DNA of 64,000 bases, taken from the NCBI GenBank assembly GCA_900316235.1, contig ONCC01000003.1, forward strand, positions 1 through 64,000, in the 5' to 3' direction. Of this stretch, positions 1 to 64,000 are shown piece by piece. The notes beneath the pieces were generated by a model that was not told the DNA's origin, searched no databases, and was given only the letters and a program-made list of their open reading frames with translations. Both the position numbers and the translations under genes were made by a program. Within the stretch, counting starts at the first letter, position 1. Every line of letters starts with the position of its first letter. This DNA is from an uncultured Bacteroidales bacterium (GTDB taxonomy: Bacteria; Bacteroidota; Bacteroidia; Bacteroidales; P3).

Positions 1-357
1 GGCGATACGGATCTGCTTGCGATAGAAGTCCATGTGCTTCGAGTCGCTGACGTGCTCCTTGTTCTCGGGGTTGGTGTAGAGCAGCTCGGGGACCTTACGA
101 CCCTTGATGATGTGCTCGTTGACGATACGCTCCACATCCTCGGGTTTCACCTGGGTGTAGAAGGTGTTGTCGGGCATGATCTTCACGATGGGGCCCTTCT
201 CGCAGAAGCCGAAGCAGCCGGTCTTGATGACCTGGACGTCGTCCTTCAGACCCTTCTCTTCGAGGATCTTGTGGAAATTGTCGATGATCTGGAGGCTGTT
301 GCTGGATTTGCATCCGGTACCGCCGCAGATCAGAATATGCATTTTGTATTTTGCCAT
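1..357 (-). CDS. NADH-dependent hydrogenase/dehydrogenase flavoprotein subunit, NuoF/HndC-like (partial)
   Basis: First 119 codons of a minus-strand gene that runs off the left edge. Visible is the N-terminal thioredoxin-like [2Fe-2S] domain: Cys11 and Cys16 (CGGTGC) followed by KTGCFGFCEKGP, which supplies the C-x3-C pair. This domain precedes the FMN/NADH-binding part in HndC, HydB and NuoF-type subunits of NAD(P)-linked [FeFe] hydrogenases; that part lies outside the window. The ATG at 357 lies inside the upstream HndB-like gene, giving a 28-nt overlap and probable translational coupling. Known for the family: passes electrons between NAD(P)H, ferredoxin and the hydrogenase catalytic subunit in the cytoplasm. 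The catalytic subunit would be expected further left. The family call is firm; the exact subunit name is less so because only the N-terminus is seen. Confidence 0.85.
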   Translation of the reverse strand, partial: MAKYKMHILICGGTGCKSSNSLQIIDNFHKILEEKGLKDDVQVIKTGCFGFCEKGPIVKIMPDNTFYTQVKPEDVERIVNEHIIKGRKVPELLYTNPENKEHVSDSKHMDFYRKQIRIA

Positions 358-710
358 ACGAGCTCGCCCTGCTGGACATACTTGGTGAGGATTTCATCGG
401 CGCGGTTGTTGTCGACGTGGCCGAAGACGATGGGGTCTTTGCCGGGGATGCGCACCTCGAGGGTGGGCTCAGCGTGGCAGTAGCCCATGCAACCCGTCTG
501 GGTGAACACGGCCTGGATGCCCAGCTCGTCGGCTTTCTGCATCATGTGTTCCATAACCTGCTTGGCACCGGCGGCGATACCGCAAGTGGCCATAGCGACC
601 TTGATCTGCACCAGGCTCTCAGGGTTCTCGGCCTTCTCACGAATGTCGAGATTGTTCTGGAGCTTCTCGCGCATGGCTTTCAGGTCAGCCAAAGATTTAA
701 CTTTTGTCAT
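330..710 (-). CDS. (2Fe-2S) ferredoxin-domain protein, HndB-like hydrogenase subunit
   Basis: 126-residue small protein with a thioredoxin-like ferredoxin fold. Cys43 sits in the ATCGIAAGA segment and Cys74/Cys78 in TGCMGYC. The fourth ligand position of a standard C-x4-C...C-x3-C cluster is occupied by Ala48, a pattern I associate with HndB-like proteins, so a normal four-Cys [2Fe-2S] site is not obvious (a further Cys124 lies near the end). The N-terminus has the typical LADLKAMREKL helix. It is followed with 28-nt overlap by the NuoF/HndC-like gene, so both probably belong to one electron-transfer module. A TATATTTG promoter box lies about 85 nt upstream. The usual NuoE/HndA gene is not next to it; upstream are a terminator and a decayed gene instead. 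Confidence 0.85.
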   Translation of the reverse strand: MTKVKSLADLKAMREKLQNNLDIREKAENPESLVQIKVAMATCGIAAGAKQVMEHMMQKADELGIQAVFTQTGCMGYCHAEPTLEVRIPGKDPIVFGHVDNNRADEILTKYVQQGELVWQNTKCIF

Positions 711-794
711 AGATGTGACTTTTTAGGATTAATATTATTATTATTTAACTAATTATCAATAGCATACGCAGGCTTACGCTTGGGTATGACGGGA

Positions 795-802
795 CAAATA
801 TA
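795..802 (-). promoter_or_regulatory. Bacteroidota -7 box for the HndB-like/NuoF-like pair
   Basis: The minus strand reads TATATTTG, matching the TAnnTTTG -7 consensus. No good -33 TTTG is seen at the usual spacing. The predicted start of transcription near 788 gives a leader of about 78 nt. Confidence 0.5.
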
Positions 803-834
803 CAAAATAAAAATGAATTAGATAAAAAATTAAC

Positions 835-860
835 AAAAAAACTCACCATTTCTGGTGAGT
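835..860 (-). terminator. Rho-independent terminator (minus strand)
   Basis: Perfect 8-bp stem ACTCACCA / TGGTGAGT (841-848 with 853-860), 4-nt loop, followed on the minus strand by a run of six T. It lies just after the decayed gene at 886-1092, separating it from the hydrogenase genes. Confidence 0.7.
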
Positions 861-885
861 CCTTAGGTGAGAATTCTGTGTACCA

Positions 886-1092
886 TTATCTTACCACCAC
901 CACTCTGCGAACTGGGAGGTCGGTGTCCTCTGTGAGAGTAACAAAAGCATGGAGATTCTTCGCCTGACATCTGCCGTCGCGGATTTCCAATAATTTCAGT
1001 GCTGAACTCGGCGACAAAACTACACGCTATGCCTGCATCGAAACAACACCCATCAAAATAGGCAAAACGGCAATAAACTTCCTCACTTTCAT
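886..1092 (-). pseudogene. Decayed small secreted-protein gene with in-frame TAG
   Basis: Minus-strand reading from an ATG at 1092 gives a 21-residue signal-peptide-like start (Lys/Arg, then a hydrophobic core, ending VVSMQA), then a TAG at codon 22, then 46 more open codons in the same frame ending with a basic/valine tail (RRVVVVR) and TAA at 886. A rho-independent terminator follows 26 nt after the stop. Start, signal, stop and terminator in correct order suggest the remnant of a secreted-protein gene with most of its middle deleted. I do not recognise the family. The same-frame continuation could be chance. The rest of the 711-1199 spacer holds only a promoter box and AT-rich DNA. Confidence 0.4.
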
Positions 1093-1199
1093 TCTTTTAT
1101 TTCCTTTTTCTTTAACAACTATTCTGCAAATAAAGCAAAATATTTTTTGAAGCAAGAAACCAGGCACAATATTTTTTTGTTTTCAAGGTTATTGACAGT

Positions 1200-3095
1200 A
1201 TGGCAAACACGGGCACATATTTTGCACGCTTGCGGGAACTGGTTGCGCTGGAGCTCCGCGAGGAGCAGGAAGCCTACCGGCGGAGTCTCGAGATGAAAGG
1301 GGCTTCGTTGACGGGCAGCATCCACGAACCTGCCTGCCGCTATCCTGTGCACCTTGGAAACACGGCCTATAATGCGCTAGGCCAGCTCACTGTGGAGCTA
1401 CGCTACGAGGTGGAGGAAGACGAGGTGGAGCTCGACTTCGAGCCTGGGAAACCCGCCACGGTGTTCTACCTAACCGATAGTGGCGCCAAGGAGTTGCCCC
1501 ACCAGTGCTACGTAGAGGCCGTGGGCGACGGGGTGATGAGTGTCAGCCTGCCCTCAAAAAGCGCCCTGCAAAGCCTCAAAGACTTGAGTGAGCATCATTT
1601 GCTGGGAGTACAACTGGGAGTAGACAACACCAGCTACCGCGTGATGATGGAGTCGTTGTCGGAGTCCGAAAGGAAGGAGGACGAGCGTTTCGTGCGTCTG
1701 CGCAACGTGCTCATTGGCAACGCCAAACCCGCCTTCCGCTCGCTGCCCAAACTATCCTTCCCTTGGCTCAACCCCAGCCAGAACGACGCCATACAAAAAG
1801 TGGTCGAATGCCAGGAGGTGAGCATCATCCACGGTCCTCCGGGGACAGGCAAGACAACAACCCTCGTCGAGGCCATCATCGAGACCCTCGAGCGAGAGAC
1901 ACAGGTGCTCGTCTGCGCCCCTTCGAATGCCGCTGTCGACTGGATTAGCGAACAACTGATGCGACGCAGTGTAAATGTATTGCGCATCGGCAACCCTCTG
2001 AGGATGAGCGACGAGATGCTCAACTGCAGCTATGAACGGCGCTACTCGTCACATCCCGACTACCACGAATTGTGGAACATCCGCAAGGAACTTGCTGCCG
2101 GTGCCAAAGGCGAGCGCGCTCACCGCCTCCGCAGTCGACAGATGGAACTGGAAATCAAGATTAACGCAGACCTTTTCGATGAAGCCCGCGTAGTGAGCTG
2201 CACCCTCATTGGCAGCGCCTACCGCCTCATGGAGCGGCGCCACTTCCCCACTCTTTTCATCGACGAAGCCGCCCAAGCCCTCGAGCCCGCCTGCTGGGCC
2301 GCCATCCTCAAGGCCGACCGCGTAGTGATGAGCGGTGACCACCAGCAACTGCCGCCAACGGTGAAGAGCATCGCAGCCATGAAAGGTGGACTAGCCGACA
2401 CGCTGATGCAGAAGATTGTGGGTTTGCATCCTCAGTGCATCACCCTTCTCACCACACAATACCGCATGAACGAGGAGATTATGGCCTTCTCGTCGCGATG
2501 GTTCTATCACAACCGCCTGCAAGCGGCACCCGAAGCCGCCCACCGGCTGGTTAGCCCTCTCGACACTCCGCTCACCTGGATTGACACATCAGAATATTCT
2601 GATTATTCCGAAAACTCTGATTCTTCAGAGAAAAGAACAAAAACTGGCAGCATCAGCAATGCCCAAGAGGCACGCCTCGTCATCCACGCCCTGCGCGACT
2701 ATGTCGAGATGATTTCGCCGCAGAAAATTGAGAGCGAGCGCGTGGACTTCGGCATCATCACCCCTTACCGCGGCCAAGCGCGTCTTATCCGCCGCCTGCT
2801 CAAGATGCAGCACTATTTCCGCAAGCTGAAACGCCACATCACCGTGGGCACCGTCGACGGCTTCCAGGGGCAGGAGCGCGACGTGATTGTCATCTCGCTG
2901 GTGCGCGACAACGCCGAGGGCAACATCGGCTTCCTGCGCGACCTGCGTCGCATGAACGTCGCCATCACGCGTGCGCGCATGAAATTAATTATAGTGGGCA
3001 ACGCCCAGACGCTCTCCCGACATAAATTCTACCGCGTCCTAATCGAGCACATCAAAGAAAGAGGCGACTTCATCGAAGCCGCCCCCAACTCTTAG
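1200..3095 (+). CDS. Upf1/IGHMBP2-type superfamily 1 DNA/RNA helicase
   Basis: 631-residue cytoplasmic SF1B helicase. The N-terminal ~190 residues form the family's OB/stalk region. The helicase core carries Walker A GPPGTGKT (212-219), the SNAAVD segment, Walker B DEAAQA (about 354), motif III SGDHQQLPPT, then QYRMNE, TVDGFQGQERD (about 550) and NVAITRARMKL (motif VI). All expected motifs are intact. Family members unwind nucleic acid 5' to 3' using ATP; the bacterial role is not settled. The gene sits on the plus strand between minus-strand hydrogenase-related genes that usually cluster, so it appears inserted there. An extra Ser/Glu/Asp-rich linker (464-478) is encoded by a 9-nt tandem array (separate entry). 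The start is the first ATG giving the usual N-terminal helix. Confidence 0.9.
   Translation: MANTGTYFARLRELVALELREEQEAYRRSLEMKGASLTGSIHEPACRYPVHLGNTAYNALGQLTVELRYEVEEDEVELDFEPGKPATVFYLTDSGAKELPHQCYVEAVGDGVMSVSLPSKSALQSLKDLSEHHLLGVQLGVDNTSYRVMMESLSESERKEDERFVRLRNVLIGNAKPAFRSLPKLSFPWLNPSQNDAIQKVVECQEVSIIHGPPGTGKTTTLVEAIIETLERETQVLVCAPSNAAVDWISEQLMRRSVNVLRIGNPLRMSDEMLNCSYERRYSSHPDYHELWNIRKELAAGAKGERAHRLRSRQMELEIKINADLFDEARVVSCTLIGSAYRLMERRHFPTLFIDEAAQALEPACWAAILKADRVVMSGDHQQLPPTVKSIAAMKGGLADTLMQKIVGLHPQCITLLTTQYRMNEEIMAFSSRWFYHNRLQAAPEAAHRLVSPLDTPLTWIDTSEYSDYSENSDSSEKRTKTGSISNAQEARLVIHALRDYVEMISPQKIESERVDFGIITPYRGQARLIRRLLKMQHYFRKLKRHITVGTVDGFQGQERDVIVISLVRDNAEGNIGFLRDLRRMNVAITRARMKLIIVGNAQTLSRHKFYRVLIEHIKERGDFIEAAPNS
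2589..2633 (+). repeat. In-frame 9-nt tandem array with palindromic core
   Basis: Five consecutive 9-nt units, each beginning TC, with cores TCAGA, TCTGA, TCCGA, TCTGA, TCAGA. TCAGAATATTCTGA (2589-2602) is a perfect palindrome. It encodes residues 464-478 of the helicase, repeating Ser-acidic-x. It lies in a linker, not in a helicase motif. Confidence 0.75.
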
Positions 3096-3116
3096 CTATT
3101 ATCTATTAACTTTTAA

Positions 3117-4481
3117 CTACACATCAATCTCCCCACTTATTCGGTCGTCGCCCCAGACGGAATACATATTAGAGCGACCTTCGTTGAGGGTCATCTTTCC
3201 TTGCGCCTCCAGATGCAGGCGATAGAAGACGCATTGGTGTAGGTCGGCCTTGTCGCACACCACGTCGGTGGCGAAAGCCTCGCAGGTGGGAGCGCCACAT
3301 ACGCCACAGTCAATCTGTGGCAGGTGGGTCTTGAGTTTCTCAATACGTTCCATCTTCTCCAACGCCTTCGAGATATTCTCATCCAAAACCATCATCGATC
3401 GCGGCTGCACCTCGTCAACCTCTGAATTCTCTATTAGATAGTCCTTGTACTCGTCCATCTCGCGGTCGCGCGGCATTTCACCGTTGCGCTCGCGTTCGGC
3501 GGCGCGGCGTGCACGGGCATACATCCTTTCGCCGCAGAGGAAGCGGTTGTCGACACTCAACAGTGCGCCGGCGCAACCCTGGTCGCAAGCCCTCAGCTCG
3601 AGGAACTCCACGCCCTCCACCTCGTCGTTCTCCAGCTTGTCGAGGAAATCCATCACGTTCTGTATACCGTCAATGGCGTAGGAGCGCTTGGCGGAGCAGA
3701 GACGGCGTTCACCGTTGGTGAGAGTGCTGAGCACGGCGTCAGCACTGAGACGATGACGCGTAACGGGCGGGAACTGATGGTTTTTGCCCATGTCCTTGAT
3801 GTGCTTGTAGACTCCGTTGTAGAGCATATTCATATTGATGACGCCGTCAATAATCGACTTCTCCTCACCCACGGGGGCCTTGACGGCCGACACCTTGGCG
3901 GCGCAGGGGGTGATGTAGAAGAGGCCTATCTGCTCGCGCGGCACCCCGCGGCGCTGCAACTCCTCAAGGGCGTACATGGCGCTGAGGTCGAGCGGCACCT
4001 TGATGGGCATCACATTCTCCGCCAGCGACGGGTACTTAATCTGTATCAGACGCACGATGGCGGGACAGAACGACGAAATCAACGGTCTTATGTCAGGATG
4101 CTCGCGGGCGTACTTCTCCTTGGCCTCCTTATAGATGATGGCGGCGCTCTCCACCTCCATGACATGGGCGAAGCCCAGTTCATAGAGGGCGGCATAGACC
4201 TTCGACACACTGATATCGTCGGGGAACTGTCCCAAGAATACCGAAGGTAGCAGGGCCACGGAATGAGGATACTTGCGGAACATCCCGAAGTCATCGTCCT
4301 TGATGGCTACGGCATCCACGGGACACACCTCATAGCAACGGCCACAATCGATGCAACGGTGCTCCTGTATCTCGGCCTTACCGCCGTGGATGCGGACAGC
4401 CTCCGTAGGGCAAATCTTCATGCAGCGCGAGCACCCTATGCAGCGCGGTTCATCAATCTGGAGAGCGTGATAAAAAGCCAT
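3117..4481 (-). CDS. [FeFe] hydrogenase-like protein with C-terminal Fe-S domain (HydS/HfsB-like)
   Basis: 454 residues. N-terminus: two [4Fe-4S] ferredoxin clusters (C14/17/20/24 and C43/46/49/53). Middle (~75-330): a hydrogenase large-subunit fold. The usual TSCCP is SSFCP (Cys139), MPCxxK is TPCAAK (Cys193), and the third motif keeps C299-x3-C303. Thus the four Cys that bind the cubane part of an H-cluster are present, but the proton-relay Cys is Phe138. C-terminus: a four-Cys Fe-S domain (C392, 395, 400, 417; CGVCGAPTC) as in RnfB-type proteins. Family members are thought to be sensory or regulatory rather than efficient H2 producers; that role is inferred here. It follows an RsbW-like ATPase and a DRTGG protein, the usual companions. 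The spacer to the ATPase gene is a heptamer palindrome. Confidence 0.85.
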   Translation of the reverse strand: MAFYHALQIDEPRCIGCSRCMKICPTEAVRIHGGKAEIQEHRCIDCGRCYEVCPVDAVAIKDDDFGMFRKYPHSVALLPSVFLGQFPDDISVSKVYAALYELGFAHVMEVESAAIIYKEAKEKYAREHPDIRPLISSFCPAIVRLIQIKYPSLAENVMPIKVPLDLSAMYALEELQRRGVPREQIGLFYITPCAAKVSAVKAPVGEEKSIIDGVINMNMLYNGVYKHIKDMGKNHQFPPVTRHRLSADAVLSTLTNGERRLCSAKRSYAIDGIQNVMDFLDKLENDEVEGVEFLELRACDQGCAGALLSVDNRFLCGERMYARARRAAERERNGEMPRDREMDEYKDYLIENSEVDEVQPRSMMVLDENISKALEKMERIEKLKTHLPQIDCGVCGAPTCEAFATDVVCDKADLHQCVFYRLHLEAQGKMTLNEGRSNMYSVWGDDRISGEIDV

Positions 4482-4488
4482 ATCTTTT

Positions 4489-4560
4489 GGTTTAAGGTTT
4501 AAGGTTTAAGGTTTAAGGTTTCGGGGCATGTAGTGTTCCGTAAACCCTAAACCGTAAACC
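4489..4560. repeat. Inverted pair of 7-nt tandem arrays (no gene inside)
   Basis: Left arm: GGTTTAA at 4489, 4496, 4503 and 4510 plus a GGTTTCG at 4517. Right arm: the complement type, GTAAACC/CTAAACC, at 4540, 4547 and 4554. Between them is a ~16-nt loop. The arms can pair as a long G/C-A/T hairpin. The structure fills almost the whole spacer between the HydS-like start (4481) and the ATPase stop (4561). Confidence 0.9.
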
Positions 4561-4974
4561 TTACTGGAAGTTCACTTCCATCTCGACGGTGGTGCCTACG
4601 CCCACCTCGGAGGTAACATTCATCTTGTCGACATTCTTCTGCATGTTGGGCAGACCCATACCGGCGCCGAAGCCCATGTCGCGAACCTCGGGGCGGGCGG
4701 TACTGTAACCCTCCTGCATAGCCAGCGCTATGTCGGGTATACCGGGACCTTTGTCGGCCACCACCATCTTTATCTTGTCGGGGTCAATGTCGACTATCAC
4801 CTTGCCGCCGTAGGCGTGGGCTATGGCGTTCACCTCAGCCTCATAAAGGGCCACGACGACGCGCTTCACCACCTGCGGGTTCACGTTGAGCTGCTTCAGC
4901 GTCTTCTTGACAGAACTGGAAGCCTTGCCGGCATTGACGAAATCGCCTTCTATGACTGTGTATTCCTGATGCAT
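4561..4974 (-). CDS. RsbW-like histidine-kinase-type ATPase
   Basis: 137-residue stand-alone GHKL ATPase. The N box is seen in YEAEVNAIAHAYGG, the G1 box in ADKGPGIPD and the G2 box in GFGAGMGLPNM. The length matches single-domain anti-sigma/serine kinase-type proteins such as RsbW or SpoIIAB, but the typical anti-sigma partners are absent. In Bacteroidota and Clostridia this gene recurs beside HydS-like and DRTGG genes, so a regulatory role around hydrogenase is likely but unproven. It is probably co-transcribed from the promoter upstream of the DRTGG gene. Its stop codon directly abuts the 4489-4560 heptamer structure and its start lies about 16 nt from the S23 element. Confidence 0.85.
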   Translation of the reverse strand: MHQEYTVIEGDFVNAGKASSSVKKTLKQLNVNPQVVKRVVVALYEAEVNAIAHAYGGKVIVDIDPDKIKMVVADKGPGIPDIALAMQEGYSTARPEVRDMGFGAGMGLPNMQKNVDKMNVTSEVGVGTTVEMEVNFQ

Positions 4975-4990
4975 AATTATATTTTTTAAG

Positions 4991-5466
4991 GGTTATGGGT
5001 TATAGGTTATGGGTTATGGACGGCTTGCGCAATCTCGTGGGTTATGGGGTTGGTTATCAAAATAATTCTTTAAGCCAGAAAGCATTTTCGCAACATGGAT
5101 AAATTGAGGTCTGATTTCATCAATATTTTCTTGCGTCAAATAGCCGAGATCTTGTGCAATCTGGAGCTGACTGAAAGCCTCCATCAATGATCCGTATGCG
5201 ATTTCGATAAAATGCGATTTCTCCTTAAATGAGCTACGGCCACTTCCTTCGGCAATATTTGATGTAACAGAAGAAGCAGAGCGTCTGATTTGGTCTCCCA
5301 AAGCATAAATCTCATACTTTGGAAATTGATGTTGCACTCGATAGACGTCTCTAACCAAAATACGAGCCGCCTTGTAAACATCCAAATCCTCAAACGAAAA
5401 ATTCTTCTCCATCATAGTATTAAACCTGCGTCAGCGTCCATAACCCATAACCAATAACCCATAACC
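4991..5466. mobile_element. 476-bp element: S23-type gene between 32-bp heptamer inverted repeats
   Basis: The ends are 32-bp inverted repeats, 4991-5022 and 5435-5466, differing at one position (A at 5004). Each repeat is itself about four copies of a heptamer, GGTTATG on the left and CATAACC on the right, ending in GGACG / CGTCC. Inside is a single gene for a four-helix-bundle protein (5014-5415), whose C-terminal codons lie in the left repeat. The element occupies the spacer between the DRTGG gene and the ATPase gene with no effect on either frame. No transposase and no obvious target-site duplication are seen. Calling it mobile is inference from the symmetric ends and compact cargo. Confidence 0.7.
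5014..5415 (-). CDS. Four-helix-bundle protein (23S rRNA intervening-sequence protein family, Avd-like)
   Basis: 133 residues with the S23/IVP family pattern: FEDLDVYKAA at the N-terminus, FPKYEIYALGDQIRRSA, SNIAEGSGR, then FIEIAYGSLMEA and a C-terminal helix ending near YFDN. The family (TIGR02436/PF05635) was first found in intervening sequences of 23S rRNA genes and is related to Avd, the accessory protein of diversity-generating retroelements, which binds nucleic acid as a pentamer. No rRNA gene, reverse transcriptase or variable repeat is present here. The gene is on the same strand as the surrounding hydrogenase operon and is framed by heptamer inverted repeats; the last codons are supplied by the left repeat. 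Its function in this setting is unknown; action on the flanking repeats is only a hypothesis. Confidence 0.88.
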   Translation of the reverse strand: MMEKNFSFEDLDVYKAARILVRDVYRVQHQFPKYEIYALGDQIRRSASSVTSNIAEGSGRSSFKEKSHFIEIAYGSLMEAFSQLQIAQDLGYLTQENIDEIRPQFIHVAKMLSGLKNYFDNQPHNPRDCASRP

Positions 5467-5470
5467 TTGT

Positions 5471-5812
5471 TTAATACAACGGTTTCATTCCGGCACCGTA
5501 GAGGATGCCGCAGGTTTTAAACATCGAATAGGGGGTGCAGATGAGAATCATGTCGTTCTCATCGGCCAACTCCACCATGTCCTCTGTGGGGCGCTTGCCA
5601 CGCACGAAAATGACCACCTCGAGGTTGGCCATATCACATGTGCGGATGGTCTGCACATTGCACAGTCCCGTGATAAGCACAGGAGTATCTTTGAGCGTCA
5701 GCACATCGCTCATCAGGTCGGAAGCGAAGCAAAACTCCTCTTCCCTATCCAGTTTGTCGGAGCCAAGTCCTACTGAAGCGCCGAGTTTGTCTACAATTTC
5801 CTTTAATGTCAT
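5471..5812 (-). CDS. DRTGG domain-containing protein
   Basis: 113-residue protein. It starts at the ATG of MTLKEIVDKLG (5812); an open frame extends further upstream but is AT-rich, contains the promoter and lacks protein-like composition. The sequence has the DRTGG-like core (DLMSDVL, LITGLCNVQTIRTCDMANLE, VIFVRGKRP) and ends YGAGMKPLY. Such stand-alone DRTGG proteins recur next to RsbW-like ATPases and HydS-like proteins. DRTGG domains are otherwise found in phosphotransacetylases and CBS proteins and may bind a nucleotide or ligand; the specific role is unknown. It appears to be the first gene of the operon DRTGG, (S23 element), ATPase, HydS-like. Confidence 0.8.
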   Translation of the reverse strand: MTLKEIVDKLGASVGLGSDKLDREEEFCFASDLMSDVLTLKDTPVLITGLCNVQTIRTCDMANLEVVIFVRGKRPTEDMVELADENDMILICTPYSMFKTCGILYGAGMKPLY

Positions 5813-5850
5813 AATGATTAATATGGTTTTTCTGTGTTGGTTTGAAAGTG

Positions 5851-5882
5851 CAAAATTACAAATAATATTTTTAATTTGCAAA
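5851..5882 (-). promoter_or_regulatory. Promoter of the DRTGG/ATPase/HydS-like operon
   Basis: Minus strand: -33 TTTG (5879-5882), 20-nt spacer, -7 TAATTTTG (5851-5858). Start of transcription predicted near 5845, about 33 nt before the ATG. Confidence 0.6.
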
Positions 5883-5930
5883 TTTTTTTTCTCCGTGGCA
5901 CCCTCCGATAGCATTTTGGTAGCTCTGTTG

Positions 5931-6009
5931 TCCGCTTGTTCTCCGCTTGTTCTCCGCTTGTTGTTCGCTTTTAAACCGAACAACAATCGAACAACAAACG
6001 AACAACAAC
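5931..6009. repeat. Inverted pair of 11-nt tandem arrays
   Basis: Left arm: TCCGCTTGTT at 5931, 5942 and 5953 with a diverged unit at 5964. Right arm: CGAACAACAA at 5977, 5988 and 5999. Every step is exactly 11 nt, and the arms are imperfect reverse complements. It lies in the divergent spacer 5813-6081, which otherwise holds only the DRTGG promoter. Confidence 0.85.
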
Positions 6010-6081
6010 TGAATAACTATGCTAGTCATAGGCTTTTAGATGGAGACGCAATAAAATGGGCGAGCCAACGTTATAGGGGAG

Positions 6082-6993
6082 ATGAAACCGATTGAACCAC
6101 TGAAAAAGGGCGACACCGTGGCCTTGGCGGCGACGGCCCGCAAGGTGAGCCCCGAGGAGATGGTGCCGGCCATCGAGCGGCTGCGAGCCTGGGGGCTCAA
6201 CGTGCTGGTTCCCGAGGGGTTGTATGCCGAGGAGCACCAGTTCGCCGGCAGCGACCTTCACCGCGCTGCGTTGCTGCAAGGTCTGCTGGATGACCCCAAG
6301 GTGAAGGCCATCCTCTGCTGCCGCGGCGGATACGGCACGGTGCGCATCATCGACCGGCTGGATTTCAGCCACTTCGCCGAGCATCCCAAGTGGATTGTGG
6401 GTTACAGCGATGTCACCGTCCTCCACAGCCACCTCCACACCCTGGACTTCCCCACCATCCATGGCACCATGCCCATCAACTTTAGCCCCGCGGAGAGCGC
6501 CGCTACAGAGAGCCTGCGGCGGGTATTGTTCGGGGAGAAGGTCGACGTCAGTTGGCAGGCGGAAACGTCCTCGGTACCAAACCGCGAGGGCACGGCCGAA
6601 GGAGTGACGGTGGGAGGAAACCTATCGATTCTATATAGCCTCTGCGGCTCTCGTTCACAGATAGATACGCACGGGAAAATACTGCTTGTCGAGGACTTGG
6701 ACGAGTACCTCTACCACATCGACCGCATGATGCAGTGCCTCAAGCGTGCCGGCATGCTCGAAGGGCTGGCAGGGCTGGTGGTGGGCGGCATGACCGACAT
6801 GCACGACAACACCGTCCCGTTCGGTCACACAGCAGAGCAAATTGTGATGGAAGCGGTGGCGGAATACAATTTCCCCGTCGCCTTCGACGCCCCATTCGGA
6901 CATCTGGGAGACAGCAACTTAGCCCTCACGCTGGGGAGAAAAATGAGGCTCGAGGTATCCAATTCAAAAAAAAGTCGTATATTTGCACCCTGA
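6082..6993 (+). CDS. ldcA: LD-carboxypeptidase (muramoyltetrapeptide carboxypeptidase, family S66)
   Basis: 303 residues, normal for S66 peptidases. The catalytic triad is visible: Ser109 in GYSDVT, Glu204 in LLVEDLDEY and His274 in PFGHLGDSN. The RGGYGTVRI segment before the nucleophile is also typical. The enzyme removes the terminal D-Ala from murein tetrapeptides during cell-wall recycling in the cytoplasm. There is no signal peptide, in agreement. First of four tightly packed genes (polysaccharide deacetylase, kdsC, rlpA-like follow); its stop codon touches the next ATG. The end of the gene carries a promoter box for the next gene. Confidence 0.92.
   Translation: MKPIEPLKKGDTVALAATARKVSPEEMVPAIERLRAWGLNVLVPEGLYAEEHQFAGSDLHRAALLQGLLDDPKVKAILCCRGGYGTVRIIDRLDFSHFAEHPKWIVGYSDVTVLHSHLHTLDFPTIHGTMPINFSPAESAATESLRRVLFGEKVDVSWQAETSSVPNREGTAEGVTVGGNLSILYSLCGSRSQIDTHGKILLVEDLDEYLYHIDRMMQCLKRAGMLEGLAGLVVGGMTDMHDNTVPFGHTAEQIVMEAVAEYNFPVAFDAPFGHLGDSNLALTLGRKMRLEVSNSKKSRIFAP
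6978..6985 (+). promoter_or_regulatory. Internal -7 box within the end of ldcA
   Basis: TATATTTG, 8 nt before the ATG of the deacetylase gene, would give a nearly leaderless transcript. No clear -33 TTTG is present. It may let the downstream three genes be expressed apart from ldcA. Confidence 0.45.
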
Positions 6994-8322
6994 ATGTTAC
7001 TGATACATGTGCCCAAACTCACCAATCGGCTGGGATACACCTTGAAAGTAATTTTCAACCATGTGCTCCACGCCGAATACAGCATCACCACCGATGAGCA
7101 GTTTTTTCTGCAACATGGCGACGCGAAGTTGTGTTATGGGCAGAAACGCCTGGGTGACAGCTTATTCATCAAAAGCCACTCCCTTCTTTTCGAAACCACT
7201 ATCGAAGAGCAGGAACCCCATGCCGAATGTCGTGACGGACAATGGATTCTCTACCCCGTCTACGGCCGCGACCTGGACTTTGACTTTGACCTCTTGGCGG
7301 CCACATTCTTCATGGTGACACGCTACGAAGAATATCTCCCGCACCGCGAGGATGAGCATGGCCGATTTTTCCCGCAGGACAGCCTGGCGATGCAAGAGGG
7401 TTTCCTCGAACAACCCGTGGTGGATCAATGGGCCCGAATCATCCGGTCCAAACTGGAAGAGCGCTATCCCGACTTCAAACTATCACAACAGGGATACCGG
7501 TTCGTACAGACGGTAGACATCGATGCCGCCTGGCGCTACCTCCACAAAGGCACCTTCCGCACGGTGATGGGAGCAGGACGTGACTTATTCTCGTACCATC
7601 AACCCGTCGAAGTATGGCGGCGATTTCGCGTGCTACTGCGCAAAGAACCAGACCCCTATGACACCTTCGACTATATTCTCGAGACACAGAAAAAGGCGCC
7701 TGGGTCGCACTTGATATTCTTTGTGCTGCTGGCTGACTATGGTCCCTACGACAAGCCCGCCTCCTACCTCAACCCCCACTTCCGTCAATTGCTGCAACAC
7801 CTCGGAGACTATGCCAAGATGGGCATCCACCCAGGCTACAACACACTGGAGCGGCCGAGGGTGGTTGACGAGGAAATCAAGCGTTTGGAAAGCATTCTCC
7901 ACCGTCCGACGGTGAGGTCGCGCTACCATTTCCTCAGACTCAAACTACCTCGTTCCTACCGTATTATGCAACATGCCGGCATCAGGGACGACTACACCAT
8001 GGGCTACGCCGACGTGGTGGGTTTTCGCGCTGGAATCAGTGTTCCTTACCCTTTCTACGACCTTGAGCGCGACCACGAGAACGAACTGCTTATCCACCCC
8101 TTCTGCGTAATGGACACCACACTAAAGAAATACCTAAGACTCACGCCGGAAGAGGGTCTGATAGCCTACAAACGGCTCATCGACAGTGTGCGCGAAGTGG
8201 ACGGCACCTTCTGCTGCATCATACACAACCAGAACCTAAACGACCTAGACGGATGGGGAGGATGGAGAGACACCTATGAAAAAATGATAGAATACGCTGG
8301 AAACAAACAAATAACGATATGA
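6994..8322 (+). CDS. Polysaccharide deacetylase family protein (Bacteroidota type)
   Basis: 442 residues with no signal peptide. The N-terminal ~120 residues form the extra domain seen in Bacteroidota members (LIHVPKLTNRLGYTLKVIFNHV..., DFDLLAATFFMVTRYEEYL). The NodB-like part follows: the metal-binding start is degenerate as FVQTVDIDAAW, later HPGYNTLERP (HP-x-Y type motif), DDYTMGYAD (the usual D-x-S/T-x-G-Y-A-D) and IHNQNL near the end. Family members act on cell-surface polysaccharide or peptidoglycan sugars; the substrate cannot be told. The ATG directly follows the ldcA stop and the 3' end overlaps kdsC by 4 nt (ATGA), so it belongs to an envelope operon. Confidence 0.85.
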   Translation: MLLIHVPKLTNRLGYTLKVIFNHVLHAEYSITTDEQFFLQHGDAKLCYGQKRLGDSLFIKSHSLLFETTIEEQEPHAECRDGQWILYPVYGRDLDFDFDLLAATFFMVTRYEEYLPHREDEHGRFFPQDSLAMQEGFLEQPVVDQWARIIRSKLEERYPDFKLSQQGYRFVQTVDIDAAWRYLHKGTFRTVMGAGRDLFSYHQPVEVWRRFRVLLRKEPDPYDTFDYILETQKKAPGSHLIFFVLLADYGPYDKPASYLNPHFRQLLQHLGDYAKMGIHPGYNTLERPRVVDEEIKRLESILHRPTVRSRYHFLRLKLPRSYRIMQHAGIRDDYTMGYADVVGFRAGISVPYPFYDLERDHENELLIHPFCVMDTTLKKYLRLTPEEGLIAYKRLIDSVREVDGTFCCIIHNQNLNDLDGWGGWRDTYEKMIEYAGNKQITI

Positions 8323-8840
8323 TAAACTACAAAGAGAAACTGGCTCCCATCAAGGCATTTGTCTTCGATTTCGACGGCGTAATGACCGACGGCAGCGTGT
8401 GGGTGTATGGCGACGGGGAGACGGTGCGCTGCGGCAACATCAAGGATGGCTATGCAGTCCAGTATGCCGTCAAGAAAGGCTACACCATCGCCGTCATCTC
8501 GGGGGCGACCTCCAAGAGCATCGATAACCGGATGAAGATGCTTGGCGTGGAACAAATCTACACCGGCTGCGGAGACAAGATAAAAACATATGATAAGTTT
8601 TTAGAGACCAATGGATTGAAAGACCATGAGGTGCTCTGTATGGGTGACGATCTACCCGACTATCCACTGCTGAAACGGGCTGGCGTAGCCACTTGCCCCG
8701 CCGATGCCGCTGTTGAAATCAAGGAAATTGCCGACTATATATCGCTCTTCCCCGGAGGCCATGGATGCGTGCGTGATGTCATCGAGCAGGTGCTCAGGCT
8801 ACAGGGAAATTGGTTTCACCCAGATGCAGTAGTATGGTAA
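8319..8840 (+). CDS. kdsC: KdsC-type HAD phosphatase (KDO-8-phosphate phosphatase)
   Basis: 173 residues of HAD subfamily IIIC (YrbI). Motif I is FDFDGVMTDG, motif II VISGA, and motif III/IV the GDDLPDYPLL region, with Lys in GCGDKIKTY. It hydrolyses 3-deoxy-manno-octulosonate 8-phosphate on the way to lipid A core sugar; a related sugar-acid phosphate is possible. No KdsA or KdsB gene is nearby. It overlaps the gene before by 4 nt and the rlpA-like gene after by 7 nt (ATGGTAA), fitting one transcript. Confidence 0.9.
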   Translation: MINYKEKLAPIKAFVFDFDGVMTDGSVWVYGDGETVRCGNIKDGYAVQYAVKKGYTIAVISGATSKSIDNRMKMLGVEQIYTGCGDKIKTYDKFLETNGLKDHEVLCMGDDLPDYPLLKRAGVATCPADAAVEIKEIADYISLFPGGHGCVRDVIEQVLRLQGNWFHPDAVVW

Positions 8841-9604
8841 AATTCTGTTGTTCATATAGTTCAAACAAATCCAGCAAGTCACGTAACGGTCTCGCGCTGG
8901 TGCTTTTCTTGACACTGGCGGTACCACTATGGGCACAGAAATACGACATCAACGATACCGTGACGGAATACCCGATGAAGGGTACCTACTACCACAACCG
9001 TTTTGAAGGGCGCAAGACCGCCAGCGGAGAGATTTTCAACCAAAACCTCTTCACCGCCGCCCACTGGAAAATCAAGCTAGGAACGTATGTAATGGTTACC
9101 AACCGGAACACTGGTCTACAGGTGATTGTGAAGATTAACGACCGCTGTCCGCGAAGGGGAATTCTCGACATGAGCCACCGTGCCGCCACCAGCATCGGCA
9201 TCAAAGGCTGCCAACCTGTAACGGTACGTATTCTTCCTCCTGGTTACGAGGACCTTTGTACGGCACAGGATGCCCTGTTCGACTCCGTCAGTTCTCAATT
9301 TGCCAGCGGAAGCCTGGCTCTAAAGAAAAACGAGAAGAAAAAAGTCGAAAAACCAGTCATCGGCGAGACTGATACGGAGAAACGCTACAACCTTGTGATC
9401 GGCAGCACAAAAAGCCACGGAGAAGCCTTTGAGATGGTCTCAAAACTCCCCAAGAACTATCAAGAGAAAGTCACTATTGACTCTATCACCGAAGAAGACT
9501 ACACCGTCAAACTGGAAGTAAACCTTTCACAAAACAAAGCAAAAGAACTGTGCAGAAAGTTAAAGCACACTTTCAATCAATGTTCAGTTACCCCCGTCGA
9601 GTAA
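8834..9604 (+). CDS. RlpA-like secreted double-psi beta-barrel protein with C-terminal SPOR-like domain
   Basis: About 256 residues from ATG 8834 (overlapping the kdsC stop). After a basic N-terminus comes a hydrophobic signal ending near PLWAQ. The DPBB domain shows GTYYHNRFEGRKTASGEIF, FTAAHWKIKLGTYVMVTN, VIVKINDRCP and ILDMSHRAA, the RlpA signature, with DRCP where DRGP is usual. A Lys-rich linker precedes a ~75-residue C-terminal domain (YNLVIGSTKSHGEAFEMV...) that resembles SPOR or a related alpha/beta fold. RlpA family proteins cut glycan strands lacking peptide stems at the septum in some bacteria; activity here is not shown. Last gene of the ldcA cluster. Confidence 0.8.
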   Translation: MVKFCCSYSSNKSSKSRNGLALVLFLTLAVPLWAQKYDINDTVTEYPMKGTYYHNRFEGRKTASGEIFNQNLFTAAHWKIKLGTYVMVTNRNTGLQVIVKINDRCPRRGILDMSHRAATSIGIKGCQPVTVRILPPGYEDLCTAQDALFDSVSSQFASGSLALKKNEKKKVEKPVIGETDTEKRYNLVIGSTKSHGEAFEMVSKLPKNYQEKVTIDSITEEDYTVKLEVNLSQNKAKELCRKLKHTFNQCSVTPVE

Positions 9605-9628
9605 AAAATAAAAAGTTTTTTAAATTTT

Positions 9629-9661
9629 TTTGCAGTATTTAAATAATTATTATTATCTTTG
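9629..9661 (+). promoter_or_regulatory. Promoter of the T9SS operon
   Basis: -33 TTTG (9629-9632), 21-nt spacer, -7 TATCTTTG (9654-9661). Start predicted near 9668, leaving a leader of about 70 nt before porP. Confidence 0.75.
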
Positions 9662-9738
9662 CACAATCAATTTCAATTCCCAGGAGGGGATAAAAGATTG
9701 CAACTAACTACAGATAACACGATAAAAAACAGGCCGTT

Positions 9739-10782
9739 GTGGCAAAACTAAATAAACAGAGAAGAGAACATTGGGCACACAAAATAGTGTCATTTTTAAC
9801 AATTATGGCGCTGTTTTCTTCTGTTTGCACCGCGCAAAACGAGGGTCAGTACACCCACTTTATGTTCAATCGACTCAGTTACAACCCTGCCTATGCCGGT
9901 AGCTCCGGAGCCATTTCCTTCACCCTTCTCTACAACAACCAATGGCTTGGCCTCGACCTCCAGTCGCCGCTACCAGGCGTAAAGGCTGGAACTACCCCCG
10001 TCAACTACCTCTTCTCCTTCGACATGCCCGTCCGCATCCTCCATGGTGGTGTAGGCTTGGTTTTCAATTCACAGTCCATCGGTTACCATAACAACAACAC
10101 CATCAACATCGACTACGCCTTCCGACTCTACTGGGGACCTGGTAATCTGTCGGCCGCCGTTGAAGCCAACCTTTATAGTTTTGGCTTCAACACGACGAAT
10201 CTTTATGGTTGCAACGACCTAACGGGAGACCCTGCCAACCCGTCATCCAGCAGCGGTGACCCGTCGGTCAGTGGTAAAGACTTGTCTGACTTCATGATTG
10301 ACGTTTCCACAGGTCTCTACTATCAGGTGCCCGGTGAATGGTATGCCAGCCTCTCGGTGAAGAACCTGCTCGGTTCCCACAGCGACAAACTAAACTACAA
10401 AAATGCACGCACCCTCTACTTGATGGGTGGATACGAATACCAGTTCCCTTACAACCCCTCGTTCAAACTCAAACCCTCCGTGCTCCTCAAATCGGCCAGT
10501 CTCTCTGTATTACAGGCTGAGGCAGCGCTGATTCTCGACTACGAAAACGCTTTCTGGGGCGGTGTAGGCTACCGTGTAATGGACGCTTTCACCTTTATGG
10601 CAGGTGTCAACTGGAAATGGTTGCGTGTCGGCGTGGCCTATGACCTCACAACCTCGAAACTCGGCACCATGAAATCGGGCCGCAGCTACGGCACATTCGA
10701 AGTGTTCCTCAACGGAAGTTTCCGCATCGACATACCCAAACGTCGCCCGACCGTCTCAGGCAACACACGATTCCAAAAATAA
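9739..10782 (+). CDS. porP: T9SS membrane protein PorP/SprF
   Basis: 347 residues. It starts at GTG 9739; no in-frame ATG allows the full signal peptide (hydrophobic stretch ending SVCTAQ). The mature start EGQYTHFMFNRLSYNPAYAGS is the PorP/SprF family signature, followed by an outer-membrane beta-barrel with alternating patterns (LLYNNQWLGL, FSFDMPV, GVGLVFNSQSIGYHNNN). Family proteins work with the T9SS core and motor at the outer membrane. First gene of the operon porP-gldK-gldL-gldM-gldN, the standard order, driven by a good promoter about 80 nt upstream. An 82-nt AT-rich gap separates it from gldK. Confidence 0.93.
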   Translation: MAKLNKQRREHWAHKIVSFLTIMALFSSVCTAQNEGQYTHFMFNRLSYNPAYAGSSGAISFTLLYNNQWLGLDLQSPLPGVKAGTTPVNYLFSFDMPVRILHGGVGLVFNSQSIGYHNNNTINIDYAFRLYWGPGNLSAAVEANLYSFGFNTTNLYGCNDLTGDPANPSSSSGDPSVSGKDLSDFMIDVSTGLYYQVPGEWYASLSVKNLLGSHSDKLNYKNARTLYLMGGYEYQFPYNPSFKLKPSVLLKSASLSVLQAEAALILDYENAFWGGVGYRVMDAFTFMAGVNWKWLRVGVAYDLTTSKLGTMKSGRSYGTFEVFLNGSFRIDIPKRRPTVSGNTRFQK

Positions 10783-10864
10783 TATATATAATATATACGT
10801 ATAAATATAATATGAAACTTTTTTGAGAAAAAATCGTTTAAGTAAAAAATAAAACATTGATAAT

Positions 10865-12226
10865 ATGAAGAAGCTGTTTTTCATCATCGCTGCATCGACA
10901 GCCCTTTTGTGGAGCTGCAAATCTTCCAACGGTGGAGAACTTGTAGGCGTCAACGACCGCCCCTATTTTGAGGATATAGACCTCAAAGGAATGGTTTTTG
11001 TCAATCAGGGCAACTATACTATGGGTGCTGGTGTACAGAACGTTACATACGGAAGAACTCCTCAACCCCGTAAAATGCAGATTGGTTCATTCTTCATGGA
11101 CGAGACCGAAATCACGAACAACGAATACCGCCAGTTTGTGGCCGCCGTCAAAGACTCTGTAGCTCGCCGCATCCTTGGCGAGGCCGGTGCAGAAGGCTTC
11201 CTCATTGAAGAGGATCAGTATGGCGAACCCCTCGATCCCCCGATACTGAACTACAAGAAAAAGATTGACTACTCCGATCCCGAAATCCGCCAGTATCTTA
11301 TTGACGGAGGGTTCTATTTGGTGGATATCTATCATCGCCGTACAGTCGACGTGTCAAAGTTGAACTATGAATATTATTACATTGACTACACCCAAGTTGC
11401 TGCTAAAGAGAACGGCGTGGAGGCCAAAAGCGAACACCGTGGTACCTCATTTGCCGTCCGTCCCAAAGGTCTAAATAACCGCAACTCCCAAATTCAGCGC
11501 GAATACGTCAACATCTATCCTGATACCCTCTGCTGGGTTCACGACTATGCCTACAGCATGAATGAGGACTACACCCGCAACTACTTCGCTTCTCCCGCTT
11601 TTGACAATTACCCCGTGGTGGGTGTCAGTTGGCGGCAAGCCCGTGCTTTCTGCGTGTGGCGTTCCAACATGCTCAACAACTACCTTGAGAGCATTGGATA
11701 CAGCAAACTCAACGACTTCCGTCTTCCTACCGAAAGCGAATGGGAGTTTGCCGCCCGCGGTGGCATCCAGGCCCAGAGCTATCCCTGGGGTGGTCCCTAT
11801 GTGCGTAATCCAAATGGTTGCTTCCTCGCCAACTATGAGCCCCTCAAGGGTGCCTATGACGATGACGGTGGCGTGAAGACCCTGATGGTTGGCCATTATG
11901 CCCCCAACGACTATGGTCTGTACGACATGGCTGGCAATGTCAGCGAGTGGTGTCTCGACGCCTTCAACGAGTCAACCTATATCGTTGCCAACGCCCAGAC
12001 CCCCTATTACAACTACAACGCCAAGGATGACGATGACCTACTCATGAAACGCAAAGTGATTCGTGGCGGTAGCTGGAAAGACCAGAAATACTTCATTCAG
12101 GTGCAGACTCGCGACTTCGAGTTCATGGATACCGCCAAGTGCTACATTGGATTCCGCTGCGTGCAGTCCTACCTGGGTCGTGTGAAGGGAGACAACCTGC
12201 GCACCGCTTCCAACGTGGCAAGATAA
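10865..12226 (+). CDS. gldK: T9SS ring lipoprotein GldK/PorK
   Basis: 453 residues with a lipoprotein signal (lipobox LLWSC, Cys18). The body is a formylglycine-generating-enzyme/SUMF1-type domain: MVFVNQGNYTMGAG, MDETEITNNEYRQF, FPVVGVSW-type segment (YPVVGVSWRQARAFC), LPTESEWEFAARGG, GLYDMAGNVSEWC, IRGGSWKD and IGFRCV. In GldK this fold is structural: with GldN it builds the large periplasmic ring attached to the outer membrane. A long insertion (about residues 100-215) is typical of GldK. Second gene of the T9SS operon. Confidence 0.95.
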   Translation: MKKLFFIIAASTALLWSCKSSNGGELVGVNDRPYFEDIDLKGMVFVNQGNYTMGAGVQNVTYGRTPQPRKMQIGSFFMDETEITNNEYRQFVAAVKDSVARRILGEAGAEGFLIEEDQYGEPLDPPILNYKKKIDYSDPEIRQYLIDGGFYLVDIYHRRTVDVSKLNYEYYYIDYTQVAAKENGVEAKSEHRGTSFAVRPKGLNNRNSQIQREYVNIYPDTLCWVHDYAYSMNEDYTRNYFASPAFDNYPVVGVSWRQARAFCVWRSNMLNNYLESIGYSKLNDFRLPTESEWEFAARGGIQAQSYPWGGPYVRNPNGCFLANYEPLKGAYDDDGGVKTLMVGHYAPNDYGLYDMAGNVSEWCLDAFNESTYIVANAQTPYYNYNAKDDDDLLMKRKVIRGGSWKDQKYFIQVQTRDFEFMDTAKCYIGFRCVQSYLGRVKGDNLRTASNVAR

Positions 12227-12279
12227 TTTTTCAAAACAAGACAAATAACACAATAAGCAACACATAAATATTTTGAATT

Positions 12280-13131
12280 ATGAGCTTCATCAACAATCTC
12301 GTTCGCAGTAAAGGCTATAAGACCTTCATGGCTTATCTTTATGGCTGGGGAGCCTCGGTCGTTATCGTGGGTGCCCTGTTCAAAATCATGCACTGGCCGG
12401 GTGCTAACATCATGCTTATTCTCGGTATGGGCGTCGAGGGTGTTATCTTCTTCCTCTCGGCATTCGAGCCGCCTCACAAAGAATGGGACTGGAGTCTTGT
12501 CTATCCGGAACTTGCCGGCATGATTGACGAGGCTGCCCTCAACAGAGAAGTAGAATTCGACGAGAATGGTAATCCTGTAAGCGCAGACCCACTTACTGCT
12601 AAACTAGACAAAATGCTTGAAGATGCACATATCAGTTCTGAACTGATTGATCGTCTTGGACAAGGTATGCAAAACCTGGCTGACAGTGCCAACTCCATGA
12701 ACAATATGGCCAATGTCACTGCCGCGACCGATAAATTTGTGTCGAACATGGACGGCGTCGCCAACCAGGCCGGACGCCTGCTCGAGAGCATGCAAGGTGC
12801 CCCCGAAGCCATCTCCACACTCTCCACCATCTATCAGGAGACCGCCCAGTCGCTCAACGGTGAAGTGTCCTATGTCGAAGAGATGAAGAAGATGTCCGCC
12901 AGCCTCAGCAGCATCAACGCCATGTACGAGATGCAAATTAACAATGCCTCCACGCAGATGAACATCAACAAAGAGTTCGAGGAGAAGATGGGTACCATGC
13001 TGACCAACTTCACCAATTCTGCCGAAGGTATAATGAAATATAAAGAACAAGTTGACGCCCTTACCCGTAAGGTTGCCGAATTGAACAACGTCTACGGCAA
13101 TATGCTGGCTGCCATGCAGACCAGAATCTAA
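12280..13131 (+). CDS. gldL: T9SS/gliding motor protein GldL/PorL
   Basis: 283 residues. Two transmembrane helices near residues 16-36 and 41-63 are joined by the conserved KIMHWPG turn. Glu53 in the second helix (GMGVEGVIFF) corresponds to the conserved membrane glutamate known to be needed for proton-driven rotation of GldLM. The rest is a cytoplasmic helical tail (about 95-283) with Asn/Gln/Met-rich coiled-coil character. Forms the inner-membrane motor with GldM. Follows gldK by 53 nt. Confidence 0.95.
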   Translation: MSFINNLVRSKGYKTFMAYLYGWGASVVIVGALFKIMHWPGANIMLILGMGVEGVIFFLSAFEPPHKEWDWSLVYPELAGMIDEAALNREVEFDENGNPVSADPLTAKLDKMLEDAHISSELIDRLGQGMQNLADSANSMNNMANVTAATDKFVSNMDGVANQAGRLLESMQGAPEAISTLSTIYQETAQSLNGEVSYVEEMKKMSASLSSINAMYEMQINNASTQMNINKEFEEKMGTMLTNFTNSAEGIMKYKEQVDALTRKVAELNNVYGNMLAAMQTRI

Positions 13132-13178
13132 TCCTACGTATCAACAACTAAATGGGTAACAACGTAAAACAATAGACT

Positions 13179-14846
13179 ATGGGTGCAACAAACTGTCCGG
13201 AAACCCCGCGACAAAAGATGATTACAATGATGTACCTCGTGTACACCGCCATGCTCGCACTGAATGTCTCTGCCGAGGTTATTCAGGGATTCAAGAGTGT
13301 GGGTACAGCCATGCATGATTCCAACAAGAATATTGCGGCTAAACTCGAGGATACATACCAAAATTTTGACCTTGCCTATCAGAATAGTCCTGACAAGGTG
13401 CGCGAGATGTACGAACGTGCTCAGGAAATAAAAAATCTCTCCAAGGAAATCACCGCTTACATCGACAGCATGGAATGTGAGTTTATTGGTTCCAAGGTAG
13501 CCAGCAACCTCAGTTATAAAGACCCTGGTACCAAAAAAGAATGGGACCTCATGTTGCGCGACGAAAATGGAAAAGCTATTCAAGAGAATGTTCGCTTAGC
13601 TCTCGACAGCATTGGCTTTGCTTGGTTCACTGATAAACAGTTGGAAGACAACCATGCTCCTGCCCAGTTCTTTATTGGTGGCGATGTTAAGAATCCCGAC
13701 CCCAAACTGGGTGCTATCAAGATCAAGAACAAACTCTCCGAATTCATCAATAAAGTCAATACTGCCTTGGGTGACGACTCTTCGCACGTCAAGATGGCTC
13801 TGAACCTGTCCGATGGATATAATAAAGAAGGTGAATTAGTCCCCTGGGAGGTTCTTAATTTCAATGAAGTGATTACCGGTGCTGCTTTGGTTACCCTCAC
13901 CCGTTTGAAATCCGAGACCATGAATGCCGAATACGACGCCGTGAATATGCTCTACAAGAAGGTGAGCAAGGGAGACAAATCATTCAGTAATGTCGCTATG
14001 ATTTCACGCCCCCGTTCCACCTATATCCTGCAGGGGGGTACTTATGAGACGAAGATCAATGTGGCCGCTTACGACTCCAAACAGAAATTCAAAGCCCGCA
14101 TCAATGGCCAGGAAATCACTAGCGGAGATAGCGGTACAGTCATTTATCGTACTGTTTGCAATACCCTGGGTCCCCAGCGCATCACGGGTACAGCTTACGT
14201 TACCTCGCCTGACGGTGGTACAGAAGAATACCCCATTAATGACGTCTACTTCGTAGCAAAACCCGCCGGCGTAGTGCGTCTTGATGGTATGCAGGTCGTT
14301 TATGCCGGACTTGACAACCCCATCACCATTTCCGCTGCTGGTGTCGACTCCCGTAGTCTGAAACCCGTTATCGAAGGTGGCCAATACAAACTGACCAAGC
14401 AGGAGGGCGATGGCTCCTATAACCTCGTTCCCGCTGCCGGCTCGAAGAAACTCACCATCCATGTCGATGCCACTATCGACGGCAAGACCCAGCGTGTGGG
14501 TAGTCAGACCGTTTTTGTGAAAGACATTCCCGCTCCTGTCATCAAGGTGGGTGGTATTGAGAGTGGTGGACGAATTGCCAAGAAAGAACTTTCCGCCAAC
14601 ACTGTTGTCACTGCAACAAAGGCCAAAGACTTCAACCTTAAGATTGACAACCGTCTGATTCGCATGGTCAAAATGACTGTTGCTATTGGAGCCAAGGAGG
14701 AAACTGTTAACAGCGGTCGTTTCAACGAAACCATCGCCTCTATGATTAGGAAAGCTACCAAGGGCGACAAACTCGTCATCCTTGCCGAAGTCATGATGCC
14801 CGATGGAAAGGCTCAGACCGTGACTTATACCGCAACATTAAAATAA
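13179..14846 (+). CDS. gldM: T9SS/gliding motor protein GldM/PorM
   Basis: 555 residues, slightly longer than commonly seen (about 510-520). A single N-terminal transmembrane helix (about 15-33, MMYLVYTAMLALNVSAEVI) is followed by a periplasmic helical domain (about 40-220) and several beta domains to the end, as in the elongated GldM dimer. It spans the periplasm and couples the GldL stator to the GldK/GldN ring. Start ATG precedes the conserved NCPETPRQKMI. Spacing of 8 nt to gldN indicates co-translation. Confidence 0.95.
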   Translation: MGATNCPETPRQKMITMMYLVYTAMLALNVSAEVIQGFKSVGTAMHDSNKNIAAKLEDTYQNFDLAYQNSPDKVREMYERAQEIKNLSKEITAYIDSMECEFIGSKVASNLSYKDPGTKKEWDLMLRDENGKAIQENVRLALDSIGFAWFTDKQLEDNHAPAQFFIGGDVKNPDPKLGAIKIKNKLSEFINKVNTALGDDSSHVKMALNLSDGYNKEGELVPWEVLNFNEVITGAALVTLTRLKSETMNAEYDAVNMLYKKVSKGDKSFSNVAMISRPRSTYILQGGTYETKINVAAYDSKQKFKARINGQEITSGDSGTVIYRTVCNTLGPQRITGTAYVTSPDGGTEEYPINDVYFVAKPAGVVRLDGMQVVYAGLDNPITISAAGVDSRSLKPVIEGGQYKLTKQEGDGSYNLVPAAGSKKLTIHVDATIDGKTQRVGSQTVFVKDIPAPVIKVGGIESGGRIAKKELSANTVVTATKAKDFNLKIDNRLIRMVKMTVAIGAKEETVNSGRFNETIASMIRKATKGDKLVILAEVMMPDGKAQTVTYTATLK

Positions 14847-14854
14847 ACTGAGAT

Positions 14855-15751
14855 ATGAAGAAAGTCTTGATTTATGTGCTTGCAATCTTAGGTTATTGCA
14901 CCACAATCAACGCACAGAGTATCATCGATGCTGACGAACAGCGAAATCCCAACGATTTCTACGAGAGAGGAAATGTAATCGGCAAGAAAGCCATGCCCTA
15001 TCCCTCACTCAGAAAAAGCGATGTGGTTTGGGATCGCGTAATTTGGAGAGAAGTCGATTTTAACGAGAAATTCAACCAGTTTTTCTTCTTCCCCGTTAAT
15101 AATGAGACTAGTACCCAGGGCCGTATCAGCCTGATTAACCTCATTATGAAAGGTGTTAGAAATGGGGAAATTCCCGTTTATGAAGATGACGATATGGTGA
15201 AAGAACTCGACCTCGCCGAGGCGATGAAACTCCTTGTCGGTGACCCCTACAACAAACGAGTTGAGGCTCTGGATGAAAATGGACAGCCCATCTACGACGA
15301 AGAGATTGACGACTACGTTATGAAAGACTCTCTTGTCACACGTAGCTTCGACAGTACTTCTGTCATGAAAATTCGTCTGAAAGAACGCTGGTATATCGAC
15401 AAACAAGACACTCGTCAGAAAGTCAGAATCGTCGGCCTTGCCTTCCAATACCTCAAGGAGACCCTTACCGGTGGTCAGGCTCTCGAATGGTCCTTCTGGA
15501 TTCCCATGGATGACATGCGCGTCCGCAATGTATTTGTCAACGCTAACGCTTATGATGAGAACAACGATGTTGTTGAGCGCTCCTATGACGACGTATTCAT
15601 CCAGAGGTATTTCGATAGTTATATCATCCGCGAGTCGAACGTCTACAACAGAAGTATTTCCGACTACCTCACTGGAGAGGATGCCATCCTCGAGTCGCAG
15701 AGAATTGAAGACGAGATTTTCAATGTCGAATCCGACATGTGGGAATATTAA
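14855..15751 (+). CDS. gldN: T9SS ring protein GldN/PorN
   Basis: 298 residues with a signal peptide ending near TINAQS. Conserved GldN features: SDVVWDRVIWREVDFNEKFN, FFFPVN, IPVYEDDDM, VRIKLKE-type segment (MKIRLKERWYIDKQDTRQ) and the C-terminal LTGEDAILESQRIED...MWEY. Forms the periplasmic ring with GldK. It is followed by a strong hairpin and then by a second gldN-like gene with the same start, middle and end motifs. Confidence 0.95.
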   Translation: MKKVLIYVLAILGYCTTINAQSIIDADEQRNPNDFYERGNVIGKKAMPYPSLRKSDVVWDRVIWREVDFNEKFNQFFFFPVNNETSTQGRISLINLIMKGVRNGEIPVYEDDDMVKELDLAEAMKLLVGDPYNKRVEALDENGQPIYDEEIDDYVMKDSLVTRSFDSTSVMKIRLKERWYIDKQDTRQKVRIVGLAFQYLKETLTGGQALEWSFWIPMDDMRVRNVFVNANAYDENNDVVERSYDDVFIQRYFDSYIIRESNVYNRSISDYLTGEDAILESQRIEDEIFNVESDMWEY

Positions 15752-15779
15752 ACCAATATTCTATCAAAAAGCATTCCCC

Positions 15780-15819
15780 AAAAGAGTTAAGAGTATAATG
15801 GCTCTTAACTCTTTTGTTT
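15780..15819 (+). terminator. Terminator or attenuator between gldN and its paralogue
   Basis: Perfect 14-bp stem (15780-15793 with 15802-15815), 8-nt loop, followed by GTTTTA. The next ATG is only 8 nt after the stem, leaving no space for a separate promoter. Confidence 0.8.
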
Positions 15820-15823
15820 TACA

Positions 15824-16693
15824 ATGAAGAAAGCACTGTTTATACTCTTATTTGCCCTGTCTTTGACTGTCACATTGACAGCTCAAACCATTGACCATAA
15901 GCCTGACGATATCACCAACAGTCAGGAGCAAGGGTATGAGACCCCCATCCCCTTCCCTTTCCTTCGCGAATCTGACATTGTCTGGAGCACCGAAATCTGG
16001 AAAACAATAAATGCAGAGGAGCTTTTCAACCAGTTCTTCTACTTCCCCTACGATGAATATAACAATTTCGGGAAAAAGAGTCTTGCCTACATCCTATGGG
16101 ATGCCATGGCAGCCAACGAAATACCCATTTACGAGGACGATGACCTGCTCGTCCCTATTGACAACTTAACTTTCGTTGAGCGATATACACGAGCTGACAC
16201 CCTGTTACTGGAAATTGGCTACGATGAGGACGACAATGAGATATACCAAACTGTTATCCGACCGAAATATTTCGACGGCTCTGAAATATTCAACTATTCT
16301 TTACGAGAGGTATGGTTTATCGGCCGCCAAGACACTCGCCAGGATTCGCGACGAATGGCCTTGGCTCCTGTCAAGGAAACTTTCCGCGAACTGCCCAACG
16401 GCGAAGTCATCCCCTTGGGAAATATCCCTCTTTTCTGGGTTCCCATGCAGAACATTCTCGTCCGATCCCTTTTGGTACGTTATCAAGCCTACATTGACGA
16501 CAACAGCACCCTTCGTCAACCTTCCTGGGATTGGATCTTCCTCAACCAATACTACCATGCCTATATCACACGGGAATCAAACCCCTACAACCGAAAGATT
16601 CAAGACTATCTCACAGGCGAGGATGCCATCCTCGAGTCGGACTACATTGAAGCAAAGGTCTTCGAAATCGAAGATGCCATGTGGGAATACTAG
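15824..16693 (+). CDS. Second GldN/PorN-family protein (gldN paralogue)
   Basis: 289 residues with a signal peptide ending LTAQT. It shares with GldN the motifs SDIVWSTEIWKTI, ELFNQFFYFPY, IPIYEDDDL, REVWFIGRQDTRQDSRR and the ending LTGEDAILES...MWEY, but differs strongly elsewhere, so it is a paralogue and not a recent copy. Some Bacteroidota carry two such genes (GldN and GldO in Flavobacterium johnsoniae), partly redundant. It lies 8 nt beyond a terminator-like hairpin and has no visible promoter, so its level probably depends on read-through or RNA processing. Its 3' end is 15 nt from the convergent rluA-type gene. Confidence 0.9.
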   Translation: MKKALFILLFALSLTVTLTAQTIDHKPDDITNSQEQGYETPIPFPFLRESDIVWSTEIWKTINAEELFNQFFYFPYDEYNNFGKKSLAYILWDAMAANEIPIYEDDDLLVPIDNLTFVERYTRADTLLLEIGYDEDDNEIYQTVIRPKYFDGSEIFNYSLREVWFIGRQDTRQDSRRMALAPVKETFRELPNGEVIPLGNIPLFWVPMQNILVRSLLVRYQAYIDDNSTLRQPSWDWIFLNQYYHAYITRESNPYNRKIQDYLTGEDAILESDYIEAKVFEIEDAMWEY

Positions 16694-16708
16694 CAAAAGG
16701 ACGGGGAC

Positions 16709-17746
16709 TTATTCTTTCACCTGCACCGAATAATTACGCCAACGCTCAATACACTGCCGCATATCCTCTGGCAGAGGGCTTTCGAAATGCATCTGCTTCT
16801 TCGTTCTCGGATGCACAAAACCTAAGACTAAAGCATGCAACGCCTGTCGCGGCAGCACCTCAAAGCAGTTGTTAACGAATTGCTTGTACTTCGTAAATGT
16901 AGTTCCCTTTAGGATACCATCGCCACCATAGGTGGCATCATTGAAAAGCGGATGACCTATATGACGCATATGTGCACGAATCTGGTGCGTACGACCAGTT
17001 TCCAACACACATTCCACCAGCGTCACATACCCAAAGCGTTCCAGCACTTTCCAGTGAGTCACAGCATGCTTTCCTTTCTGTTCCTCCTCGGATATACCCT
17101 CCTCGTGAGGATAAACACACATCATTCTACGGTCTTTCGGCGAGCGGCCAAGATTACCTTCTATCGTACCGCTCTCTTCCTCAAAATCTCCCCACACCAA
17201 AGCATTATACTTTCTTTCAATCGAATGCTCAAAGAACTGACGGGCAAGAAACGCCTGAGCGTCCTCGTTCTTGGCCACCAGCAACAATCCAGACGTATCC
17301 TTGTCTATCCGGTGTACAAGCAATGGATTTGCATCCGTACCCTGAAGATGATACAACAAGCCGTTGACCAATGTACCATTCCAATTGCCCACACCAGGAT
17401 GCACCACTAACCCCGCCTGCTTGTCCACCACCAGCACATCATCGTCCTCATAGACAATCTTTAAATCAATGGGCTCCGGAAGCAATTCAAACTCATGCGG
17501 CGGCTCCGGTAGCAAAATACTGATTTCATCCAACGGCTTCACTCGGTAGTTGGCCTTGGCAGCTTTGCCATTCACCCTCACACATTCCGCCTTCGTCGCC
17601 GCTTGTATCTTCGTGCGCGACACCCCTTGCAGTCTCATCTGCAAGTAACGGTCAATACGCAGCATCTCCTGTCCACGGTCGACAACGATGTGGTGGTGTT
17701 CATAGAGTTCCTGCTGCTCTTCCAGTTCCAGCTCTTCGTCTGCCAT
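16709..17746 (-). CDS. RluA-family 23S rRNA/tRNA pseudouridine synthase
   Basis: 345 residues. N-terminal S4 RNA-binding domain (about 25-85: MLRIDRYLQMRLQGVSRTKI...ECVRVNGK) and an RluA catalytic domain with the active-site Asp in HRIDKDTSGLLL, plus LETGRTHQIRAHM and HPLFNDATYGG. The size and S4 domain fit RluD-type enzymes that modify 23S rRNA (helix 69), but specificity cannot be read from sequence. Its ATG overlaps the stop of the upstream T9SS cargo gene (TGATG), placing it last in the operon miaB, PASTA protein, cargo, synthase. Confidence 0.92.
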   Translation of the reverse strand: MADEELELEEQQELYEHHHIVVDRGQEMLRIDRYLQMRLQGVSRTKIQAATKAECVRVNGKAAKANYRVKPLDEISILLPEPPHEFELLPEPIDLKIVYEDDDVLVVDKQAGLVVHPGVGNWNGTLVNGLLYHLQGTDANPLLVHRIDKDTSGLLLVAKNEDAQAFLARQFFEHSIERKYNALVWGDFEEESGTIEGNLGRSPKDRRMMCVYPHEEGISEEEQKGKHAVTHWKVLERFGYVTLVECVLETGRTHQIRAHMRHIGHPLFNDATYGGDGILKGTTFTKYKQFVNNCFEVLPRQALHALVLGFVHPRTKKQMHFESPLPEDMRQCIERWRNYSVQVKE

Positions 17747-19620
17747 CAGTGCTTGATTATTATTTTCTTTATGATCACTGTTCCTTGTGAGTCCGCACAG
17801 CGTACCATATACACTCCATTGGGCAGCATCTTTACCGACAATTGGTCACCCTTTCCGGAAGCCACTCGGCGACCCATCATGTCATAGAGCGTCACTGTTC
17901 CCTCTTCATCCATTCCTCTTACCCATATCCTTTCGTCGGCGGGATTCGGATAAATCATCCACTCACCCCCATCCACAATTCTTCCCTCTATTCCCACTGT
18001 TGCGGCGATGCCAAAACAAGGGCGCATCATCAAGGCTCCACACAAAATGCTCTGCTGCCACGAGGTGCTCGTCATGTAATAGATGCGGTCACTCACATTA
18101 TTGTTGCGGTCGAAACCAATATTGATAAAATTGTTGTTACCTTGATCAAATCCCACAAAAACACTTCCATTAACCAGCACCGGTTCCTCCAACTGAAAGC
18201 GGCAATAAGTGTCCAATCCTGCGAAAGCAGGACGACGGCTTGTGTGGTCACGATAAATCACTTGCCCAGGTTGTCCATCGTCATTGCTCCATACCGTAAT
18301 ATTGAACGGGACCGCTTCATTCTCGCCCTCATACGTGCGGTTGAAATATATGTCCAGTGCCGTGAGGGTATCTTCTGTATTCAGGTCGAAACGATAGGCT
18401 AAATAGACATGACTAGCCGTCGAGGTGAGACCATAACCATTCTCCGCCGTGCCGTCGTCATAGGCGTAATAGTTGCCAAACACCTGACGGAAACGCACCG
18501 TGTCATTATTCGTATAGTCGTCGCCACCCACACCCTCACGCACCGTGTGAACCACAGTATACACCCCTTCCAGCTCGCCCTCCGGAAACACATACGCCAC
18601 TGCCGGAGAGGCATGGGCTGGCGATTCCTGATAGCTTCCGTCGGGAAGATAAGGCGGCGCATTCTCATAGCCACCATCATATTGATAGAGAGTATCTCCA
18701 TTATCGTCTAGAATAGCATACTTATATTGTGTAGCCAACTCCGAACTGTAAAGATTAGTGATAACCATAGACAAATTGTCCACCATATCGCTCTGGCGGT
18801 ATTGGCGTGCCGGCATGGCCTGGTAGATCGTTAACATTGAGGGCGCCGGATTCACAAAAGCCACGTCGCGGAACTCAGGAATGCTCGACGCAGTGCGATT
18901 GCGGTCGAGGAAAATATAGTCCAGATGCCAATAGTCACAGTTCCCCGCCAGCCCAGGTTTCGTTGTGCTGGTCAAACTGGCATAGTTCCTAAATCGGAAA
19001 GCAAAATTGGCATTGAAGAAATCAGTTCCTCTGAGCGTGAGGGCTACATACTGCCACTCCCTGCCGGTTTCTGCTATCAACGAGTCCACATCAACACCGC
19101 GATGCGCCCACACAGTAACCCATGTACTGTCACTGCTCCTATAGAAATCGAGCATCAAAGAATCCCATGTCTCGGGGGCATCGCCGGTACGGCACCACAA
19201 ATCGCCTTTACCTCCCCCAGGAAGGTAGTAGAAACTCAGAACTACCGAGTCAGCTTCCGTAAGGCCACTGAGGTCGATGCTACGCGAACAGAGTGTGTCG
19301 CCAGCAAAACGGCCGACCGAAGCATCGGCATAAAGCCTTCCATCAGCGCCAATAGCATCAAGTGTTGCCACACCCACCGTGGGTGGCAGCAAGCCTGCAC
19401 CCGTAGCCACTGATGCACCTCCCTCTGTCATCCAACGATCCTGCGAGGGAGTTCCTGTGACAGACGAAAAATCATCGAAGAAAGGCAACGTGAGGGGGAA
19501 GGAGGAACCCTTACGGGGAGACACCGACCTAGGACCTGTCTGCAGGGGCAGCAGAACTTCCTGCGATTGCAGAGCCATACCCTGCAGGACAAAAAGCGCG
19601 ACTAGTAGTTTCTTTACCAT
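17746..19620 (-). CDS. Secreted protein with T9SS type A sorting domain
   Basis: 624 residues. Signal peptide ending LQSQE, then a choice-of-anchor/jelly-roll-like beta domain beginning FFDDFSSVTGTPSQDRWM (about 50-240) and further beta sandwich domains. The C-terminal ~80 residues form a type A sorting domain: WMIYPNPADERIWVRG, TVTLYDMMGRRVASG, LPNGVYMVR and a Lys/Ile-rich tail. It should be exported by the T9SS encoded nearby and fixed at the surface. Specific function not recognised. Overlaps the PASTA gene by 7 nt and the synthase gene by 1 nt, so it is translationally coupled to both. Confidence 0.88.
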   Translation of the reverse strand: MVKKLLVALFVLQGMALQSQEVLLPLQTGPRSVSPRKGSSFPLTLPFFDDFSSVTGTPSQDRWMTEGGASVATGAGLLPPTVGVATLDAIGADGRLYADASVGRFAGDTLCSRSIDLSGLTEADSVVLSFYYLPGGGKGDLWCRTGDAPETWDSLMLDFYRSSDSTWVTVWAHRGVDVDSLIAETGREWQYVALTLRGTDFFNANFAFRFRNYASLTSTTKPGLAGNCDYWHLDYIFLDRNRTASSIPEFRDVAFVNPAPSMLTIYQAMPARQYRQSDMVDNLSMVITNLYSSELATQYKYAILDDNGDTLYQYDGGYENAPPYLPDGSYQESPAHASPAVAYVFPEGELEGVYTVVHTVREGVGGDDYTNNDTVRFRQVFGNYYAYDDGTAENGYGLTSTASHVYLAYRFDLNTEDTLTALDIYFNRTYEGENEAVPFNITVWSNDDGQPGQVIYRDHTSRRPAFAGLDTYCRFQLEEPVLVNGSVFVGFDQGNNNFINIGFDRNNNVSDRIYYMTSTSWQQSILCGALMMRPCFGIAATVGIEGRIVDGGEWMIYPNPADERIWVRGMDEEGTVTLYDMMGRRVASGKGDQLSVKMLPNGVYMVRCADSQGTVIIKKIIIKH

Positions 19621-20492
19621 TGCCAGTTTTCATCAATATCCTCAGGACTCGGGCGTCCGTCGTTCTCTTGTTCAGTGATAATAATCTTGCTCGAATCCAC
19701 CTTGAAATCCGTTACCATCTTGCTGATATCAGCATTGTCGGCATCTATGTACCACAAATCGACACTAGTGCCGTACGGATATTTATTCACCCCCGTATAG
19801 TCGGGTTCCTGACGGTAGACCACTGCTGTGAGTTTGTTTTTCACCCCACGGAAATATTCCGTTCCTACGTTGAGCGACACAGACAGAATATCTCGACGTG
19901 CCTTGTCGGCAGTCTTGCCTATGACAAATGGCACACTGTTCTCGCCGTCGCCGTCGCCACTACCCACCACCAAATCCACCACCGAGCCTCGGGGAATCTG
20001 CTGGCCAGCATAGAGAGTTCGGCCTTTACAACTCTGATTCACAACACTGTTTTTATAGGGATCTTCAACGAAGGTCAGTTTGCCAGCCACCAGTCCAACA
20101 GCATACAACTCCGACACCGCCTGTCGAACAGAGAGGCCAGCCAGTTCAGGCAAAATAGCATCATCGGCATTATAAGCCGTGATACTCACATACACCTTAC
20201 GTCCACTCTTGACCATGGTCCCTCCTTGGGGATCCTGTGTCAGAATAATGCCGCCCTCTGCCCCATCACGGAAAATGGAATCCATCACCACAAAGTCGAG
20301 GTCTATCTCGTTGGTGGCCATCGCCTCGGCGATATTCTTGTTCACGAAGTCGGGCATCACATATTCCTTACCCTGCCGCGCATAGATGCGGATAAAGATG
20401 AGCACCACCGCCAGTATCACCAACGACACGCCAACCATAACCAGCAGATGCATCAACCAGGGGTATTTTTTCAAAATGTTTTCTTTTTCCAT
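19614..20492 (-). CDS. Single-pass membrane protein with PASTA domains
   Basis: 292 residues. Short cytoplasmic start, one transmembrane helix (about 14-35), then three PASTA-like repeats outside: MPDFVNKNIAEAMA..., LPELAGLSVRQAVSELYAVGL... and VPFVIGKTADKARRDILSV.... A disordered acidic tail follows (EQENDGRPSPEDIDENWQW). There is no kinase domain, so it is not a PrkC-type kinase; PASTA modules elsewhere bind peptidoglycan fragments or aid penicillin-binding proteins. Lies 41 nt after miaB and overlaps the next cargo gene. Confidence 0.88.
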   Translation of the reverse strand: MEKENILKKYPWLMHLLVMVGVSLVILAVVLIFIRIYARQGKEYVMPDFVNKNIAEAMATNEIDLDFVVMDSIFRDGAEGGIILTQDPQGGTMVKSGRKVYVSITAYNADDAILPELAGLSVRQAVSELYAVGLVAGKLTFVEDPYKNSVVNQSCKGRTLYAGQQIPRGSVVDLVVGSGDGDGENSVPFVIGKTADKARRDILSVSLNVGTEYFRGVKNKLTAVVYRQEPDYTGVNKYPYGTSVDLWYIDADNADISKMVTDFKVDSSKIIITEQENDGRPSPEDIDENWQW

Positions 20493-20533
20493 GTCGAAAA
20501 ACGATATACCGTAATAACGTAAAAACTACAATA

Positions 20534-21841
20534 TTATTGCACCAGCGTACCAATCAGTGTCGCCGCGGTGACGTTCTTCACCCTTACGGTGCGGTAGGTA
20601 CCCGGAACGGCATCGCCACGGTCGAACACCAGCACCTTATTCTGACTATTGCGTCCGAAGAGCTGCTCCTTTGAGCGATGGCTTTCGCCTTCCACCAGCA
20701 CCTCGTATTCCTTACCCACCTCTTTCTTGTTGTTCTCCAGAGCAATTTCACCTTGTAAGGAGATAATCTCGTTCAGTCTCCGCGTTTTCTCCTCCTCGGG
20801 AATGTCGTCAGCCAAATGCTTCCAAGCATAGGTACCTTCGCGCAGCGAGTATTTGAACATGTAGGCATAGTCGTAGCGCACCTTGCGAAAGAGTTCCAGC
20901 GTGGCTTCATGGTCATCATGGGTCTCTGTACTGAAACCTGCAATAACATCGGTAGTAATCGAGCAGTCAGGCATATAGCGGCGAATAGTCCCCACCCTAT
21001 CGAGGTACCATTCCACGGTATACTTACGGTTCATCAGCTTTAACATGCGGTTGCTACCGCTCTGCACCGGCAGATGGATACAGCGGCAAATATTGTCGTG
21101 AGCTGACATCACTTCCAGTAACTTGTCGCTGAGATCTTTGGGGTGCGACGTGGCGAATCGGACCCGCAACTGCGAATCAATCTCCGCTACCTGGCGTATC
21201 AATTCTGGAAAATCACAGGAGGAGGAATAGCTGTTCACATTCTGTCCCAGCAGCGTCACCTCTCGGTAACCCTGTTCAAAGAGAGTACGGGCCTCATGAA
21301 CAATAGTCTCAGGGTCGCGGCTACGCTCGCGGCCACGCGTGTAGGGCACTACGCAGTAGGCGCAGTAATTCTGGCAGCCACGCATAATGCTGATATAAGC
21401 CGAAATACCATTACCAGCCAAACGCACAGGCTCGATGTCGGCATAGGTCTCAGTGGTACTCAGATCCACCTCGGCTGTCTTTTGACCTCGACGCACCTGC
21501 GCCAACATTTCCGGCAGCCGCCTATAGGCATCGGGACCACATACGAAACTCACATTTTCCTCCTCGGCCATCAGGCGGCTCTGTAGCCGCTCTGCCATAC
21601 AGCCCAGCACCCCCACGCGGAGATTATGCCTGCGACTCTGCAGCGCCTTCAACTCACGCACACGGTGACGCACCCTCTGCTCGGCATTGTCACGGATGGC
21701 ACAAGTATTGATAAGTATGAAATCGGCATCCTCCACACTCTCACAGACGCCATATCCCGCCTTTGTCAGGATAGCTGCAATCACCTCACTGTCTGCAAAA
21801 TTCATCTGACAGCCATAGGTTTCTATATATATATTCTCCAT
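20534..21841 (-). CDS. miaB: tRNA-2-methylthio-N6-dimethylallyladenosine synthase MiaB
   Basis: 435 residues from the ATG at 21841 (ENIYIETYGCQMN); an upstream in-frame ATG would place the start beyond the promoter box. The N-terminal UPF0004 domain has the three auxiliary-cluster cysteines (YGCQMN, INTCAIRD, LGCMAERL). The radical-SAM motif is RGCQNYCAYCVVPY, with TRGRERSR after it, and the C-terminal TRAM domain ends ATLIGTLVQ. MiaB methylthiolates i6A37 in tRNAs reading U-starting codons. First gene of a four-gene minus-strand operon. Confidence 0.95.
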   Translation of the reverse strand: MENIYIETYGCQMNFADSEVIAAILTKAGYGVCESVEDADFILINTCAIRDNAEQRVRHRVRELKALQSRRHNLRVGVLGCMAERLQSRLMAEEENVSFVCGPDAYRRLPEMLAQVRRGQKTAEVDLSTTETYADIEPVRLAGNGISAYISIMRGCQNYCAYCVVPYTRGRERSRDPETIVHEARTLFEQGYREVTLLGQNVNSYSSSCDFPELIRQVAEIDSQLRVRFATSHPKDLSDKLLEVMSAHDNICRCIHLPVQSGSNRMLKLMNRKYTVEWYLDRVGTIRRYMPDCSITTDVIAGFSTETHDDHEATLELFRKVRYDYAYMFKYSLREGTYAWKHLADDIPEEEKTRRLNEIISLQGEIALENNKKEVGKEYEVLVEGESHRSKEQLFGRNSQNKVLVFDRGDAVPGTYRTVRVKNVTAATLIGTLVQ

Positions 21842-21865
21842 ATTTGACACTAAAAAATCAAACTG

Positions 21866-21873
21866 CAAAGATA
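21866..21873 (-). promoter_or_regulatory. -7 box of the miaB operon
   Basis: Minus strand TATCTTTG, 24 nt upstream of the miaB ATG. The -33 element is unclear. Confidence 0.6.
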
Positions 21874-21960
21874 CGATGATTTTTTTAAACATCAACAACA
21901 AAAAACTGTAAAAGTCCCAAATAGATGTAACATAGGATTAACGACAGATCATCGATTTGC

Positions 21961-22040
21961 CATCGACCTACCATCTCCTACTATGGTAAGGGATGGGTAG
22001 GAGGTGAGTAGGGGTTGAGTAAGAGTTGAGTAAGAGCGGG
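21961..22040. repeat. 11-nt tandem array with partial inverted arm
   Basis: TGGGTA or TGAGTA cores at 21994, 22005, 22016 and 22027, spaced exactly 11 nt. Left of it lies CCTACCATCTCCTACT (from 21968), an imperfect complement of the first units. The spacer 21842-22189 otherwise holds only the two divergent promoters and AT-rich sequence. Confidence 0.8.
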
Positions 22041-22152
22041 TGGCTTCTTATCACTAATTATCAGATGGTTACAAATTCAGAAATAAAAGGACCTTTCTCA
22101 TATTTTCCAGCAGATTCCGTAATACATTCTTTCTTAATATTTTAGATTCATT

Positions 22153-22185
22153 TTTGCATCAAATCAGTTTTTTTTCATATCTTTG
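22153..22185 (+). promoter_or_regulatory. Promoter of the DUF5103 gene, leaderless transcript likely
   Basis: -33 TTTG (22153-22156), 21-nt spacer, -7 TATCTTTG (22178-22185). The ATG is at 22190, about where transcription should begin. Confidence 0.7.
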
Positions 22186-22189
22186 CAGC

Positions 22190-23464
22190 ATGAAAAAGAT
22201 GATTCTGTTTTTTGTGGCAGTTTGTTTCGGCTGCTCCGTTTGGGGACAACCGAGGGTGAGTGATTCGGCGTGGAGGTCGGACGTGAAGACGGTGACGCTG
22301 ACGCGGAGCGGCGTGGAGCTGGAGGCGCCTGTGCTAACATTGGGCAAAGGAGAGAGGATGCTGTTGCAGTTCGATATTTTGGCTGACGAGGCTGAGAATC
22401 TGCGCTACACGATAGCTCATTGCGATGCTGACTGGAGACGTGATGAATTGGAGCCCTACGATTTCATGAACGGTTTCGAAAGCGGTGAGATTGAGAACAT
22501 TGAGTTTTCATTTACCACCTTGCGTCCCTTCATCCACTACCACCAAATGATTCCTGCCAAATATACAGACTTCACACACTCAGGGAACTATGTAGTCTAT
22601 ATCGTCAACGAAATTGGCGACACACTGCTCTCGCGTCGCTTTTGGGTGAGCGAGACCGGGGTGAAAGTGGAGGCCGAATTGGCGCGTCCCTACGACGGGA
22701 TGGACATTACGAAGCGGCAGGAGGTGGACGTTTTAATCAAGAATTCAGAAACAAGAGACAATAATTCTTTTATCCAACAACTTAGACCTGAATATGAGCG
22801 TATTCTATTACAACAGAACGGACGCGAGGACAACATACGGTGGCTGGAATTCAGCGGCTACGATGGGGCGGCGCTGTGCTACCGCTTCCGCCAGAGCAAT
22901 ATCTTCTACGGCGGCAACACGTTCCGCTATTTTGACTGCAGCAATCTCCGGTCGCCGATGTACAACATTGTGAGGATTGAGGAATACGGCGGCGAAGTCT
23001 TCGCCATGGTGCGCCCCGAAGAGAACCGCAGCAAGAAACACTATCTCAATGATAAAACCCTAAACGGCGGCATGAAGGTCAATGTGTGGGACCGCCAGAA
23101 CAAGGCATTGCAGGCCGACTATGTGTGGGTGAATATCAGCCTGCCTATGGCACAACCATGGCTCGACAAGAGCGTCTACGTAGTGGGGCAACTGACGGAC
23201 TGGAAGCTCGACTCGACGAGCCGCATGGACTATGTGCCAGAATACAAGGCGTATGTGAAGCGGCTGCTGTTAAAGCAGGGCTACTATTCTTATTTATTGA
23301 TAGTTAAGAACCATGACTTAAGAAATAATGGAATTGAGCAGTCAGCGACAGAATGGCTAGAGGGAGACCACTGGGAGACGCCCAACCAGTACACCATCTT
23401 TGTCTACCACCGCGAGCCCAGCGACCGCGCCGACAGGCTCATCGCCGTCAGGCGGATTCAATAG
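22190..23464 (+). CDS. DUF5103 protein (T9SS plug protein)
   Basis: 424 residues from ATG 22190; an upstream in-frame ATG would lie on the -33 box. Signal peptide ending SVWGQ, then the DUF5103 pattern: TLTRSGVELEAPVLTLG, LRYTIAHCDADWRRDEL, YDFMNGFESGEIENIEFSF, YTDFTHSGNYVVYI and a C-terminal ETPNQYTIFVYHREPSDRADRLI. Proteins of this family bind the SprA translocon of the T9SS and plug its channel. The 3' end overlaps the convergent tilS gene by 108 nt. Residues 180-200 are rich in Asn/Ser and variable. Confidence 0.9.
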   Translation: MKKMILFFVAVCFGCSVWGQPRVSDSAWRSDVKTVTLTRSGVELEAPVLTLGKGERMLLQFDILADEAENLRYTIAHCDADWRRDELEPYDFMNGFESGEIENIEFSFTTLRPFIHYHQMIPAKYTDFTHSGNYVVYIVNEIGDTLLSRRFWVSETGVKVEAELARPYDGMDITKRQEVDVLIKNSETRDNNSFIQQLRPEYERILLQQNGREDNIRWLEFSGYDGAALCYRFRQSNIFYGGNTFRYFDCSNLRSPMYNIVRIEEYGGEVFAMVRPEENRSKKHYLNDKTLNGGMKVNVWDRQNKALQADYVWVNISLPMAQPWLDKSVYVVGQLTDWKLDSTSRMDYVPEYKAYVKRLLLKQGYYSYLLIVKNHDLRNNGIEQSATEWLEGDHWETPNQYTIFVYHREPSDRADRLIAVRRIQ

Positions 23465-24517
23465 AATATGCTGGCGTTCAATACGCGAAAAGCCCTTATC
23501 TTTAAGGTAGTCACTCAAAAGGCGACTACCTTTTTTGAGCTTTATGCGATCACCCGGCTGAGGATGCCGGCCGGGTGCAGGCTCCCTATTGGGTGCAACG
23601 AGGAGTTGTCCGCGATGAATCTCGGCCACATGGGTCGACGAATAGAATAATTTCCCCCCCTCCTTGGCTGCAAGGATGTCTTCCACTGTGGAAGCATTGA
23701 AACCATAGGGGCGGAGGAACTCGAAAAGAGCAGGAGTATGATAGCAATCTATGGCAAAGATTGGGAAGGGAAGTGCAGAGAGGGAGGATGGGTAAGGCTT
23801 TACATATCGCGAGCGTAACTCTCCAATATATTCTTTATACAGAATCTCCGTATCGTACAGTCGCTCGATGTTGGCTGCCATAGTAGAGTCTATTGAGGGA
23901 TAGAGTTCCCTCAACAGCGGCATCAATCGCAGCCGTATCTGATTGCGGCGGGCGTCCAACTCTGCGTTGGTGTGGTCCTCCACGTATTCCAGACAATTCT
24001 CTTCAACGTAGGTGTCAATCTCAGCCCGAGAAAAGCAGAGCATCGGACGGATAACTCCATTCACTTTTGGCCGAATGCCATGGAGACCGCTGATTCCAGT
24101 ACCACGAAAAAGGTTGAGGAAGAATGTTTCGATGGAATCGTCGCGGTGGTGAGCTGTGGCCACAACAGGGTAGCCGTGCTCTTGGCATAGGTCGGAGAAC
24201 CACGCGTAGCGCAACTCCCGAGCAGCCTCCTCGATGCTTTGTCCGTGTGTAGCAGCATGTGCACGGGTGTCGAAGTCGATGGTATGGAACGAAACACCAT
24301 AGCCTTCAGCCAAAGAGGCTACAAACTGCTGGTCACGGTCGCAGTCACCAGGACGCAAATGGAAGTTGCAGTGGGCGATGGCAAAAGGGATGTATGCGTG
24401 GTGGAAGAGGTGGGCCATGCAGGCCGAGTCGCGCCCACCGCTAATGGCAAGCAACACCTGCTGCCCCGAAGGGAAGAGGTGTTGCTCGCGAACATAGTCT
24501 ATGAACCGGCGAAGCAT
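23357..24517 (-). CDS. tilS: tRNA(Ile)-lysidine synthetase TilS
   Basis: 386 residues. The N-terminal PP-loop ATPase has SGGRDSACMAHLF (about 26-38), then AHCNFHLR, TAHHRDDSIETFFLN and GTGISGLHGIRP, all typical. The C-terminal domain is recognisable (KLKKGSRLLSDYLKDKGFSRIERQHILLN), but the last ~30 residues (GAVAGLAVVDKDGV...) look unlike the usual ending and correspond to the part that overlaps DUF5103 on the other strand. TilS converts C34 of tRNA-Ile(CAU) to lysidine and is essential. Its ATG overlaps the stop of the giant gene upstream (TGATG). Confidence 0.93.
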   Translation of the reverse strand: MLRRFIDYVREQHLFPSGQQVLLAISGGRDSACMAHLFHHAYIPFAIAHCNFHLRPGDCDRDQQFVASLAEGYGVSFHTIDFDTRAHAATHGQSIEEAARELRYAWFSDLCQEHGYPVVATAHHRDDSIETFFLNLFRGTGISGLHGIRPKVNGVIRPMLCFSRAEIDTYVEENCLEYVEDHTNAELDARRNQIRLRLMPLLRELYPSIDSTMAANIERLYDTEILYKEYIGELRSRYVKPYPSSLSALPFPIFAIDCYHTPALFEFLRPYGFNASTVEDILAAKEGGKLFYSSTHVAEIHRGQLLVAPNREPAPGRHPQPGDRIKLKKGSRLLSDYLKDKGFSRIERQHILLNPPDGDEPVGAVAGLAVVDKDGVLVGRLPVVSL

Positions 24518-27500
24518 CAGCGGAGAATCATCTTCTTCATGCGACGCTGGCCGTCGACCACAATACCATAGTAGTAGATTCCCGAGGCATAGCTCGACAT
24601 GTCGATAGTGATGGACTGGGCTCCCGCCGGGAAGTGGCGACTGAAGTTGTTGACCACATGGCCCATGGCGTCGACGATGAAGAAGTGAACCTCGGCATCG
24701 TTGGGCAATGTGAATGGAATAGTGGTACGATCCTCGAAGGGGTTGGGATAGTTCTGGTCGAGAATAAGGTTATCGCTTTCAACAAGAGGCACATCCTCCC
24801 AGTAGCCACGGACCTCGATATCATTAGTCTGATTGTTATCGGGATTAGCGTCACTGACAGAGGAAATCAGCGAGGCAGAACCCACATAGCGACGCACTGG
24901 GCTCTTGGGGATACGCATCTGGAAGACCAAGGCAACCGTCTGGCCGGCCATGATGGGATGCGTAAAGTTCTCATCGAATTCCGTTCCGTTGATGTTTCCA
25001 GAAACCTTAACGAAACCCGTAACCACCGGGATGTTACCATTGTTGCGAACAACGGCGATAAGCTTGCAGTCGGGCTGGGCATTCTCGATGACTATGAGAT
25101 TGAGAAGTTCAAGATCTCTGTACAACTGCGTAAAGGTCTTGGTAGTATCGTTAGAGCTATCAATATCGCCTCGAGCGTGAAGGAAGGCTGTGATATTGGC
25201 GTAGCCAGCAGAACGGGGCGGCAAAACGTGGTTGAAGGAATAGTAACCAGTCTCGAGTGCCGGCAACGGAAGATCGCGGCTATAGATCTCGCGATAGATG
25301 GTACTGCTGTCGCCATCAATATAGTAGCCTACCTCGAAACCGTTGACACCACGAGCACCGCGGTTTTCAATGACTAGAGAGACACGCACCTCATTATGCG
25401 AGGAGGAGTCGATGATGACAGATGCAGCGGCAAGGTCGACAACGGAGTTGACACCCTCAACACGCTTGCTAATGGTATCATTATAGATGTAGTCGTTTTG
25501 CGGACTCTTGACTATACCAGTAAGGAGAATTGTACCCATGCGGGCACGGAAACGTTGAGTAAAGGTGTAGTTGAAGTATTCCATCGAATTCAACGGACGT
25601 CCAAGAAGGGAGACAAAATCGACCTCCTCGTCAACACGGTCTTCACCATTGACGAGATAGGAAGCTGTAGCCGTAGTGATGGGCGACGCACCGAAATTTC
25701 GGACGCGGATGGTGACCTTGAGGGAGTCACCAGCCACAGCATTGTCGAGCGGATAAAGGAAGGAATGGGCACTGATATCGTTCTCGAGCGGGCTCAGCGG
25801 GAAGCTGACAGTGCAAGTATCATTGTCGCGGTAGATATCCTCGGTAAGCATAGTGAAAGCGGTGATGTTGAAGGTGTCGGGGAAGTCAGAGGTAACAATG
25901 AAGGGGGAATCGAAGGCGAAGGTGTCAGTAGCCAAAGGAGCCAGCCGGCAACTGAGGGTAGTTTCCTTGGGAAGGTAAGTACCATAGTGGATATAGCCGA
26001 GTTTAAGACTGCGAATGGTATCGAGTCCATAGTTCTTGACAACCACCTTGGGATAGATTGTCTGTCCATAGGCAGGAGCCGTAGGATAAGGAATAGCAAC
26101 AACACCGACATCAATCGGACGGCGGGCACGGCCGAGGTGGAAGTTATCCACAGCACAACCCTCTCCGAAGCTGGCAGTAGCCGAGGACTTCATTGGTGTG
26201 GTGTAGACAAAGCGGAACTGGAGATCCTCTGTAAAGTCACCCGAGATGAGATTGGTGGGAATCCAGTAGTAGTTGTAGTCATTACCGACAGTTGTCTTGT
26301 CAAAGCACTCGTCGTCAGCATTATTATACCAGTTGGTTAGAGAGTCGGCATTAACATTGACCCACTTGCCCTCATAGTTGTAAAATTCTATACGGAGGGA
26401 ACTATTGTTGGTGAGGTCGCGACGGAGCCGGAAGGCAAGGGTATCGGCCTTCACCTGAGAGATGTTGATAATGGGACTGTAAAGGTAACTGACGTTACCA
26501 CGGGTTCCGGTAGTGACAATATCATTAAGGTCGGTAACCCAAGCATTGGGAGCTGAATAGGCAGAGTTAATTTTTGACTTATTGGGAGAACCGAGTTCCC
26601 AGTAATTGTGAGTATAAACATTGTAGCCAACCGGTGCATACCATTTGGTGACATCGTCGAAGTTGTCGTCCACAACGGGTCGAACCACATAAAAGCGGTT
26701 GTACTGGTAGTGGAGCTGGTTGTTGGAAACAATATTGTCGTTCTCCTGCTGATGCCAAATTGTGAGATCGGTGATACCCATTGGGAAGACATGACTGGGG
26801 AGAGTAACGATGGCGCTGGTGCCGGGCTGGAGGGTACCATTGTAGGTCACTGTACCGCTGGAGGTCGAGTCGTTAACATCACCATCAAAACGATAGTTGA
26901 ACACCGGATTGGCAATAGCCTCAGTGCCCTTGTTGGCAATGCGGAAAGATATCACACGAGGCTGGTCATCACGAATCAGATAGCTGCGAGGCGAGACAAT
27001 CTGGGTGATGGCCAAGTCGACTGCCGGAGGATCGGCATCGACAAAGAGCAACACATCAATGTTGTGTCCGTTTTTGTTGTTCGGAATACCACAAGAATCG
27101 GGCACAACATTAGTACTAAAGTCGCCATAGGCACCCACCGCGATACGCATACGCATGTAGCCATAGGAGGCGTCGTTGGGGATGGTGACAGAGGTGGAGT
27201 AGGTAGCATTGTCATAGAAGGCATCGCCAGCAACAACCATTTCGTTGGGGCTGTGCTGGAAGCTACCGTTACGGTCGAAATCGATGAAGGCCCAAATCTT
27301 GACACGGTCGGACTGGGCGGTAGCATCGAGTTGCGTTACCTGAACAATGAGTGAGTCGGTGAGACCACGAGTAACGTGGACAACGGGATAGTCGGGAGAG
27401 GGGAATGTGGAGTTGGAGGAAGCGAGGTCGGTGCGGCCACGGCCCAACTGCGGACAATCGAAGTCGAGCTCATTAAAGGATACACGCGTGATGTCGAACG

Positions 27501-30500
27501 AGGGGTTCTCGGGTTTCGCGAGCTTGTAGGTACTCTCGGCGCGAGAGACGAACGCATGATCCACACGAATGGTATCGTTGCGGCGCACGTTGTCGTTGAC
27601 GAGGTCGGTCCATACCGTGAGACGGAAGTCACCTGCCTGAAGGGGATCGGGGATGTCGAGAAGGCGGCTGAAGGTGTAGTCATGGCTCTGTCCCGCTGCG
27701 ACAGTGGCAGTAATGTTCTCGGTGACCGTCTGGATAACATTGTAGGTGCCGCCTTGCTTGGCTTTAAGCTGATAGGTCACCGGAATATTGTTTTGCGAAC
27801 GGGTTCCAAAGTTCTTCACACGCACACGAACGGTGTCGTTCTCCATATAAACACGGCCTCCCCTCGGTGCCATGATAGCCTCGAAAGCCATATCGTTCTG
27901 GATGGGAGGATTGACATAGACATTGACGCTGGAATAGTTGCTAGGGCAGCTCTTCTCAGAGTAGCATTTGAGATAATATGTGGAGTCAGAGAAATACTGG
28001 GGTGTGTTGGACCACAAGCATGAAGGCGAATACTGCGAAGGCTGGTAGAAGGCTTGGTTGCTCAACGTGTCACGGTACCACTTAATAGGACGACTATTCT
28101 CCTGCGAAGCACGCACAGCACCCCAGGAACCATAGTCGAAGACGGTATCGTAACCCACAGGAGGCTCTGGTGTGTAGTATGACTTGATGACGGCGGAATT
28201 TTTCGCCGTAGAATCGTTGCTCTTCGTTATGTCATTCTCAAAGTTCACCCATCCTCTAAGGCGGAATTGCATACCATCGTTTTTAATAATCGACGGTTCA
28301 ATGCCCGTGGGATAGAAGTTGGCGGTCTGCGAGAAGTTAATATTGACACTTTGTGCCATAAGGAGCTGATTGGCGAGGGTGGTGTTTTCCTCTACAGTGT
28401 CAGGCATAGTGGAGACTGCAGCATTAACAGGAGAGGTAATCACCGCTTTGAAACCAATCTTGAAGGTGGTATTGGCAGGGATATCCTTGAAGCCTGCGTT
28501 CTTTACATTAATCTTGACGAGAGAAGTTTCCATATTACAACCTGTGGGGTTGGTGGAGGTACTCGTGGCAGAGATACTCACAGCCTCAAGATTATAAGCC
28601 GGAGCTAGATACATATTAGTGGTGAGGTCATTGTTGGATAACGCACTGTCGACAGGAATCTCCACAACAACATGGACAACATTGGCTTCAGTGATACCAA
28701 GGACGGTGGGCATCATGATAGTGTCGGTCTTTTTCTGTCCCGTAGCAAAGTTGCCCAAAGATCTATTGGGAGTACGCGTAGAATCCTCATGGCCCTCAAT
28801 ATAGGCATACCACTGAACATTGCTCTCTGGAGCCATACCATTGTTGTAGAAGGTAGCGATAACGCGCACAGGATCGGATTCAATATTGGGTGGCATTCTG
28901 TTGGGAGCTCTGAATTGAGAAATTTCAGTCGGAGTAGGCATAATAGGCTCGGTGATGCGGACGACAGCCATGTCGTGGGTATGCACTTCCATCTCGTGGG
29001 CACCGATGGTTGGTCCGGGGACCTGTTGGCGGAGGTTGCCATCAATATCCTCAGGGACGTCGGCGTTGTATTGTCCGATGCCGGAGAAGTTGGACATAAC
29101 GAGGTGAAGGTCATCGTTGGCGCGGAAATAAGGCTCATCGAGGACGGAGTTGGCATCGTCGTTATTAGCTGTTTGGAGGGCACTGAGGGTGGTGCGGTTG
29201 GTTTTCCAGAAGAAAGGACGATTGCCATTGGAATAGTATGCATTGTAATTGGAAATACTGATAGTGTTAAGCTCCGAGACATAATAGGCATAGCCCTTGC
29301 TCAAGTTGGCAAAGATATTGTTCATCACCTGGATGTGTGAGACCGTAGCACCAGCGTAGAAGGAGTAGGAGGCATCAGAATTTTGTGCATTGGCATAAGG
29401 ACCACAGTAGGTGCGGACGGTATTGAAGTAGATATTCACATAGGTCGACGAACTGTCAATCCATATACCAGAAGGTTTAGCAGGCGAGAGTCCACCGGTT
29501 CCGCTACCGATACCACTTATCATGTTGTTAACCACCATACCTGGGGCGCTGCTGGTGCCCGTGATATGCTCGAGTTGTATACCGCGCTTACCACCACTCT
29601 TGTCGTCAATAAGGTAAATCTTGTTCATCTGAACCGAGAAGTCACCCGACACATAGGCCAGATAGAGACCCGTCAGGCCGCGGCTGTCGATAGTCACACC
29701 AGACTTGATTTGGTTGGAATTAATCAGCAGATTGGTCACGCCGCGCAGATTGACACCTTGTGACAAGAAGTTTTTGAACGTATTGCCAGTGATGGTAAAG
29801 TCGCTGCAGTTGGTCGACCCGCTTCCACCGCGGAACGAATAATAACCGCTGTCAATCACATTGTTGGTAAAGGTAAGGTTGGAGATGTCTCCCTGCAGCA
29901 CCACGCACGAGGCAGCAGCGTTGTTGACACTGCCCTTCACTCTGACCGTGAGGCTGTCAATAGTGATATGACCTCCCTTCTGCATCACCAAAGCATTGGC
30001 ATAGTTGCCGGATGCCGGACGGGCTTCGATTCTGAAGTTTGAAAGAGTGACATACGAAGTACTGTCGAGCAGCATCACATAGTTATTGTTCTGGGAGGTA
30101 GCAGCGGTGAGCAACACCTCATCGCCAGTGCCCACAAAGCCTATCGTATGTTCCGCCGAAGAACCCGGAATATTGTTCAGAACCACCTGCTCGGTATAGG
30201 TACCCGGGGCAACATTGAAGACGACGGGACCTTGTACACCGACAATATTCAGCGTATCGATGGCCTCACTGAACGAACGATAGTCACCGTCAAGGGCAGC
30301 AATGGTGTAGGAACCGTTGCAGAATCGCACCATGAAGGAACGACTAATGGTGTCGTTAGAGTGGATATTGTCGCCAGGAGCCGACACGACAACTTTCAGC
30401 ATGTGTCGTCCGGGGACCATGTGACGCGAGAAGAGCAGAGTGTCGAGGGTTGCACCCGAGGCAATGGTGGAGGCTACCGTGATGCTGTCCACCGCCAACG

Positions 30501-33500
30501 TATCGAAGTAATAGTAGACCTTTGTGCCAGTGGCTTCAGAAGCACCCTGATTGCGCACCCTCACATAAATAGGAATGTCATTGCAGGAGTTGTACTCCAG
30601 CGTATCCACACCATTGGGCCACAACACTGCCATGTCGACAGAGGGAATATTGATCATCTGCACCGTGTATGGGGTAATTGGACTTTCGCAACCATAGGTG
30701 GTACTATTGATGCGGATATCTGGGCGGTTGTTGCCTCGCGTACCAGTGCCCACATATTCAGACGTCGTGGGGGTCAATTCTGTGTCTCCGTTCTTGAAGA
30801 GGGTAGTGTTGCTCTTGGCGGTATAGTAGGAGCGGGCACCGCTGGAGTTGGGGGTAGAGATATGGTGCACAATCTGAACCACCAGGCTCGATTCACCATC
30901 CCAGTAGTAGGGGCGGTCGAGAATATGGGTAATCCACGATTCGGCCGAAGTCTGATAGATGATCTGCGGCACACGAGAATAGACCAAAGAGGTGCTCTTC
31001 CAGTCGGTAGAGTTACTTCCGGAAGTTACCGAGAAGATAGTATCGCTCGTCTGGCCCAACGAGATTGTATACTCGTCGAAAGAAATGGAAGCAGTGGGGT
31101 TATTGCCACCGATGGTTTTGAATTTAAAGGCTATGGTGTCTATGTAGCCAGCCTTCAGACCCGCCGATTTCAGGTCGTAAGCACTGTAGATAAACTGTTG
31201 TTTAGCATATTTCTTTGAGGGCATATAGGGAGAGGGGAAAGTTGTGGCGGCGTTAATCTGCGCAGCTGTACCTACGATACCCTGGGCAGTGTCGAATACC
31301 ATATAACTCACCCCACGAGTACCACCCACATAGAGAATCTCTGAAATATTGGTGTAAGCGGTATCAACAGCGATGCCGTCATAGTCGTACCACACAGGTA
31401 TCTGTCCTTCGGGAGGAGTGACTGTAGAGGTATCTCTATCGCCATAGGAGACTATGTGGGCTGCCATGCTGGCAGGTGCAGCAGGAGTAAAGGGTATCCA
31501 AACAGAAGCCGAATTGGTGTCATTGTATTGGATATTATCGCCACTCACAGTGTCAACCCAAACCTTTACTGTCAGCAGGGAATCGTGGCTGAAGGCCATA
31601 TCCATTTGTCCATTAAAGGTATAGAAGATGGAACCACCGGCGGGAACAGTCTCGCCAACCGTCTCGGTCACGGTGTCAGCACCGGCGGTATAGTGAAGCA
31701 CCATGCTTGTCACAGGCTCAATACCATAGTTGCGCACTCTCACGGCGATACTCTCCATCCCCATGTTGCACACCCCTTCGGGAAGGGTCGGTGCATCCAG
31801 GCTGATATCTGCCGTGGGGGGGGCCTGAATCTTCACCTTGTAACTGGCAAACAGTCCTTCACAACCATTGTCCTCATAAAATATCCAGTTGGAATCGATG
31901 GTGTTCAAGAACATTTTGGCGGAATTCGTTGCCACTCGCCAGTTCGACACCAAGCCTTGGAAGCCTGTTCTCACTATTCCCGCCGTACCATTCGACGTCG
32001 AAAGATTCACGCCAGTCGAGCCCATCCAAATATAGGAGGGAGCGCTGATATCGATATTGTTCAAAACCACGGCATCCTCGAGCACACCATTCCCTTTTTT
32101 GTAGAGGAAGGCAATGTTGGAGTTATACGTCACGTTAGTGCTTCCAAACGGGTTCCCGATATGGATGGTCTTCTCAGGATTCGACGAAGTTCCCGTCGCA
32201 TACTGCACCACCAAACTCTCGCCAGGCTCGATAAAGACATCTTCGGGGAAGACATAAACTTTATTGTTGAGACCGCTCGTTGTCGACATCGTCTGGAGTG
32301 TATCACCCGTTAGTATCGCACGTGCGTCTCCAATATTCGTCAACTGAAGTGCAACCTTGCGACTGCTGCTCAGCCAATAGGGGGGATTGGGGGTGGTACC
32401 CGTTCCATCTTTCTTGATCTCCAACTGCGTGATTCTCACTATCGGTTTCGACCTCTTCTGGCGGAAATAGAAGGTGGTGTCCATACGCAGCGTGTCCGTC
32501 GTTAATGTCGGTCCCACGTGGAAGGGGTCGGCATCCGTTGTATCCCTGTACCAGTAAATCTCGGAATTTTTCCGAGGAGCTGCCGTGCTGCCATACACCG
32601 CCCAGTTCTCCACACCACTCGTCGGTGTAATGGTCGCCGCCGTGGCATAATCAATCAGCGTACTGTCGTTGTCGGGCTGTGCAGGATGATATTTACTTGT
32701 CACCGAGAAGGTGTTCGTATCATTCGTTTGGTTGGGGTCATTGTTGGTAAAAATCGTCCAGACTCTGATGGAATAGACCGAATCCCTGATGCCGTTGGCA
32801 GGCAACTGCAACATCGCACCGGTAGCAACTGTCACCGTGTCTTCCGCAGGGATGGTGTCGGTGATGGTCACCGTCTGCGGGGTGCCCCCATTCACCTGGT
32901 AGGCCAACTGAAGGTCATTTCCGCGGTAGCCGCTCGTGCCGCTGTTTCTCAGCAACACTTTCAGCTCCACCTGCTGTGGCATGTGGCAATTCTCGCTCAA
33001 AGGACTTACCAGGGCCTCGGGCTCGAAATCGTACATCAGCGACAGGAACTCGAAAGCACCCGGGCAGGAAGCCGTTGTGTTGCGCAGTGTGTCGTACATA
33101 TCCGTCGTCACCTCCACAATCGGAATACCCACACCCTTTAGCAACCGGTTATAGGTTCTCAAATCCACCAGAGAACCGTTGAGGAAGTTGGGGTTCACCG
33201 ACACCGAGTTAGTGTCCTCGGGCACTGCAAGGGCCCAGTCGGTTAGTGACTGACTGGCGCTGCCAGATTTCTTGTTCAACACCGCACCTAGCGTGTAATA
33301 GTCGTTATGTCCCACGGTGTTGTTGGTCACCGAACCCGGCATGTAGTTCAACGCATAGTTGTTCCCGTCAAGGGTCACAAGGATATTGTTCAGGAAGCGG
33401 CAGTTCTGAATCGAGGTACCACCGCTACCAAAAGAGGCGGCCATTCTGCTGTTACGGTTCGGAGCCGTCAGCTTTACCGAGTTGTACACCACATCCGTCC

Positions 33501-36339
33501 AAGTGGCGGAAACTACATTCAGCGGTGCACCCTGCTGACCGTCTTCACAGACAATCATGTTGTTTGCCACAATGACATGGTTGACACTCGTTCCTGTCAC
33601 ATTCTGCAGCGTGATACCGCCAGCGCCGTGGCTCGTATAGACCTTGTTACCCATTACTTTCGACTCACCGTCGCAGTAGTTCACAATCAGCACGCCCATC
33701 GTGCTGGTCAACACATCATACATCTCGTTGTGGTCAATGACGACATCGGTCTGGAAACTCACGTTCACCGCATTCTCATTTTGGTTGCGGAACAGGCAAC
33801 GCTTTACAGTATTGTTGGTCGATCTCATGTCCGTCGCCTGACCAGCAACTGCAACACCCACCTTGCCACCGACAAAGGAGCAACTATCAATCACAATGTC
33901 GTTGGCATAACCCGTGTTAATCATCGCAGCGATACGGAAGGCGGGAGCAGGGTTGGAAAGACTATCAACGAACGTACAGCCCTCGATACGACAGCCATTA
34001 CTTGTTATTCCCAGCTCCACCATGTTCGTCAGCATTCCCGCGCGACGCACGAAGTCGATATTGCGGAAACGCACATGCGACACTTTCTTCAAATCCACTA
34101 TTGAAATCGCCGAATCAGCGGAATAAAGTTCCACCATTCCGTTTTCAGGCTCAAAGACAATGTAGTTCTGTTCCGACAATCCAGTCACGGTGGGCATCGT
34201 GAAGCGCTTATAGAGCCCCGGGGCCAACTTCACCACCAGGCTATCGTCAACGCCACAGGACTCCAAAGCAAAGAGGAAATCCTCGATGGTTTTGAAGTCG
34301 GCATTGTCGCTACCCACGTGACGCTCACCATGCATCGGGCCGGCACAAACGGTGAACTTCGACCTGATGGTATCATTATACGGCTCGTGGTCGCGGTATT
34401 GGTAACCACCGGCCGTCAGGGTATCTTCGACCCACACTTTCAGTGTATAGCAACCTGCCGACAATGGCACATTGGGAGCAATCGTCACTTGCTGCGTGGC
34501 ACCTCCGGCCAGCGTGCCGCTCCAGTCATAGTGGCCTACAAGGGTATCGTTGATGCTGTAGCTGATGCGGATAGCATTAACCGGCAGTGCTCCATAGTTC
34601 ATCAACCTCACCTTAATGCTATGATCATCCGGCGTCATCGCCACAAGACTATCTGGGCTCACTAAACCATAGGTCGGCGAAGTACGGACAGTGTCGAAGC
34701 CCATGTCATACAGCAGCGGCAGATTCTTCTGCGATGTCAGCACAAAGGCAGGGCGGTAGGAAGAGTAAAGCTCAGTTCTAGCCAAATCTCCAGGGTTCGT
34801 AATCGGGTGATAGTTCTGGAATTCATCACCATCGAGCAAAGTATACAGGGTCTTCTTGTCATTAGGTGTCGAAATCATTTTGACAGGCGACGCCGTCTTG
34901 TTTTGCGAGTCATCGTATACCACCTGCATCACCAGACCTTTACCTGCATAGTAGAAAGTGTCCTGGAATTGAATCGTCTGCGAGCTGTCGGCATTGGCCT
35001 CATTGATGGTTAGCGAGTTGTCATAAACCACCTTCATGTAGGACGATGTGAATGCCGTGTTCACCCCGGAGGTGTTCACCGTGTAGTCCGCCGGCACATT
35101 CTTCATCTTTACCTGCAGGCGTTGACGTGTTACTGTGTTGGTATGCGCCGAGAAGGTGATGCGCATCGAGGTCATCTCTCCAGCCTTGTATCCCGCGCCG
35201 GCAAGCAGCGACGAGTCATAAACCCACTCGCTCCTCGCGTCGGCGTATAAATTGAAGGGGAAGTTTTCACTGTTATACTGCACGTTGCTTCCAGTGAAAC
35301 TGGACTTCTGCACGGCATTCATCTTGTTCCAGTTATTCTCCCCGCCGCGCACACACTTGTACTCAATCCACGAGTTAGCGGCTTTCGGGAATGTAACCAT
35401 GTTCGCGTTCGTCGTATGGTCGCGCGCCACGCAATAGAAAGCCATCACGGTATCATAGCCAAAGAAGGGAATATTAGCATGGTAGCGTCCACTTACACCG
35501 GGCACCGGCGTCATCTGCAGACGCACGGGAGTCCCGTTGGTACCACCCTTATAGTAAAGGTACACCGAGTCGGGGTCGATGCCCGCAGACACGGTGGTCG
35601 TAGGATTAATCTCAATCCGTGCACCGCGGCTACTAGGATAATAGTAGCCATCGGGATAGCTCACCATGTTGATGACCGGCGTCACCATAGGGTTCGAACT
35701 GGCACGCACTCTCACATTGTCCAAACGCCACACACCCGTGGAGCTGTTGGCACTCTGACGTATCTCAAACTTAATCATCAGACGGCGCTCGGACGATGCC
35801 ACGCCACTCAACTGCACCAACTCATTCAAATTGAAACGTTCACTCTTCCAGTCATCGTTGCTTAACGTTGACGAACTCCAGTTCGTATACGAGGACTTAT
35901 TGAAACCGCCATTAAAGCCGAATTGCGTCGAACCTCCTTCCGTCATGTCGTAGTTTTGTCCTGTCAGATAATGCCAGTTCTGGTCCGATTCGTTTTCACG
36001 CTTGTAAGCGATGCGACACACAGGAATATAACCTTGGTCGTTCACGGCACAGATGTGATCAAACTCCAGGGCGATGTTGTGCCACGCGTTGGATTGGGTG
36101 AAATCCAGAGTGTTGATTACCATTGACACTGTACCACTGGAGCTTTGCTGCAACTCCAAAGAGCGGCTGCCGCTCATATAGAACGTTGTCGAGTAACTCG
36201 AACTGGTCGAGGGGTTCACAGTGAAATCCGTGGTCTCACTGGTTTCAAAGCCTTGATAGTACATTTGGACCACCTGTCCTCGCGAAACAAGTCCCGAAAA
36301 CAGGAAAATCACACTCGCTAAAATGAATCTGAGCTTCAT
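24517..36339 (-). CDS. Giant (3,940-residue) secreted beta-helix/CARDB protein with T9SS sorting domain
   Basis: One uninterrupted frame of 11.8 kb. Signal peptide ending VSRGQ. Rough layout: beta-sandwich N-terminus; first right-handed beta-helix (about 680-1100; HVGSDNADFKTIEDFLFAL..., many Asn-ladder NN/ND turns); CARDB-like domain (about 1100-1210; AEDTVTV..., NDPNQTND); lamin-tail-like segment (about 1300-1450; VRITQLEIKKDG, EPGESLVVQY); further CARDB-like units (DNIQYNDTNS, DNIHSNDTIS); second beta-helix (about 2005-2430; DGDYRSFSEAIDTL); GEVED-type domain (about 3000-3110; FIDFDRNGSFQHSPNE, YGYMRMRIAVG); jelly roll (about 3225-3400); more CARDB; type A sorting domain (3856-3940; LDQNYPNPFEDRTTIPF). 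A surface adhesin or glycan-binding protein is plausible; no catalytic site is recognised. Confidence 0.9.
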   Translation of the reverse strand: MKLRFILASVIFLFSGLVSRGQVVQMYYQGFETSETTDFTVNPSTSSSYSTTFYMSGSRSLELQQSSSGTVSMVINTLDFTQSNAWHNIALEFDHICAVNDQGYIPVCRIAYKRENESDQNWHYLTGQNYDMTEGGSTQFGFNGGFNKSSYTNWSSSTLSNDDWKSERFNLNELVQLSGVASSERRLMIKFEIRQSANSSTGVWRLDNVRVRASSNPMVTPVINMVSYPDGYYYPSSRGARIEINPTTTVSAGIDPDSVYLYYKGGTNGTPVRLQMTPVPGVSGRYHANIPFFGYDTVMAFYCVARDHTTNANMVTFPKAANSWIEYKCVRGGENNWNKMNAVQKSSFTGSNVQYNSENFPFNLYADARSEWVYDSSLLAGAGYKAGEMTSMRITFSAHTNTVTRQRLQVKMKNVPADYTVNTSGVNTAFTSSYMKVVYDNSLTINEANADSSQTIQFQDTFYYAGKGLVMQVVYDDSQNKTASPVKMISTPNDKKTLYTLLDGDEFQNYHPITNPGDLARTELYSSYRPAFVLTSQKNLPLLYDMGFDTVRTSPTYGLVSPDSLVAMTPDDHSIKVRLMNYGALPVNAIRISYSINDTLVGHYDWSGTLAGGATQQVTIAPNVPLSAGCYTLKVWVEDTLTAGGYQYRDHEPYNDTIRSKFTVCAGPMHGERHVGSDNADFKTIEDFLFALESCGVDDSLVVKLAPGLYKRFTMPTVTGLSEQNYIVFEPENGMVELYSADSAISIVDLKKVSHVRFRNIDFVRRAGMLTNMVELGITSNGCRIEGCTFVDSLSNPAPAFRIAAMINTGYANDIVIDSCSFVGGKVGVAVAGQATDMRSTNNTVKRCLFRNQNENAVNVSFQTDVVIDHNEMYDVLTSTMGVLIVNYCDGESKVMGNKVYTSHGAGGITLQNVTGTSVNHVIVANNMIVCEDGQQGAPLNVVSATWTDVVYNSVKLTAPNRNSRMAASFGSGGTSIQNCRFLNNILVTLDGNNYALNYMPGSVTNNTVGHNDYYTLGAVLNKKSGSASQSLTDWALAVPEDTNSVSVNPNFLNGSLVDLRTYNRLLKGVGIPIVEVTTDMYDTLRNTTASCPGAFEFLSLMYDFEPEALVSPLSENCHMPQQVELKVLLRNSGTSGYRGNDLQLAYQVNGGTPQTVTITDTIPAEDTVTVATGAMLQLPANGIRDSVYSIRVWTIFTNNDPNQTNDTNTFSVTSKYHPAQPDNDSTLIDYATAATITPTSGVENWAVYGSTAAPRKNSEIYWYRDTTDADPFHVGPTLTTDTLRMDTTFYFRQKRSKPIVRITQLEIKKDGTGTTPNPPYWLSSSRKVALQLTNIGDARAILTGDTLQTMSTTSGLNNKVYVFPEDVFIEPGESLVVQYATGTSSNPEKTIHIGNPFGSTNVTYNSNIAFLYKKGNGVLEDAVVLNNIDISAPSYIWMGSTGVNLSTSNGTAGIVRTGFQGLVSNWRVATNSAKMFLNTIDSNWIFYEDNGCEGLFASYKVKIQAPPTADISLDAPTLPEGVCNMGMESIAVRVRNYGIEPVTSMVLHYTAGADTVTETVGETVPAGGSIFYTFNGQMDMAFSHDSLLTVKVWVDTVSGDNIQYNDTNSASVWIPFTPAAPASMAAHIVSYGDRDTSTVTPPEGQIPVWYDYDGIAVDTAYTNISEILYVGGTRGVSYMVFDTAQGIVGTAAQINAATTFPSPYMPSKKYAKQQFIYSAYDLKSAGLKAGYIDTIAFKFKTIGGNNPTASISFDEYTISLGQTSDTIFSVTSGSNSTDWKSTSLVYSRVPQIIYQTSAESWITHILDRPYYWDGESSLVVQIVHHISTPNSSGARSYYTAKSNTTLFKNGDTELTPTTSEYVGTGTRGNNRPDIRINSTTYGCESPITPYTVQMINIPSVDMAVLWPNGVDTLEYNSCNDIPIYVRVRNQGASEATGTKVYYYFDTLAVDSITVASTIASGATLDTLLFSRHMVPGRHMLKVVVSAPGDNIHSNDTISRSFMVRFCNGSYTIAALDGDYRSFSEAIDTLNIVGVQGPVVFNVAPGTYTEQVVLNNIPGSSAEHTIGFVGTGDEVLLTAATSQNNNYVMLLDSTSYVTLSNFRIEARPASGNYANALVMQKGGHITIDSLTVRVKGSVNNAAASCVVLQGDISNLTFTNNVIDSGYYSFRGGSGSTNCSDFTITGNTFKNFLSQGVNLRGVTNLLINSNQIKSGVTIDSRGLTGLYLAYVSGDFSVQMNKIYLIDDKSGGKRGIQLEHITGTSSAPGMVVNNMISGIGSGTGGLSPAKPSGIWIDSSSTYVNIYFNTVRTYCGPYANAQNSDASYSFYAGATVSHIQVMNNIFANLSKGYAYYVSELNTISISNYNAYYSNGNRPFFWKTNRTTLSALQTANNDDANSVLDEPYFRANDDLHLVMSNFSGIGQYNADVPEDIDGNLRQQVPGPTIGAHEMEVHTHDMAVVRITEPIMPTPTEISQFRAPNRMPPNIESDPVRVIATFYNNGMAPESNVQWYAYIEGHEDSTRTPNRSLGNFATGQKKTDTIMMPTVLGITEANVVHVVVEIPVDSALSNNDLTTNMYLAPAYNLEAVSISATSTSTNPTGCNMETSLVKINVKNAGFKDIPANTTFKIGFKAVITSPVNAAVSTMPDTVEENTTLANQLLMAQSVNINFSQTANFYPTGIEPSIIKNDGMQFRLRGWVNFENDITKSNDSTAKNSAVIKSYYTPEPPVGYDTVFDYGSWGAVRASQENSRPIKWYRDTLSNQAFYQPSQYSPSCLWSNTPQYFSDSTYYLKCYSEKSCPSNYSSVNVYVNPPIQNDMAFEAIMAPRGGRVYMENDTVRVRVKNFGTRSQNNIPVTYQLKAKQGGTYNVIQTVTENITATVAAGQSHDYTFSRLLDIPDPLQAGDFRLTVWTDLVNDNVRRNDTIRVDHAFVSRAESTYKLAKPENPSFDITRVSFNELDFDCPQLGRGRTDLASSNSTFPSPDYPVVHVTRGLTDSLIVQVTQLDATAQSDRVKIWAFIDFDRNGSFQHSPNEMVVAGDAFYDNATYSTSVTIPNDASYGYMRMRIAVGAYGDFSTNVVPDSCGIPNNKNGHNIDVLLFVDADPPAVDLAITQIVSPRSYLIRDDQPRVISFRIANKGTEAIANPVFNYRFDGDVNDSTSSGTVTYNGTLQPGTSAIVTLPSHVFPMGITDLTIWHQQENDNIVSNNQLHYQYNRFYVVRPVVDDNFDDVTKWYAPVGYNVYTHNYWELGSPNKSKINSAYSAPNAWVTDLNDIVTTGTRGNVSYLYSPIINISQVKADTLAFRLRRDLTNNSSLRIEFYNYEGKWVNVNADSLTNWYNNADDECFDKTTVGNDYNYYWIPTNLISGDFTEDLQFRFVYTTPMKSSATASFGEGCAVDNFHLGRARRPIDVGVVAIPYPTAPAYGQTIYPKVVVKNYGLDTIRSLKLGYIHYGTYLPKETTLSCRLAPLATDTFAFDSPFIVTSDFPDTFNITAFTMLTEDIYRDNDTCTVSFPLSPLENDISAHSFLYPLDNAVAGDSLKVTIRVRNFGASPITTATASYLVNGEDRVDEEVDFVSLLGRPLNSMEYFNYTFTQRFRARMGTILLTGIVKSPQNDYIYNDTISKRVEGVNSVVDLAAASVIIDSSSHNEVRVSLVIENRGARGVNGFEVGYYIDGDSSTIYREIYSRDLPLPALETGYYSFNHVLPPRSAGYANITAFLHARGDIDSSNDTTKTFTQLYRDLELLNLIVIENAQPDCKLIAVVRNNGNIPVVTGFVKVSGNINGTEFDENFTHPIMAGQTVALVFQMRIPKSPVRRYVGSASLISSVSDANPDNNQTNDIEVRGYWEDVPLVESDNLILDQNYPNPFEDRTTIPFTLPNDAEVHFFIVDAMGHVVNNFSRHFPAGAQSITIDMSSYASGIYYYGIVVDGQRRMKKMILR

Positions 36340-36428
36340 ATTATTACTTTTTATATTTTTATTTTTCAGTTATTTACAATTGTTTACACACACCAAACCC
36401 TGCCCTTTCGCGGGGCAGAATCCAAACG

Positions 36429-36436
36429 CAAATATA
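36429..36436 (-). promoter_or_regulatory. -7 box of the giant secreted-protein gene
   Basis: Minus strand TATATTTG, predicted start near 36423, giving an ~84-nt AT-rich leader. No clear -33 box. Confidence 0.5.
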
Positions 36437-36608
36437 CGACTTTTTTTAAACATACACGCGAAAATGTAAAAAAATGCTTTTCTCCACATTCCTTTTCCCT
36501 CACTTTAAAGAGTCGAAAAAGCATTTTTCAGCTCACAGATTTAACATTTTTTGTGTTTTTTTAACACACTACGCACTACCCTATCCGTCCCCCTTCTCCA
36601 GTCCAACG

Positions 36609-36685
36609 ACCTACCATCTACCTATCATCTCCTACCGTGGTAGGACTTGGGTAGGAGTTGGTTAGGAGTTGATAGGTAGATGGTA
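36609..36685. repeat. 11-nt-period inverted arrays with CCTACC/GGTAGG centre
   Basis: CCTA cores at 36610, 36621 and 36631; TAGG cores at 36641, 36652, 36663 and 36673. The left arm (36612-36634) matches the reverse complement of the far right (about 36660-36682) at 22 of 23 positions; two extra right-hand units lie between. In the spacer 36340-36775 only this repeat, one promoter box and one terminator are seen. Confidence 0.88.
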
Positions 36686-36712
36686 TTAAGTATCAGCGAA
36701 TTACAAAACACA

Positions 36713-36737
36713 TAAAAAGACCCTTTCCAGAGGGTCT
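36713..36737 (-). terminator. Terminator of the hutI-lolD-rlmB operon
   Basis: 7-bp stem AGACCCT / AGGGTCT (36718-36724 with 36731-36737), 6-nt loop, followed on the minus strand by five T. It lies about 40 nt after the rlmB stop. Confidence 0.65.
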
Positions 36738-36775
36738 CTCCAAAAAGGGTATTATAGCACGCTACAATCTATTTA

Positions 36776-37519
36776 TCAGCGAGTTGAGCGCTGCTCAAGG
36801 GCTTCATACATAAAGACACCGGCAGCGACCGAGACATTGAGCGAGGCTACCTCGCCAACAATGGGCAATTTGGCTCTCACATCGCTCATTTTCAGCAACT
36901 CTGTACTAATACCGGTCTCTTCGTTACCCATGATGAGGAGGGTAGGCTTCCGGAAGTCGACTTCGCGGTAGTGGACGGCACCTTTCTCGGTAGCAGCAAC
37001 CACTTGGTATCCACACTGTTTTGCCAAATTAACAACAGTCTTCAGGTTTTGCTCGCGACAGACGGGCAACCGCAGCAGGGCACCGCTCGAGGTCTTGATG
37101 GCATCCTCGTTGATGGCGGCGCTACCGTGGTCGGGCACCACGAGGGCGGCAACGCCCGTACACTCAGCCGTGCGGGCAATGGCTCCCATGTTGCGGACAT
37201 CGGTCACATGATCAAGCAATACCACTACCGAGGGTTCCTCCAAAGTTTCCATCAACTGCATGAAACTATGGTACTTAACCGCTGCAATGGTAGCCACTAC
37301 CCCTTGGTGGTTTCCGGTGGTCATCTTGTTAAGCTTCTCCACAGGCACATACTGGAATGGGATATCATGCTCCTTTAATTTGGTTCTCAGCTCATTAAGT
37401 AAAGAAGAATTGAGCCCGTTCTGTATCAGGACACGCTCCACCTGCTGACCACTGCCCAAAGCCTCGATAACAGGACGTAATCCATAGATTATCTGTTGTT
37501 TACTCTGTATTTTTTCCAT
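36776..37519 (-). CDS. rlmB: TrmH/RlmB-family rRNA 2'-O-methyltransferase
   Basis: 247 residues. N-terminal substrate-binding domain starting [17 protein letters not shown] domain with the three motifs [25 protein letters not shown] and [22 protein letters not shown], the last forming the trefoil knot that binds S-adenosylmethionine. Known members methylate G2251 of 23S rRNA. The start overlaps the lolD-like gene by 20 nt; a shorter start would remove the conserved N-terminus. Last gene of the operon hutI, lolD-like, rlmB. Confidence 0.92.
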
Positions 37520-38153
37520 CGATAATTGTTATTTTTCGGTCGGCCATAGCGGCCAGTTCTTCGTTGTGGGTGACGATGATAAAGGTTTGGTTGTACTGCT
37601 CGCGGAGGCGGAAAAAGAGCTCATGGAGTTCGCGGGCATGCTGGGAATCAAGGTTTCCCGAGGGTTCGTCGGCCAGCACGGCCATAGGGTTGTTCATCAG
37701 GGCACGTGCCACGGCCACACGCTGCTGCTCACCCCCACTGAGAGCCTGCGGCTTGTGGCTTGCGCGATGGTCTATCTTCATGAAACTCAGCAGTTCCAAT
37801 GCCCGTTCCGAAGCCTCTTTCATGGGTATGCCACGGATAAGGGCAGGGATGCATACATTTTCCAAGGCCGTGAATTCAGGCAACAGGTGATGCGCCTGAA
37901 AAACGAAGCCGATGTGTTCGTTGCGAAAACGAGCCAACTCCTTCTCCTTCAGCTTTGAAACCTCGGTATCTCCATAGAGTAGCGTACCACTGTCGGGGCG
38001 GTCGAGCGTGCCGAGAATCTGTAGCAAAGTCGTCTTGCCTGCTCCCGAAGGACCCACAATGCTCACCACTTCACCCCGATCAATACTGATACTCACGTCT
38101 TTCAGCACATGCAGGTTCCCATAGCTTTTGTTGATATTTGTCGCCTTAATCAT
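37500..38153 (-). CDS. ABC transporter ATP-binding protein, LolD/MacB type
   Basis: 217 residues, a single ABC domain. Walker A GPSGAGKT (34-41), Q-loop [18 protein letters not shown], signature [15 protein letters not shown], Walker [13 protein letters not shown] and H-loop VTHNEEL. The [13 protein letters not shown] and SGNLDS segments are usual for the LolD/FtsE/MacB group, which drives lipoprotein release or export. No partner permease lies next to it, so the exact complex is unknown. It overlaps hutI by 4 nt (ATGA) and rlmB by 20 nt. Confidence 0.9.
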
Positions 38154-39391
38154 ACTTCTTTACCATTGAGGAAGACGCGCTCCACCTTGTTCTCTCCATA
38201 GGCGTAGGGCATGTACTCATAACTCGAAATGGGCTTGGTAATATAGAAGTTAGCCTTCTTTCCAATGGCAATGGAACCCACCATGTCGCTTACACCCATG
38301 GCATAGGCGGTGTTCAGAGTGGTAGCGTTGAAAGCTTCTTCGGGGGTCAGACGGTAACGGATGCAGGCCATGGAGAGGACGAGTTGCATGTTGCCCGAGG
38401 GCGAGGTGCCAGGGTTGTAGTCAGAGGCCATAGCCACGGGCAAACCCGCGTCAATCATCTTGCGTGCCGGCGAGAGGGGCAGGTTAAGGAAAAAGGCACA
38501 GCCGGGCAGCACCGTAGGCATCGTCTCGGTACCCTTCAAGCACTCAATTTCGGCATCGCCCATCTGCTCGAGGTGGTCGACGGAGATGGCACCATATTTC
38601 ACTCCCACCTGCACGCCGCCCGAGATGGCCATCTCGTTGGCATGTATCTTCGGCCTCATGCCGTATTTGATGCCCGCCTCCAGGATACGGGCGGTATCCT
38701 CGACGGTGAAGAATCCCTGGTCGCAGAAGACGTCGATAAAGTCAGCCAGTCCCTCGGCCGCCACCTTAGGCACCATCTCATTGATGACCAGGTCGACATA
38801 GTCCTCCTGATGGCCACGGTACTCCATGGGGATGCCGTGGGCACCGAGGAAGTTCGACTTGATGGTCATGGGCGAGGTCTCTTTCAGACGACGGATGACA
38901 CGCAATAACTTCAGCTCACTCTCGGTGGTGAGACCGTAGCCGCTCTTAATCTCAATGGCGCCAGTGCCCATACGCATCAACATTTCGAGGCGCCGCTTAG
39001 CCATATCGTAAAGCTCGTCTTCCGAGGCGGCGGCGGTGGCTTTGGCCGAATTGAGGATACCTCCTCCACGCTTGGCAATCTCTTCGTAGCTGAGGCCGCG
39101 AATCTTGTCGACAAACTCGTGCTCGCGCGAGTTGGCGTAGACAATGTGGGTGTGCGAGTCGCAGAAGCTGGGGAACACCAGTCGTCCGGTGGCGTCAACC
39201 ACCTTGGGGGCGTTAAGGTCGGCATCCGACAAATCACTCATCTTGCCGAAGGCGGCCACCTTTCCATCTTCTATCATCAGGTAGGCATCCTTGACGGTCT
39301 CCAACTGGGCCATCTCCTTGCCCTGCTTCCGCAGCATCGGGGTATTCTCCACCCCCACCAACTCTTTGATATTCTTAATCAGTGTTCGCAT
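38150..39391 (-). CDS. hutI: Imidazolonepropionase
   Basis: 413 residues from ATG 39391 ([12 protein letters not shown]); a TTG 9 nt upstream is less likely. An amidohydrolase fold with metal ligands in [11 protein letters not shown], later [15 protein letters not shown] and [14 protein letters not shown], all usual for HutI. It hydrolyses imidazolone propionate in histidine degradation. No hutH, hutU or hutG lies nearby. Expressed from a strong promoter and followed with 4-nt overlap by the lolD-like gene. Confidence 0.93.
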
Positions 39392-39417
39392 AAATCGCAA
39401 TCATTAAAATGAAATTG

Positions 39418-39448
39418 CAAAGATACGAACTTTTTCCGACACGGCAAA
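39418..39448 (-). promoter_or_regulatory. Promoter of the hutI operon
   Basis: Minus strand: -33 TTTG (39445-39448), 19-nt spacer, -7 TATCTTTG (39418-39425). The predicted start is about 20 nt before the ATG at 39391. Confidence 0.75.
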
Positions 39449-39476
39449 AATATTTTGTTTTGCGAGCCGAAATGCG

Positions 39477-41087
39477 TTATTGTTTCAATAGTCGCACGAC
39501 ATGTTGCTGTCCATCGCCAGTGGTGAGGGTAAGGAAGTAGGCTCCCTGCGGATGGCCAGAGATGTCGAGGATATAACGGCCATCACCCTGGGGCATGAGA
39601 CGCACCTCCTTGGAGCAACCGGCCATATCGATGACAATAGCGGAGACAATTGCCTTGGGTCCCTTGACAGTCACCTTGCCGCGCGTAGGATTGGGATAGG
39701 CAGCAATACGTTCACTCATCACAGATGCAACACCCACCTCGTTGGTGTCATTGACAAAATAGGCTACCAAAGAGGTGTCGCCCGTCAGCTGCAGGGTGTC
39801 AGGATTGGCGATATTGCCGTTGCTCCAGTGCGAGAAGCTGTAGCCGGGATTGGCTAGAGCCTCAACAACGACGGTGGAGTCGCAACGCACCTCGCGGTCT
39901 CGGAGGGCGACAACGCTCGCCGTGCCCCGCGAGGAGTCAGCAGACGAAGCCCTGACGGCGATGTTATATTCAGGGTCGCGGAGGACGAAGTGATAGGCAT
40001 ACCAGTTGTCGTCGGGGTCTTCGGTGTAATAGTTGTCGTATGAACAGCCGTTGAGGATGAACACTCGTCCCGATGCCTCGGCGTAGAAGGCATTAGCACC
40101 GAGCTCGGGCGGCGTCAGCGGCATCATATACACTGTGTCGAGGCGGAAGTTGGTGCTGAAAGCTCGCTCCCCAATGTAGGTGACCGAAGCGGGTATGGTA
40201 ATCGTGGTCAAGCTGTCGCCGATGAACGCTTCCCTTCCAATATAGGTAACACTGTCGCCGAGTATGATAGAGGAGAGGTGCGACATCCTATGGCAAAAGA
40301 AGGCCGGTATGCGCTTCACACGGTTGCCAGAGGTGAAATGGGTGACGTTCACACAATTGTAGAAAGGAGAATAGTCGTTGTTTCCACCACCTGAATACAA
40401 GCAATTCTCAGCGTTGAACACTATGGTGGTGAGGCTCGTACACATGGCAAAGGAACGGAGGCCCAGGAGAACGACAGCTTCAGGAATAGTGACCGATGGC
40501 AGACTGGAGCATTCCGCAAAAGCCGAATCGTAGATGTACTTGAGACTGTCGTTGAAAGTGACTGAGACCAGGCTTGTGCATCTGCAGAATGCCTTTTTGT
40601 GAATGACTCCAATGCGGTCTGGAATGACTATTGAGGTAAGGCTGATACAGTTCTCGAAGACATACTCGTCCAAGAACATAAGCGAGTCGGGGAGGTGGAC
40701 TGTCGCCAACCGGCTACAGCCATAGAAGGCCGAGTCCATAATCCATTCCACCCTATCGGGGATGACGACGGAGGTCAGGCTATCGCACCCCGAGAAGGCA
40801 TACTTGTAGATGTACTTGACAGGGTAGGCATTGCCATTGTAGTCGACGCTGTCAGGAATGATAAGTGCACCAGTAGGCTTCTGATAATCAGTACCATACA
40901 TAGACCATGGGAAATACGGGCCAATGCCAGGGCAGACGATGGCTATCCTGTCCCCACCGACAAGGCTCCAATAAAGCGTCTGTCCCGTCGGGGCGACAAC
41001 CGTACCCCAATAAGCCGTGGCTCGTGTCTGTGGCGCGATAGCGGCCATCAGGATTGTCATTGCGAAAACAGTCAATATCTTTTTCAT
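39477..41087 (-). CDS. BspA-type leucine-rich repeat protein with T9SS sorting domain
   Basis: 536 residues. Signal peptide ending TRATA. About eight LRR_5/BspA repeats (about 85-320) of the kind IPDSVxxIxxxAFxGCxSLTSV, such as YIYKYAFSGCDSLTSVVIPD and YIGERAFSTNFRLDTVYM. A divergent InlB B-repeat-like domain follows (about 375-445; SRGTASVVALRDREV..., GYSFSHWSNGN), then a type A sorting domain (about 455-536; RIAAYPNPTRGKVTV, GAYFLTLTTGDGQ). BspA-like proteins are surface adhesins in some Bacteroidota; here that is inference. It is monocistronic by position. Confidence 0.9.
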   Translation of the reverse strand: MKKILTVFAMTILMAAIAPQTRATAYWGTVVAPTGQTLYWSLVGGDRIAIVCPGIGPYFPWSMYGTDYQKPTGALIIPDSVDYNGNAYPVKYIYKYAFSGCDSLTSVVIPDRVEWIMDSAFYGCSRLATVHLPDSLMFLDEYVFENCISLTSIVIPDRIGVIHKKAFCRCTSLVSVTFNDSLKYIYDSAFAECSSLPSVTIPEAVVLLGLRSFAMCTSLTTIVFNAENCLYSGGGNNDYSPFYNCVNVTHFTSGNRVKRIPAFFCHRMSHLSSIILGDSVTYIGREAFIGDSLTTITIPASVTYIGERAFSTNFRLDTVYMMPLTPPELGANAFYAEASGRVFILNGCSYDNYYTEDPDDNWYAYHFVLRDPEYNIAVRASSADSSRGTASVVALRDREVRCDSTVVVEALANPGYSFSHWSNGNIANPDTLQLTGDTSLVAYFVNDTNEVGVASVMSERIAAYPNPTRGKVTVKGPKAIVSAIVIDMAGCSKEVRLMPQGDGRYILDISGHPQGAYFLTLTTGDGQQHVVRLLKQ

Positions 41088-41271
41088 AACAGTCAGTTTT
41101 TTAATTAAACATTCTTTGATTCTCTACTTATATGACGAGAAAATACCGTTTTCTGCTCACTTTTTTAACAATATTTAAATATTTTTAACACTTTTTCGGG
41201 AAGACATATTCACAACAGACCGACAGTCTTGGCGGCTTCGGTATGGTGTAAAATACAGATAGCAAAGGATT

Positions 41272-42288
41272 TCAAAACAGTTCCTGCTGGGTGCCCTGCT
41301 TGATTTTGCCGAGGTGCTGGTAGGCGAGCATGGTGGCTTCGCGGCCACGGGGGGTGCGCATGAGGTAGCCCTCCTGGATGAGGTAAGGTTCGTAGACTTC
41401 CTCGACGGTGCCGGCTTCCTCGCCGACGGCCGTGGCGACAGTATTCAATCCCACGGGGCCACCCTTGAACTTGTCGATGATAGTGGTAAGTATACGGATA
41501 TCCATATCGTCCAGGCCGTTACGGTCGACGTTGAGTGCCTGAAGGGCATAGCGGGCAATGTCGAGGGTAATGGTGCCGTCGCCTTTCACCTGGGCGAAGT
41601 CGCGCACACGGCGCAGCAGGCGGTTGGCGATACGGGGAGTGCCACGTGAACGACGGGCTATCTCGATGGCACTCTCGCTGGTAATCTTCACTTGCAGCAG
41701 GCCGGCCGAACGGTTGACAATTTTGGTAAGCGTCTCCGTGTCATAGTATTCCAGTCGACAGTTGATACCAAAACGGGCACGCAGAGGGGCGGTCAGCATA
41801 CCGCTGCGCGTCGTGGCGCCGATGAGAGTAAAGGGCTTCAGTTTCAACTGTACAGAACGAGCCGCCGGACCCGACTCAATCATAATGTCGATGCGGAAAT
41901 CCTCCATGGCGCTGTAGAGATACTCCTCTATAATAGGTGAAAGACGGTGGATTTCGTCGATGAAAAGAACATCGTTGTCCTGCAGTGAGGTGAGAAGACC
42001 TGCGAGATCTCCAGGCTTGTCGAGGACAGGACCGGAGGTGGTTTTTATATTGACCCCCAACTCATTGGCGATGATATTGGAGAGAGTAGTCTTGCCGAGA
42101 CCCGGAGGACCGTAAAGGAGCACATGGTCGAGGGGTTCGCTACGTTCCTTGGCAGCGGCGACAAAAACCTTGAGGTTTTCCACCACCTGGTGCTGACCAG
42201 CAAAACTATCGAACCCCGAAGGACGCAAAGCACGCTCTATATCTTTCTCCTGCGCAGAGATACTACGGCTGTCTAATTCGCTATTCAT
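41272..42288 (-). CDS. ruvB: Holliday junction branch-migration helicase RuvB
   Basis: 338 residues, normal for RuvB. Walker [11 protein letters not shown], Walker [12 protein letters not shown], sensor 1 GATTRSG, the arginine-finger region RARFG, and a C-terminal winged helix ending [16 protein letters not shown]. Works as a hexameric motor with RuvA/RuvC in recombination; neither gene is nearby. The start at 42288 is only 4 nt from the -7 box, so translation is probably leaderless. The 184-nt spacer downstream to the LRR gene shows only AT-rich DNA. Confidence 0.96.
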
Positions 42289-42292
42289 GGTG

Positions 42293-42323
42293 CAAAAATA
42301 CTATTTTTTATCGAACTGGCAAA
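42293..42323 (-). promoter_or_regulatory. ruvB promoter, leaderless transcript likely
   Basis: Minus strand: -33 TTTG (42320-42323), 19-nt spacer, -7 TATTTTTG (42293-42300). The ATG at 42288 lies at or next to the expected start of transcription. Confidence 0.7.
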
Positions 42324-42373
42324 ATAAAAGTGAAATAACGCCGTTATATAAGGAAATTATATAAAAAGAAAAT

Positions 42374-43213
42374 ATGAAACCGATAATCGTTGGAACCGAT
42401 TTTTCTGAAGGATCCTACATGGCATTGGAACTGGCCATCGACGTAGCCAACCGCTTCCAGAGCGACATCATTCTCATTTGGGCCCGCCGCGAGAAACTGC
42501 TTTTCAGCGACGAGCAACTCGACACCATGACCAATCTGGCACAGGACAAGTTACAGATGTTGTGCGACAAGTACCAGCCCGCCATGAAATATGGGAAAAT
42601 GCGCTGGCAAATCACTAATGGCAAAGTCGCTCCCGCCCTCGCCACCACAGCCACTCGCGAATTGGCCTCCATGATTATCATCGGCACTAATGGAGCTTCT
42701 GGATTTGAGAAATACTGGATTGGCAGCCAAGCCGTGCGCATCGTGCAGGACTCCCCTTGCCCCGTGCTCACCGTGCGCCAGGGATACAACTTCCACAAAA
42801 AGCTGGAGCGAATCGTCGTCCCCCTTCGCGTCAATGCCAATTCGCGCCAAAAAGTGCCGCCCGCTGCATCCATGGCTAAGATTTTCGACTCCGAAGTGCA
42901 TATCCTCGCCTTGCTCGACATGAAAGAAGAAGAGGGGACACTGAAAGCCTATGTGCAACAGGCTATCGACTATCTTGAAAAGGAAGGCGTAGAATATAAG
43001 GTCGAAACTCGCGAATACTCCAACTACTGCGACACCGTGATGAACTACTGTGACGACATCAAGGCCGACCTCGTGGTTATCAATACCGAACAGGATCGCA
43101 TCATCAGCCAGATCTTCCTCGGTACCAATGCCCAACAGATTGTCCACCGTTCACAGATTCCTGTGCTCTGCATCCACCCCGCCGACTATATCAACGTAGC
43201 CTCTAAAGTCTGA
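42374..43213 (+). CDS. Two-domain universal stress protein (UspA family)
   Basis: 279 residues with two Usp domains. The first (1-140) has VGTDFSEGSYMALELA at its start and the ATP-binding signature G-x2-G-x9-G-S in GTNGASGFEKYWIGS. The second (about 145-279) begins ERIVVPLRVNANSRQK and lacks that signature (GTNAQQIVHRS), so only the N-terminal domain is likely to bind ATP. Role: general stress adaptation, partner unknown. Its TGA overlaps the ATG of the next gene. Confidence 0.9.
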   Translation: MKPIIVGTDFSEGSYMALELAIDVANRFQSDIILIWARREKLLFSDEQLDTMTNLAQDKLQMLCDKYQPAMKYGKMRWQITNGKVAPALATTATRELASMIIIGTNGASGFEKYWIGSQAVRIVQDSPCPVLTVRQGYNFHKKLERIVVPLRVNANSRQKVPPAASMAKIFDSEVHILALLDMKEEEGTLKAYVQQAIDYLEKEGVEYKVETREYSNYCDTVMNYCDDIKADLVVINTEQDRIISQIFLGTNAQQIVHRSQIPVLCIHPADYINVASKV

Positions 43214-44469
43214 TGGACTACGACGTCATCATTGTCGGTGCCGGTGCCGCCGGCCTGATGGCCGCCTGTACCACCGCCGAGCGAGGTCGCAAGGTGCTCC
43301 TCCTCGAGAAGATGGACCAGGCCGGACGCAAACTGCGCATCACCGGGAAAGGCCGTTGCAACCTCACCAACACTAATTCCTTGCGCGACACTCTGCCTCA
43401 CATAGGCAGCAGCACCGCCGGAACCACCAAGAAACCTGGACAGACAGGTGGCGTGTGGCTCAGAAATGCCTACGGACGATTCTTCGCTCCCGAACTCATG
43501 GAATGGTTCGAGCAACGTGGCGTGGAACTTACGGTGGAACGCGGCAATCGCGTCTACCCAGCCTCAGGCAAAGCCCTTGACATCTTCCTCGCTCTCATCA
43601 ATGAGCTGGAGCAGAACCCTAACGTCACCATCCGCAAGAACACCACCGTCAAAAGCATAGAAACATTCGAAGGACAGGCCACAGCCGTCATCCTCGACCG
43701 TGGCGAGAGAATCCCCTGCCGACATATTATCTTCGCCACTGGCGGCCTCTCCTACCCCACCACCGGCTCAACCGGCGCCGGTTACCGAATCTGCCGCGAG
43801 TTAGGTCACACCGTCATCGAGCCCGTACCGTCGCTAGTGGCGCTGAAATGTCAAGAGAAGATTCCACAAGAGATGGTGGGATTCCAACTGAAGAATGTGC
43901 AATTAAAAGTTTGCAGGAAGGAATTCTTCGGCGAGATGACTTTCGCCAATGACGGCCTTGCCGGACCAATCGTCCTCAGTGCCTCTCGCGTCGCCAGTCG
44001 TGCGCTCCATGACGGCGAAACGCTCACAGCATCACTCGATCTCAAGCCAGCCCTCTCCCCTGAACAACTCGACAAGCGCCTGCTGTCCGACATTGACGCC
44101 AACGGTACAAGGGTCTTCAACGACGCCCTGCGTCTCTGGTTGCCTGCAGAACTCATCCCACTGGCGCTACCGCAACTACATATTGAATATTACAAACGCC
44201 TCCACCAACTTACCGGCGAGGAACGTCGTCGCCTGCGCGACTGGCTGAAAAGTGTGCAGTTTACATTGACTGGTACTCACGACTGGAACGAGGCCATAGT
44301 CACCCAAGGGGGCGTCTCTCTCTCCGAGGTGAACCCCAAAAACATGGAAAGCCGACTCATCAGAGGTCTATATATCATAGGTGAACTTCTCGACCTCGAT
44401 GCTGATACCGGCGGATACAACCTCCAGATAGCCTTCTCTACCGGCCACGCCGCTGGCGAAGCGGTATAA
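43213..44469 (+). CDS. NAD(P)/FAD-dependent oxidoreductase, HI0933/BaiN family
   Basis: 418 residues. N-terminal FAD-binding motif IIVGAGAAGLMAACTTAERGRKVLLLEK, then GRKLRITGKGRCNLTN (family signature), IIFATGGLSYPTTGSTGAGYR, and a C-terminal FAD contact region ITQGGVSLSEVNPKNMES followed by LYIIGELLDLDADTGGYNLQ. These match the HI0933-like flavoproteins, whose physiological substrates are mostly unknown; some members act in bile-acid dehydroxylation, for which nothing here argues. Starts inside the stop of the Usp gene. Just beyond its stop lies an 11-nt repeat array. Confidence 0.9.
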   Translation: MDYDVIIVGAGAAGLMAACTTAERGRKVLLLEKMDQAGRKLRITGKGRCNLTNTNSLRDTLPHIGSSTAGTTKKPGQTGGVWLRNAYGRFFAPELMEWFEQRGVELTVERGNRVYPASGKALDIFLALINELEQNPNVTIRKNTTVKSIETFEGQATAVILDRGERIPCRHIIFATGGLSYPTTGSTGAGYRICRELGHTVIEPVPSLVALKCQEKIPQEMVGFQLKNVQLKVCRKEFFGEMTFANDGLAGPIVLSASRVASRALHDGETLTASLDLKPALSPEQLDKRLLSDIDANGTRVFNDALRLWLPAELIPLALPQLHIEYYKRLHQLTGEERRRLRDWLKSVQFTLTGTHDWNEAIVTQGGVSLSEVNPKNMESRLIRGLYIIGELLDLDADTGGYNLQIAFSTGHAAGEAV

Positions 44470-44488
44470 TTGCTCTTCGGTAGCCCAT

Positions 44489-44545
44489 TTCAACGATACT
44501 TCGACGATACTTCAACGATAGTTCAACGATGCAGCATCGTCGAAG
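44489..44545. repeat. 11-nt tandem array with inverted arm at the abc-f 3' end
   Basis: TTCAACGATAC-type units at 44489, 44500, 44511 and 44522, exactly 11 nt apart, then the inverted arm AGCATCGTCGAAG (44533-44545). It contains the stop codon and last ~11 codons of the abc-f gene on the minus strand. Confidence 0.85.
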
Positions 44546-46452
44546 TGTTGTAAATCGATGACGGCATCTTCCCACTCCTGCATATTGCGGTCGAGGGAGT
44601 CCTTCAACGACTGGTATTCCTTGTAGAAATCGGGGGCCTGTGCCTCGCCCCTGGCCAGGATGGCGTCCTTCGCTGCAATCTCTGCCTCCAAGGCTTCAAT
44701 CTCCTGCTCCTTCTGATTAACGGCATTCTGCAACTTGCGACGCTCGCGCTCGCGCTCCTTGCTTTGCTCATAGGCCTGCTTGGAGGCGGTGGCTTCTTTA
44801 GTATTTCTAGTAGAACTAGAATTACTAGAACCACTAGTTATACTAGAATTACTAGCTTCTAGAAACTCCATGATATCCCCCTTGAACTCATGCACCGCGC
44901 CATCGCGGAACTCGTAGAGTTCGTCGGTGAGGCCGCTGAGGAAGTCGCGGTCGTGGCTGACCACGATGAGGGTGCCGGTGTATTGCAGGAGGGCATTCTT
45001 CAAAATATCCTTGGAGTTCATATCCAAGTGGTTGGTAGGCTCGTCGAGGATAAGAAGGTTGCTGGGCGTGAGCAGCAATTTAGCCAACGCTAGACGCGCT
45101 TTCTCTCCACCACTAAGCACCTTGACCTTCTTGTCGATGTCATCGTCACCAAAGAGGAAACTGCCAAGGATGTTACGGATCTTGGGCCTTATGTCTCCCT
45201 GAGCGATGTCATCGATGGTCTCAAAGACTGTTTTGTCGAGGTTGAGCATGGCTGCCTGGTTTTGGGCATAGTAGCCTAGTTGGACACCAGCACCAAGCTT
45301 GAAAGTACCAGTGTAGTCGTTGATGTCGCCCACGATAATCTTGGCCATGGTAGACTTACCCTCACCGTTGCGACCCACAAAGGCCACCTTTTTGCCCGAG
45401 GTGAGCAGGAAGTCAACATTGTCGAACACCTGATTGTCTCCATAGGCTTTTCCCAAATGCTGTGCCTCAACGACAATCTTGCCACTATGAGGCGCCGGAG
45501 GAAACTGGAAATGGATACTTTCAGTGGACACCTCGTCAATCTTTATCTCCTCCATGCGTTCGAGCATCTTCACGCGGCTCTGCACCTGCTTGGCCTTGGT
45601 GGCCTTGTAGCGGAAGCGCTCAATGAAAGCCTCAATCTGCGCCACCTGACGTTGCTGGTTCGTCAACTGTGCCATCTGGCTGGCACGGCGTTCCTGCATT
45701 TGGACAACATACTCGCTGTAGGGACATTTATAGTCGTAGATACGGCCAGCAGTAATCTCAATGGTGCGTTTGGTGATATTGTCGAGGAAAGTGCGGTCGT
45801 GCGAGACGAGCACCACGGCTCCGGAGTAGGATGCGAGGTAGTTCTCAAGCCATTGGATAGAGACGATATCAAGGTGGTTGGTGGGCTCGTCGAGAAGCAG
45901 GAAGTCGGGGTGACGCAACAGCAGCTTCGCCAGCTCCACGCGCATCTGCCAGCCGCCACTGAACACCGCCACGGGACGGTCAAAGTCCGAATGCTTGAAC
46001 CCGAGGCCCAACAGCACCTTCTCAGCCTGCTCCTGCCGACGGCTGCCGCCAAGCAACGCCAGATGCTCCGTCACCTCGTTATGGCGTTCTAACAAGCGCG
46101 TATATTCGGCACTCTCATAGTCGGTGCGCTCGGCAATCTCGGCGGTAAGACGTTCCTGTTCATGTTCGAGGTCATCAAGGGCGCTGAAGGCCGTCATGGC
46201 CTCCTCGAGGACTGTGCCTATGGCATCGGGCACCATCTCTTGTGGCAAGTAGCCCACCGTCTGACCGCTGGCAATGACAAGGGTACCGCTCTCCGGCTCT
46301 TGCCAACCGCAAAGAATCTTCAATAAAGTGGACTTGCCAGCACCGTTCATGCCCACGAGACCTATACGGTCATGGTCACCGATGTTGAACGTGACATGGT
46401 CAAAGAGGTTGGTGCCAGTGAATTGCACCGAAAGGTTGTTAACACTTATCAT
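44512..46452 (-). CDS. ABC-F family ATP-binding protein
   Basis: 646 residues with two ABC domains and no membrane part. First: GMNGAGKSTLLK, VFSGGWQMRVELAKLLL, LLLDEPTNHLD; second: GRNGEGKSTMAK, LSGGEKARLALAKLLL, LILDEPTNHLD. The linker between them (about 240-310) is the charged helical P-site tRNA interaction motif region, and the C-terminal ~110 residues form a coiled coil (KERERERRKLQNAVNQKEQEIEALEAE). ABC-F proteins act on ribosomes in translation or antibiotic resistance; this one most resembles the Uup/YdiF-like group. Between the second ABC and the coiled coil is an extra Ser/Asn/Thr stretch (about 531-550) coded by a CTAG array, and the last residues come from an 11-nt array. Confidence 0.92.
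   Translation of the reverse strand: MISVNNLSVQFTGTNLFDHVTFNIGDHDRIGLVGMNGAGKSTLLKILCGWQEPESGTLVIASGQTVGYLPQEMVPDAIGTVLEEAMTAFSALDDLEHEQERLTAEIAERTDYESAEYTRLLERHNEVTEHLALLGGSRRQEQAEKVLLGLGFKHSDFDRPVAVFSGGWQMRVELAKLLLRHPDFLLLDEPTNHLDIVSIQWLENYLASYSGAVVLVSHDRTFLDNITKRTIEITAGRIYDYKCPYSEYVVQMQERRASQMAQLTNQQRQVAQIEAFIERFRYKATKAKQVQSRVKMLERMEEIKIDEVSTESIHFQFPPAPHSGKIVVEAQHLGKAYGDNQVFDNVDFLLTSGKKVAFVGRNGEGKSTMAKIIVGDINDYTGTFKLGAGVQLGYYAQNQAAMLNLDKTVFETIDDIAQGDIRPKIRNILGSFLFGDDDIDKKVKVLSGGEKARLALAKLLLTPSNLLILDEPTNHLDMNSKDILKNALLQYTGTLIVVSHDRDFLSGLTDELYEFRDGAVHEFKGDIMEFLEASNSSITSGSSNSSSTRNTKEATASKQAYEQSKERERERRKLQNAVNQKEQEIEALEAEIAAKDAILARGEAQAPDFYKEYQSLKDSLDRNMQEWEDAVIDLQHFDDAASLNYR
44807..44862. repeat. 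In-frame 9-nt array of CTAG units
   Basis: CTAG occurs at 44807, 44816, 44825, 44834, 44843 and 44852, exactly 9 nt apart, with a seventh at 44859. Units are of the type CTAGAATTA. It encodes a Ser/Asn/Thr-rich linker in the ABC-F protein. CTAG is normally scarce in bacterial DNA, so six in register is striking. Confidence 0.85.
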
Positions 46453-46455
46453 AAC

Positions 46456-46490
46456 AAAAAGAAGGAGCAGCAGACAATCCTACTGCTCCT
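46456..46490 (-). terminator. Terminator after tonB
   Basis: 8-bp stem AGGAGCAG / CTGCTCCT (46463-46470 with 46483-46490), followed on the minus strand by TCTTTTTG. It separates tonB from abc-f. Confidence 0.7.
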
Positions 46491-46514
46491 TTATCGTTCC
46501 AAAACGGACGGGGT

Positions 46515-47201
46515 TTATCTAAGGGTGAAGTTGACCGGCAGGTTGAACTGCACACGGACAGCTTTACCACGCTGCTTACCGGGGGTCCATTTGGGCATGG
46601 ACTTCACCACACGGATAGCTTCTGCGCCGCAGCCACCACCAATGTCACGGAGAACTTTCGGGTTGGCGATGCTACCATCCTTCTCCACAACGAAAGTCAC
46701 ATAGACCTTACCGGTGATGTTGTTGTCACGGGCGAGCTGCGGGTACTTGATGTTCTGGGCAAGATACTTGTACAGAGCTTCCATACCACCGGGGAACTCG
46801 GGCTCATTCTCAACAACGGTGAAAATCTGGGTTTCGGTTTCATCCTCTTCCTCTTCGATTTTCACGGGAGCGATTTCGATGTTCTTGGTGTTCTCGTCCA
46901 CTTCGGCGCTGAAGGAGACCTCCTTGATGTCTTCCTTATCGTCGGAGACAACTTCGATAATGGTGGTCACCTCGGGAGCCTCGGGAGGGGGAGGGGGTGG
47001 TGGTTCTTGGATGTCGGTCTGGATGATGAGCTCCTCGGGTTCATCAATCGCCTCACGCTGGAAACCTTCCGACTGATCGTTGTCATACGATTTCACGTTG
47101 AAGGCGATGAGGGAAGCTGCGAGAATCACCACCAAGCCTATCTCCAGATAGAGACCTCTGCGTTTTTCGAGGTCGGCTTGCGGATTTTTCTTGAGTTCCA
47201 T
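46515..47201 (-). CDS. Energy transducer TonB
   Basis: 228 residues. A cytoplasmic Lys/Arg-rich start is followed by one transmembrane helix (about 18-36, YLEIGLVVILAASLIAF), an acidic/proline region (EPPPPPPPEAP, then Glu-rich) crossing the periplasm, and a C-terminal TonB domain (about 135-228; FPGGMEALYKYLAQNIKYPQ, GKVYVTFVVEKDGSI, WTPGKQRGKAVRVQFNLPV). It couples the proton gradient to outer-membrane SusC/TonB-dependent transporters. ExbB/ExbD genes are not adjacent. The leader holds a small hairpin GGGGTA/TACCCC (47234-47251). Confidence 0.92.
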   Translation of the reverse strand: MELKKNPQADLEKRRGLYLEIGLVVILAASLIAFNVKSYDNDQSEGFQREAIDEPEELIIQTDIQEPPPPPPPEAPEVTTIIEVVSDDKEDIKEVSFSAEVDENTKNIEIAPVKIEEEEDETETQIFTVVENEPEFPGGMEALYKYLAQNIKYPQLARDNNITGKVYVTFVVEKDGSIANPKVLRDIGGGCGAEAIRVVKSMPKWTPGKQRGKAVRVQFNLPVNFTLR

Positions 47202-47340
47202 ATTATTGTTATTTAATTGTTTATTACCATTTGGGGGTATCTTTTTACCCCTTGTTTCGCACCGCTAAAATACGAATTTTTTTTGAATTACAAACAATTT
47301 TTTGTTAAAAAAGTTTTAAACAGACCGCAAATTTCCCTAT

Positions 47341-50300
47341 TTATCCAAGAATAACCTGGCGGACGGAGACCGAGGGTTGCAGGAAGATTAGCCAGCCACT
47401 GACCTGGGGATAGCCCATGTCGGCAATGGCACCGCAGTAGCGGCGCAACTGCCGGTCATATTCCTCGTGGAGGTCGACGCCCGTCTTGAAGTCCACCACC
47501 CAGGTCTCACCAGGGGCAAAGACCACGCGGTCGGGACGTCCTGCCTCGCTACCGTCGGTAAGGTCAACCTCGTTCTTCACCTTGTAGGCCGGGTCGAAGA
47601 AGCGCGCCGTATCGGGGTGTGTCAGCACATCACGCACTAAAGCCTCAAGTTTCTCGCGCTCACCAGTTTCTATCTTTTCCCTCCTCACAAACGACTCGAT
47701 TATCCCAGGGATATCGTCGTCATTATGCAGAATGGAAGAGAGCAAGGCATGGGCGTGGATACCGAAGCGTACACGCTCCTCGAGCAGAGGCGTCATAGCC
47801 TTCTCCGACGACGAAGCGAAGGCCACCCTTCCCACCCAGTCGGCTCCTGCCACGGCCTTCAGCCATTCCTCTCTGACGGCCTCCTCCTCTTTCTCCTTGG
47901 AGGCTTCCACGTGACGGAAGTCCCCATCGCCGAAGGAGGTGTGCTCGCCTACAAAGTCATATAGCATGCGGGCATAAGTCATTGATTCACCATCATTTTT
48001 AGGTTCCTGACACACCACAAAAAGTTGTTCCCTCGGGCGAGTAAAGGCTACATATAATATATTAAGGTCGTCGACTGCCGCCGACTCACGTTCACGGTCG
48101 CGTTCCTCGTCAAAACGGGTAGAAGCACTTTGGCTGAGCGAGACGTATGCCGCCGGCAGCGGCTTCTCGCAGGGGGCAAAACCCTTGGCTGCGTCAACCC
48201 ATATCTCGCTGCCGCGCGAGGTACTGGAGAAGAAGGGACATATCACCACCGAGGCCTCCAAACCCTTGGCTTTGTGGATGGTCATCAGACGCACGGCATC
48301 GCCGCCGTCGGACGACGCCGCTGAGAGGTCGGGATGACTATCGAACCACTCGAGAAAGTCACCGAGTCCTTGCTTGTGGCGTGCCGAGAAAGCGGCGGCC
48401 CTATTGAGCAGCGACGAAGTGTAGGCCATATCCATACCCTCCAGCCTCAGCCGTCGCAGCAGCTCCTCACAACAGCCATAGAGGTCCATCGAGAGGAGGT
48501 AGCCAACATTGAAATCGATGCCGTCACGCTCAAGGGCCCCCTGAAGGTCGACCGCATCGCCCTCAAGGAATGCCTCGTCATGGCTGGACGATGTGATACC
48601 CAGTGCATTAAGACGAAAGAGCAACTCGGCGGCAGCCACCTTGTCGCCACTGTCGTTCAGACAACGCATGGCTGCCACCACTGTCATCACGGCTTGACTG
48701 TTACGTAAATAGAATGACTCGGCCGACGATTGCGCCACATCACTGTGTTCCAATAAATAGGAACCAATTGTGGCAAGTTCTCGCTTGGTTCGTCCAAGAA
48801 TCATGATATCGCGTGCATGATATCCCTGCTCGCCCATCAATCGGTTGATGATTTCCAACACACGGTGGCATATTGCCTCGCGGTCCTCGGGGTCCACAAA
48901 GGTAATCCCTACATACCCCTCAGGCCTGTTGTCGCGTCCCTCGTCGTGCCGCTGGCGCAACTCCTCCTTCCCTTCCGGGGTGTCACCTTCTGGCCCCAAA
49001 TAGATTTTGCGGGCCAAATCAACGTCGGTATAGCGGTTGCGTACCAGCCACGAAAAGAAGTCGTTATTGAAATCCACCACAGCATCGGCCGAGCGGTAGT
49101 TGACGTCAAGGGAAGTGACGGTGTAATTTCCCGGCATCGAAAGGCTGGCTCCGTGGAGCGGAAGTCCTTCCACCTTGGGCAACGCAACAAACTGGCGCAC
49201 ATCGCCTTGGCGAAAACGATAGATAGCCTGCTTGCCGTCGCCAACCACCAGCGACTCCCGGCCTTCGGCCACACCGCCTTCCACCAGCGGCACCAAGTTC
49301 TGCCACTGCAGCACCGAGGTGTCCTGGAATTCATCTATTAGGAAATGGTGGTAGCGGGTGCCCAGACGTTCATAGACAAACGGCATGGGTTCTTCCTGAA
49401 CTACCTTGTTTATCAATCGGTTAAAATCGGAGAGGTGCACCACCTCATTGTCCTTGGCATAGGCCCGCATCTGACGGTCCAACTCGCCGAGCAAAGCCAT
49501 GGAGTAAAGTCTGCCGAGGAGCAACCGGCAGGTGTTGTAGTCCACCAGCGGCCCATCGAGCAACTCCTTGATTTTGAAATATATCTCACGCAATGGCTGC
49601 GCGATGGTTTCAGTACCGGGGAAGGTAGTCTTCGACTTGCAGAGCAGGTCGCCGCCGTAGTCCTCATTCTCAAAGACATTCGCGACATAGCTATTGATTG
49701 TCAGCGGTTTCTTCTCTCGGACGCTGTCACGGAAACTCCCCATGCGCGAAAAGAAACCATAGAATCCCGTCTTGCCGCGGTTGCAGTTATCCACCTCCAT
49801 GCCGATGCTATGCAGCAGCTCCATAGCCTTGATTCCCAGTGTTTCTACGCGCTTCTCGAAGTCGGCACAGTAGTTCCGGTAATTGGCATGCATATCCATG
49901 TAGTCCTGAAGCGAATAGTGTGCAAGGCGACGCAGGTAGCGGTCGGTCCCCTCGGAGAAGAGCTGGCTGGCAAGGGCGGTGAGCGAGCCCACAATATCGA
50001 AACCCTTGTCCTCTTCCATATTGCTGACAGCGAAACGGTTGACAATCTCGGTCAACGCCTCGTTGCCAGGGGTGCCGACGAGCGACATCAGGCCACTGAC
50101 GGCATGCTCTATGAGGTCGTCCTGCTCAATCATCACCTCGAAATTCACTGGCTGTTCCAGGTCGTGGGCAAAGGTACGCACCACACGGTGCATGAAACTG
50201 TCGATAGTGCACACCGAGAGGTCGCTGTAACCATGAAGAATGGCACTGCGAAGGTCGGAAGCCATATCGCGCAAGTCAGTGTCATTCAGTGCAGGAAGAT

Positions 50301-50601
50301 GTTTGGCGGCACGCTCCTCGTTGAGGGCCGGCAACAGGGCACACCCCATCCTCGACTTTCCCGGGTCAGCGCCATGCTCCACCATCTCGCCGAGGTAGTC
50401 CATAATCCTGGATTTCATCTCATTGGCAGCCTTGTTGGTGAAGGTAATGGCCAGGATGCCGCGGAAACGCGTCTTCACGTTCCCCGGACCTCCGGCCATG
50501 GCCAGCTTCAGGTACTCCCGCACCAGGTTGAACGTCTTGCCCGACCCGGCAGCGGCTTTGCAGATGACAAAAGGCCCCTTTGAAATGTTAAAATCACCCA
50601 T
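47341..50601 (-). CDS. UvrD/AddA-type helicase with C-terminal nuclease domain
   Basis: About 1,086 residues from ATG 50601 (GDFNISKGPF); ATG 50610 is an alternative, and earlier in-frame starts lie upstream of the promoter. SF1A helicase motifs: CKAAAGSGKTFNLV (Walker A), ITFTNKAANEM, LIDEFQDTSVLQW (II), VGDGKQAIYRFRQGD (III), LDVNYRSADAVV (IV), MTIHKAKGLEASVVI (V) and ILYVAFTRPREQLFVV (VI). The C-terminus has a RecB-type nuclease signature (GRPDRVV, WVVDFKTG, YDRQLRRY). This fits AddA of an AddAB double-strand-break resection complex. No addB gene is seen on either side, which is unusual if that is its role. Confidence 0.88.
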   Translation of the reverse strand: MGDFNISKGPFVICKAAAGSGKTFNLVREYLKLAMAGGPGNVKTRFRGILAITFTNKAANEMKSRIMDYLGEMVEHGADPGKSRMGCALLPALNEERAAKHLPALNDTDLRDMASDLRSAILHGYSDLSVCTIDSFMHRVVRTFAHDLEQPVNFEVMIEQDDLIEHAVSGLMSLVGTPGNEALTEIVNRFAVSNMEEDKGFDIVGSLTALASQLFSEGTDRYLRRLAHYSLQDYMDMHANYRNYCADFEKRVETLGIKAMELLHSIGMEVDNCNRGKTGFYGFFSRMGSFRDSVREKKPLTINSYVANVFENEDYGGDLLCKSKTTFPGTETIAQPLREIYFKIKELLDGPLVDYNTCRLLLGRLYSMALLGELDRQMRAYAKDNEVVHLSDFNRLINKVVQEEPMPFVYERLGTRYHHFLIDEFQDTSVLQWQNLVPLVEGGVAEGRESLVVGDGKQAIYRFRQGDVRQFVALPKVEGLPLHGASLSMPGNYTVTSLDVNYRSADAVVDFNNDFFSWLVRNRYTDVDLARKIYLGPEGDTPEGKEELRQRHDEGRDNRPEGYVGITFVDPEDREAICHRVLEIINRLMGEQGYHARDIMILGRTKRELATIGSYLLEHSDVAQSSAESFYLRNSQAVMTVVAAMRCLNDSGDKVAAAELLFRLNALGITSSSHDEAFLEGDAVDLQGALERDGIDFNVGYLLSMDLYGCCEELLRRLRLEGMDMAYTSSLLNRAAAFSARHKQGLGDFLEWFDSHPDLSAASSDGGDAVRLMTIHKAKGLEASVVICPFFSSTSRGSEIWVDAAKGFAPCEKPLPAAYVSLSQSASTRFDEERDRERESAAVDDLNILYVAFTRPREQLFVVCQEPKNDGESMTYARMLYDFVGEHTSFGDGDFRHVEASKEKEEEAVREEWLKAVAGADWVGRVAFASSSEKAMTPLLEERVRFGIHAHALLSSILHNDDDIPGIIESFVRREKIETGEREKLEALVRDVLTHPDTARFFDPAYKVKNEVDLTDGSEAGRPDRVVFAPGETWVVDFKTGVDLHEEYDRQLRRYCGAIADMGYPQVSGWLIFLQPSVSVRQVILG

Positions 50602-50622
50602 CGAAAACATCGAATTTGGATG

Positions 50623-50653
50623 CAAATGTACACCTTTTTTCCCACACATCAAA
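50623..50653 (-). promoter_or_regulatory. Promoter of the AddA-like gene
   Basis: Minus strand: -33 TTTG (50650-50653), 19-nt spacer, -7 TACATTTG (50623-50630). It argues that the ATG at 50610 or 50601 is the real start. Confidence 0.65.
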
Positions 50654-50710
50654 ATCCACAACAAAATTCACTATATTCCAAATGGTTATACCTAGTACAA
50701 AGGCCTTACC

Positions 50711-50810
50711 AACACCCTACCAACTCCTACCCAACTCCTACCGTGGTAGGAGTTGGTAGGGTGTTAATAGGGGGGTGGTAGGGGGTTCATAGGAGATAGG
50801 TAGGTAATGT
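50711..50810. repeat. Largest 11-nt inverted array: 21-bp perfect inverted repeat plus tail
   Basis: 50712-50732 and 50746-50766 are perfect 21-bp reverse complements around an extra CAACTCCTACC unit. TAGG then continues at 50758, 50769, 50780, 50791 and 50802, exactly 11 nt apart. It shares the unit GGTAGGAGTTG with the array at 36609. The 303-nt spacer 50602-50904 otherwise holds the two divergent promoters. Confidence 0.92.
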
Positions 50811-50859
50811 TTTCTTTTATATAATTTATATTTATTATTCATAAATAAATATTTTTTCG

Positions 50860-50867
50860 TATATTTG
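50860..50867 (+). promoter_or_regulatory. -7 box of the mutA operon
   Basis: TATATTTG, start predicted near 50873, about 32 nt before the mutA ATG. No clear -33 element in the AT-rich upstream DNA. Confidence 0.6.
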
Positions 50868-50904
50868 CATTTTACTACTAGAAACAAATAAACGATACAA
50901 CATA

Positions 50905-52767
50905 ATGGAAGACAACAAATTGTTCACCGAATTCCCGCCAGTCTCGACCGAGAAATGGGAAGAAGTCATCAACAAAGACCTCAAAGGAGCCGACTATGAG
51001 AAGAAACTCGTGTGGCGCACCATCGAGGGCTTCAAGGTGAAACCCTATTACCGTGCCGAAGACCTCGAAGGCCTTGAGTACCTTGACAGTAACCCCGGCC
51101 AAATGCCGTTCACCCGTGGCAAGCACACCGACAACAACGTGTGGGATGTGCGCCAGGACATCCGCATTGCCGACCCCAAGGAGGCCAACCGTGTGGCCCT
51201 CGACGCCGTGGAGCGCGGCGCCACCTCGCTGGGTCTCTGTGCCAAGAACATCAAGACCCTCGACGACATGGCCACCCTCTTCAAAGGCATCTATATCAAT
51301 GCCGTGAGCATCAATTTCACCTGCTCCGAGGATTACCTCCAGCTGTTGAAGCTCTATGTCGACTATGCCAACCAGCAGGGTATCAACCCCAAAGAGCTCG
51401 AGGGCTCGTGCGAGTTCGACCCCTTCCGCTACGCCCTGAAGAACGGTAAGTTCCACCGTAGTGAAGAAGGCGACTTCCAGATGGCCAAGGAGTTGGTGGT
51501 CTACGCCCATGAAAACCTGCCCAAATTCCGCGTCCTCACCGTCCACGGCAGCCTTCTCCACAACGCCGGCTCAAATATCGTACAGGAACTCGGCTTCAGC
51601 CTCGCCGCCGCCAACGAGCTGGTGGCCCGTCTGACCGACCTGGGTCTCAAGGCCCACCGCGTGGCCAGCCGCATCGTCCTCAATGTGGGCATCGGCAGCA
51701 CCTACTTCATGGAGATGGCCAAGATTCGCGCCGCCCGCCTGCTGTGGAGCAAGATCGTGGAGCAGTACAAGCCCGAGTGCGACTGCGCCTACAAACTCTT
51801 CATCCACGCCACCACCAGCGAGTGGAACCAGTCGGTCTACGACCCTTACGTCAATATGCTGCGCTCGACCACCGAGGCCATGTCGGCCTGCATCGCCGGT
51901 GCCGACAGCATCTCGGTGTTGCCCTTCGACAACGCCTACAAAGAGGCCGACGACTTCGGTTACCGCATCGCCCGCAACCAGCAACTGCTGCTGAAGGAAG
52001 AGAGCTACCTCGACAAGATTGCCGACCCTGCTGCCGGCAGCTATTATATTGAAAACCTCACCGACCAGATTGCCAAAGGCGCCTGGGAGCACTTCCTCAA
52101 GGTTGAGGAACTCGGCGGCTTCTGCAAGGCCATCCGCCAGGGCTACGTGCAGGACGAGGTGGAGAAGACCGCCCGCCAGCGTGACCTCGACATCGCCACC
52201 CGCAAAACCACCATCCTCGGCACCAACCAGTACCCCAACCTGCTGGAGAAAATGGGCGAGAAAGTCAAATCGGAGTGTTCGGAATGTTCGGAGAAAACCG
52301 AAAATACCGAAATCAAAATTCTCAAGCCCTACCGCGGCGCCGAGCCCTTCGAGGCTCTCCGCCTGGCCACCGAGCGCAGCGGCAAACGCCCCAAGGTGTT
52401 CCTGCTGACCTACGGCAACCTCACCATGCGCAAGGCCCGTGCCGGCTTCGCCACCAACTTCTTTGGTGTGGCAGGCTACGAAATCATCGACAACCCCGGC
52501 TTCGCCTCCGCCGAAGAAGGCGCCAAGGCTGCCCTCGAGAGCAAGGCCGACATCGTGGTGCTCTGCTCCTCCGATGACGAATATGCCGAAATCACCGAGC
52601 CCGCCTGCAAGGCCCTCAAGGGCAAGGTGAAGAGCCTCGTCCTCGCAGGCTTCCCCAAAGAGATGGTGGAGACCTACAAGGGCTACGGCATCGATGAGTT
52701 CATCCATGTGAAAACCAACGTTCTCGAATGCCTCACAGCCTTCCAGAAAATGTTCGGCATCATCTGA
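50905..52767 (+). CDS. mutA: Methylmalonyl-CoA mutase small (beta) subunit
   Basis: 620 residues, normal for MutA. The N-terminal region (FPPVSTEKWEEVINKDLKGADYEKKLVWRT, then YRAEDLEGLEYLD) and TIM-barrel (about 60-430; DPLRYAL-like FDPFRYALKNG, TVHGSLLHNAGS, FIHATTSEWNQSVYDPYVNMLRSTTEAMSA) are clear. The C-terminal B12-like domain (about 485-620) lacks the cobalamin DxHxxG, as expected for the non-catalytic subunit. With MutB it interconverts succinyl-CoA and methylmalonyl-CoA in propionate metabolism. mutB, which normally follows directly, is absent; lptG overlaps its 3' end. A linker SECSECSEKTENTEI (456-470) comes from a 9-nt array. Confidence 0.93.
   Translation: MEDNKLFTEFPPVSTEKWEEVINKDLKGADYEKKLVWRTIEGFKVKPYYRAEDLEGLEYLDSNPGQMPFTRGKHTDNNVWDVRQDIRIADPKEANRVALDAVERGATSLGLCAKNIKTLDDMATLFKGIYINAVSINFTCSEDYLQLLKLYVDYANQQGINPKELEGSCEFDPFRYALKNGKFHRSEEGDFQMAKELVVYAHENLPKFRVLTVHGSLLHNAGSNIVQELGFSLAAANELVARLTDLGLKAHRVASRIVLNVGIGSTYFMEMAKIRAARLLWSKIVEQYKPECDCAYKLFIHATTSEWNQSVYDPYVNMLRSTTEAMSACIAGADSISVLPFDNAYKEADDFGYRIARNQQLLLKEESYLDKIADPAAGSYYIENLTDQIAKGAWEHFLKVEELGGFCKAIRQGYVQDEVEKTARQRDLDIATRKTTILGTNQYPNLLEKMGEKVKSECSECSEKTENTEIKILKPYRGAEPFEALRLATERSGKRPKVFLLTYGNLTMRKARAGFATNFFGVAGYEIIDNPGFASAEEGAKAALESKADIVVLCSSDDEYAEITEPACKALKGKVKSLVLAGFPKEMVETYKGYGIDEFIHVKTNVLECLTAFQKMFGII
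52270..52314 (+). repeat. In-frame 9-nt inverted array in mutA
   Basis: Five 9-nt units: TCGGAGTGT, TCGGAATGT, TCGGAGAAA, then the complement type ACCGAAAAT and ACCGAAATC. TTCGG and CCGAA arms face each other (TTCGGAGAAAACCGAA). It encodes residues 456-470 in the linker before the B12-like domain. Confidence 0.8.
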
Positions 52768-53846
52768 AGCGCCTCGACCGCTACATCCTGGGCAAGTACC
52801 TGATGACTTTCCTTCTGGCACTTGCCCTCATTATCATTATCGTCATCACCTTCGACGTCAGCGAGAAGCTCGACAACTTCCTCGAACACCACGCCACCTT
52901 CTGGCAGGTGGTCTCCATCTACTATGTCAACTTCATCCCCGGCTTCGTCAACCTCTATAGTCCACTGTTTATCTTCATCTCCGTCATCTTCTTCACCTCG
53001 AAGATGGCGGGCAACAGCGAAATCATCGCCATCCTCAGCTCGGGCGTGCGCTACGGCCGCATGCTGCGACCCTACATCTATGGCTCCATCATTGTGGCCG
53101 TGATTATTTTCATCTTCGGCAACTTCGTCATTCCCAGCTCCAACCGCCGCCTCATCGCCTTCGAGGAACAATATGTCAAGTCGAAAGCCACCAACTACTA
53201 TTCCAACCTCCATTTCCAGTCGGAGCCCGGCGTACAGGTCTATGCCGAGAGCTACGACGTCACAAGACTCCAGGCCTACAAGTTCTGCCGTGAGGAGATT
53301 GACGACGAAGGACGCCTGCTACGCCGCGAGGAGGCCAACAGCATACGCTTCGACACCGCCACCAACCTCTGGGGCTGCAGCGGCTACTCCCTCCGCACCA
53401 TCGACAGCAACCGCCGCGAGACACTCACCTTTGAAAACTACGCCAACGTAGATCTCCGCATCGCTCCCGAAGACCTCAACCTGCTCTCCACACGCGTCGA
53501 GACCATGAACACCCCCGACCTCATCCGCTATATCCACCGCGAAGAGATGCGCGGCACCGGCACCGTCAAAACCTCCAAGATTGAATTCTGGCAACGCATC
53601 ATCAACCCCCTGGCCATCATCGTCATGACCCTCATCGGCGTGGCCATCGCCGCCCGCAAGAGCCGTGGAGGCATTGGCGTACACCTCGCCATCGGCATCT
53701 CCATCGCCTTCGCATTCATCGTCTTCATGAAAATCACCACCGTCTTCGCCACCAACGGTGACCTCTCGCCCTTTATGGCTGTCATGCTGCCGCAGATAGT
53801 CTTCGGCATCGCCGCTGCCTGGCTGATATACAAAGCACCGAAATAA
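52728..53846 (+). CDS. lptG: LptG/LptF-family lipopolysaccharide export permease
   Basis: 372 residues from ATG 52728. Family alignment suggests the true start is at the CTG 52764, since (L)KRLDRYILGKYL matches the usual MKRLDRYIL start and the extra 12 residues are inside mutA. A YjgP/YjgQ protein: helices at about 24-44, 60-85 (YSPLFIFISVIFFTSKMA) and 105-125 (SIIVAVIIFIFGNFVIPSSN), a periplasmic beta-jellyroll domain (about 130-270), then three C-terminal helices (WQRIINPLAIIVMTLIGVAIA...). It moves lipopolysaccharide from the inner membrane with LptB. It is followed after 6 nt by sufE. Confidence 0.9.
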   Translation: MPHSLPENVRHHLKRLDRYILGKYLMTFLLALALIIIIVITFDVSEKLDNFLEHHATFWQVVSIYYVNFIPGFVNLYSPLFIFISVIFFTSKMAGNSEIIAILSSGVRYGRMLRPYIYGSIIVAVIIFIFGNFVIPSSNRRLIAFEEQYVKSKATNYYSNLHFQSEPGVQVYAESYDVTRLQAYKFCREEIDDEGRLLRREEANSIRFDTATNLWGCSGYSLRTIDSNRRETLTFENYANVDLRIAPEDLNLLSTRVETMNTPDLIRYIHREEMRGTGTVKTSKIEFWQRIINPLAIIVMTLIGVAIAARKSRGGIGVHLAIGISIAFAFIVFMKITTVFATNGDLSPFMAVMLPQIVFGIAAAWLIYKAPK

Positions 53847-53852
53847 AGAAAT

Positions 53853-54272
53853 ATGACCATACAAGAAATATCCCAGCAAATCATCGACGAGTTCGCCAAT
53901 TTTGACGAATGGCTCGACCGCTATGCCTACCTCATCGACCTCGGCAAGGAATGCCCCGTCATCGACGAGAAGGACAAGACCGAGGAGAACCTCATCCGCG
54001 GCTGTCAGAGTCGTGTGTGGCTCAGCTGCGAGCAGCGCGACGGTCGCCTCTTCTTCCGCGCCGACAGCGATGCCGTCATCACCCGCGGCATCATCAGCCT
54101 CCTCATCCGCGCCCTCGACGGACAGACCCCGCAGGACATCCTCGACGCCGACCTGGCCTTCATCGACGCCATCGGCCTCAAGGAACACCTCTCCCCTACC
54201 CGCTCCAACGGCCTCACCTCCATGGTGAAACAGATGAAGATGTACGCGCTGGCTTATAAAATGAAGCAATAA
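53853..54272 (+). CDS. sufE: SufE-type cysteine desulfurase activator
   Basis: 139 residues, normal for SufE. The sulfur-accepting Cys51 lies in IRGCQSRVWLSC, as in E. coli SufE, with TRGIISLLIRAL and a C-terminal SNGLTSMVKQMK helix. It takes persulfide from SufS and passes it to the SufBCD scaffold. sufC and sufD are about 8 kb away on the other strand. Its stop overlaps the ATG of the DUF59 gene (TAATG), and both are probably part of the mutA-lptG transcript. Confidence 0.93.
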   Translation: MTIQEISQQIIDEFANFDEWLDRYAYLIDLGKECPVIDEKDKTEENLIRGCQSRVWLSCEQRDGRLFFRADSDAVITRGIISLLIRALDGQTPQDILDADLAFIDAIGLKEHLSPTRSNGLTSMVKQMKMYALAYKMKQ

Positions 54273-54589
54273 TGGAACCCACGAAAGAAACCATCTGGAG
54301 CGCAGTGGTCAACTGCCTAAAGAACATCTACGACCCAGAGATACCCGTCAACATCTACGACCTCGGCCTCATCTACAAGGTAGATGTCGACGACGACCTC
54401 AACGTCAAGATTCTCATGACCATGACGGCGCCCGACTGCCCCGAAGCGGAATATATGTTCCAAGAGGTGAAGCAGATGGTGAGTTATATCTCGGGCGTGA
54501 AAAGCGTCGACGTCGAGCTCACCTTCGACCCACCCTGGACCATGGACATGATCCCCGACGATATCAAAGTGGAACTGGGATTCATGTAA
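54272..54589 (+). CDS. MIP18/DUF59 Fe-S cluster assembly protein (SufT-like)
   Basis: 105 residues, the whole of a MIP18-type domain: IYDPEIPVNIYDLGLIYKV, ILMTMTAPDCPEAEYM with the conserved Cys, VELTFDPPWTMDMI. Single-domain members beside suf genes help in maturation of Fe-S proteins (SufT/PaaD group). Coupled to sufE by a TAATG overlap and followed by a permease gene after 2 nt. Confidence 0.92.
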   Translation: MEPTKETIWSAVVNCLKNIYDPEIPVNIYDLGLIYKVDVDDDLNVKILMTMTAPDCPEAEYMFQEVKQMVSYISGVKSVDVELTFDPPWTMDMIPDDIKVELGFM

Positions 54590-54591
54590 AT

Positions 54592-55674
54592 ATGCGCCTC
54601 TTCAAGAAACACTCCTATGCCGACCTCGCCGGCCGCTCGCTCGACCGGATGGCGTGGCGTCGCTTCCGGCGCAACCCCCTCTCCATCGCCAGCCTCGTGG
54701 TCATAGGCCTCTTCGCACTGGTGGCCCTGCTGGGTTACCTCATCACCCCCGACCACACCCCCTACTGCAACCAGCAATACCTCGAGCTTGCCACCCTCAA
54801 ACCCTTCTCCAAGGCCACCTTCCTCCTCACCGACCCCACCGACACCCATACCTCCTTCCTGAAACGCATGACGCAAGGCGAGCCTCTCCCCTACACCGCC
54901 ACTCCCATTATAGAATATAGATACGCGCGCGATAGCATCGTCGCCACCCCCTACAACGGCGACCCCATCACGGTGGCTGCCGATCAGGCAAGCGTCGACA
55001 CCCGCACCTTCCTCCTCGGCACCGACGGCTATGGGCGCGACGTGCTGAGCATGATTATGATAGGCTCACGCGTGAGCCTCTCCGTGGGCTTCATCGCCAT
55101 CCTTATAGCCCTGCTGCTGGGCATCACCCTCGGTGCCCTCGCCGCCTACCACGGCGGATGGGTGGACGATCTCATCATGTGGATTATCAACGTCGTGTGG
55201 TCCATTCCCACGGTGCTGCTGGTCATTGCCATCACCTTCGTCCTCGGCAAGGGCTTCTGGCAGATATTCATCGCCGTGGGACTGACGATGTGGGTCGACA
55301 TCGCGCGTGTAGTGCGCGGCGAGGTACTCAGCATCAAAGAGAAAGAATATGTCGAAGCCACGCGGGCATTGGGCTACAGCACCTTCCGCACCATCTTCCG
55401 CCACATCCTCCCCAACATTGTGGGGGCAGTGGTGGTGGTTGCCGCCAGCAACTTCGCCAGCGCCATCCTCCTCGAGGCGGGTCTCAGCTTCCTGGGTATC
55501 GGCGTGCAGCCCCCCATGCCGTCGTGGGGCATGATGGTCAAGGAAAACTACGGCTATATTCTCCTCGACAGCGCCTACCTGGCCCTGCTGCCGGGCCTGG
55601 CCATCATGATGGTCGTGCTGGCCTTCATGCTCCTGGCCTCGGGCCTGCGCGACGCCCTCGACATCAAACGGTAG
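54592..55674 (+). CDS. ABC transporter permease, DppC/OppC type
   Basis: 360 residues. N-terminal helix (about 32-54; SIASLVVIGLFALVALLGYL) followed by a ~100-residue periplasmic insertion and five helices; the cytoplasmic EAA loop is EYVEATRALGYSTFRTIFRHILPNI and the end resembles DppC (FASAILLEAGLSFLGIGVQPPMPSWGMMV). Transports peptides or nickel-like substrates in known systems. No DppB, binding protein or ATPase lies next to it, so its partners are elsewhere or it works in an unusual complex. The ATG follows the DUF59 stop by 2 nt. Confidence 0.88.
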   Translation: MRLFKKHSYADLAGRSLDRMAWRRFRRNPLSIASLVVIGLFALVALLGYLITPDHTPYCNQQYLELATLKPFSKATFLLTDPTDTHTSFLKRMTQGEPLPYTATPIIEYRYARDSIVATPYNGDPITVAADQASVDTRTFLLGTDGYGRDVLSMIMIGSRVSLSVGFIAILIALLLGITLGALAAYHGGWVDDLIMWIINVVWSIPTVLLVIAITFVLGKGFWQIFIAVGLTMWVDIARVVRGEVLSIKEKEYVEATRALGYSTFRTIFRHILPNIVGAVVVVAASNFASAILLEAGLSFLGIGVQPPMPSWGMMVKENYGYILLDSAYLALLPGLAIMMVVLAFMLLASGLRDALDIKR

Positions 55675-55740
55675 CTCCGCCAGAAAGAGCCGTTAAGAAC
55701 AATTAACACTACAAATAATCTCCATATTTGAAAAAAAACG

Positions 55741-55748
55741 TATTTTTG
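55741..55748 (+). promoter_or_regulatory. -7 box upstream of the lipoprotein pair
   Basis: TATTTTTG, about 58 nt before the ATG at 55806. No TTTG at standard spacing. Confidence 0.5.
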
Positions 55749-55805
55749 CACTTTGAAAATTAGAAAAGAAAACAATAATTATTAACCTAAAAACATTAAA
55801 AATCA

Positions 55806-56531
55806 ATGAAGAACATTTTCAAAATGATGGGCATTGCCCTTCTCGCTTGCAGCATGATTATGGTTTCCTGCAAGAAAGATGATGACAATAACGAAAGCGG
55901 CCAGGGCGGCCAGGGCGGCAGCTCCAGCGTGAACATCACCTTCAACGGTGTTGCCCAGAACACCCCCGTCACCGATGCAACTTATAAAGATATCTCTGAA
56001 GGCAACGGACTGACCGCCGGTAGCATTCTGCTGTTCTCCCACTTAGCCGCTGCAGGCACCCAGATGGGTGACGAAGGTGAGGAGTATGTAGCCCCCATCT
56101 TTGCCAACTACTTTGTCAAAGTCACTGGTGCTTCTGCTCAAGGTATCAACATCCCCGATGGATATTACGTCTCTGACCAGGTCATGAAAGATGTTAACAA
56201 CGAGATGTTGGATGCAAATGAGGATTCTTGGAGCGTTAATAATGTTAACGACGCCACCAGCTGGGGCAACTTCGACGCCACCGCCGGTACTATGACCTGC
56301 ACCATCAGCCTCAACATGTACAACTACTCTGAGTATTTCACGGCTCTCTATTCTACCACCGTTGCCGCTTATCCCAATGAGGATCTCAGCAGCTATCAGG
56401 CTTTCATCAACTTCCTGAATACCCTCACTGATGACGAGTTTGCCGCTCTTGCCCAAACCGCCATGGCCAACACCAGCACTGCTGATCTCGTGACCAAGCT
56501 GACCAATGTGAAATTCACCGTTGCTCAATAA
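55806..56531 (+). CDS. Putative lipoprotein of unknown function
   Basis: 241 residues. Lipoprotein signal with lipobox MVSC (Cys22), then a Lys/Asp and Gly/Gln/Ser-rich flexible stretch (KKDDDNNESGQGGQGGSSS). The rest is a beta-rich domain (about 45-185) with many aromatic/Gly pairs and a helical C-terminus of Asp/Ala/Thr. I do not recognise the family. The gene has its own promoter box and is followed by another lipoprotein gene. The codon pattern is like that of highly expressed genes, rich in C-ending codons. Confidence 0.75.
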   Translation: MKNIFKMMGIALLACSMIMVSCKKDDDNNESGQGGQGGSSSVNITFNGVAQNTPVTDATYKDISEGNGLTAGSILLFSHLAAAGTQMGDEGEEYVAPIFANYFVKVTGASAQGINIPDGYYVSDQVMKDVNNEMLDANEDSWSVNNVNDATSWGNFDATAGTMTCTISLNMYNYSEYFTALYSTTVAAYPNEDLSSYQAFINFLNTLTDDEFAALAQTAMANTSTADLVTKLTNVKFTVAQ

Positions 56532-56563
56532 TCTAATAAAAAAAACATAATAAAACACTTATC

Positions 56564-56914
56564 ATGAAAAAGAGTTTTAAAGTTCTGGCCATCGCAGCTA
56601 TCGCCTCGCTGACCTTCGTTGCTTGCAACAACAACCAGACCGCCGAAGAGGCTGTTGACAGCACCGCCATTGAGCAGGTGGCCGAAGAGGAAGTGATTGC
56701 CGAGCCCGTCGCCGTGGCCGACACCACACCCGTTGTCGAGGAGCAGGCTCCCGCCGCCAAGCAGCCCGTTAAAAAGGCTGTCATGAAAGAGAAACAGAAA
56801 GCCGAATCCCAGCCCGAAATAAAGAAGGCTGTTGATGAGCAGCCCGCCGCTCCTGCCGCCAACAAGCTGCAGACCCCCAACCAGAAAGCTTCCAGCCTGA
56901 AAAAACGCAACTAA
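56564..56914 (+). CDS. Small Ala/Glu/Lys-rich lipoprotein
   Basis: 116 residues. Lipobox FVAC (Cys21), then a low-complexity body rich in Ala, Glu, Val, Lys and Pro with no predicted fold. The start of the mature part (EEAVDSTAIEQVAEE) resembles that of the lipoprotein at 58285 (EAVDSTELEAVEEVAEE). Could be a periplasmic spacer or cell-envelope tether; unknown. It is followed by a good terminator. Confidence 0.7.
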   Translation: MKKSFKVLAIAAIASLTFVACNNNQTAEEAVDSTAIEQVAEEEVIAEPVAVADTTPVVEEQAPAAKQPVKKAVMKEKQKAESQPEIKKAVDEQPAAPAANKLQTPNQKASSLKKRN

Positions 56915-56940
56915 GCATTTTCAGACACTGCTTAGAAACC

Positions 56941-56976
56941 AAAGCCCCGCGCATCAACGGCACGGGGCTTTATTTT
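56941..56976 (+). terminator. Terminator after the small lipoprotein gene
   Basis: 9-bp stem AAAGCCCCG / CGGGGCTTT (56941-56949 with 56963-56971), 13-nt loop, then ATTTTT. Confidence 0.85.
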
Positions 56977-57007
56977 TCCAAATACACTCATTTCAAATCC
57001 TGAATCC

Positions 57008-57571
57008 ATGATAAGAAAAGCGATTCTCCCCTTGATTCTCTCCGGCCTGTTCGTTGCCTGCACTCCCAATGCAAAACGAGACATCGAGGCCGCTGCGCAG
57101 GGCTATCTGGACGCCGCCGGCAACTACCACCTCGACGAGGCCGCCGCCTATGCCTCCAAGAACACCCGCGAGGCCTCCATCCCCGCACTCAAGAAAATGA
57201 TGGCAAAGGCCGACACCGCTTATATCAACGCTAACCAGCCGGCCGACATCACCATCCAGAGCACCCGCATGATTAACGACAGCACCGCCAAAGTGTACTA
57301 CCATAAGCACACGCCCATCAAGGATGTCGACGACAGCATCCTCGTCATCTATGAAGAGCAACGCTGGGTGGTCGACGTAACCCTCATGCTTCCTTCCATC
57401 CTTCTCTTCGACAGCATCCCCTCACCCTTCACCAGAGAGAACCTGAGAAATCCCGAAGACTCCCCCCTACGCAAACTCGTAAGCCACTCCAAACGCTCCG
57501 ACCTTCTTCCCAAAGACACTGCCAACCTTATCAAAATGCACCAAAAAGGAGCTAATCCACCATCAAAGTAA
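57008..57571 (+). CDS. Lipoprotein with DUF4878-like fold
   Basis: 187 residues. Lipobox FVAC (Cys18). A helix rich in Ala (DIEAAAQGYLDAAGNYHLDEAAAYASKNTR) is followed by beta strands (ITIQSTRMINDSTAKVYYHKHTP, ILVIYEEQRWVVDVTL). This order matches small NTF2/DUF4878-type lipoproteins of Bacteroidota, function unknown. The last ~55 residues (SIPSPFTRENLRN...) look disordered. There is no obvious promoter in the 31 nt after the preceding terminator. Confidence 0.65.
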   Translation: MIRKAILPLILSGLFVACTPNAKRDIEAAAQGYLDAAGNYHLDEAAAYASKNTREASIPALKKMMAKADTAYINANQPADITIQSTRMINDSTAKVYYHKHTPIKDVDDSILVIYEEQRWVVDVTLMLPSILLFDSIPSPFTRENLRNPEDSPLRKLVSHSKRSDLLPKDTANLIKMHQKGANPPSK

Positions 57572-57632
57572 CCTTAACAAGATTGATCCTAGCGCCAAAA
57601 AATAAGAAGAAAACACATAACAAACTCCTTCT

Positions 57633-57672
57633 AAAAAAAAACGGAGAAAGATAACCTTTCTCTGTTTTTTTT
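57633..57672. terminator. Bidirectional terminator
   Basis: 10-bp stem (57641-57650 with 57656-57665, one G-T pair), 5-nt loop, flanked by eight A on the left and eight T on the right, so it can serve both strands between convergent genes. Confidence 0.8.
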
Positions 57673-57741
57673 GCAAAAGCCCAAAAGAGGGAAAAAAACA
57701 CTTAAATAATCGCCTCTTTATCAATACTCTATAGCCACCAA

Positions 57742-57790
57742 CTCTTACTCTTCTCTTACTCTTCTCTTACTCCTCTCTTTCTCATCTCCT
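57742..57790. repeat. 11-nt tandem array
   Basis: CTCTTACTCTT units at 57742, 57753, 57764 and 57775, exactly 11 nt apart, then CTCATCTCCTACC. The complement (AAGAGTAAGAG) is close to the unit at 21994-22040. It lies between convergent genes in the spacer 57572-57830. Confidence 0.8.
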
Positions 57791-57830
57791 ACCAAAGTAG
57801 TGAATGATAAGGTAAAGATACGCCAATGGA

Positions 57831-58223
57831 TTACTCTCCGAAGGGAGCGAGGCGAAAGTCGGAAGAGGCGGGCTTGGGGGCCTCGAGGGTGTCGAGAGAA
57901 GTGACCTGCTCGATGCGGGCGAGGACGCTGTCCTGGATGGGGCCGTAGAGCTCGGGATGCTCGGCATAGTAGGAGAAGCTCTGTTCCACCTGCTCACGCG
58001 TGACATGGTGCTTGTCCAGGATATAGTCGTAGGCACTCAGCACCTCGGGTCTCATGGCGTCATAGCGATACTGCGACTCAACGGCATAGAAGCCTTCGAG
58101 AAGATAGGCGTCGGACAAGAATTCGACCATCTGAGGGGCGTCGAGGACTCCCTCGGGGCGGCCGTCACGGTGGCAGCCCGCCAGGAGGACGAGGGCAAAC
58201 AGGGCAAAAATAGTTCTATTCAT
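57831..58223 (-). CDS. DUF4296 lipoprotein
   Basis: 130 residues. Lipobox LLAGC (Cys16). DUF4296 features: MVEFLSDAYLLEGFYAVESQY, YDYILDKHHVTREQVEQSFSYYAEHPELY and ILARIEQV-like end (VLARIEQVTSLDTL). A common small Bacteroidota lipoprotein of unknown role. Its ATG is 15 nt after a strong terminator of the upstream gene, with no room for a normal promoter. Confidence 0.85.
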   Translation of the reverse strand: MNRTIFALFALVLLAGCHRDGRPEGVLDAPQMVEFLSDAYLLEGFYAVESQYRYDAMRPEVLSAYDYILDKHHVTREQVEQSFSYYAEHPELYGPIQDSVLARIEQVTSLDTLEAPKPASSDFRLAPFGE

Positions 58224-58231
58224 CGGCCGGG

Positions 58232-58270
58232 ATAAAAAAAAGGCAGGTCCGCAAACGTGGACCTGCCTTT
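58232..58270 (-). terminator. Terminator between the two lipoprotein genes
   Basis: 12-bp stem AAAGGCAGGTCC / GGACCTGCCTTT (58239-58250 with 58259-58270), 8-nt loop, then seven or more T on the minus strand. Confidence 0.85.
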
Positions 58271-58284
58271 AAATAACTTTCAAC

Positions 58285-58728
58285 TTAGAGTTTGATTTTC
58301 TTGGAGAGCTCGTCGGCAGCCTTCTCAGCGGCTTTGTCAACAGCCTTGTTGACCTCGGCAGCGGCTTTGGCTTTGGCTTTGTCCATGGCGCACTGGCCAA
58401 CACCTTCCTTCACGGCGTTGACAAAAGCGTCGTTGTCCTGGTAGGCCTGGTAGGAGGTGGCGATGATCTGCTTCATGCAAGCAGCGATTTTGCTCTGGTC
58501 GGCGCTGGCGCAGTTGCAAATCTCCTCGGCAGCCTGCTGGGCGGCGGCGAGCATAGCATCGGATTCGGCAGCGACCTCAACGGGCTGGGCATTCTCCTCG
58601 GCGACCTCTTCGACGGCCTCGAGCTCGGTGCTGTCAACAGCTTCGTTGTTGTTGTTACCGCAAGAAACGGTCATGGCGGCGACAAAGAGGGCGACGCCAA
58701 CAAAAGATAAAACTTTCTTCATTTTCAT
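58285..58728 (-). CDS. Ala/Lys-rich lipoprotein with Cys-containing helical core
   Basis: 147 residues (ATG 58728; the Met at residue 3 also possible). Lipobox TVSC (Cys23) followed by an Asn run and an acidic stretch. The core (about 60-120) has four Cys: EEICNCASADQSKIAACMKQ and GQCAMDKAK, and the tail is Ala/Lys-rich helix ending LSKKIKL. I do not recognise the family. It has its own promoter box about 50 nt upstream and ends just before a terminator. N-terminal composition resembles the lipoprotein at 56564. Confidence 0.75.
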   Translation of the reverse strand: MKMKKVLSFVGVALFVAAMTVSCGNNNNEAVDSTELEAVEEVAEENAQPVEVAAESDAMLAAAQQAAEEICNCASADQSKIAACMKQIIATSYQAYQDNDAFVNAVKEGVGQCAMDKAKAKAAAEVNKAVDKAAEKAADELSKKIKL

Positions 58729-58773
58729 TGATTTTTAAATGGTTATACTTAATGTTGTTTTATATTACAAATG

Positions 58774-58781
58774 CAAAAATA
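58774..58781 (-). promoter_or_regulatory. -7 box of the lipoprotein gene
   Basis: Minus strand TATTTTTG; start predicted near 58767, giving a leader of about 40 nt. Confidence 0.55.
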
Positions 58782-58828
58782 CGTTTTTTCGGGTATACAT
58801 ATATAATATAAAATCTTAAATAATGCTA

Positions 58829-58862
58829 AAAGGGGACCTTTGAAAACTCAAAGGTCCCCTTT
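58829..58862 (-). terminator. Terminator after tRNA-Val
   Basis: Perfect 15-bp stem (58829-58843 with 58848-58862) and 4-nt loop, directly after the tRNA 3' end; the stem itself ends with TTT on the minus strand. Confidence 0.85.
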
Positions 58863-58863
58863 G

Positions 58864-58938
58864 TGGGAGTAACAGGGTTCGAACCAGTGACCTCCTGCTT
58901 GTAAGGCAGGCGCTCTGAACCAGCTGAGCTATACTCCC
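58864..58938 (-). tRNA. tRNA-Val (anticodon UAC)
   Basis: 75-nt cloverleaf on the minus strand. The acceptor stem GGGAGTA pairs with TACTCCC over 7 bp, the D arm includes AGCTCAGCTGGTT, the anticodon stem CCTGC/GCAGG encloses CTTACAA, and the T arm has GGTTCGAACC. Discriminator A; the CCA end is not encoded. A promoter lies just upstream and a strong hairpin terminator directly downstream, so it is transcribed alone. Confidence 0.96.
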
Positions 58939-58949
58939 GAAAAAGCGTG

Positions 58950-58980
58950 CAAAAGTACAAATAATTTTCGATATGGCAAA
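58950..58980 (-). promoter_or_regulatory. tRNA-Val promoter
   Basis: Minus strand: -33 TTTG (58977-58980), 19-nt spacer, -7 TACTTTTG (58950-58957). The start would be about 5 nt before the mature tRNA. Confidence 0.65.
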
Positions 58981-58985
58981 AATAT

Positions 58986-60797
58986 TTATGCAAACGACTG
59001 CATATCAACCAGTTTTTTATAAAGACCATCGGCCATCATAAGCTCCTCATGGGTACCTCGCTCGACAATTCTGCCCTGTTCGAGCACCACAATGAGGTCG
59101 GCATGGCGGATGGTGGAGAGACGGTGGGCAATGACAATGGAGGTACGCCCCTGCATGAGGGCATCGAGACCCTGCTGTACGGCACGCTCCGATTCGGCAT
59201 CGAGGGCCGAGGTAGCCTCGTCGAGAAGGAGTATCGGGGTGTCGCGGAGCACGGCGCGGGCGATGCTCAGGCGTTGGCGTTGGCCACCCGAGAGGTTGAG
59301 GCCACGGTCGCCAATGGGGGTATCGTAGCCTTGCGGCAGTTGGTCGATAAACTCGTCGGCATGGGCCACATGGGCTGCGGCGCGAATTTCTTCGGGGCTA
59401 TAGCCCTCGGCGCCAAAGGCGATATTGTTGGCCACGGTGTCGTTGAAAAGAATGCAGTTCTGCGACACCAGGCCGAACTGCGACCGCAACGAGTTGATGT
59501 TGAGGTCGCGGATGGGATACCCGTCGACAGAGATATAGCCCGACGTGCAGTCATAGAAACGCGGCAACAGGTCGACGAGGGTGGTCTTGCCAGCTCCTGA
59601 GGGCCCAACGATGGCGATGGTCTTGCCCTTGGGAACGACAAGGTTGATGTGGGAGAGGACAGGGGTGTCGGTGTAGCTGAAGCACACGTCGTGGAACTCT
59701 ATCTTGTCTTCAAACCCCTGCAGTACCATGGCATTGGGTTTCTCCAGAATCACCTCGTCGGCATCGAGAATCTCGAGGAAGCGTTCAGCCGAGGCGGTGC
59801 CTTTCTGAAGGGTGTTATAGGTACGCACGATGGCCTGGATAGGCGGGATGATGCGGGCGAAAATGATGACGAAGAAGATAAACACCGAGGGCTGGATGGA
59901 GCCGTCGATGACCTGCCAGCCACCGATGATCAGAATGAACACCAGCGCCAAGGTGCCCAGAATCTCGGAGAGAGGGCTGGAGAGCTCGCGGCTGCGGGCC
60001 ACCTTGACCATAGTGCGGCCATAACGGGCATTGGCTTTGGCAAAGACATCCTCGCGATTGTCCTCACGGCCGAATGCCTTGATGGCCTTGAGTGACGCCA
60101 GCGACTCCTCGAGGATAGCCGAGAGGCGTCCCAGTTCCTTCTGTCCCCGTTGCGAGTTGTTCTTCAGGCGTTTTCCTATACGCGCTATCATCCATACTCC
60201 CAAGGGAAGCACCAGCAGGAAGAGCACAAACAGACGCCATGAGACAAAGAGGAGGATGGTGGCAAAAACCACAATATTGAGGGGTTCTTTGACAAGTGAC
60301 TGCAACACTCCCACACACCATTCCATGTCGGCGATGTCGTTACTCATACGGCTCATGAGGTCACCACGGCGTTTGCTGTTGAAAAAGGCCACGGGAAGGA
60401 TGGTCACCTTATGGTAGATGTCGTTGCGGAGATACTCGATGAGGCCGTTGCGGATGAGGCCCAGGAATACCTGCGCCATGAAGCGGAAGAAATTGCTCAA
60501 CAAAGAGCAGCCCACATAGCCGGCGGCCACAATTATCAGACATCCCCAGATTCCATGGACGGCCTTGTACTGATAGAGATGCCAGAAGGCCCAGTCAACC
60601 ATCTGTTTTTGGTTGAAGGCGAACTCAGGCTCCGCCTCGGGGACGCCATTGAGGCCGAACATCAACTCCACGAAGGGGATGATGAGCACATAGGCTCCCA
60701 GGCTGCACAGGATATGCAGCAGGTTGAAGAGCACGTTGAGGGTGATCTGGGCAGGGAAATGGCGCAAATAGGCCAGTATGCGGTACATGGGTTTCAT
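58986..60797 (-). CDS. msbA: ABC exporter, MsbA type (fused membrane and ATPase domains)
   Basis: 603 residues. Six transmembrane helices in the first ~330 residues, then an ABC domain: Walker [21 protein letters not shown]-loop VSQNCILFNDTV, signature LNLSGGQRQRLSIARA, Walker B ILLLDEATSALD, H-loop IAHRLSTI. Resembles lipid A flippase MsbA of Bacteroidota; substrate inferred. Its ATG overlaps the stop of the upstream PorE-like gene by 4 nt, and it ends the minus-strand run sufC, sufD, PorE-like, msbA. Confidence 0.9.
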   Translation of the reverse strand: MKPMYRILAYLRHFPAQITLNVLFNLLHILCSLGAYVLIIPFVELMFGLNGVPEAEPEFAFNQKQMVDWAFWHLYQYKAVHGIWGCLIIVAAGYVGCSLLSNFFRFMAQVFLGLIRNGLIEYLRNDIYHKVTILPVAFFNSKRRGDLMSRMSNDIADMEWCVGVLQSLVKEPLNIVVFATILLFVSWRLFVLFLLVLPLGVWMIARIGKRLKNNSQRGQKELGRLSAILEESLASLKAIKAFGREDNREDVFAKANARYGRTMVKVARSRELSSPLSEILGTLALVFILIIGGWQVIDGSIQPSVFIFFVIIFARIIPPIQAIVRTYNTLQKGTASAERFLEILDADEVILEKPNAMVLQGFEDKIEFHDVCFSYTDTPVLSHINLVVPKGKTIAIVGPSGAGKTTLVDLLPRFYDCTSGYISVDGYPIRDLNINSLRSQFGLVSQNCILFNDTVANNIAFGAEGYSPEEIRAAAHVAHADEFIDQLPQGYDTPIGDRGLNLSGGQRQRLSIARAVLRDTPILLLDEATSALDAESERAVQQGLDALMQGRTSIVIAHRLSTIRHADLIVVLEQGRIVERGTHEELMMADGLYKKLVDMQSFA

Positions 60798-62560
60798 TGC
60801 AATCGTATTTGGTTTTGCACATACGCTGTGCCGCCACGGTAGGCGAGGCGCTCAGCCCGCAGCTTTTTGCGGGTGACGAAATAGTCGTATATAGCCTTGG
60901 CATCGGTGAGCTTGGGGCATTCGATGGCCACATGCACACGAGGATGAGCGATGAGCCAGTCGGCCCAGGCGTCGAGCACCTGCTCACAGTGGCTGTCGAG
61001 GCGGCTGCCGGACAACAGGGCGACCTGAAGCGGCGCCAAAGTATCGTTCAGCTGGATGTCACGGTGCTTGGCCGACGAGAAATCCTTGCCGACATAGCAA
61101 CCGATATGAGGCAGTTTCCCCTCTTCGGAGAATGTGAGAACCTTGGGGGTGCGCTCAGGGAGCATGAAGATGGCGTGTCGCACACTGTCGCCACACACCC
61201 TTACCATGCAACGGTGCATGGCCTCAGGGCGGGCAGCGGGGTAAAGGTCGAAGATGAGGATATCCTTGCTACGCGACGAAGCCACACGTCCGGGGAAATA
61301 GGCGCGGGTGCCGTCGGCAGTAACTCCAAAGGAGAGTTCATCACTCTCACTGTTGATGGGGAGACCGAGATTGGTAGGATGAGCCTCTCCGCCCTCGGCA
61401 AGGTCGATGAAATAGACATCATATCCGCCAAAGCCCTGCCATCCGTCGGAGACAAAATAGAGCGTGTGGCCGTCGGCATGGAGAAAAGGAGCCTTCTCGT
61501 TGCCTGGAGTATTAACACGGGAGCCGAGGTTCTCGGGACGGCTCCAGTCGCCATTCTTCAGGCGGTGGCAGCGCCAGAGGTCGGTACCCCCCTGCCCTCC
61601 CTTGCGGTTGGAGGCAAAGTAGAGCCACTGGCCGTCGGCCGACACCGAGGGCTGCGACTCCCAGGTTTTGTCGCCATTAATACCATTGCCCATCTTTTCC
61701 ACCGTCCACTTCCCGATTTCCTCTTCCCACTCAGCATGGTAGAGGTCGCAGTTGGCATAGACGCCAGCGTTGGTGATGCGCGAGAAAAAGAGCGTGTGTC
61801 CGTCGGCAGTGGCGGTGACACCACCCTCGGCGTCGCCCTGGTTAAACGGGGCAGGCATCTCGCGACCGGCACTGAAGGCGCTGTCCTTCCACTCACTATA
61901 AAAAAGTTTCCATACCTTCTTCTCGACATCAGAGGTGTAGAAGACGGTGCGGTCCTTACGGGCGGGCATCTCGCGGAGATAATAGCAGCGGTTCCCGTCA
62001 AGGGTGATGAACGGCAGGCTTTCGTTGTGTTTCGAGCTGACACCACTGAGCACCACAGGGTCGAAAGGCGCCATATTGAGGACTGCCTCGCCCAGGAAAC
62101 GCGACCAATGGAGGTAGGCCGAGGCCTCCTCATAGACGGCAGTCTGTGCTGCATCGTCGCAGTTGTTGGCCATGTGGAAATAGGTTTCGAACTCGGCGGT
62201 GGCCTCCTCATAGCGCTCGTCGGTATAATGAATCATCCCCATATAGTAGTGCGCCAAAGCATTGGGATACTGAGGACAGAGCTCGAGGCACTTGGTGAAA
62301 TATTTGCGGATGCCCGCGATGTTGAAGCCGTTCTTCACCGAGGCAATGCCGAGCCAGAACTGGGGTTCTGCAGCCTTGGGATTGCGCTGAGCCACTCGGC
62401 GCAGCTGCTGCGACGCCTCGCGGTAGTGGTGATGATCCATCTCTGTCAATGCCTGACGAAAGGTTCCCTCGTCAGCAGTTTTGATTTTCACACCGCAACT
62501 CTGCCCTGCCGCCAGTAGCGGCAGACACAACAGAAGCATCAAGTGTGTCAGTCGGCGCAT
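60794..62560 (-). CDS. PorE-like protein: TPR, PD40 beta-propeller and OmpA-like C-terminus
   Basis: 588 residues. Signal peptide (LLLCLPLLAAGQ; no proper lipobox), TPR-like helices (about 30-165; HYREASQQLRRVAQRNPKAAEPQFWLG), then WD40/PD40 propeller blades (about 175-440; PSVSADGQWLYFASNRKGGQGGTDLW, AYFPGRVASSRSKDILIFDL). The C-terminus (about 515-588) resembles part of an OmpA peptidoglycan-binding fold (CEQVLDAWADWLIAHPRVHVAIECPK...). The order of domains is that of PorE, a T9SS accessory protein that may anchor the ring to peptidoglycan; here the identification is by layout only. The gene sits between sufD and msbA. Confidence 0.75.
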   Translation of the reverse strand: MRRLTHLMLLLCLPLLAAGQSCGVKIKTADEGTFRQALTEMDHHHYREASQQLRRVAQRNPKAAEPQFWLGIASVKNGFNIAGIRKYFTKCLELCPQYPNALAHYYMGMIHYTDERYEEATAEFETYFHMANNCDDAAQTAVYEEASAYLHWSRFLGEAVLNMAPFDPVVLSGVSSKHNESLPFITLDGNRCYYLREMPARKDRTVFYTSDVEKKVWKLFYSEWKDSAFSAGREMPAPFNQGDAEGGVTATADGHTLFFSRITNAGVYANCDLYHAEWEEEIGKWTVEKMGNGINGDKTWESQPSVSADGQWLYFASNRKGGQGGTDLWRCHRLKNGDWSRPENLGSRVNTPGNEKAPFLHADGHTLYFVSDGWQGFGGYDVYFIDLAEGGEAHPTNLGLPINSESDELSFGVTADGTRAYFPGRVASSRSKDILIFDLYPAARPEAMHRCMVRVCGDSVRHAIFMLPERTPKVLTFSEEGKLPHIGCYVGKDFSSAKHRDIQLNDTLAPLQVALLSGSRLDSHCEQVLDAWADWLIAHPRVHVAIECPKLTDAKAIYDYFVTRKKLRAERLAYRGGTAYVQNQIRLQ

Positions 62561-63490
62561 CTATAATTTGCTTGGGTCAATCTCGAAATGAGCGTCGGGG
62601 CCGTTGCAGGGGTTGTTGCAGGCAATGGCGCAGTCGGCGCAGGAGGTGAGCTCTCCGTGGAGGCGCTTCTTCACCATGTCGCCCACGGCATTGCGCAGGC
62701 TCTCGATGGCAATGCCGCGAATCACCTCGTCGCAGAAGGCATAGCTCAACATCGTCATGGCCGTGCGCTCGCTGATACCGCGGGTCATCAGGTAGAACTT
62801 GGCCTGCTCGTCGAGCTGTCCGATGGTGCTACCATGCGAGCATTTCACATCGTCGTTGTAAATCTCCAGGAAAGGGCGGGTGTCGACATGGGCCTTGTCG
62901 GTGAGTAGGATATTACGGTTGGTCATGTAGGCCTCGGTCTTCACGGCGCCGTCCTGCACGAGGACATGTCCGTTGAAGCGGGCACGGGCCGCATCATCGA
63001 CGATACCCTTATACAGTTCGCGGCTGGTGCAATGGGGATTGGCATGCTCGACGAAGATATAGTTGTCGCACTCCTGTTCGCGGTCGATGAGGTAGAGACC
63101 GTTGGCCTCGAGCTCGCAGCCTTCGCCTTTCATGCGGACAACCACGTTGTTGCGCACATGGCCGCCGCCAAGGGTGACGGTACACATATTGAGGTGTGCG
63201 TCACGCTGCATCGTGATTTGAGCCTCGGTGAGGTGGCGCTGGGGAGTGTTGACACCCTGTAGACGGTAGAGCATCAGGCGGGCACCCTCCTCGACTTCAA
63301 TGGCGAGGTTCTCTACGTCGGACATCACGGCATAGCCAGAAGACTCACGCAGCATGAACATCGGGGCATCGTCAGGGTTGCAGAGCACCAGGCGCATCTC
63401 CTCGCCACGCTTCACGCGGAGAGACTCTGCCAGAGCCTCACAACGCCATTCGTCGCCCCATATCTTGGGTAGTTGGTCTTTCCTAATCAT
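62561..63490 (-). CDS. sufD: SufD-like Fe-S assembly scaffold protein (short, Cys-rich tail)
   Basis: 309 residues, shorter than usual SufD (about 430-450) because the N-terminal helical domain is reduced. The SufBD beta-helix core is clear ([44 protein letters not shown]) with the conserved His219 in [16 protein letters not shown] and the helical C-terminus ([20 protein letters not shown]). An added tail after residue 283 has C-x2-C-x3-C-x3-C (284, 287, 291, 295), not part of standard SufD. Forms the SufBC2D complex. Overlaps the sufC stop by 4 nt. Confidence 0.85.
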
Positions 63491-64000
63491 TTCTCCAGCT
63501 CCTCTTTAATCCAGTCATAGCCTTTCTCCTCGAGTTCGAGGGCCAGCTCCTTGGGGCCGGTCTTGACAATGCGACCTTCGTAGAGTACATGCACGAAGTC
63601 GGGCACTATGTAATCGAGCAAACGCTGATAGTGGGTGATAACCACGGTGGCGTTATCCTTGCTTCGCAGCTGGTTGACACCACCAGCCACGATGCGCAAG
63701 GCGTCGATATCGAGACCCGAGTCGGTCTCGTCGAGGATGCTCAACGTGGGGTTGAGCATGGCCATCTGGAAAATCTCGTTTTTCTTCTTCTCGCCTCCAC
63801 TGAATCCCTCGTTCACCGAACGGTTGGCCAAATTGGTGGTCATCTCCACCACCTTTTTCTTCTCTTCCATCAGTTTCAGGAACTCGCTGCCGCTCAAAGG
63901 ATCGAGACCGTGGTACTTTCGCTGCTCGTTGACGGCGGTGCGCATGAAATTGGTGATGCTCACGCCCGGAATTTCCACGGGGTACTGGAAACCCAGGAAG
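63487..64000 (-). CDS. sufC: SufC Fe-S assembly ATPase (partial, 5' end outside the window)
   Basis: The last ~171 codons are visible; the gene starts beyond the right edge. Present are the Q-loop region ([14 protein letters not shown]), signature [15 protein letters not shown], Walker [16 protein letters not shown] and H-loop [10 protein letters not shown], all typical for SufC. The N-terminal Walker A lies outside. SufC powers the SufBC2D scaffold. It is followed with 4-nt overlap by sufD; sufB is expected upstream. Confidence 0.95.

Follow-up and report, generated by a model that had tools for sequence, protein, structure and literature searches.

An S23 gene framed by inverted heptamer arrays belongs to a widespread, apparently undescribed family of probably mobile bacterial elements

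The element and its host operon

The DNA analysed here (the window, 64,000 nucleotides) lies on contig C37 of the genome of an uncultured Bacteroidales member (G000), whose near relatives are rumen and gut MAGs. Its minus strand carries an operon in the order DRTGG gene, S23 gene, HATPase gene and hydrogenase-like gene. As an earlier note on this DNA had proposed, an S23 gene with paired ends fits into a spacer of this operon, namely the 499-nt DRTGG-HATPase spacer, which contains nothing else. The features are as follows.

3117-4481, minus strand: [FeFe]-hydrogenase-like iron-sulfur protein, host operon gene, outside the element
4493-4563, no strand: gene-less inverted heptamer hairpin of unit GGTTTAA, one spacer further along this operon, where the relative G008 has an S23 element
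4561-4974, minus strand: HATPase / anti-sigma-like host operon gene, downstream, outside the element
4991-5022, no strand: 3' terminal arm (5' and 3' as for the S23 gene), matching heptamer array whose tandem signal starts at 4986
5014-5415, minus strand: S23/IVP four-helix-bundle gene, 133 aa (PF05635, 2e-35; model pLDDT 93; best fold match 2GSC)
5023-5032, plus strand: inner core motif GCTTGCGCAA adjoining the 3' arm, inward reading
5426-5435, minus strand: inner core motif GCTGACGCAG adjoining the 5' arm, with kindred motifs in further hairpins of the genus, both with and without S23
5435-5466, no strand: 5' terminal arm, heptamer array, minus-strand reading GGTTATG GGTTATT GGTTATG GGTTATG GACG
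5471-5812, minus strand: DRTGG-domain host operon gene, upstream, outside the element

The two 32-nt arms pair at 31 of 32 positions (97% complementary) across 412 nt, which bears out the single mismatch noted earlier, and the inner ends match as GGACG/CGTCC, again as described. Tandem Repeats Finder resolves period-7 arrays at 4986-5019 (4.9 copies of TTATGGG) and 5438-5466 (4.1 copies of CCATAAC), in agreement with the reading of the arms as GGTTATG-type heptamers. The description of one S23 gene and nothing else between the arms holds in so far as the ORF at 5014-5415 is the sole notable ORF there and the single PF05635 gene, but its final codons and stop (5014-5022) fall inside the left arm, so that gene and arm overlap. 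Folded as RNA, 506 nt of this region reach z = -6.2 against shuffles, the arms pairing as a single long stem. An Rfam scan of 4300-6200 gave no match above gathering score, and the sub-threshold matches miss the element. Just 5' of the DRTGG gene, the window also carries inverted 11-mer arrays (TTGTTCTCCGC / GAACAACAA type) that leave hardly any loop (5926-6008).

The encoded protein meets the requirement for family membership in PF05635 (121.7 bits, cut-off 33.8) and matches TIGR02436 (110.4 bits, cut-off 24) and, weakly, bAvd. Its predicted structure matches 2GSC (XCC0516 of Xanthomonas) best, with TM 0.83-0.94, and also 2RLD (BT_0352 of B. thetaiotaomicron); in Foldseek the model places Avd (4DWL / 8UBE) next, at TM 0.72-0.73 and only 7-8% sequence identity. 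Within the close S23 group around this element pN is about 0.11 with synonymous sites saturated, implying that arrays and protein have been retained despite the decay of neutral sequence; judged from these substitution patterns, the protein is under strong purifying selection. Elsewhere in G000, S23-like domains with weak PF05635 matches occur in longer ORFs of 198-230 aa (L004-L007), possibly a diverged or fused branch.

Inverted arrays as a property of S23 loci

S23 loci were sampled from the same genome, from 40 relatives and from 65 GTDB loci, mostly Bacteroidales, and each was scored by aligning its 5' flank to the reverse complement of its 3' flank, with a threshold of 14. This threshold was reached by 68.3% of 139 S23 genes versus 2.3% of 215 other genes at the same loci; the earlier note would have been refuted by S23 copies that lacked such flanks, an outcome that the majority of copies avoids. 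The window's element scores 29, and none of the 215 control genes reaches 25, which excludes chance. When the 5' arm of one element was mispaired with the 3' arm of another, 2.3% reached 14. Direct instead of inverted flank matching gave 13.7% versus 68.3% at the same score, a far weaker match on which direct repeats were rejected as the flank type. The S23 loci below 14 make up 32%, and the array-free exceptions are largely a genus ortholog of 150-170 aa, together with short or fused copies. This ortholog (L003, L032-L037, L067-L070, L072) is conserved in the genus and apparently vertically inherited; it offers a natural control and may be a domesticated form.

The majority of arms are tandem arrays, and among these the period is 7, or doubled to 14, in 53 of 80 and 8 in a further 16, periods of 6 or 9-13 being rare. 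The unit is common to both arms within any one element and varies between elements: GGTTATG in the window, and elsewhere GGTTTAA, AGTTTAG, GAGTGAAAGG, GTTGATAC, TTAGCGG, GCAAGGA, AGTGGTC and more. A single common repeat sequence is rejected, since units differ and mispaired arms fail to match. G outnumbers C in the 5' arm of 93 of 95 elements, C averaging only 4.7%, and because the pair is palindromic this G-first polarity is the same on both strands. A comparison of the order of variant units in the two arms leans positive, with 35 of 38 elements exceeding the mean of shuffles, but only four do so at p<0.05 and the choice of arms biases the comparison, so that no weight is placed on it.

The array also follows the protein. 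Between elements at different sites, the share of array 5-mers in common rises from 7% below 30% protein identity to 29% at 60-70% and 50% above 80% (Mantel r 0.43, with 0 of 999 permutations as high). This covariation is consistent with each S23 protein recognising the array of its element, an inference for which there are no binding data, and common descent of whole elements also contributes to it.

Other repeats of G000 are recorded here separately. At its second S23 gene (L186 2740-4230, contig C51), arrays of GTTGATAC type run in alternating orientation outside the element and also surround neighbouring coding segments. The window further contains dispersed palindromes of 11-nt period, CCTACCAACTCCTACC...GGTAGGAGTTGGTAGG, uniform, C-first and with no gene inside (21986-22036, 36612-36685 and 50711-50765), and the same family recurs at L177:8359, L178:12961, L181:6808, L183:11955, L188:9387 and L190:13887. 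These were kept apart from the S23 arms because they form one uniform C-first family.

Filled, empty and gene-less sites

The same spacer with identical sequence in all relatives would likewise have refuted the earlier note; presence/absence variation is found instead. Across the hydrogenase operon of 30 same-genus genomes, S23 occupies the DRTGG-HATPase spacer in G000 only, and in the other 29 genomes examined this spacer measures 7-114 nt and is free of S23. G008 carries S23 one spacer further on, between the HATPase and hydrogenase genes. Elsewhere in the genus these same spacers hold a few nucleotides or gene-less hairpins built of inverted short arrays that have other units. In G009 the DRTGG-HATPase spacer contains a 41-nt gene-less GGTTATG palindrome, TAAAAAGGTTATGGGTACCCATAACCCTTAAAAAA; it shares with G000 the outer flanks and, in each arm, the initial 10 nt. 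A second Bacteroidales site, 5' of a near-universal gene of the genus, is filled in G001 and G019 and spans 12-137 nt in 28 others, and S23 proteins 78-85% identical to that of the window are encoded at unrelated sites.

Plasmids provide the boundaries. In plasmid C of Trichormus variabilis ATCC 29413 (L235), about 423 nt comprising arrays and S23 are absent from Nostoc carneum and Fremyella plasmids (L258/L259) with flanks 97-98% identical; (G)TAAT stands on both sides of the insert and once in the empty site, and six further records of this site lack S23. Two Nostoc plasmids, 89-99% identical near the sites, each carry an S23 element at a site that is vacant in the other, and pairs resolved to the base are L239 versus L241/L263/L265 and L241 versus L239/L263. 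In a Calothrix plasmid (L240), about 518 nt replace 11 nt of L261/L262. At four plasmid loci the inserted DNA is, at base resolution, exactly S23 plus its arrays. The target duplication varies, being (G)TAAT at L235, ATG at site 2 of L241 and possibly TTCTA at L239, alongside the 11-nt replacement at L240. Decay is seen in a truncated copy (L260) and an interrupted one (L264). In the latter, from a Nostoc plasmid, the S23 element is split at 1371-1505 by hairpin-rich sequence with another AGTCAGG-type array, a nested insertion.

At L009 3063-3158, L052 3559-3687 and L117 2449-2537, gene-less hairpins have their arms and inner core in common with an S23 copy at the same locus, and the inner core GCTGACGC(A) recurs within the window's genus in hairpins with and without S23. 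Few gene-less hairpins were found in the 423 kb of G000 surveyed, indicating that they are not abundant there, and no near-identical copy pairs were seen within one genome, which gives no sign of a recent burst.

Distribution and placement

Beyond the Bacteroidales, 13 of the first 15 plasmid S23 loci score at least 14 (the 15 comprise 13 cyanobacterial loci, Azospirillum and Riemerella), each with a unit of its own, GGTGACA, AGTCAGG, GGGAGTA, GGGTGTA, AAAAGGG and AGAGGAC among them. A Gemmatirosa plasmid and further cyanobacterial S23 genes have the same build; a Treponema locus is weaker (score 13), and one of three loci qualifies in a MAG titled Tissierellales. A phylum-wide Bacteroidota sample has S23 in 90 of 118 genomes, with up to 16 copies per genome; only 36% of its top loci score at least 14, and more show fainter traces of period 7. 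Phage origin was rejected, as S23 had no match among 50,697 phage records. What goes beyond the earlier note is that the repeat unit varies by element, that gene-less derivatives exist and that the association spans phyla.

Host spacers are tight and the operons unrelated, including cas6/cas4, cmr2/cmr3, conjugation (tra), nrdB/nrdA and hydrogenase. Among 91 array-bearing copies with both neighbours known, 62 lie in sense between co-directional genes, 9 lie antisense and 20 lie between convergent or divergent genes. Within CRISPR-Cas operons of cyanobacterial plasmids, S23 elements or genes were observed in the cas6-cas4 interval of type I-D and the cmr2-cmr3 interval of type III-B (L232, L238, L236).

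Relation to known systems

The closest known system is the rRNA intervening sequence (IVS) with an S23 gene. The Coxiella burnetii IVS, of 428 nt, has a 28-bp terminal stem and an S23 ORF, is processed by RNase III, and a once-mobile origin has been suggested for it (PMC4990558). The 23S rRNA IVSs share with the present element a single S23-family ORF, a total of about 430-500 nt, paired ends forming a long stem, a sporadic distribution and hypothesised mobility. They differ in location, since the elements described here occupy spacers of protein-coding operons and not rRNA, so that the element at 4991-5466 has the paired-end stem of an IVS but not its place within a 23S rRNA gene. Their arms also differ from the tandem heptamer-type arrays with an element-specific unit found here, where filled and empty sites are documented as well.

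Avd, the accessory protein of diversity-generating retroelements (PDB 4DWL, 8UBE), has the same four-helix-bundle fold, and its homology to PF05635 has been remarked (PMC10053308). The S23 element differs in its 7-8% identity to Avd and in lacking an adjoining reverse transcriptase or template/variable repeats. A diversity-generating retroelement is ruled out, as the NCBIfam Avd model gives 20.8 bits against a cut-off of 80, short of the equivalog criterion, with no adjacent reverse transcriptase. REPIN/RAYT and MITE-like systems resemble the family in their short intergenic hairpins, gene-bearing and gene-less forms and small insertions; the S23 element differs in encoding no HUH transposase and in having tandem-array arms whose unit varies by S23 clade. 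Four Y1_Tnp genes occur elsewhere in G000 and none in G103, and none is encoded in the element. Some of those of G000 are RAYT-like genes adjoining REP-like hairpins such as CAGGGGTTAAAACCCCTG and GCAGGCGTCCCGCCTGC (L196, L197, L198).

Heptanucleotide arrays are known as GGGAATC in Xanthomonas and GGGGATT in Nostoc, with 70-75 inverted pairs per Xanthomonas genome but no function, mobile-element link or mention of S23 (PMC4692102), and TAACTGA arrays have likewise been described with neither function, mobile-element link nor mention of S23 (PMC4679880). These repeats resemble the present arms as intergenic heptamer arrays, inverted pairs in Xanthomonas included; what differs is the tie to a gene-bearing element, which is new here and untested for Xanthomonas. 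The earlier note knew of no stand-alone S23 element with heptamer ends, and we found no earlier description of one in the open-access literature; others cannot be excluded.

Mechanism and alternatives

That S23 and its arrays form a mobile unit is highly probable, which upholds the earlier suggestion of a compact stand-alone element able to move, now that empty sites and flanks have been compared; this is limited by the fact that transposition or excision was never observed directly and that target duplications are not uniform. The fuller explanation sees 4991-5466 as a single member of a family of minimal mobile elements whose ends are recognised by S23 and which are integrated in trans, and it seems to us reasonably likely. 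It builds on observations, namely the association of S23 with arrays, matched element-specific arms, G-first polarity, filled and empty sites, relatives at 78-85% identity elsewhere and purifying selection, and adds inferred steps to them. The element would insert into intergenic spacers, often exactly at a stop/start junction and mostly in sense, a placement by which S23 would be transcribed from the host operon. An S23 oligomer may recognise the stem built by its own arrays, given that protein identity predicts the unit, keep the element folded, be it RNA or single-stranded DNA, and pass it to an integrating activity of the cell supplied in trans. Gene-less hairpins would then be derivatives or remnants of S23 copies. 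Template switching in hairpins of quasi-palindromes can keep arms alike, and the likeness of the arms here may be kept by such hairpin-templated copying or by selection for pairing, with neither favoured by the data.

The element contains neither a recombinase nor a reverse transcriptase, S23 being the only gene inside, and no enzyme for movement was identified. Excision by a linked reverse transcriptase is rejected: none stands beside the element, G002 has S23 elements without an RVT_1 match, and the complete genome G103, with nine S23 matches of which some are array-flanked, matched neither RVT_1 nor Y1_Tnp. In G000 itself RVT_1 has two weak matches only, on other contigs. Dependence on a Y1 transposase of the same genome finds no support in G103 or G104, from which Y1_Tnp is absent; G104 has S23 matches (array flanks not inspected) and no RVT_1. 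With S23 as sole gene, and G103 and G104 lacking both families, we therefore favour binding of the folded ends by S23 and a cellular activity in trans. Whether S23 is required for movement is an even question on present evidence. Sense bias and likeness to IVSs make an RNA stage plausible without establishing it; that the intermediate is RNA and not single-stranded DNA we propose only tentatively, leaning slightly against it, and the sense bias could stem from selection after insertion.

The same stem (z -6.2) and sense bias (62:9) would be expected of an intervening sequence acting at the RNA level in mRNA, where RNase III cuts the stem as in 23S rRNA IVSs, freeing the S23 mRNA and separating its neighbours, with movement rare and secondary. 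The Coxiella IVS, which RNase III cleaves in vitro and which combines a 28-bp terminal stem with an S23 ORF (PMC4990558), is a precedent, and this account stays possible as a minority view; it leaves unexplained the empty sites with exact boundaries and the copies at unrelated sites, and about a fifth of the copies with inverted repeats have no co-directional gene upstream.

Gene-less hairpins in the same spacers and genomes, and RAYT-like Y1_Tnp genes with REP-like hairpins in G000, could instead mean that the inverted arrays are themselves mobile or self-generating, through a Y1/HUH RAYT-like or other host activity as for REPINs, with S23 as chance cargo in the loop. We consider this unlikely, because S23 is a specific cargo (68% vs 2.3%) under strong purifying selection and its clade predicts the unit, because REPINs have one sequence per genome whereas here the unit varies by element, and because G103 has array-flanked S23 copies and no Y1_Tnp. 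A further alternative is host regulation, in which S23 would be a regulator that binds RNA and is encoded within a stem-loop governing expression of S23 itself or of the operon, template switching keeping the arms alike and apparent mobility being gene loss. This would suit the purifying selection and intra-operon placement, but is very improbable given unrelated operon contents (hydrogenase, cas, cmr, nrd, tra), an excess of empty over filled sites (28:2 at the second Bacteroidales site) and two Nostoc plasmids each filled where the other is empty.

Implications

The family of S23 array elements is widespread across several bacterial phyla and apparently undescribed. A broader reading of the mobile S23 unit would make it a new kind of mobile element, in which the sole gene is a four-helix-bundle nucleic-acid chaperone and the ends are the matched unit arrays that it recognises; it would explain many heptanucleotide repeats and the origin of S23-bearing rRNA IVSs, and would depend for movement on chemistry provided in trans, perhaps by way of its operon's RNA. 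We regard this as close to an even call that falls just on the doubtful side. The main risks to the newness of the element are the restriction to open-access literature and the unknown machinery.

To our knowledge, no function has been assigned to the S23 genes of rRNA IVSs in about three decades, nor do we know of an explanation for the tandem heptanucleotide repeats found in cyanobacteria, xanthomonads and Bacteroidota. As a single insertable unit, S23 gene and heptamer repeats join these two puzzles, and both become testable. Such a unit would be a mobile element that itself encodes no known recombinase or reverse transcriptase, and with copies in hydrogenase, cas, conjugation and ribonucleotide-reductase operons, its stem may alter the expression of neighbouring genes.
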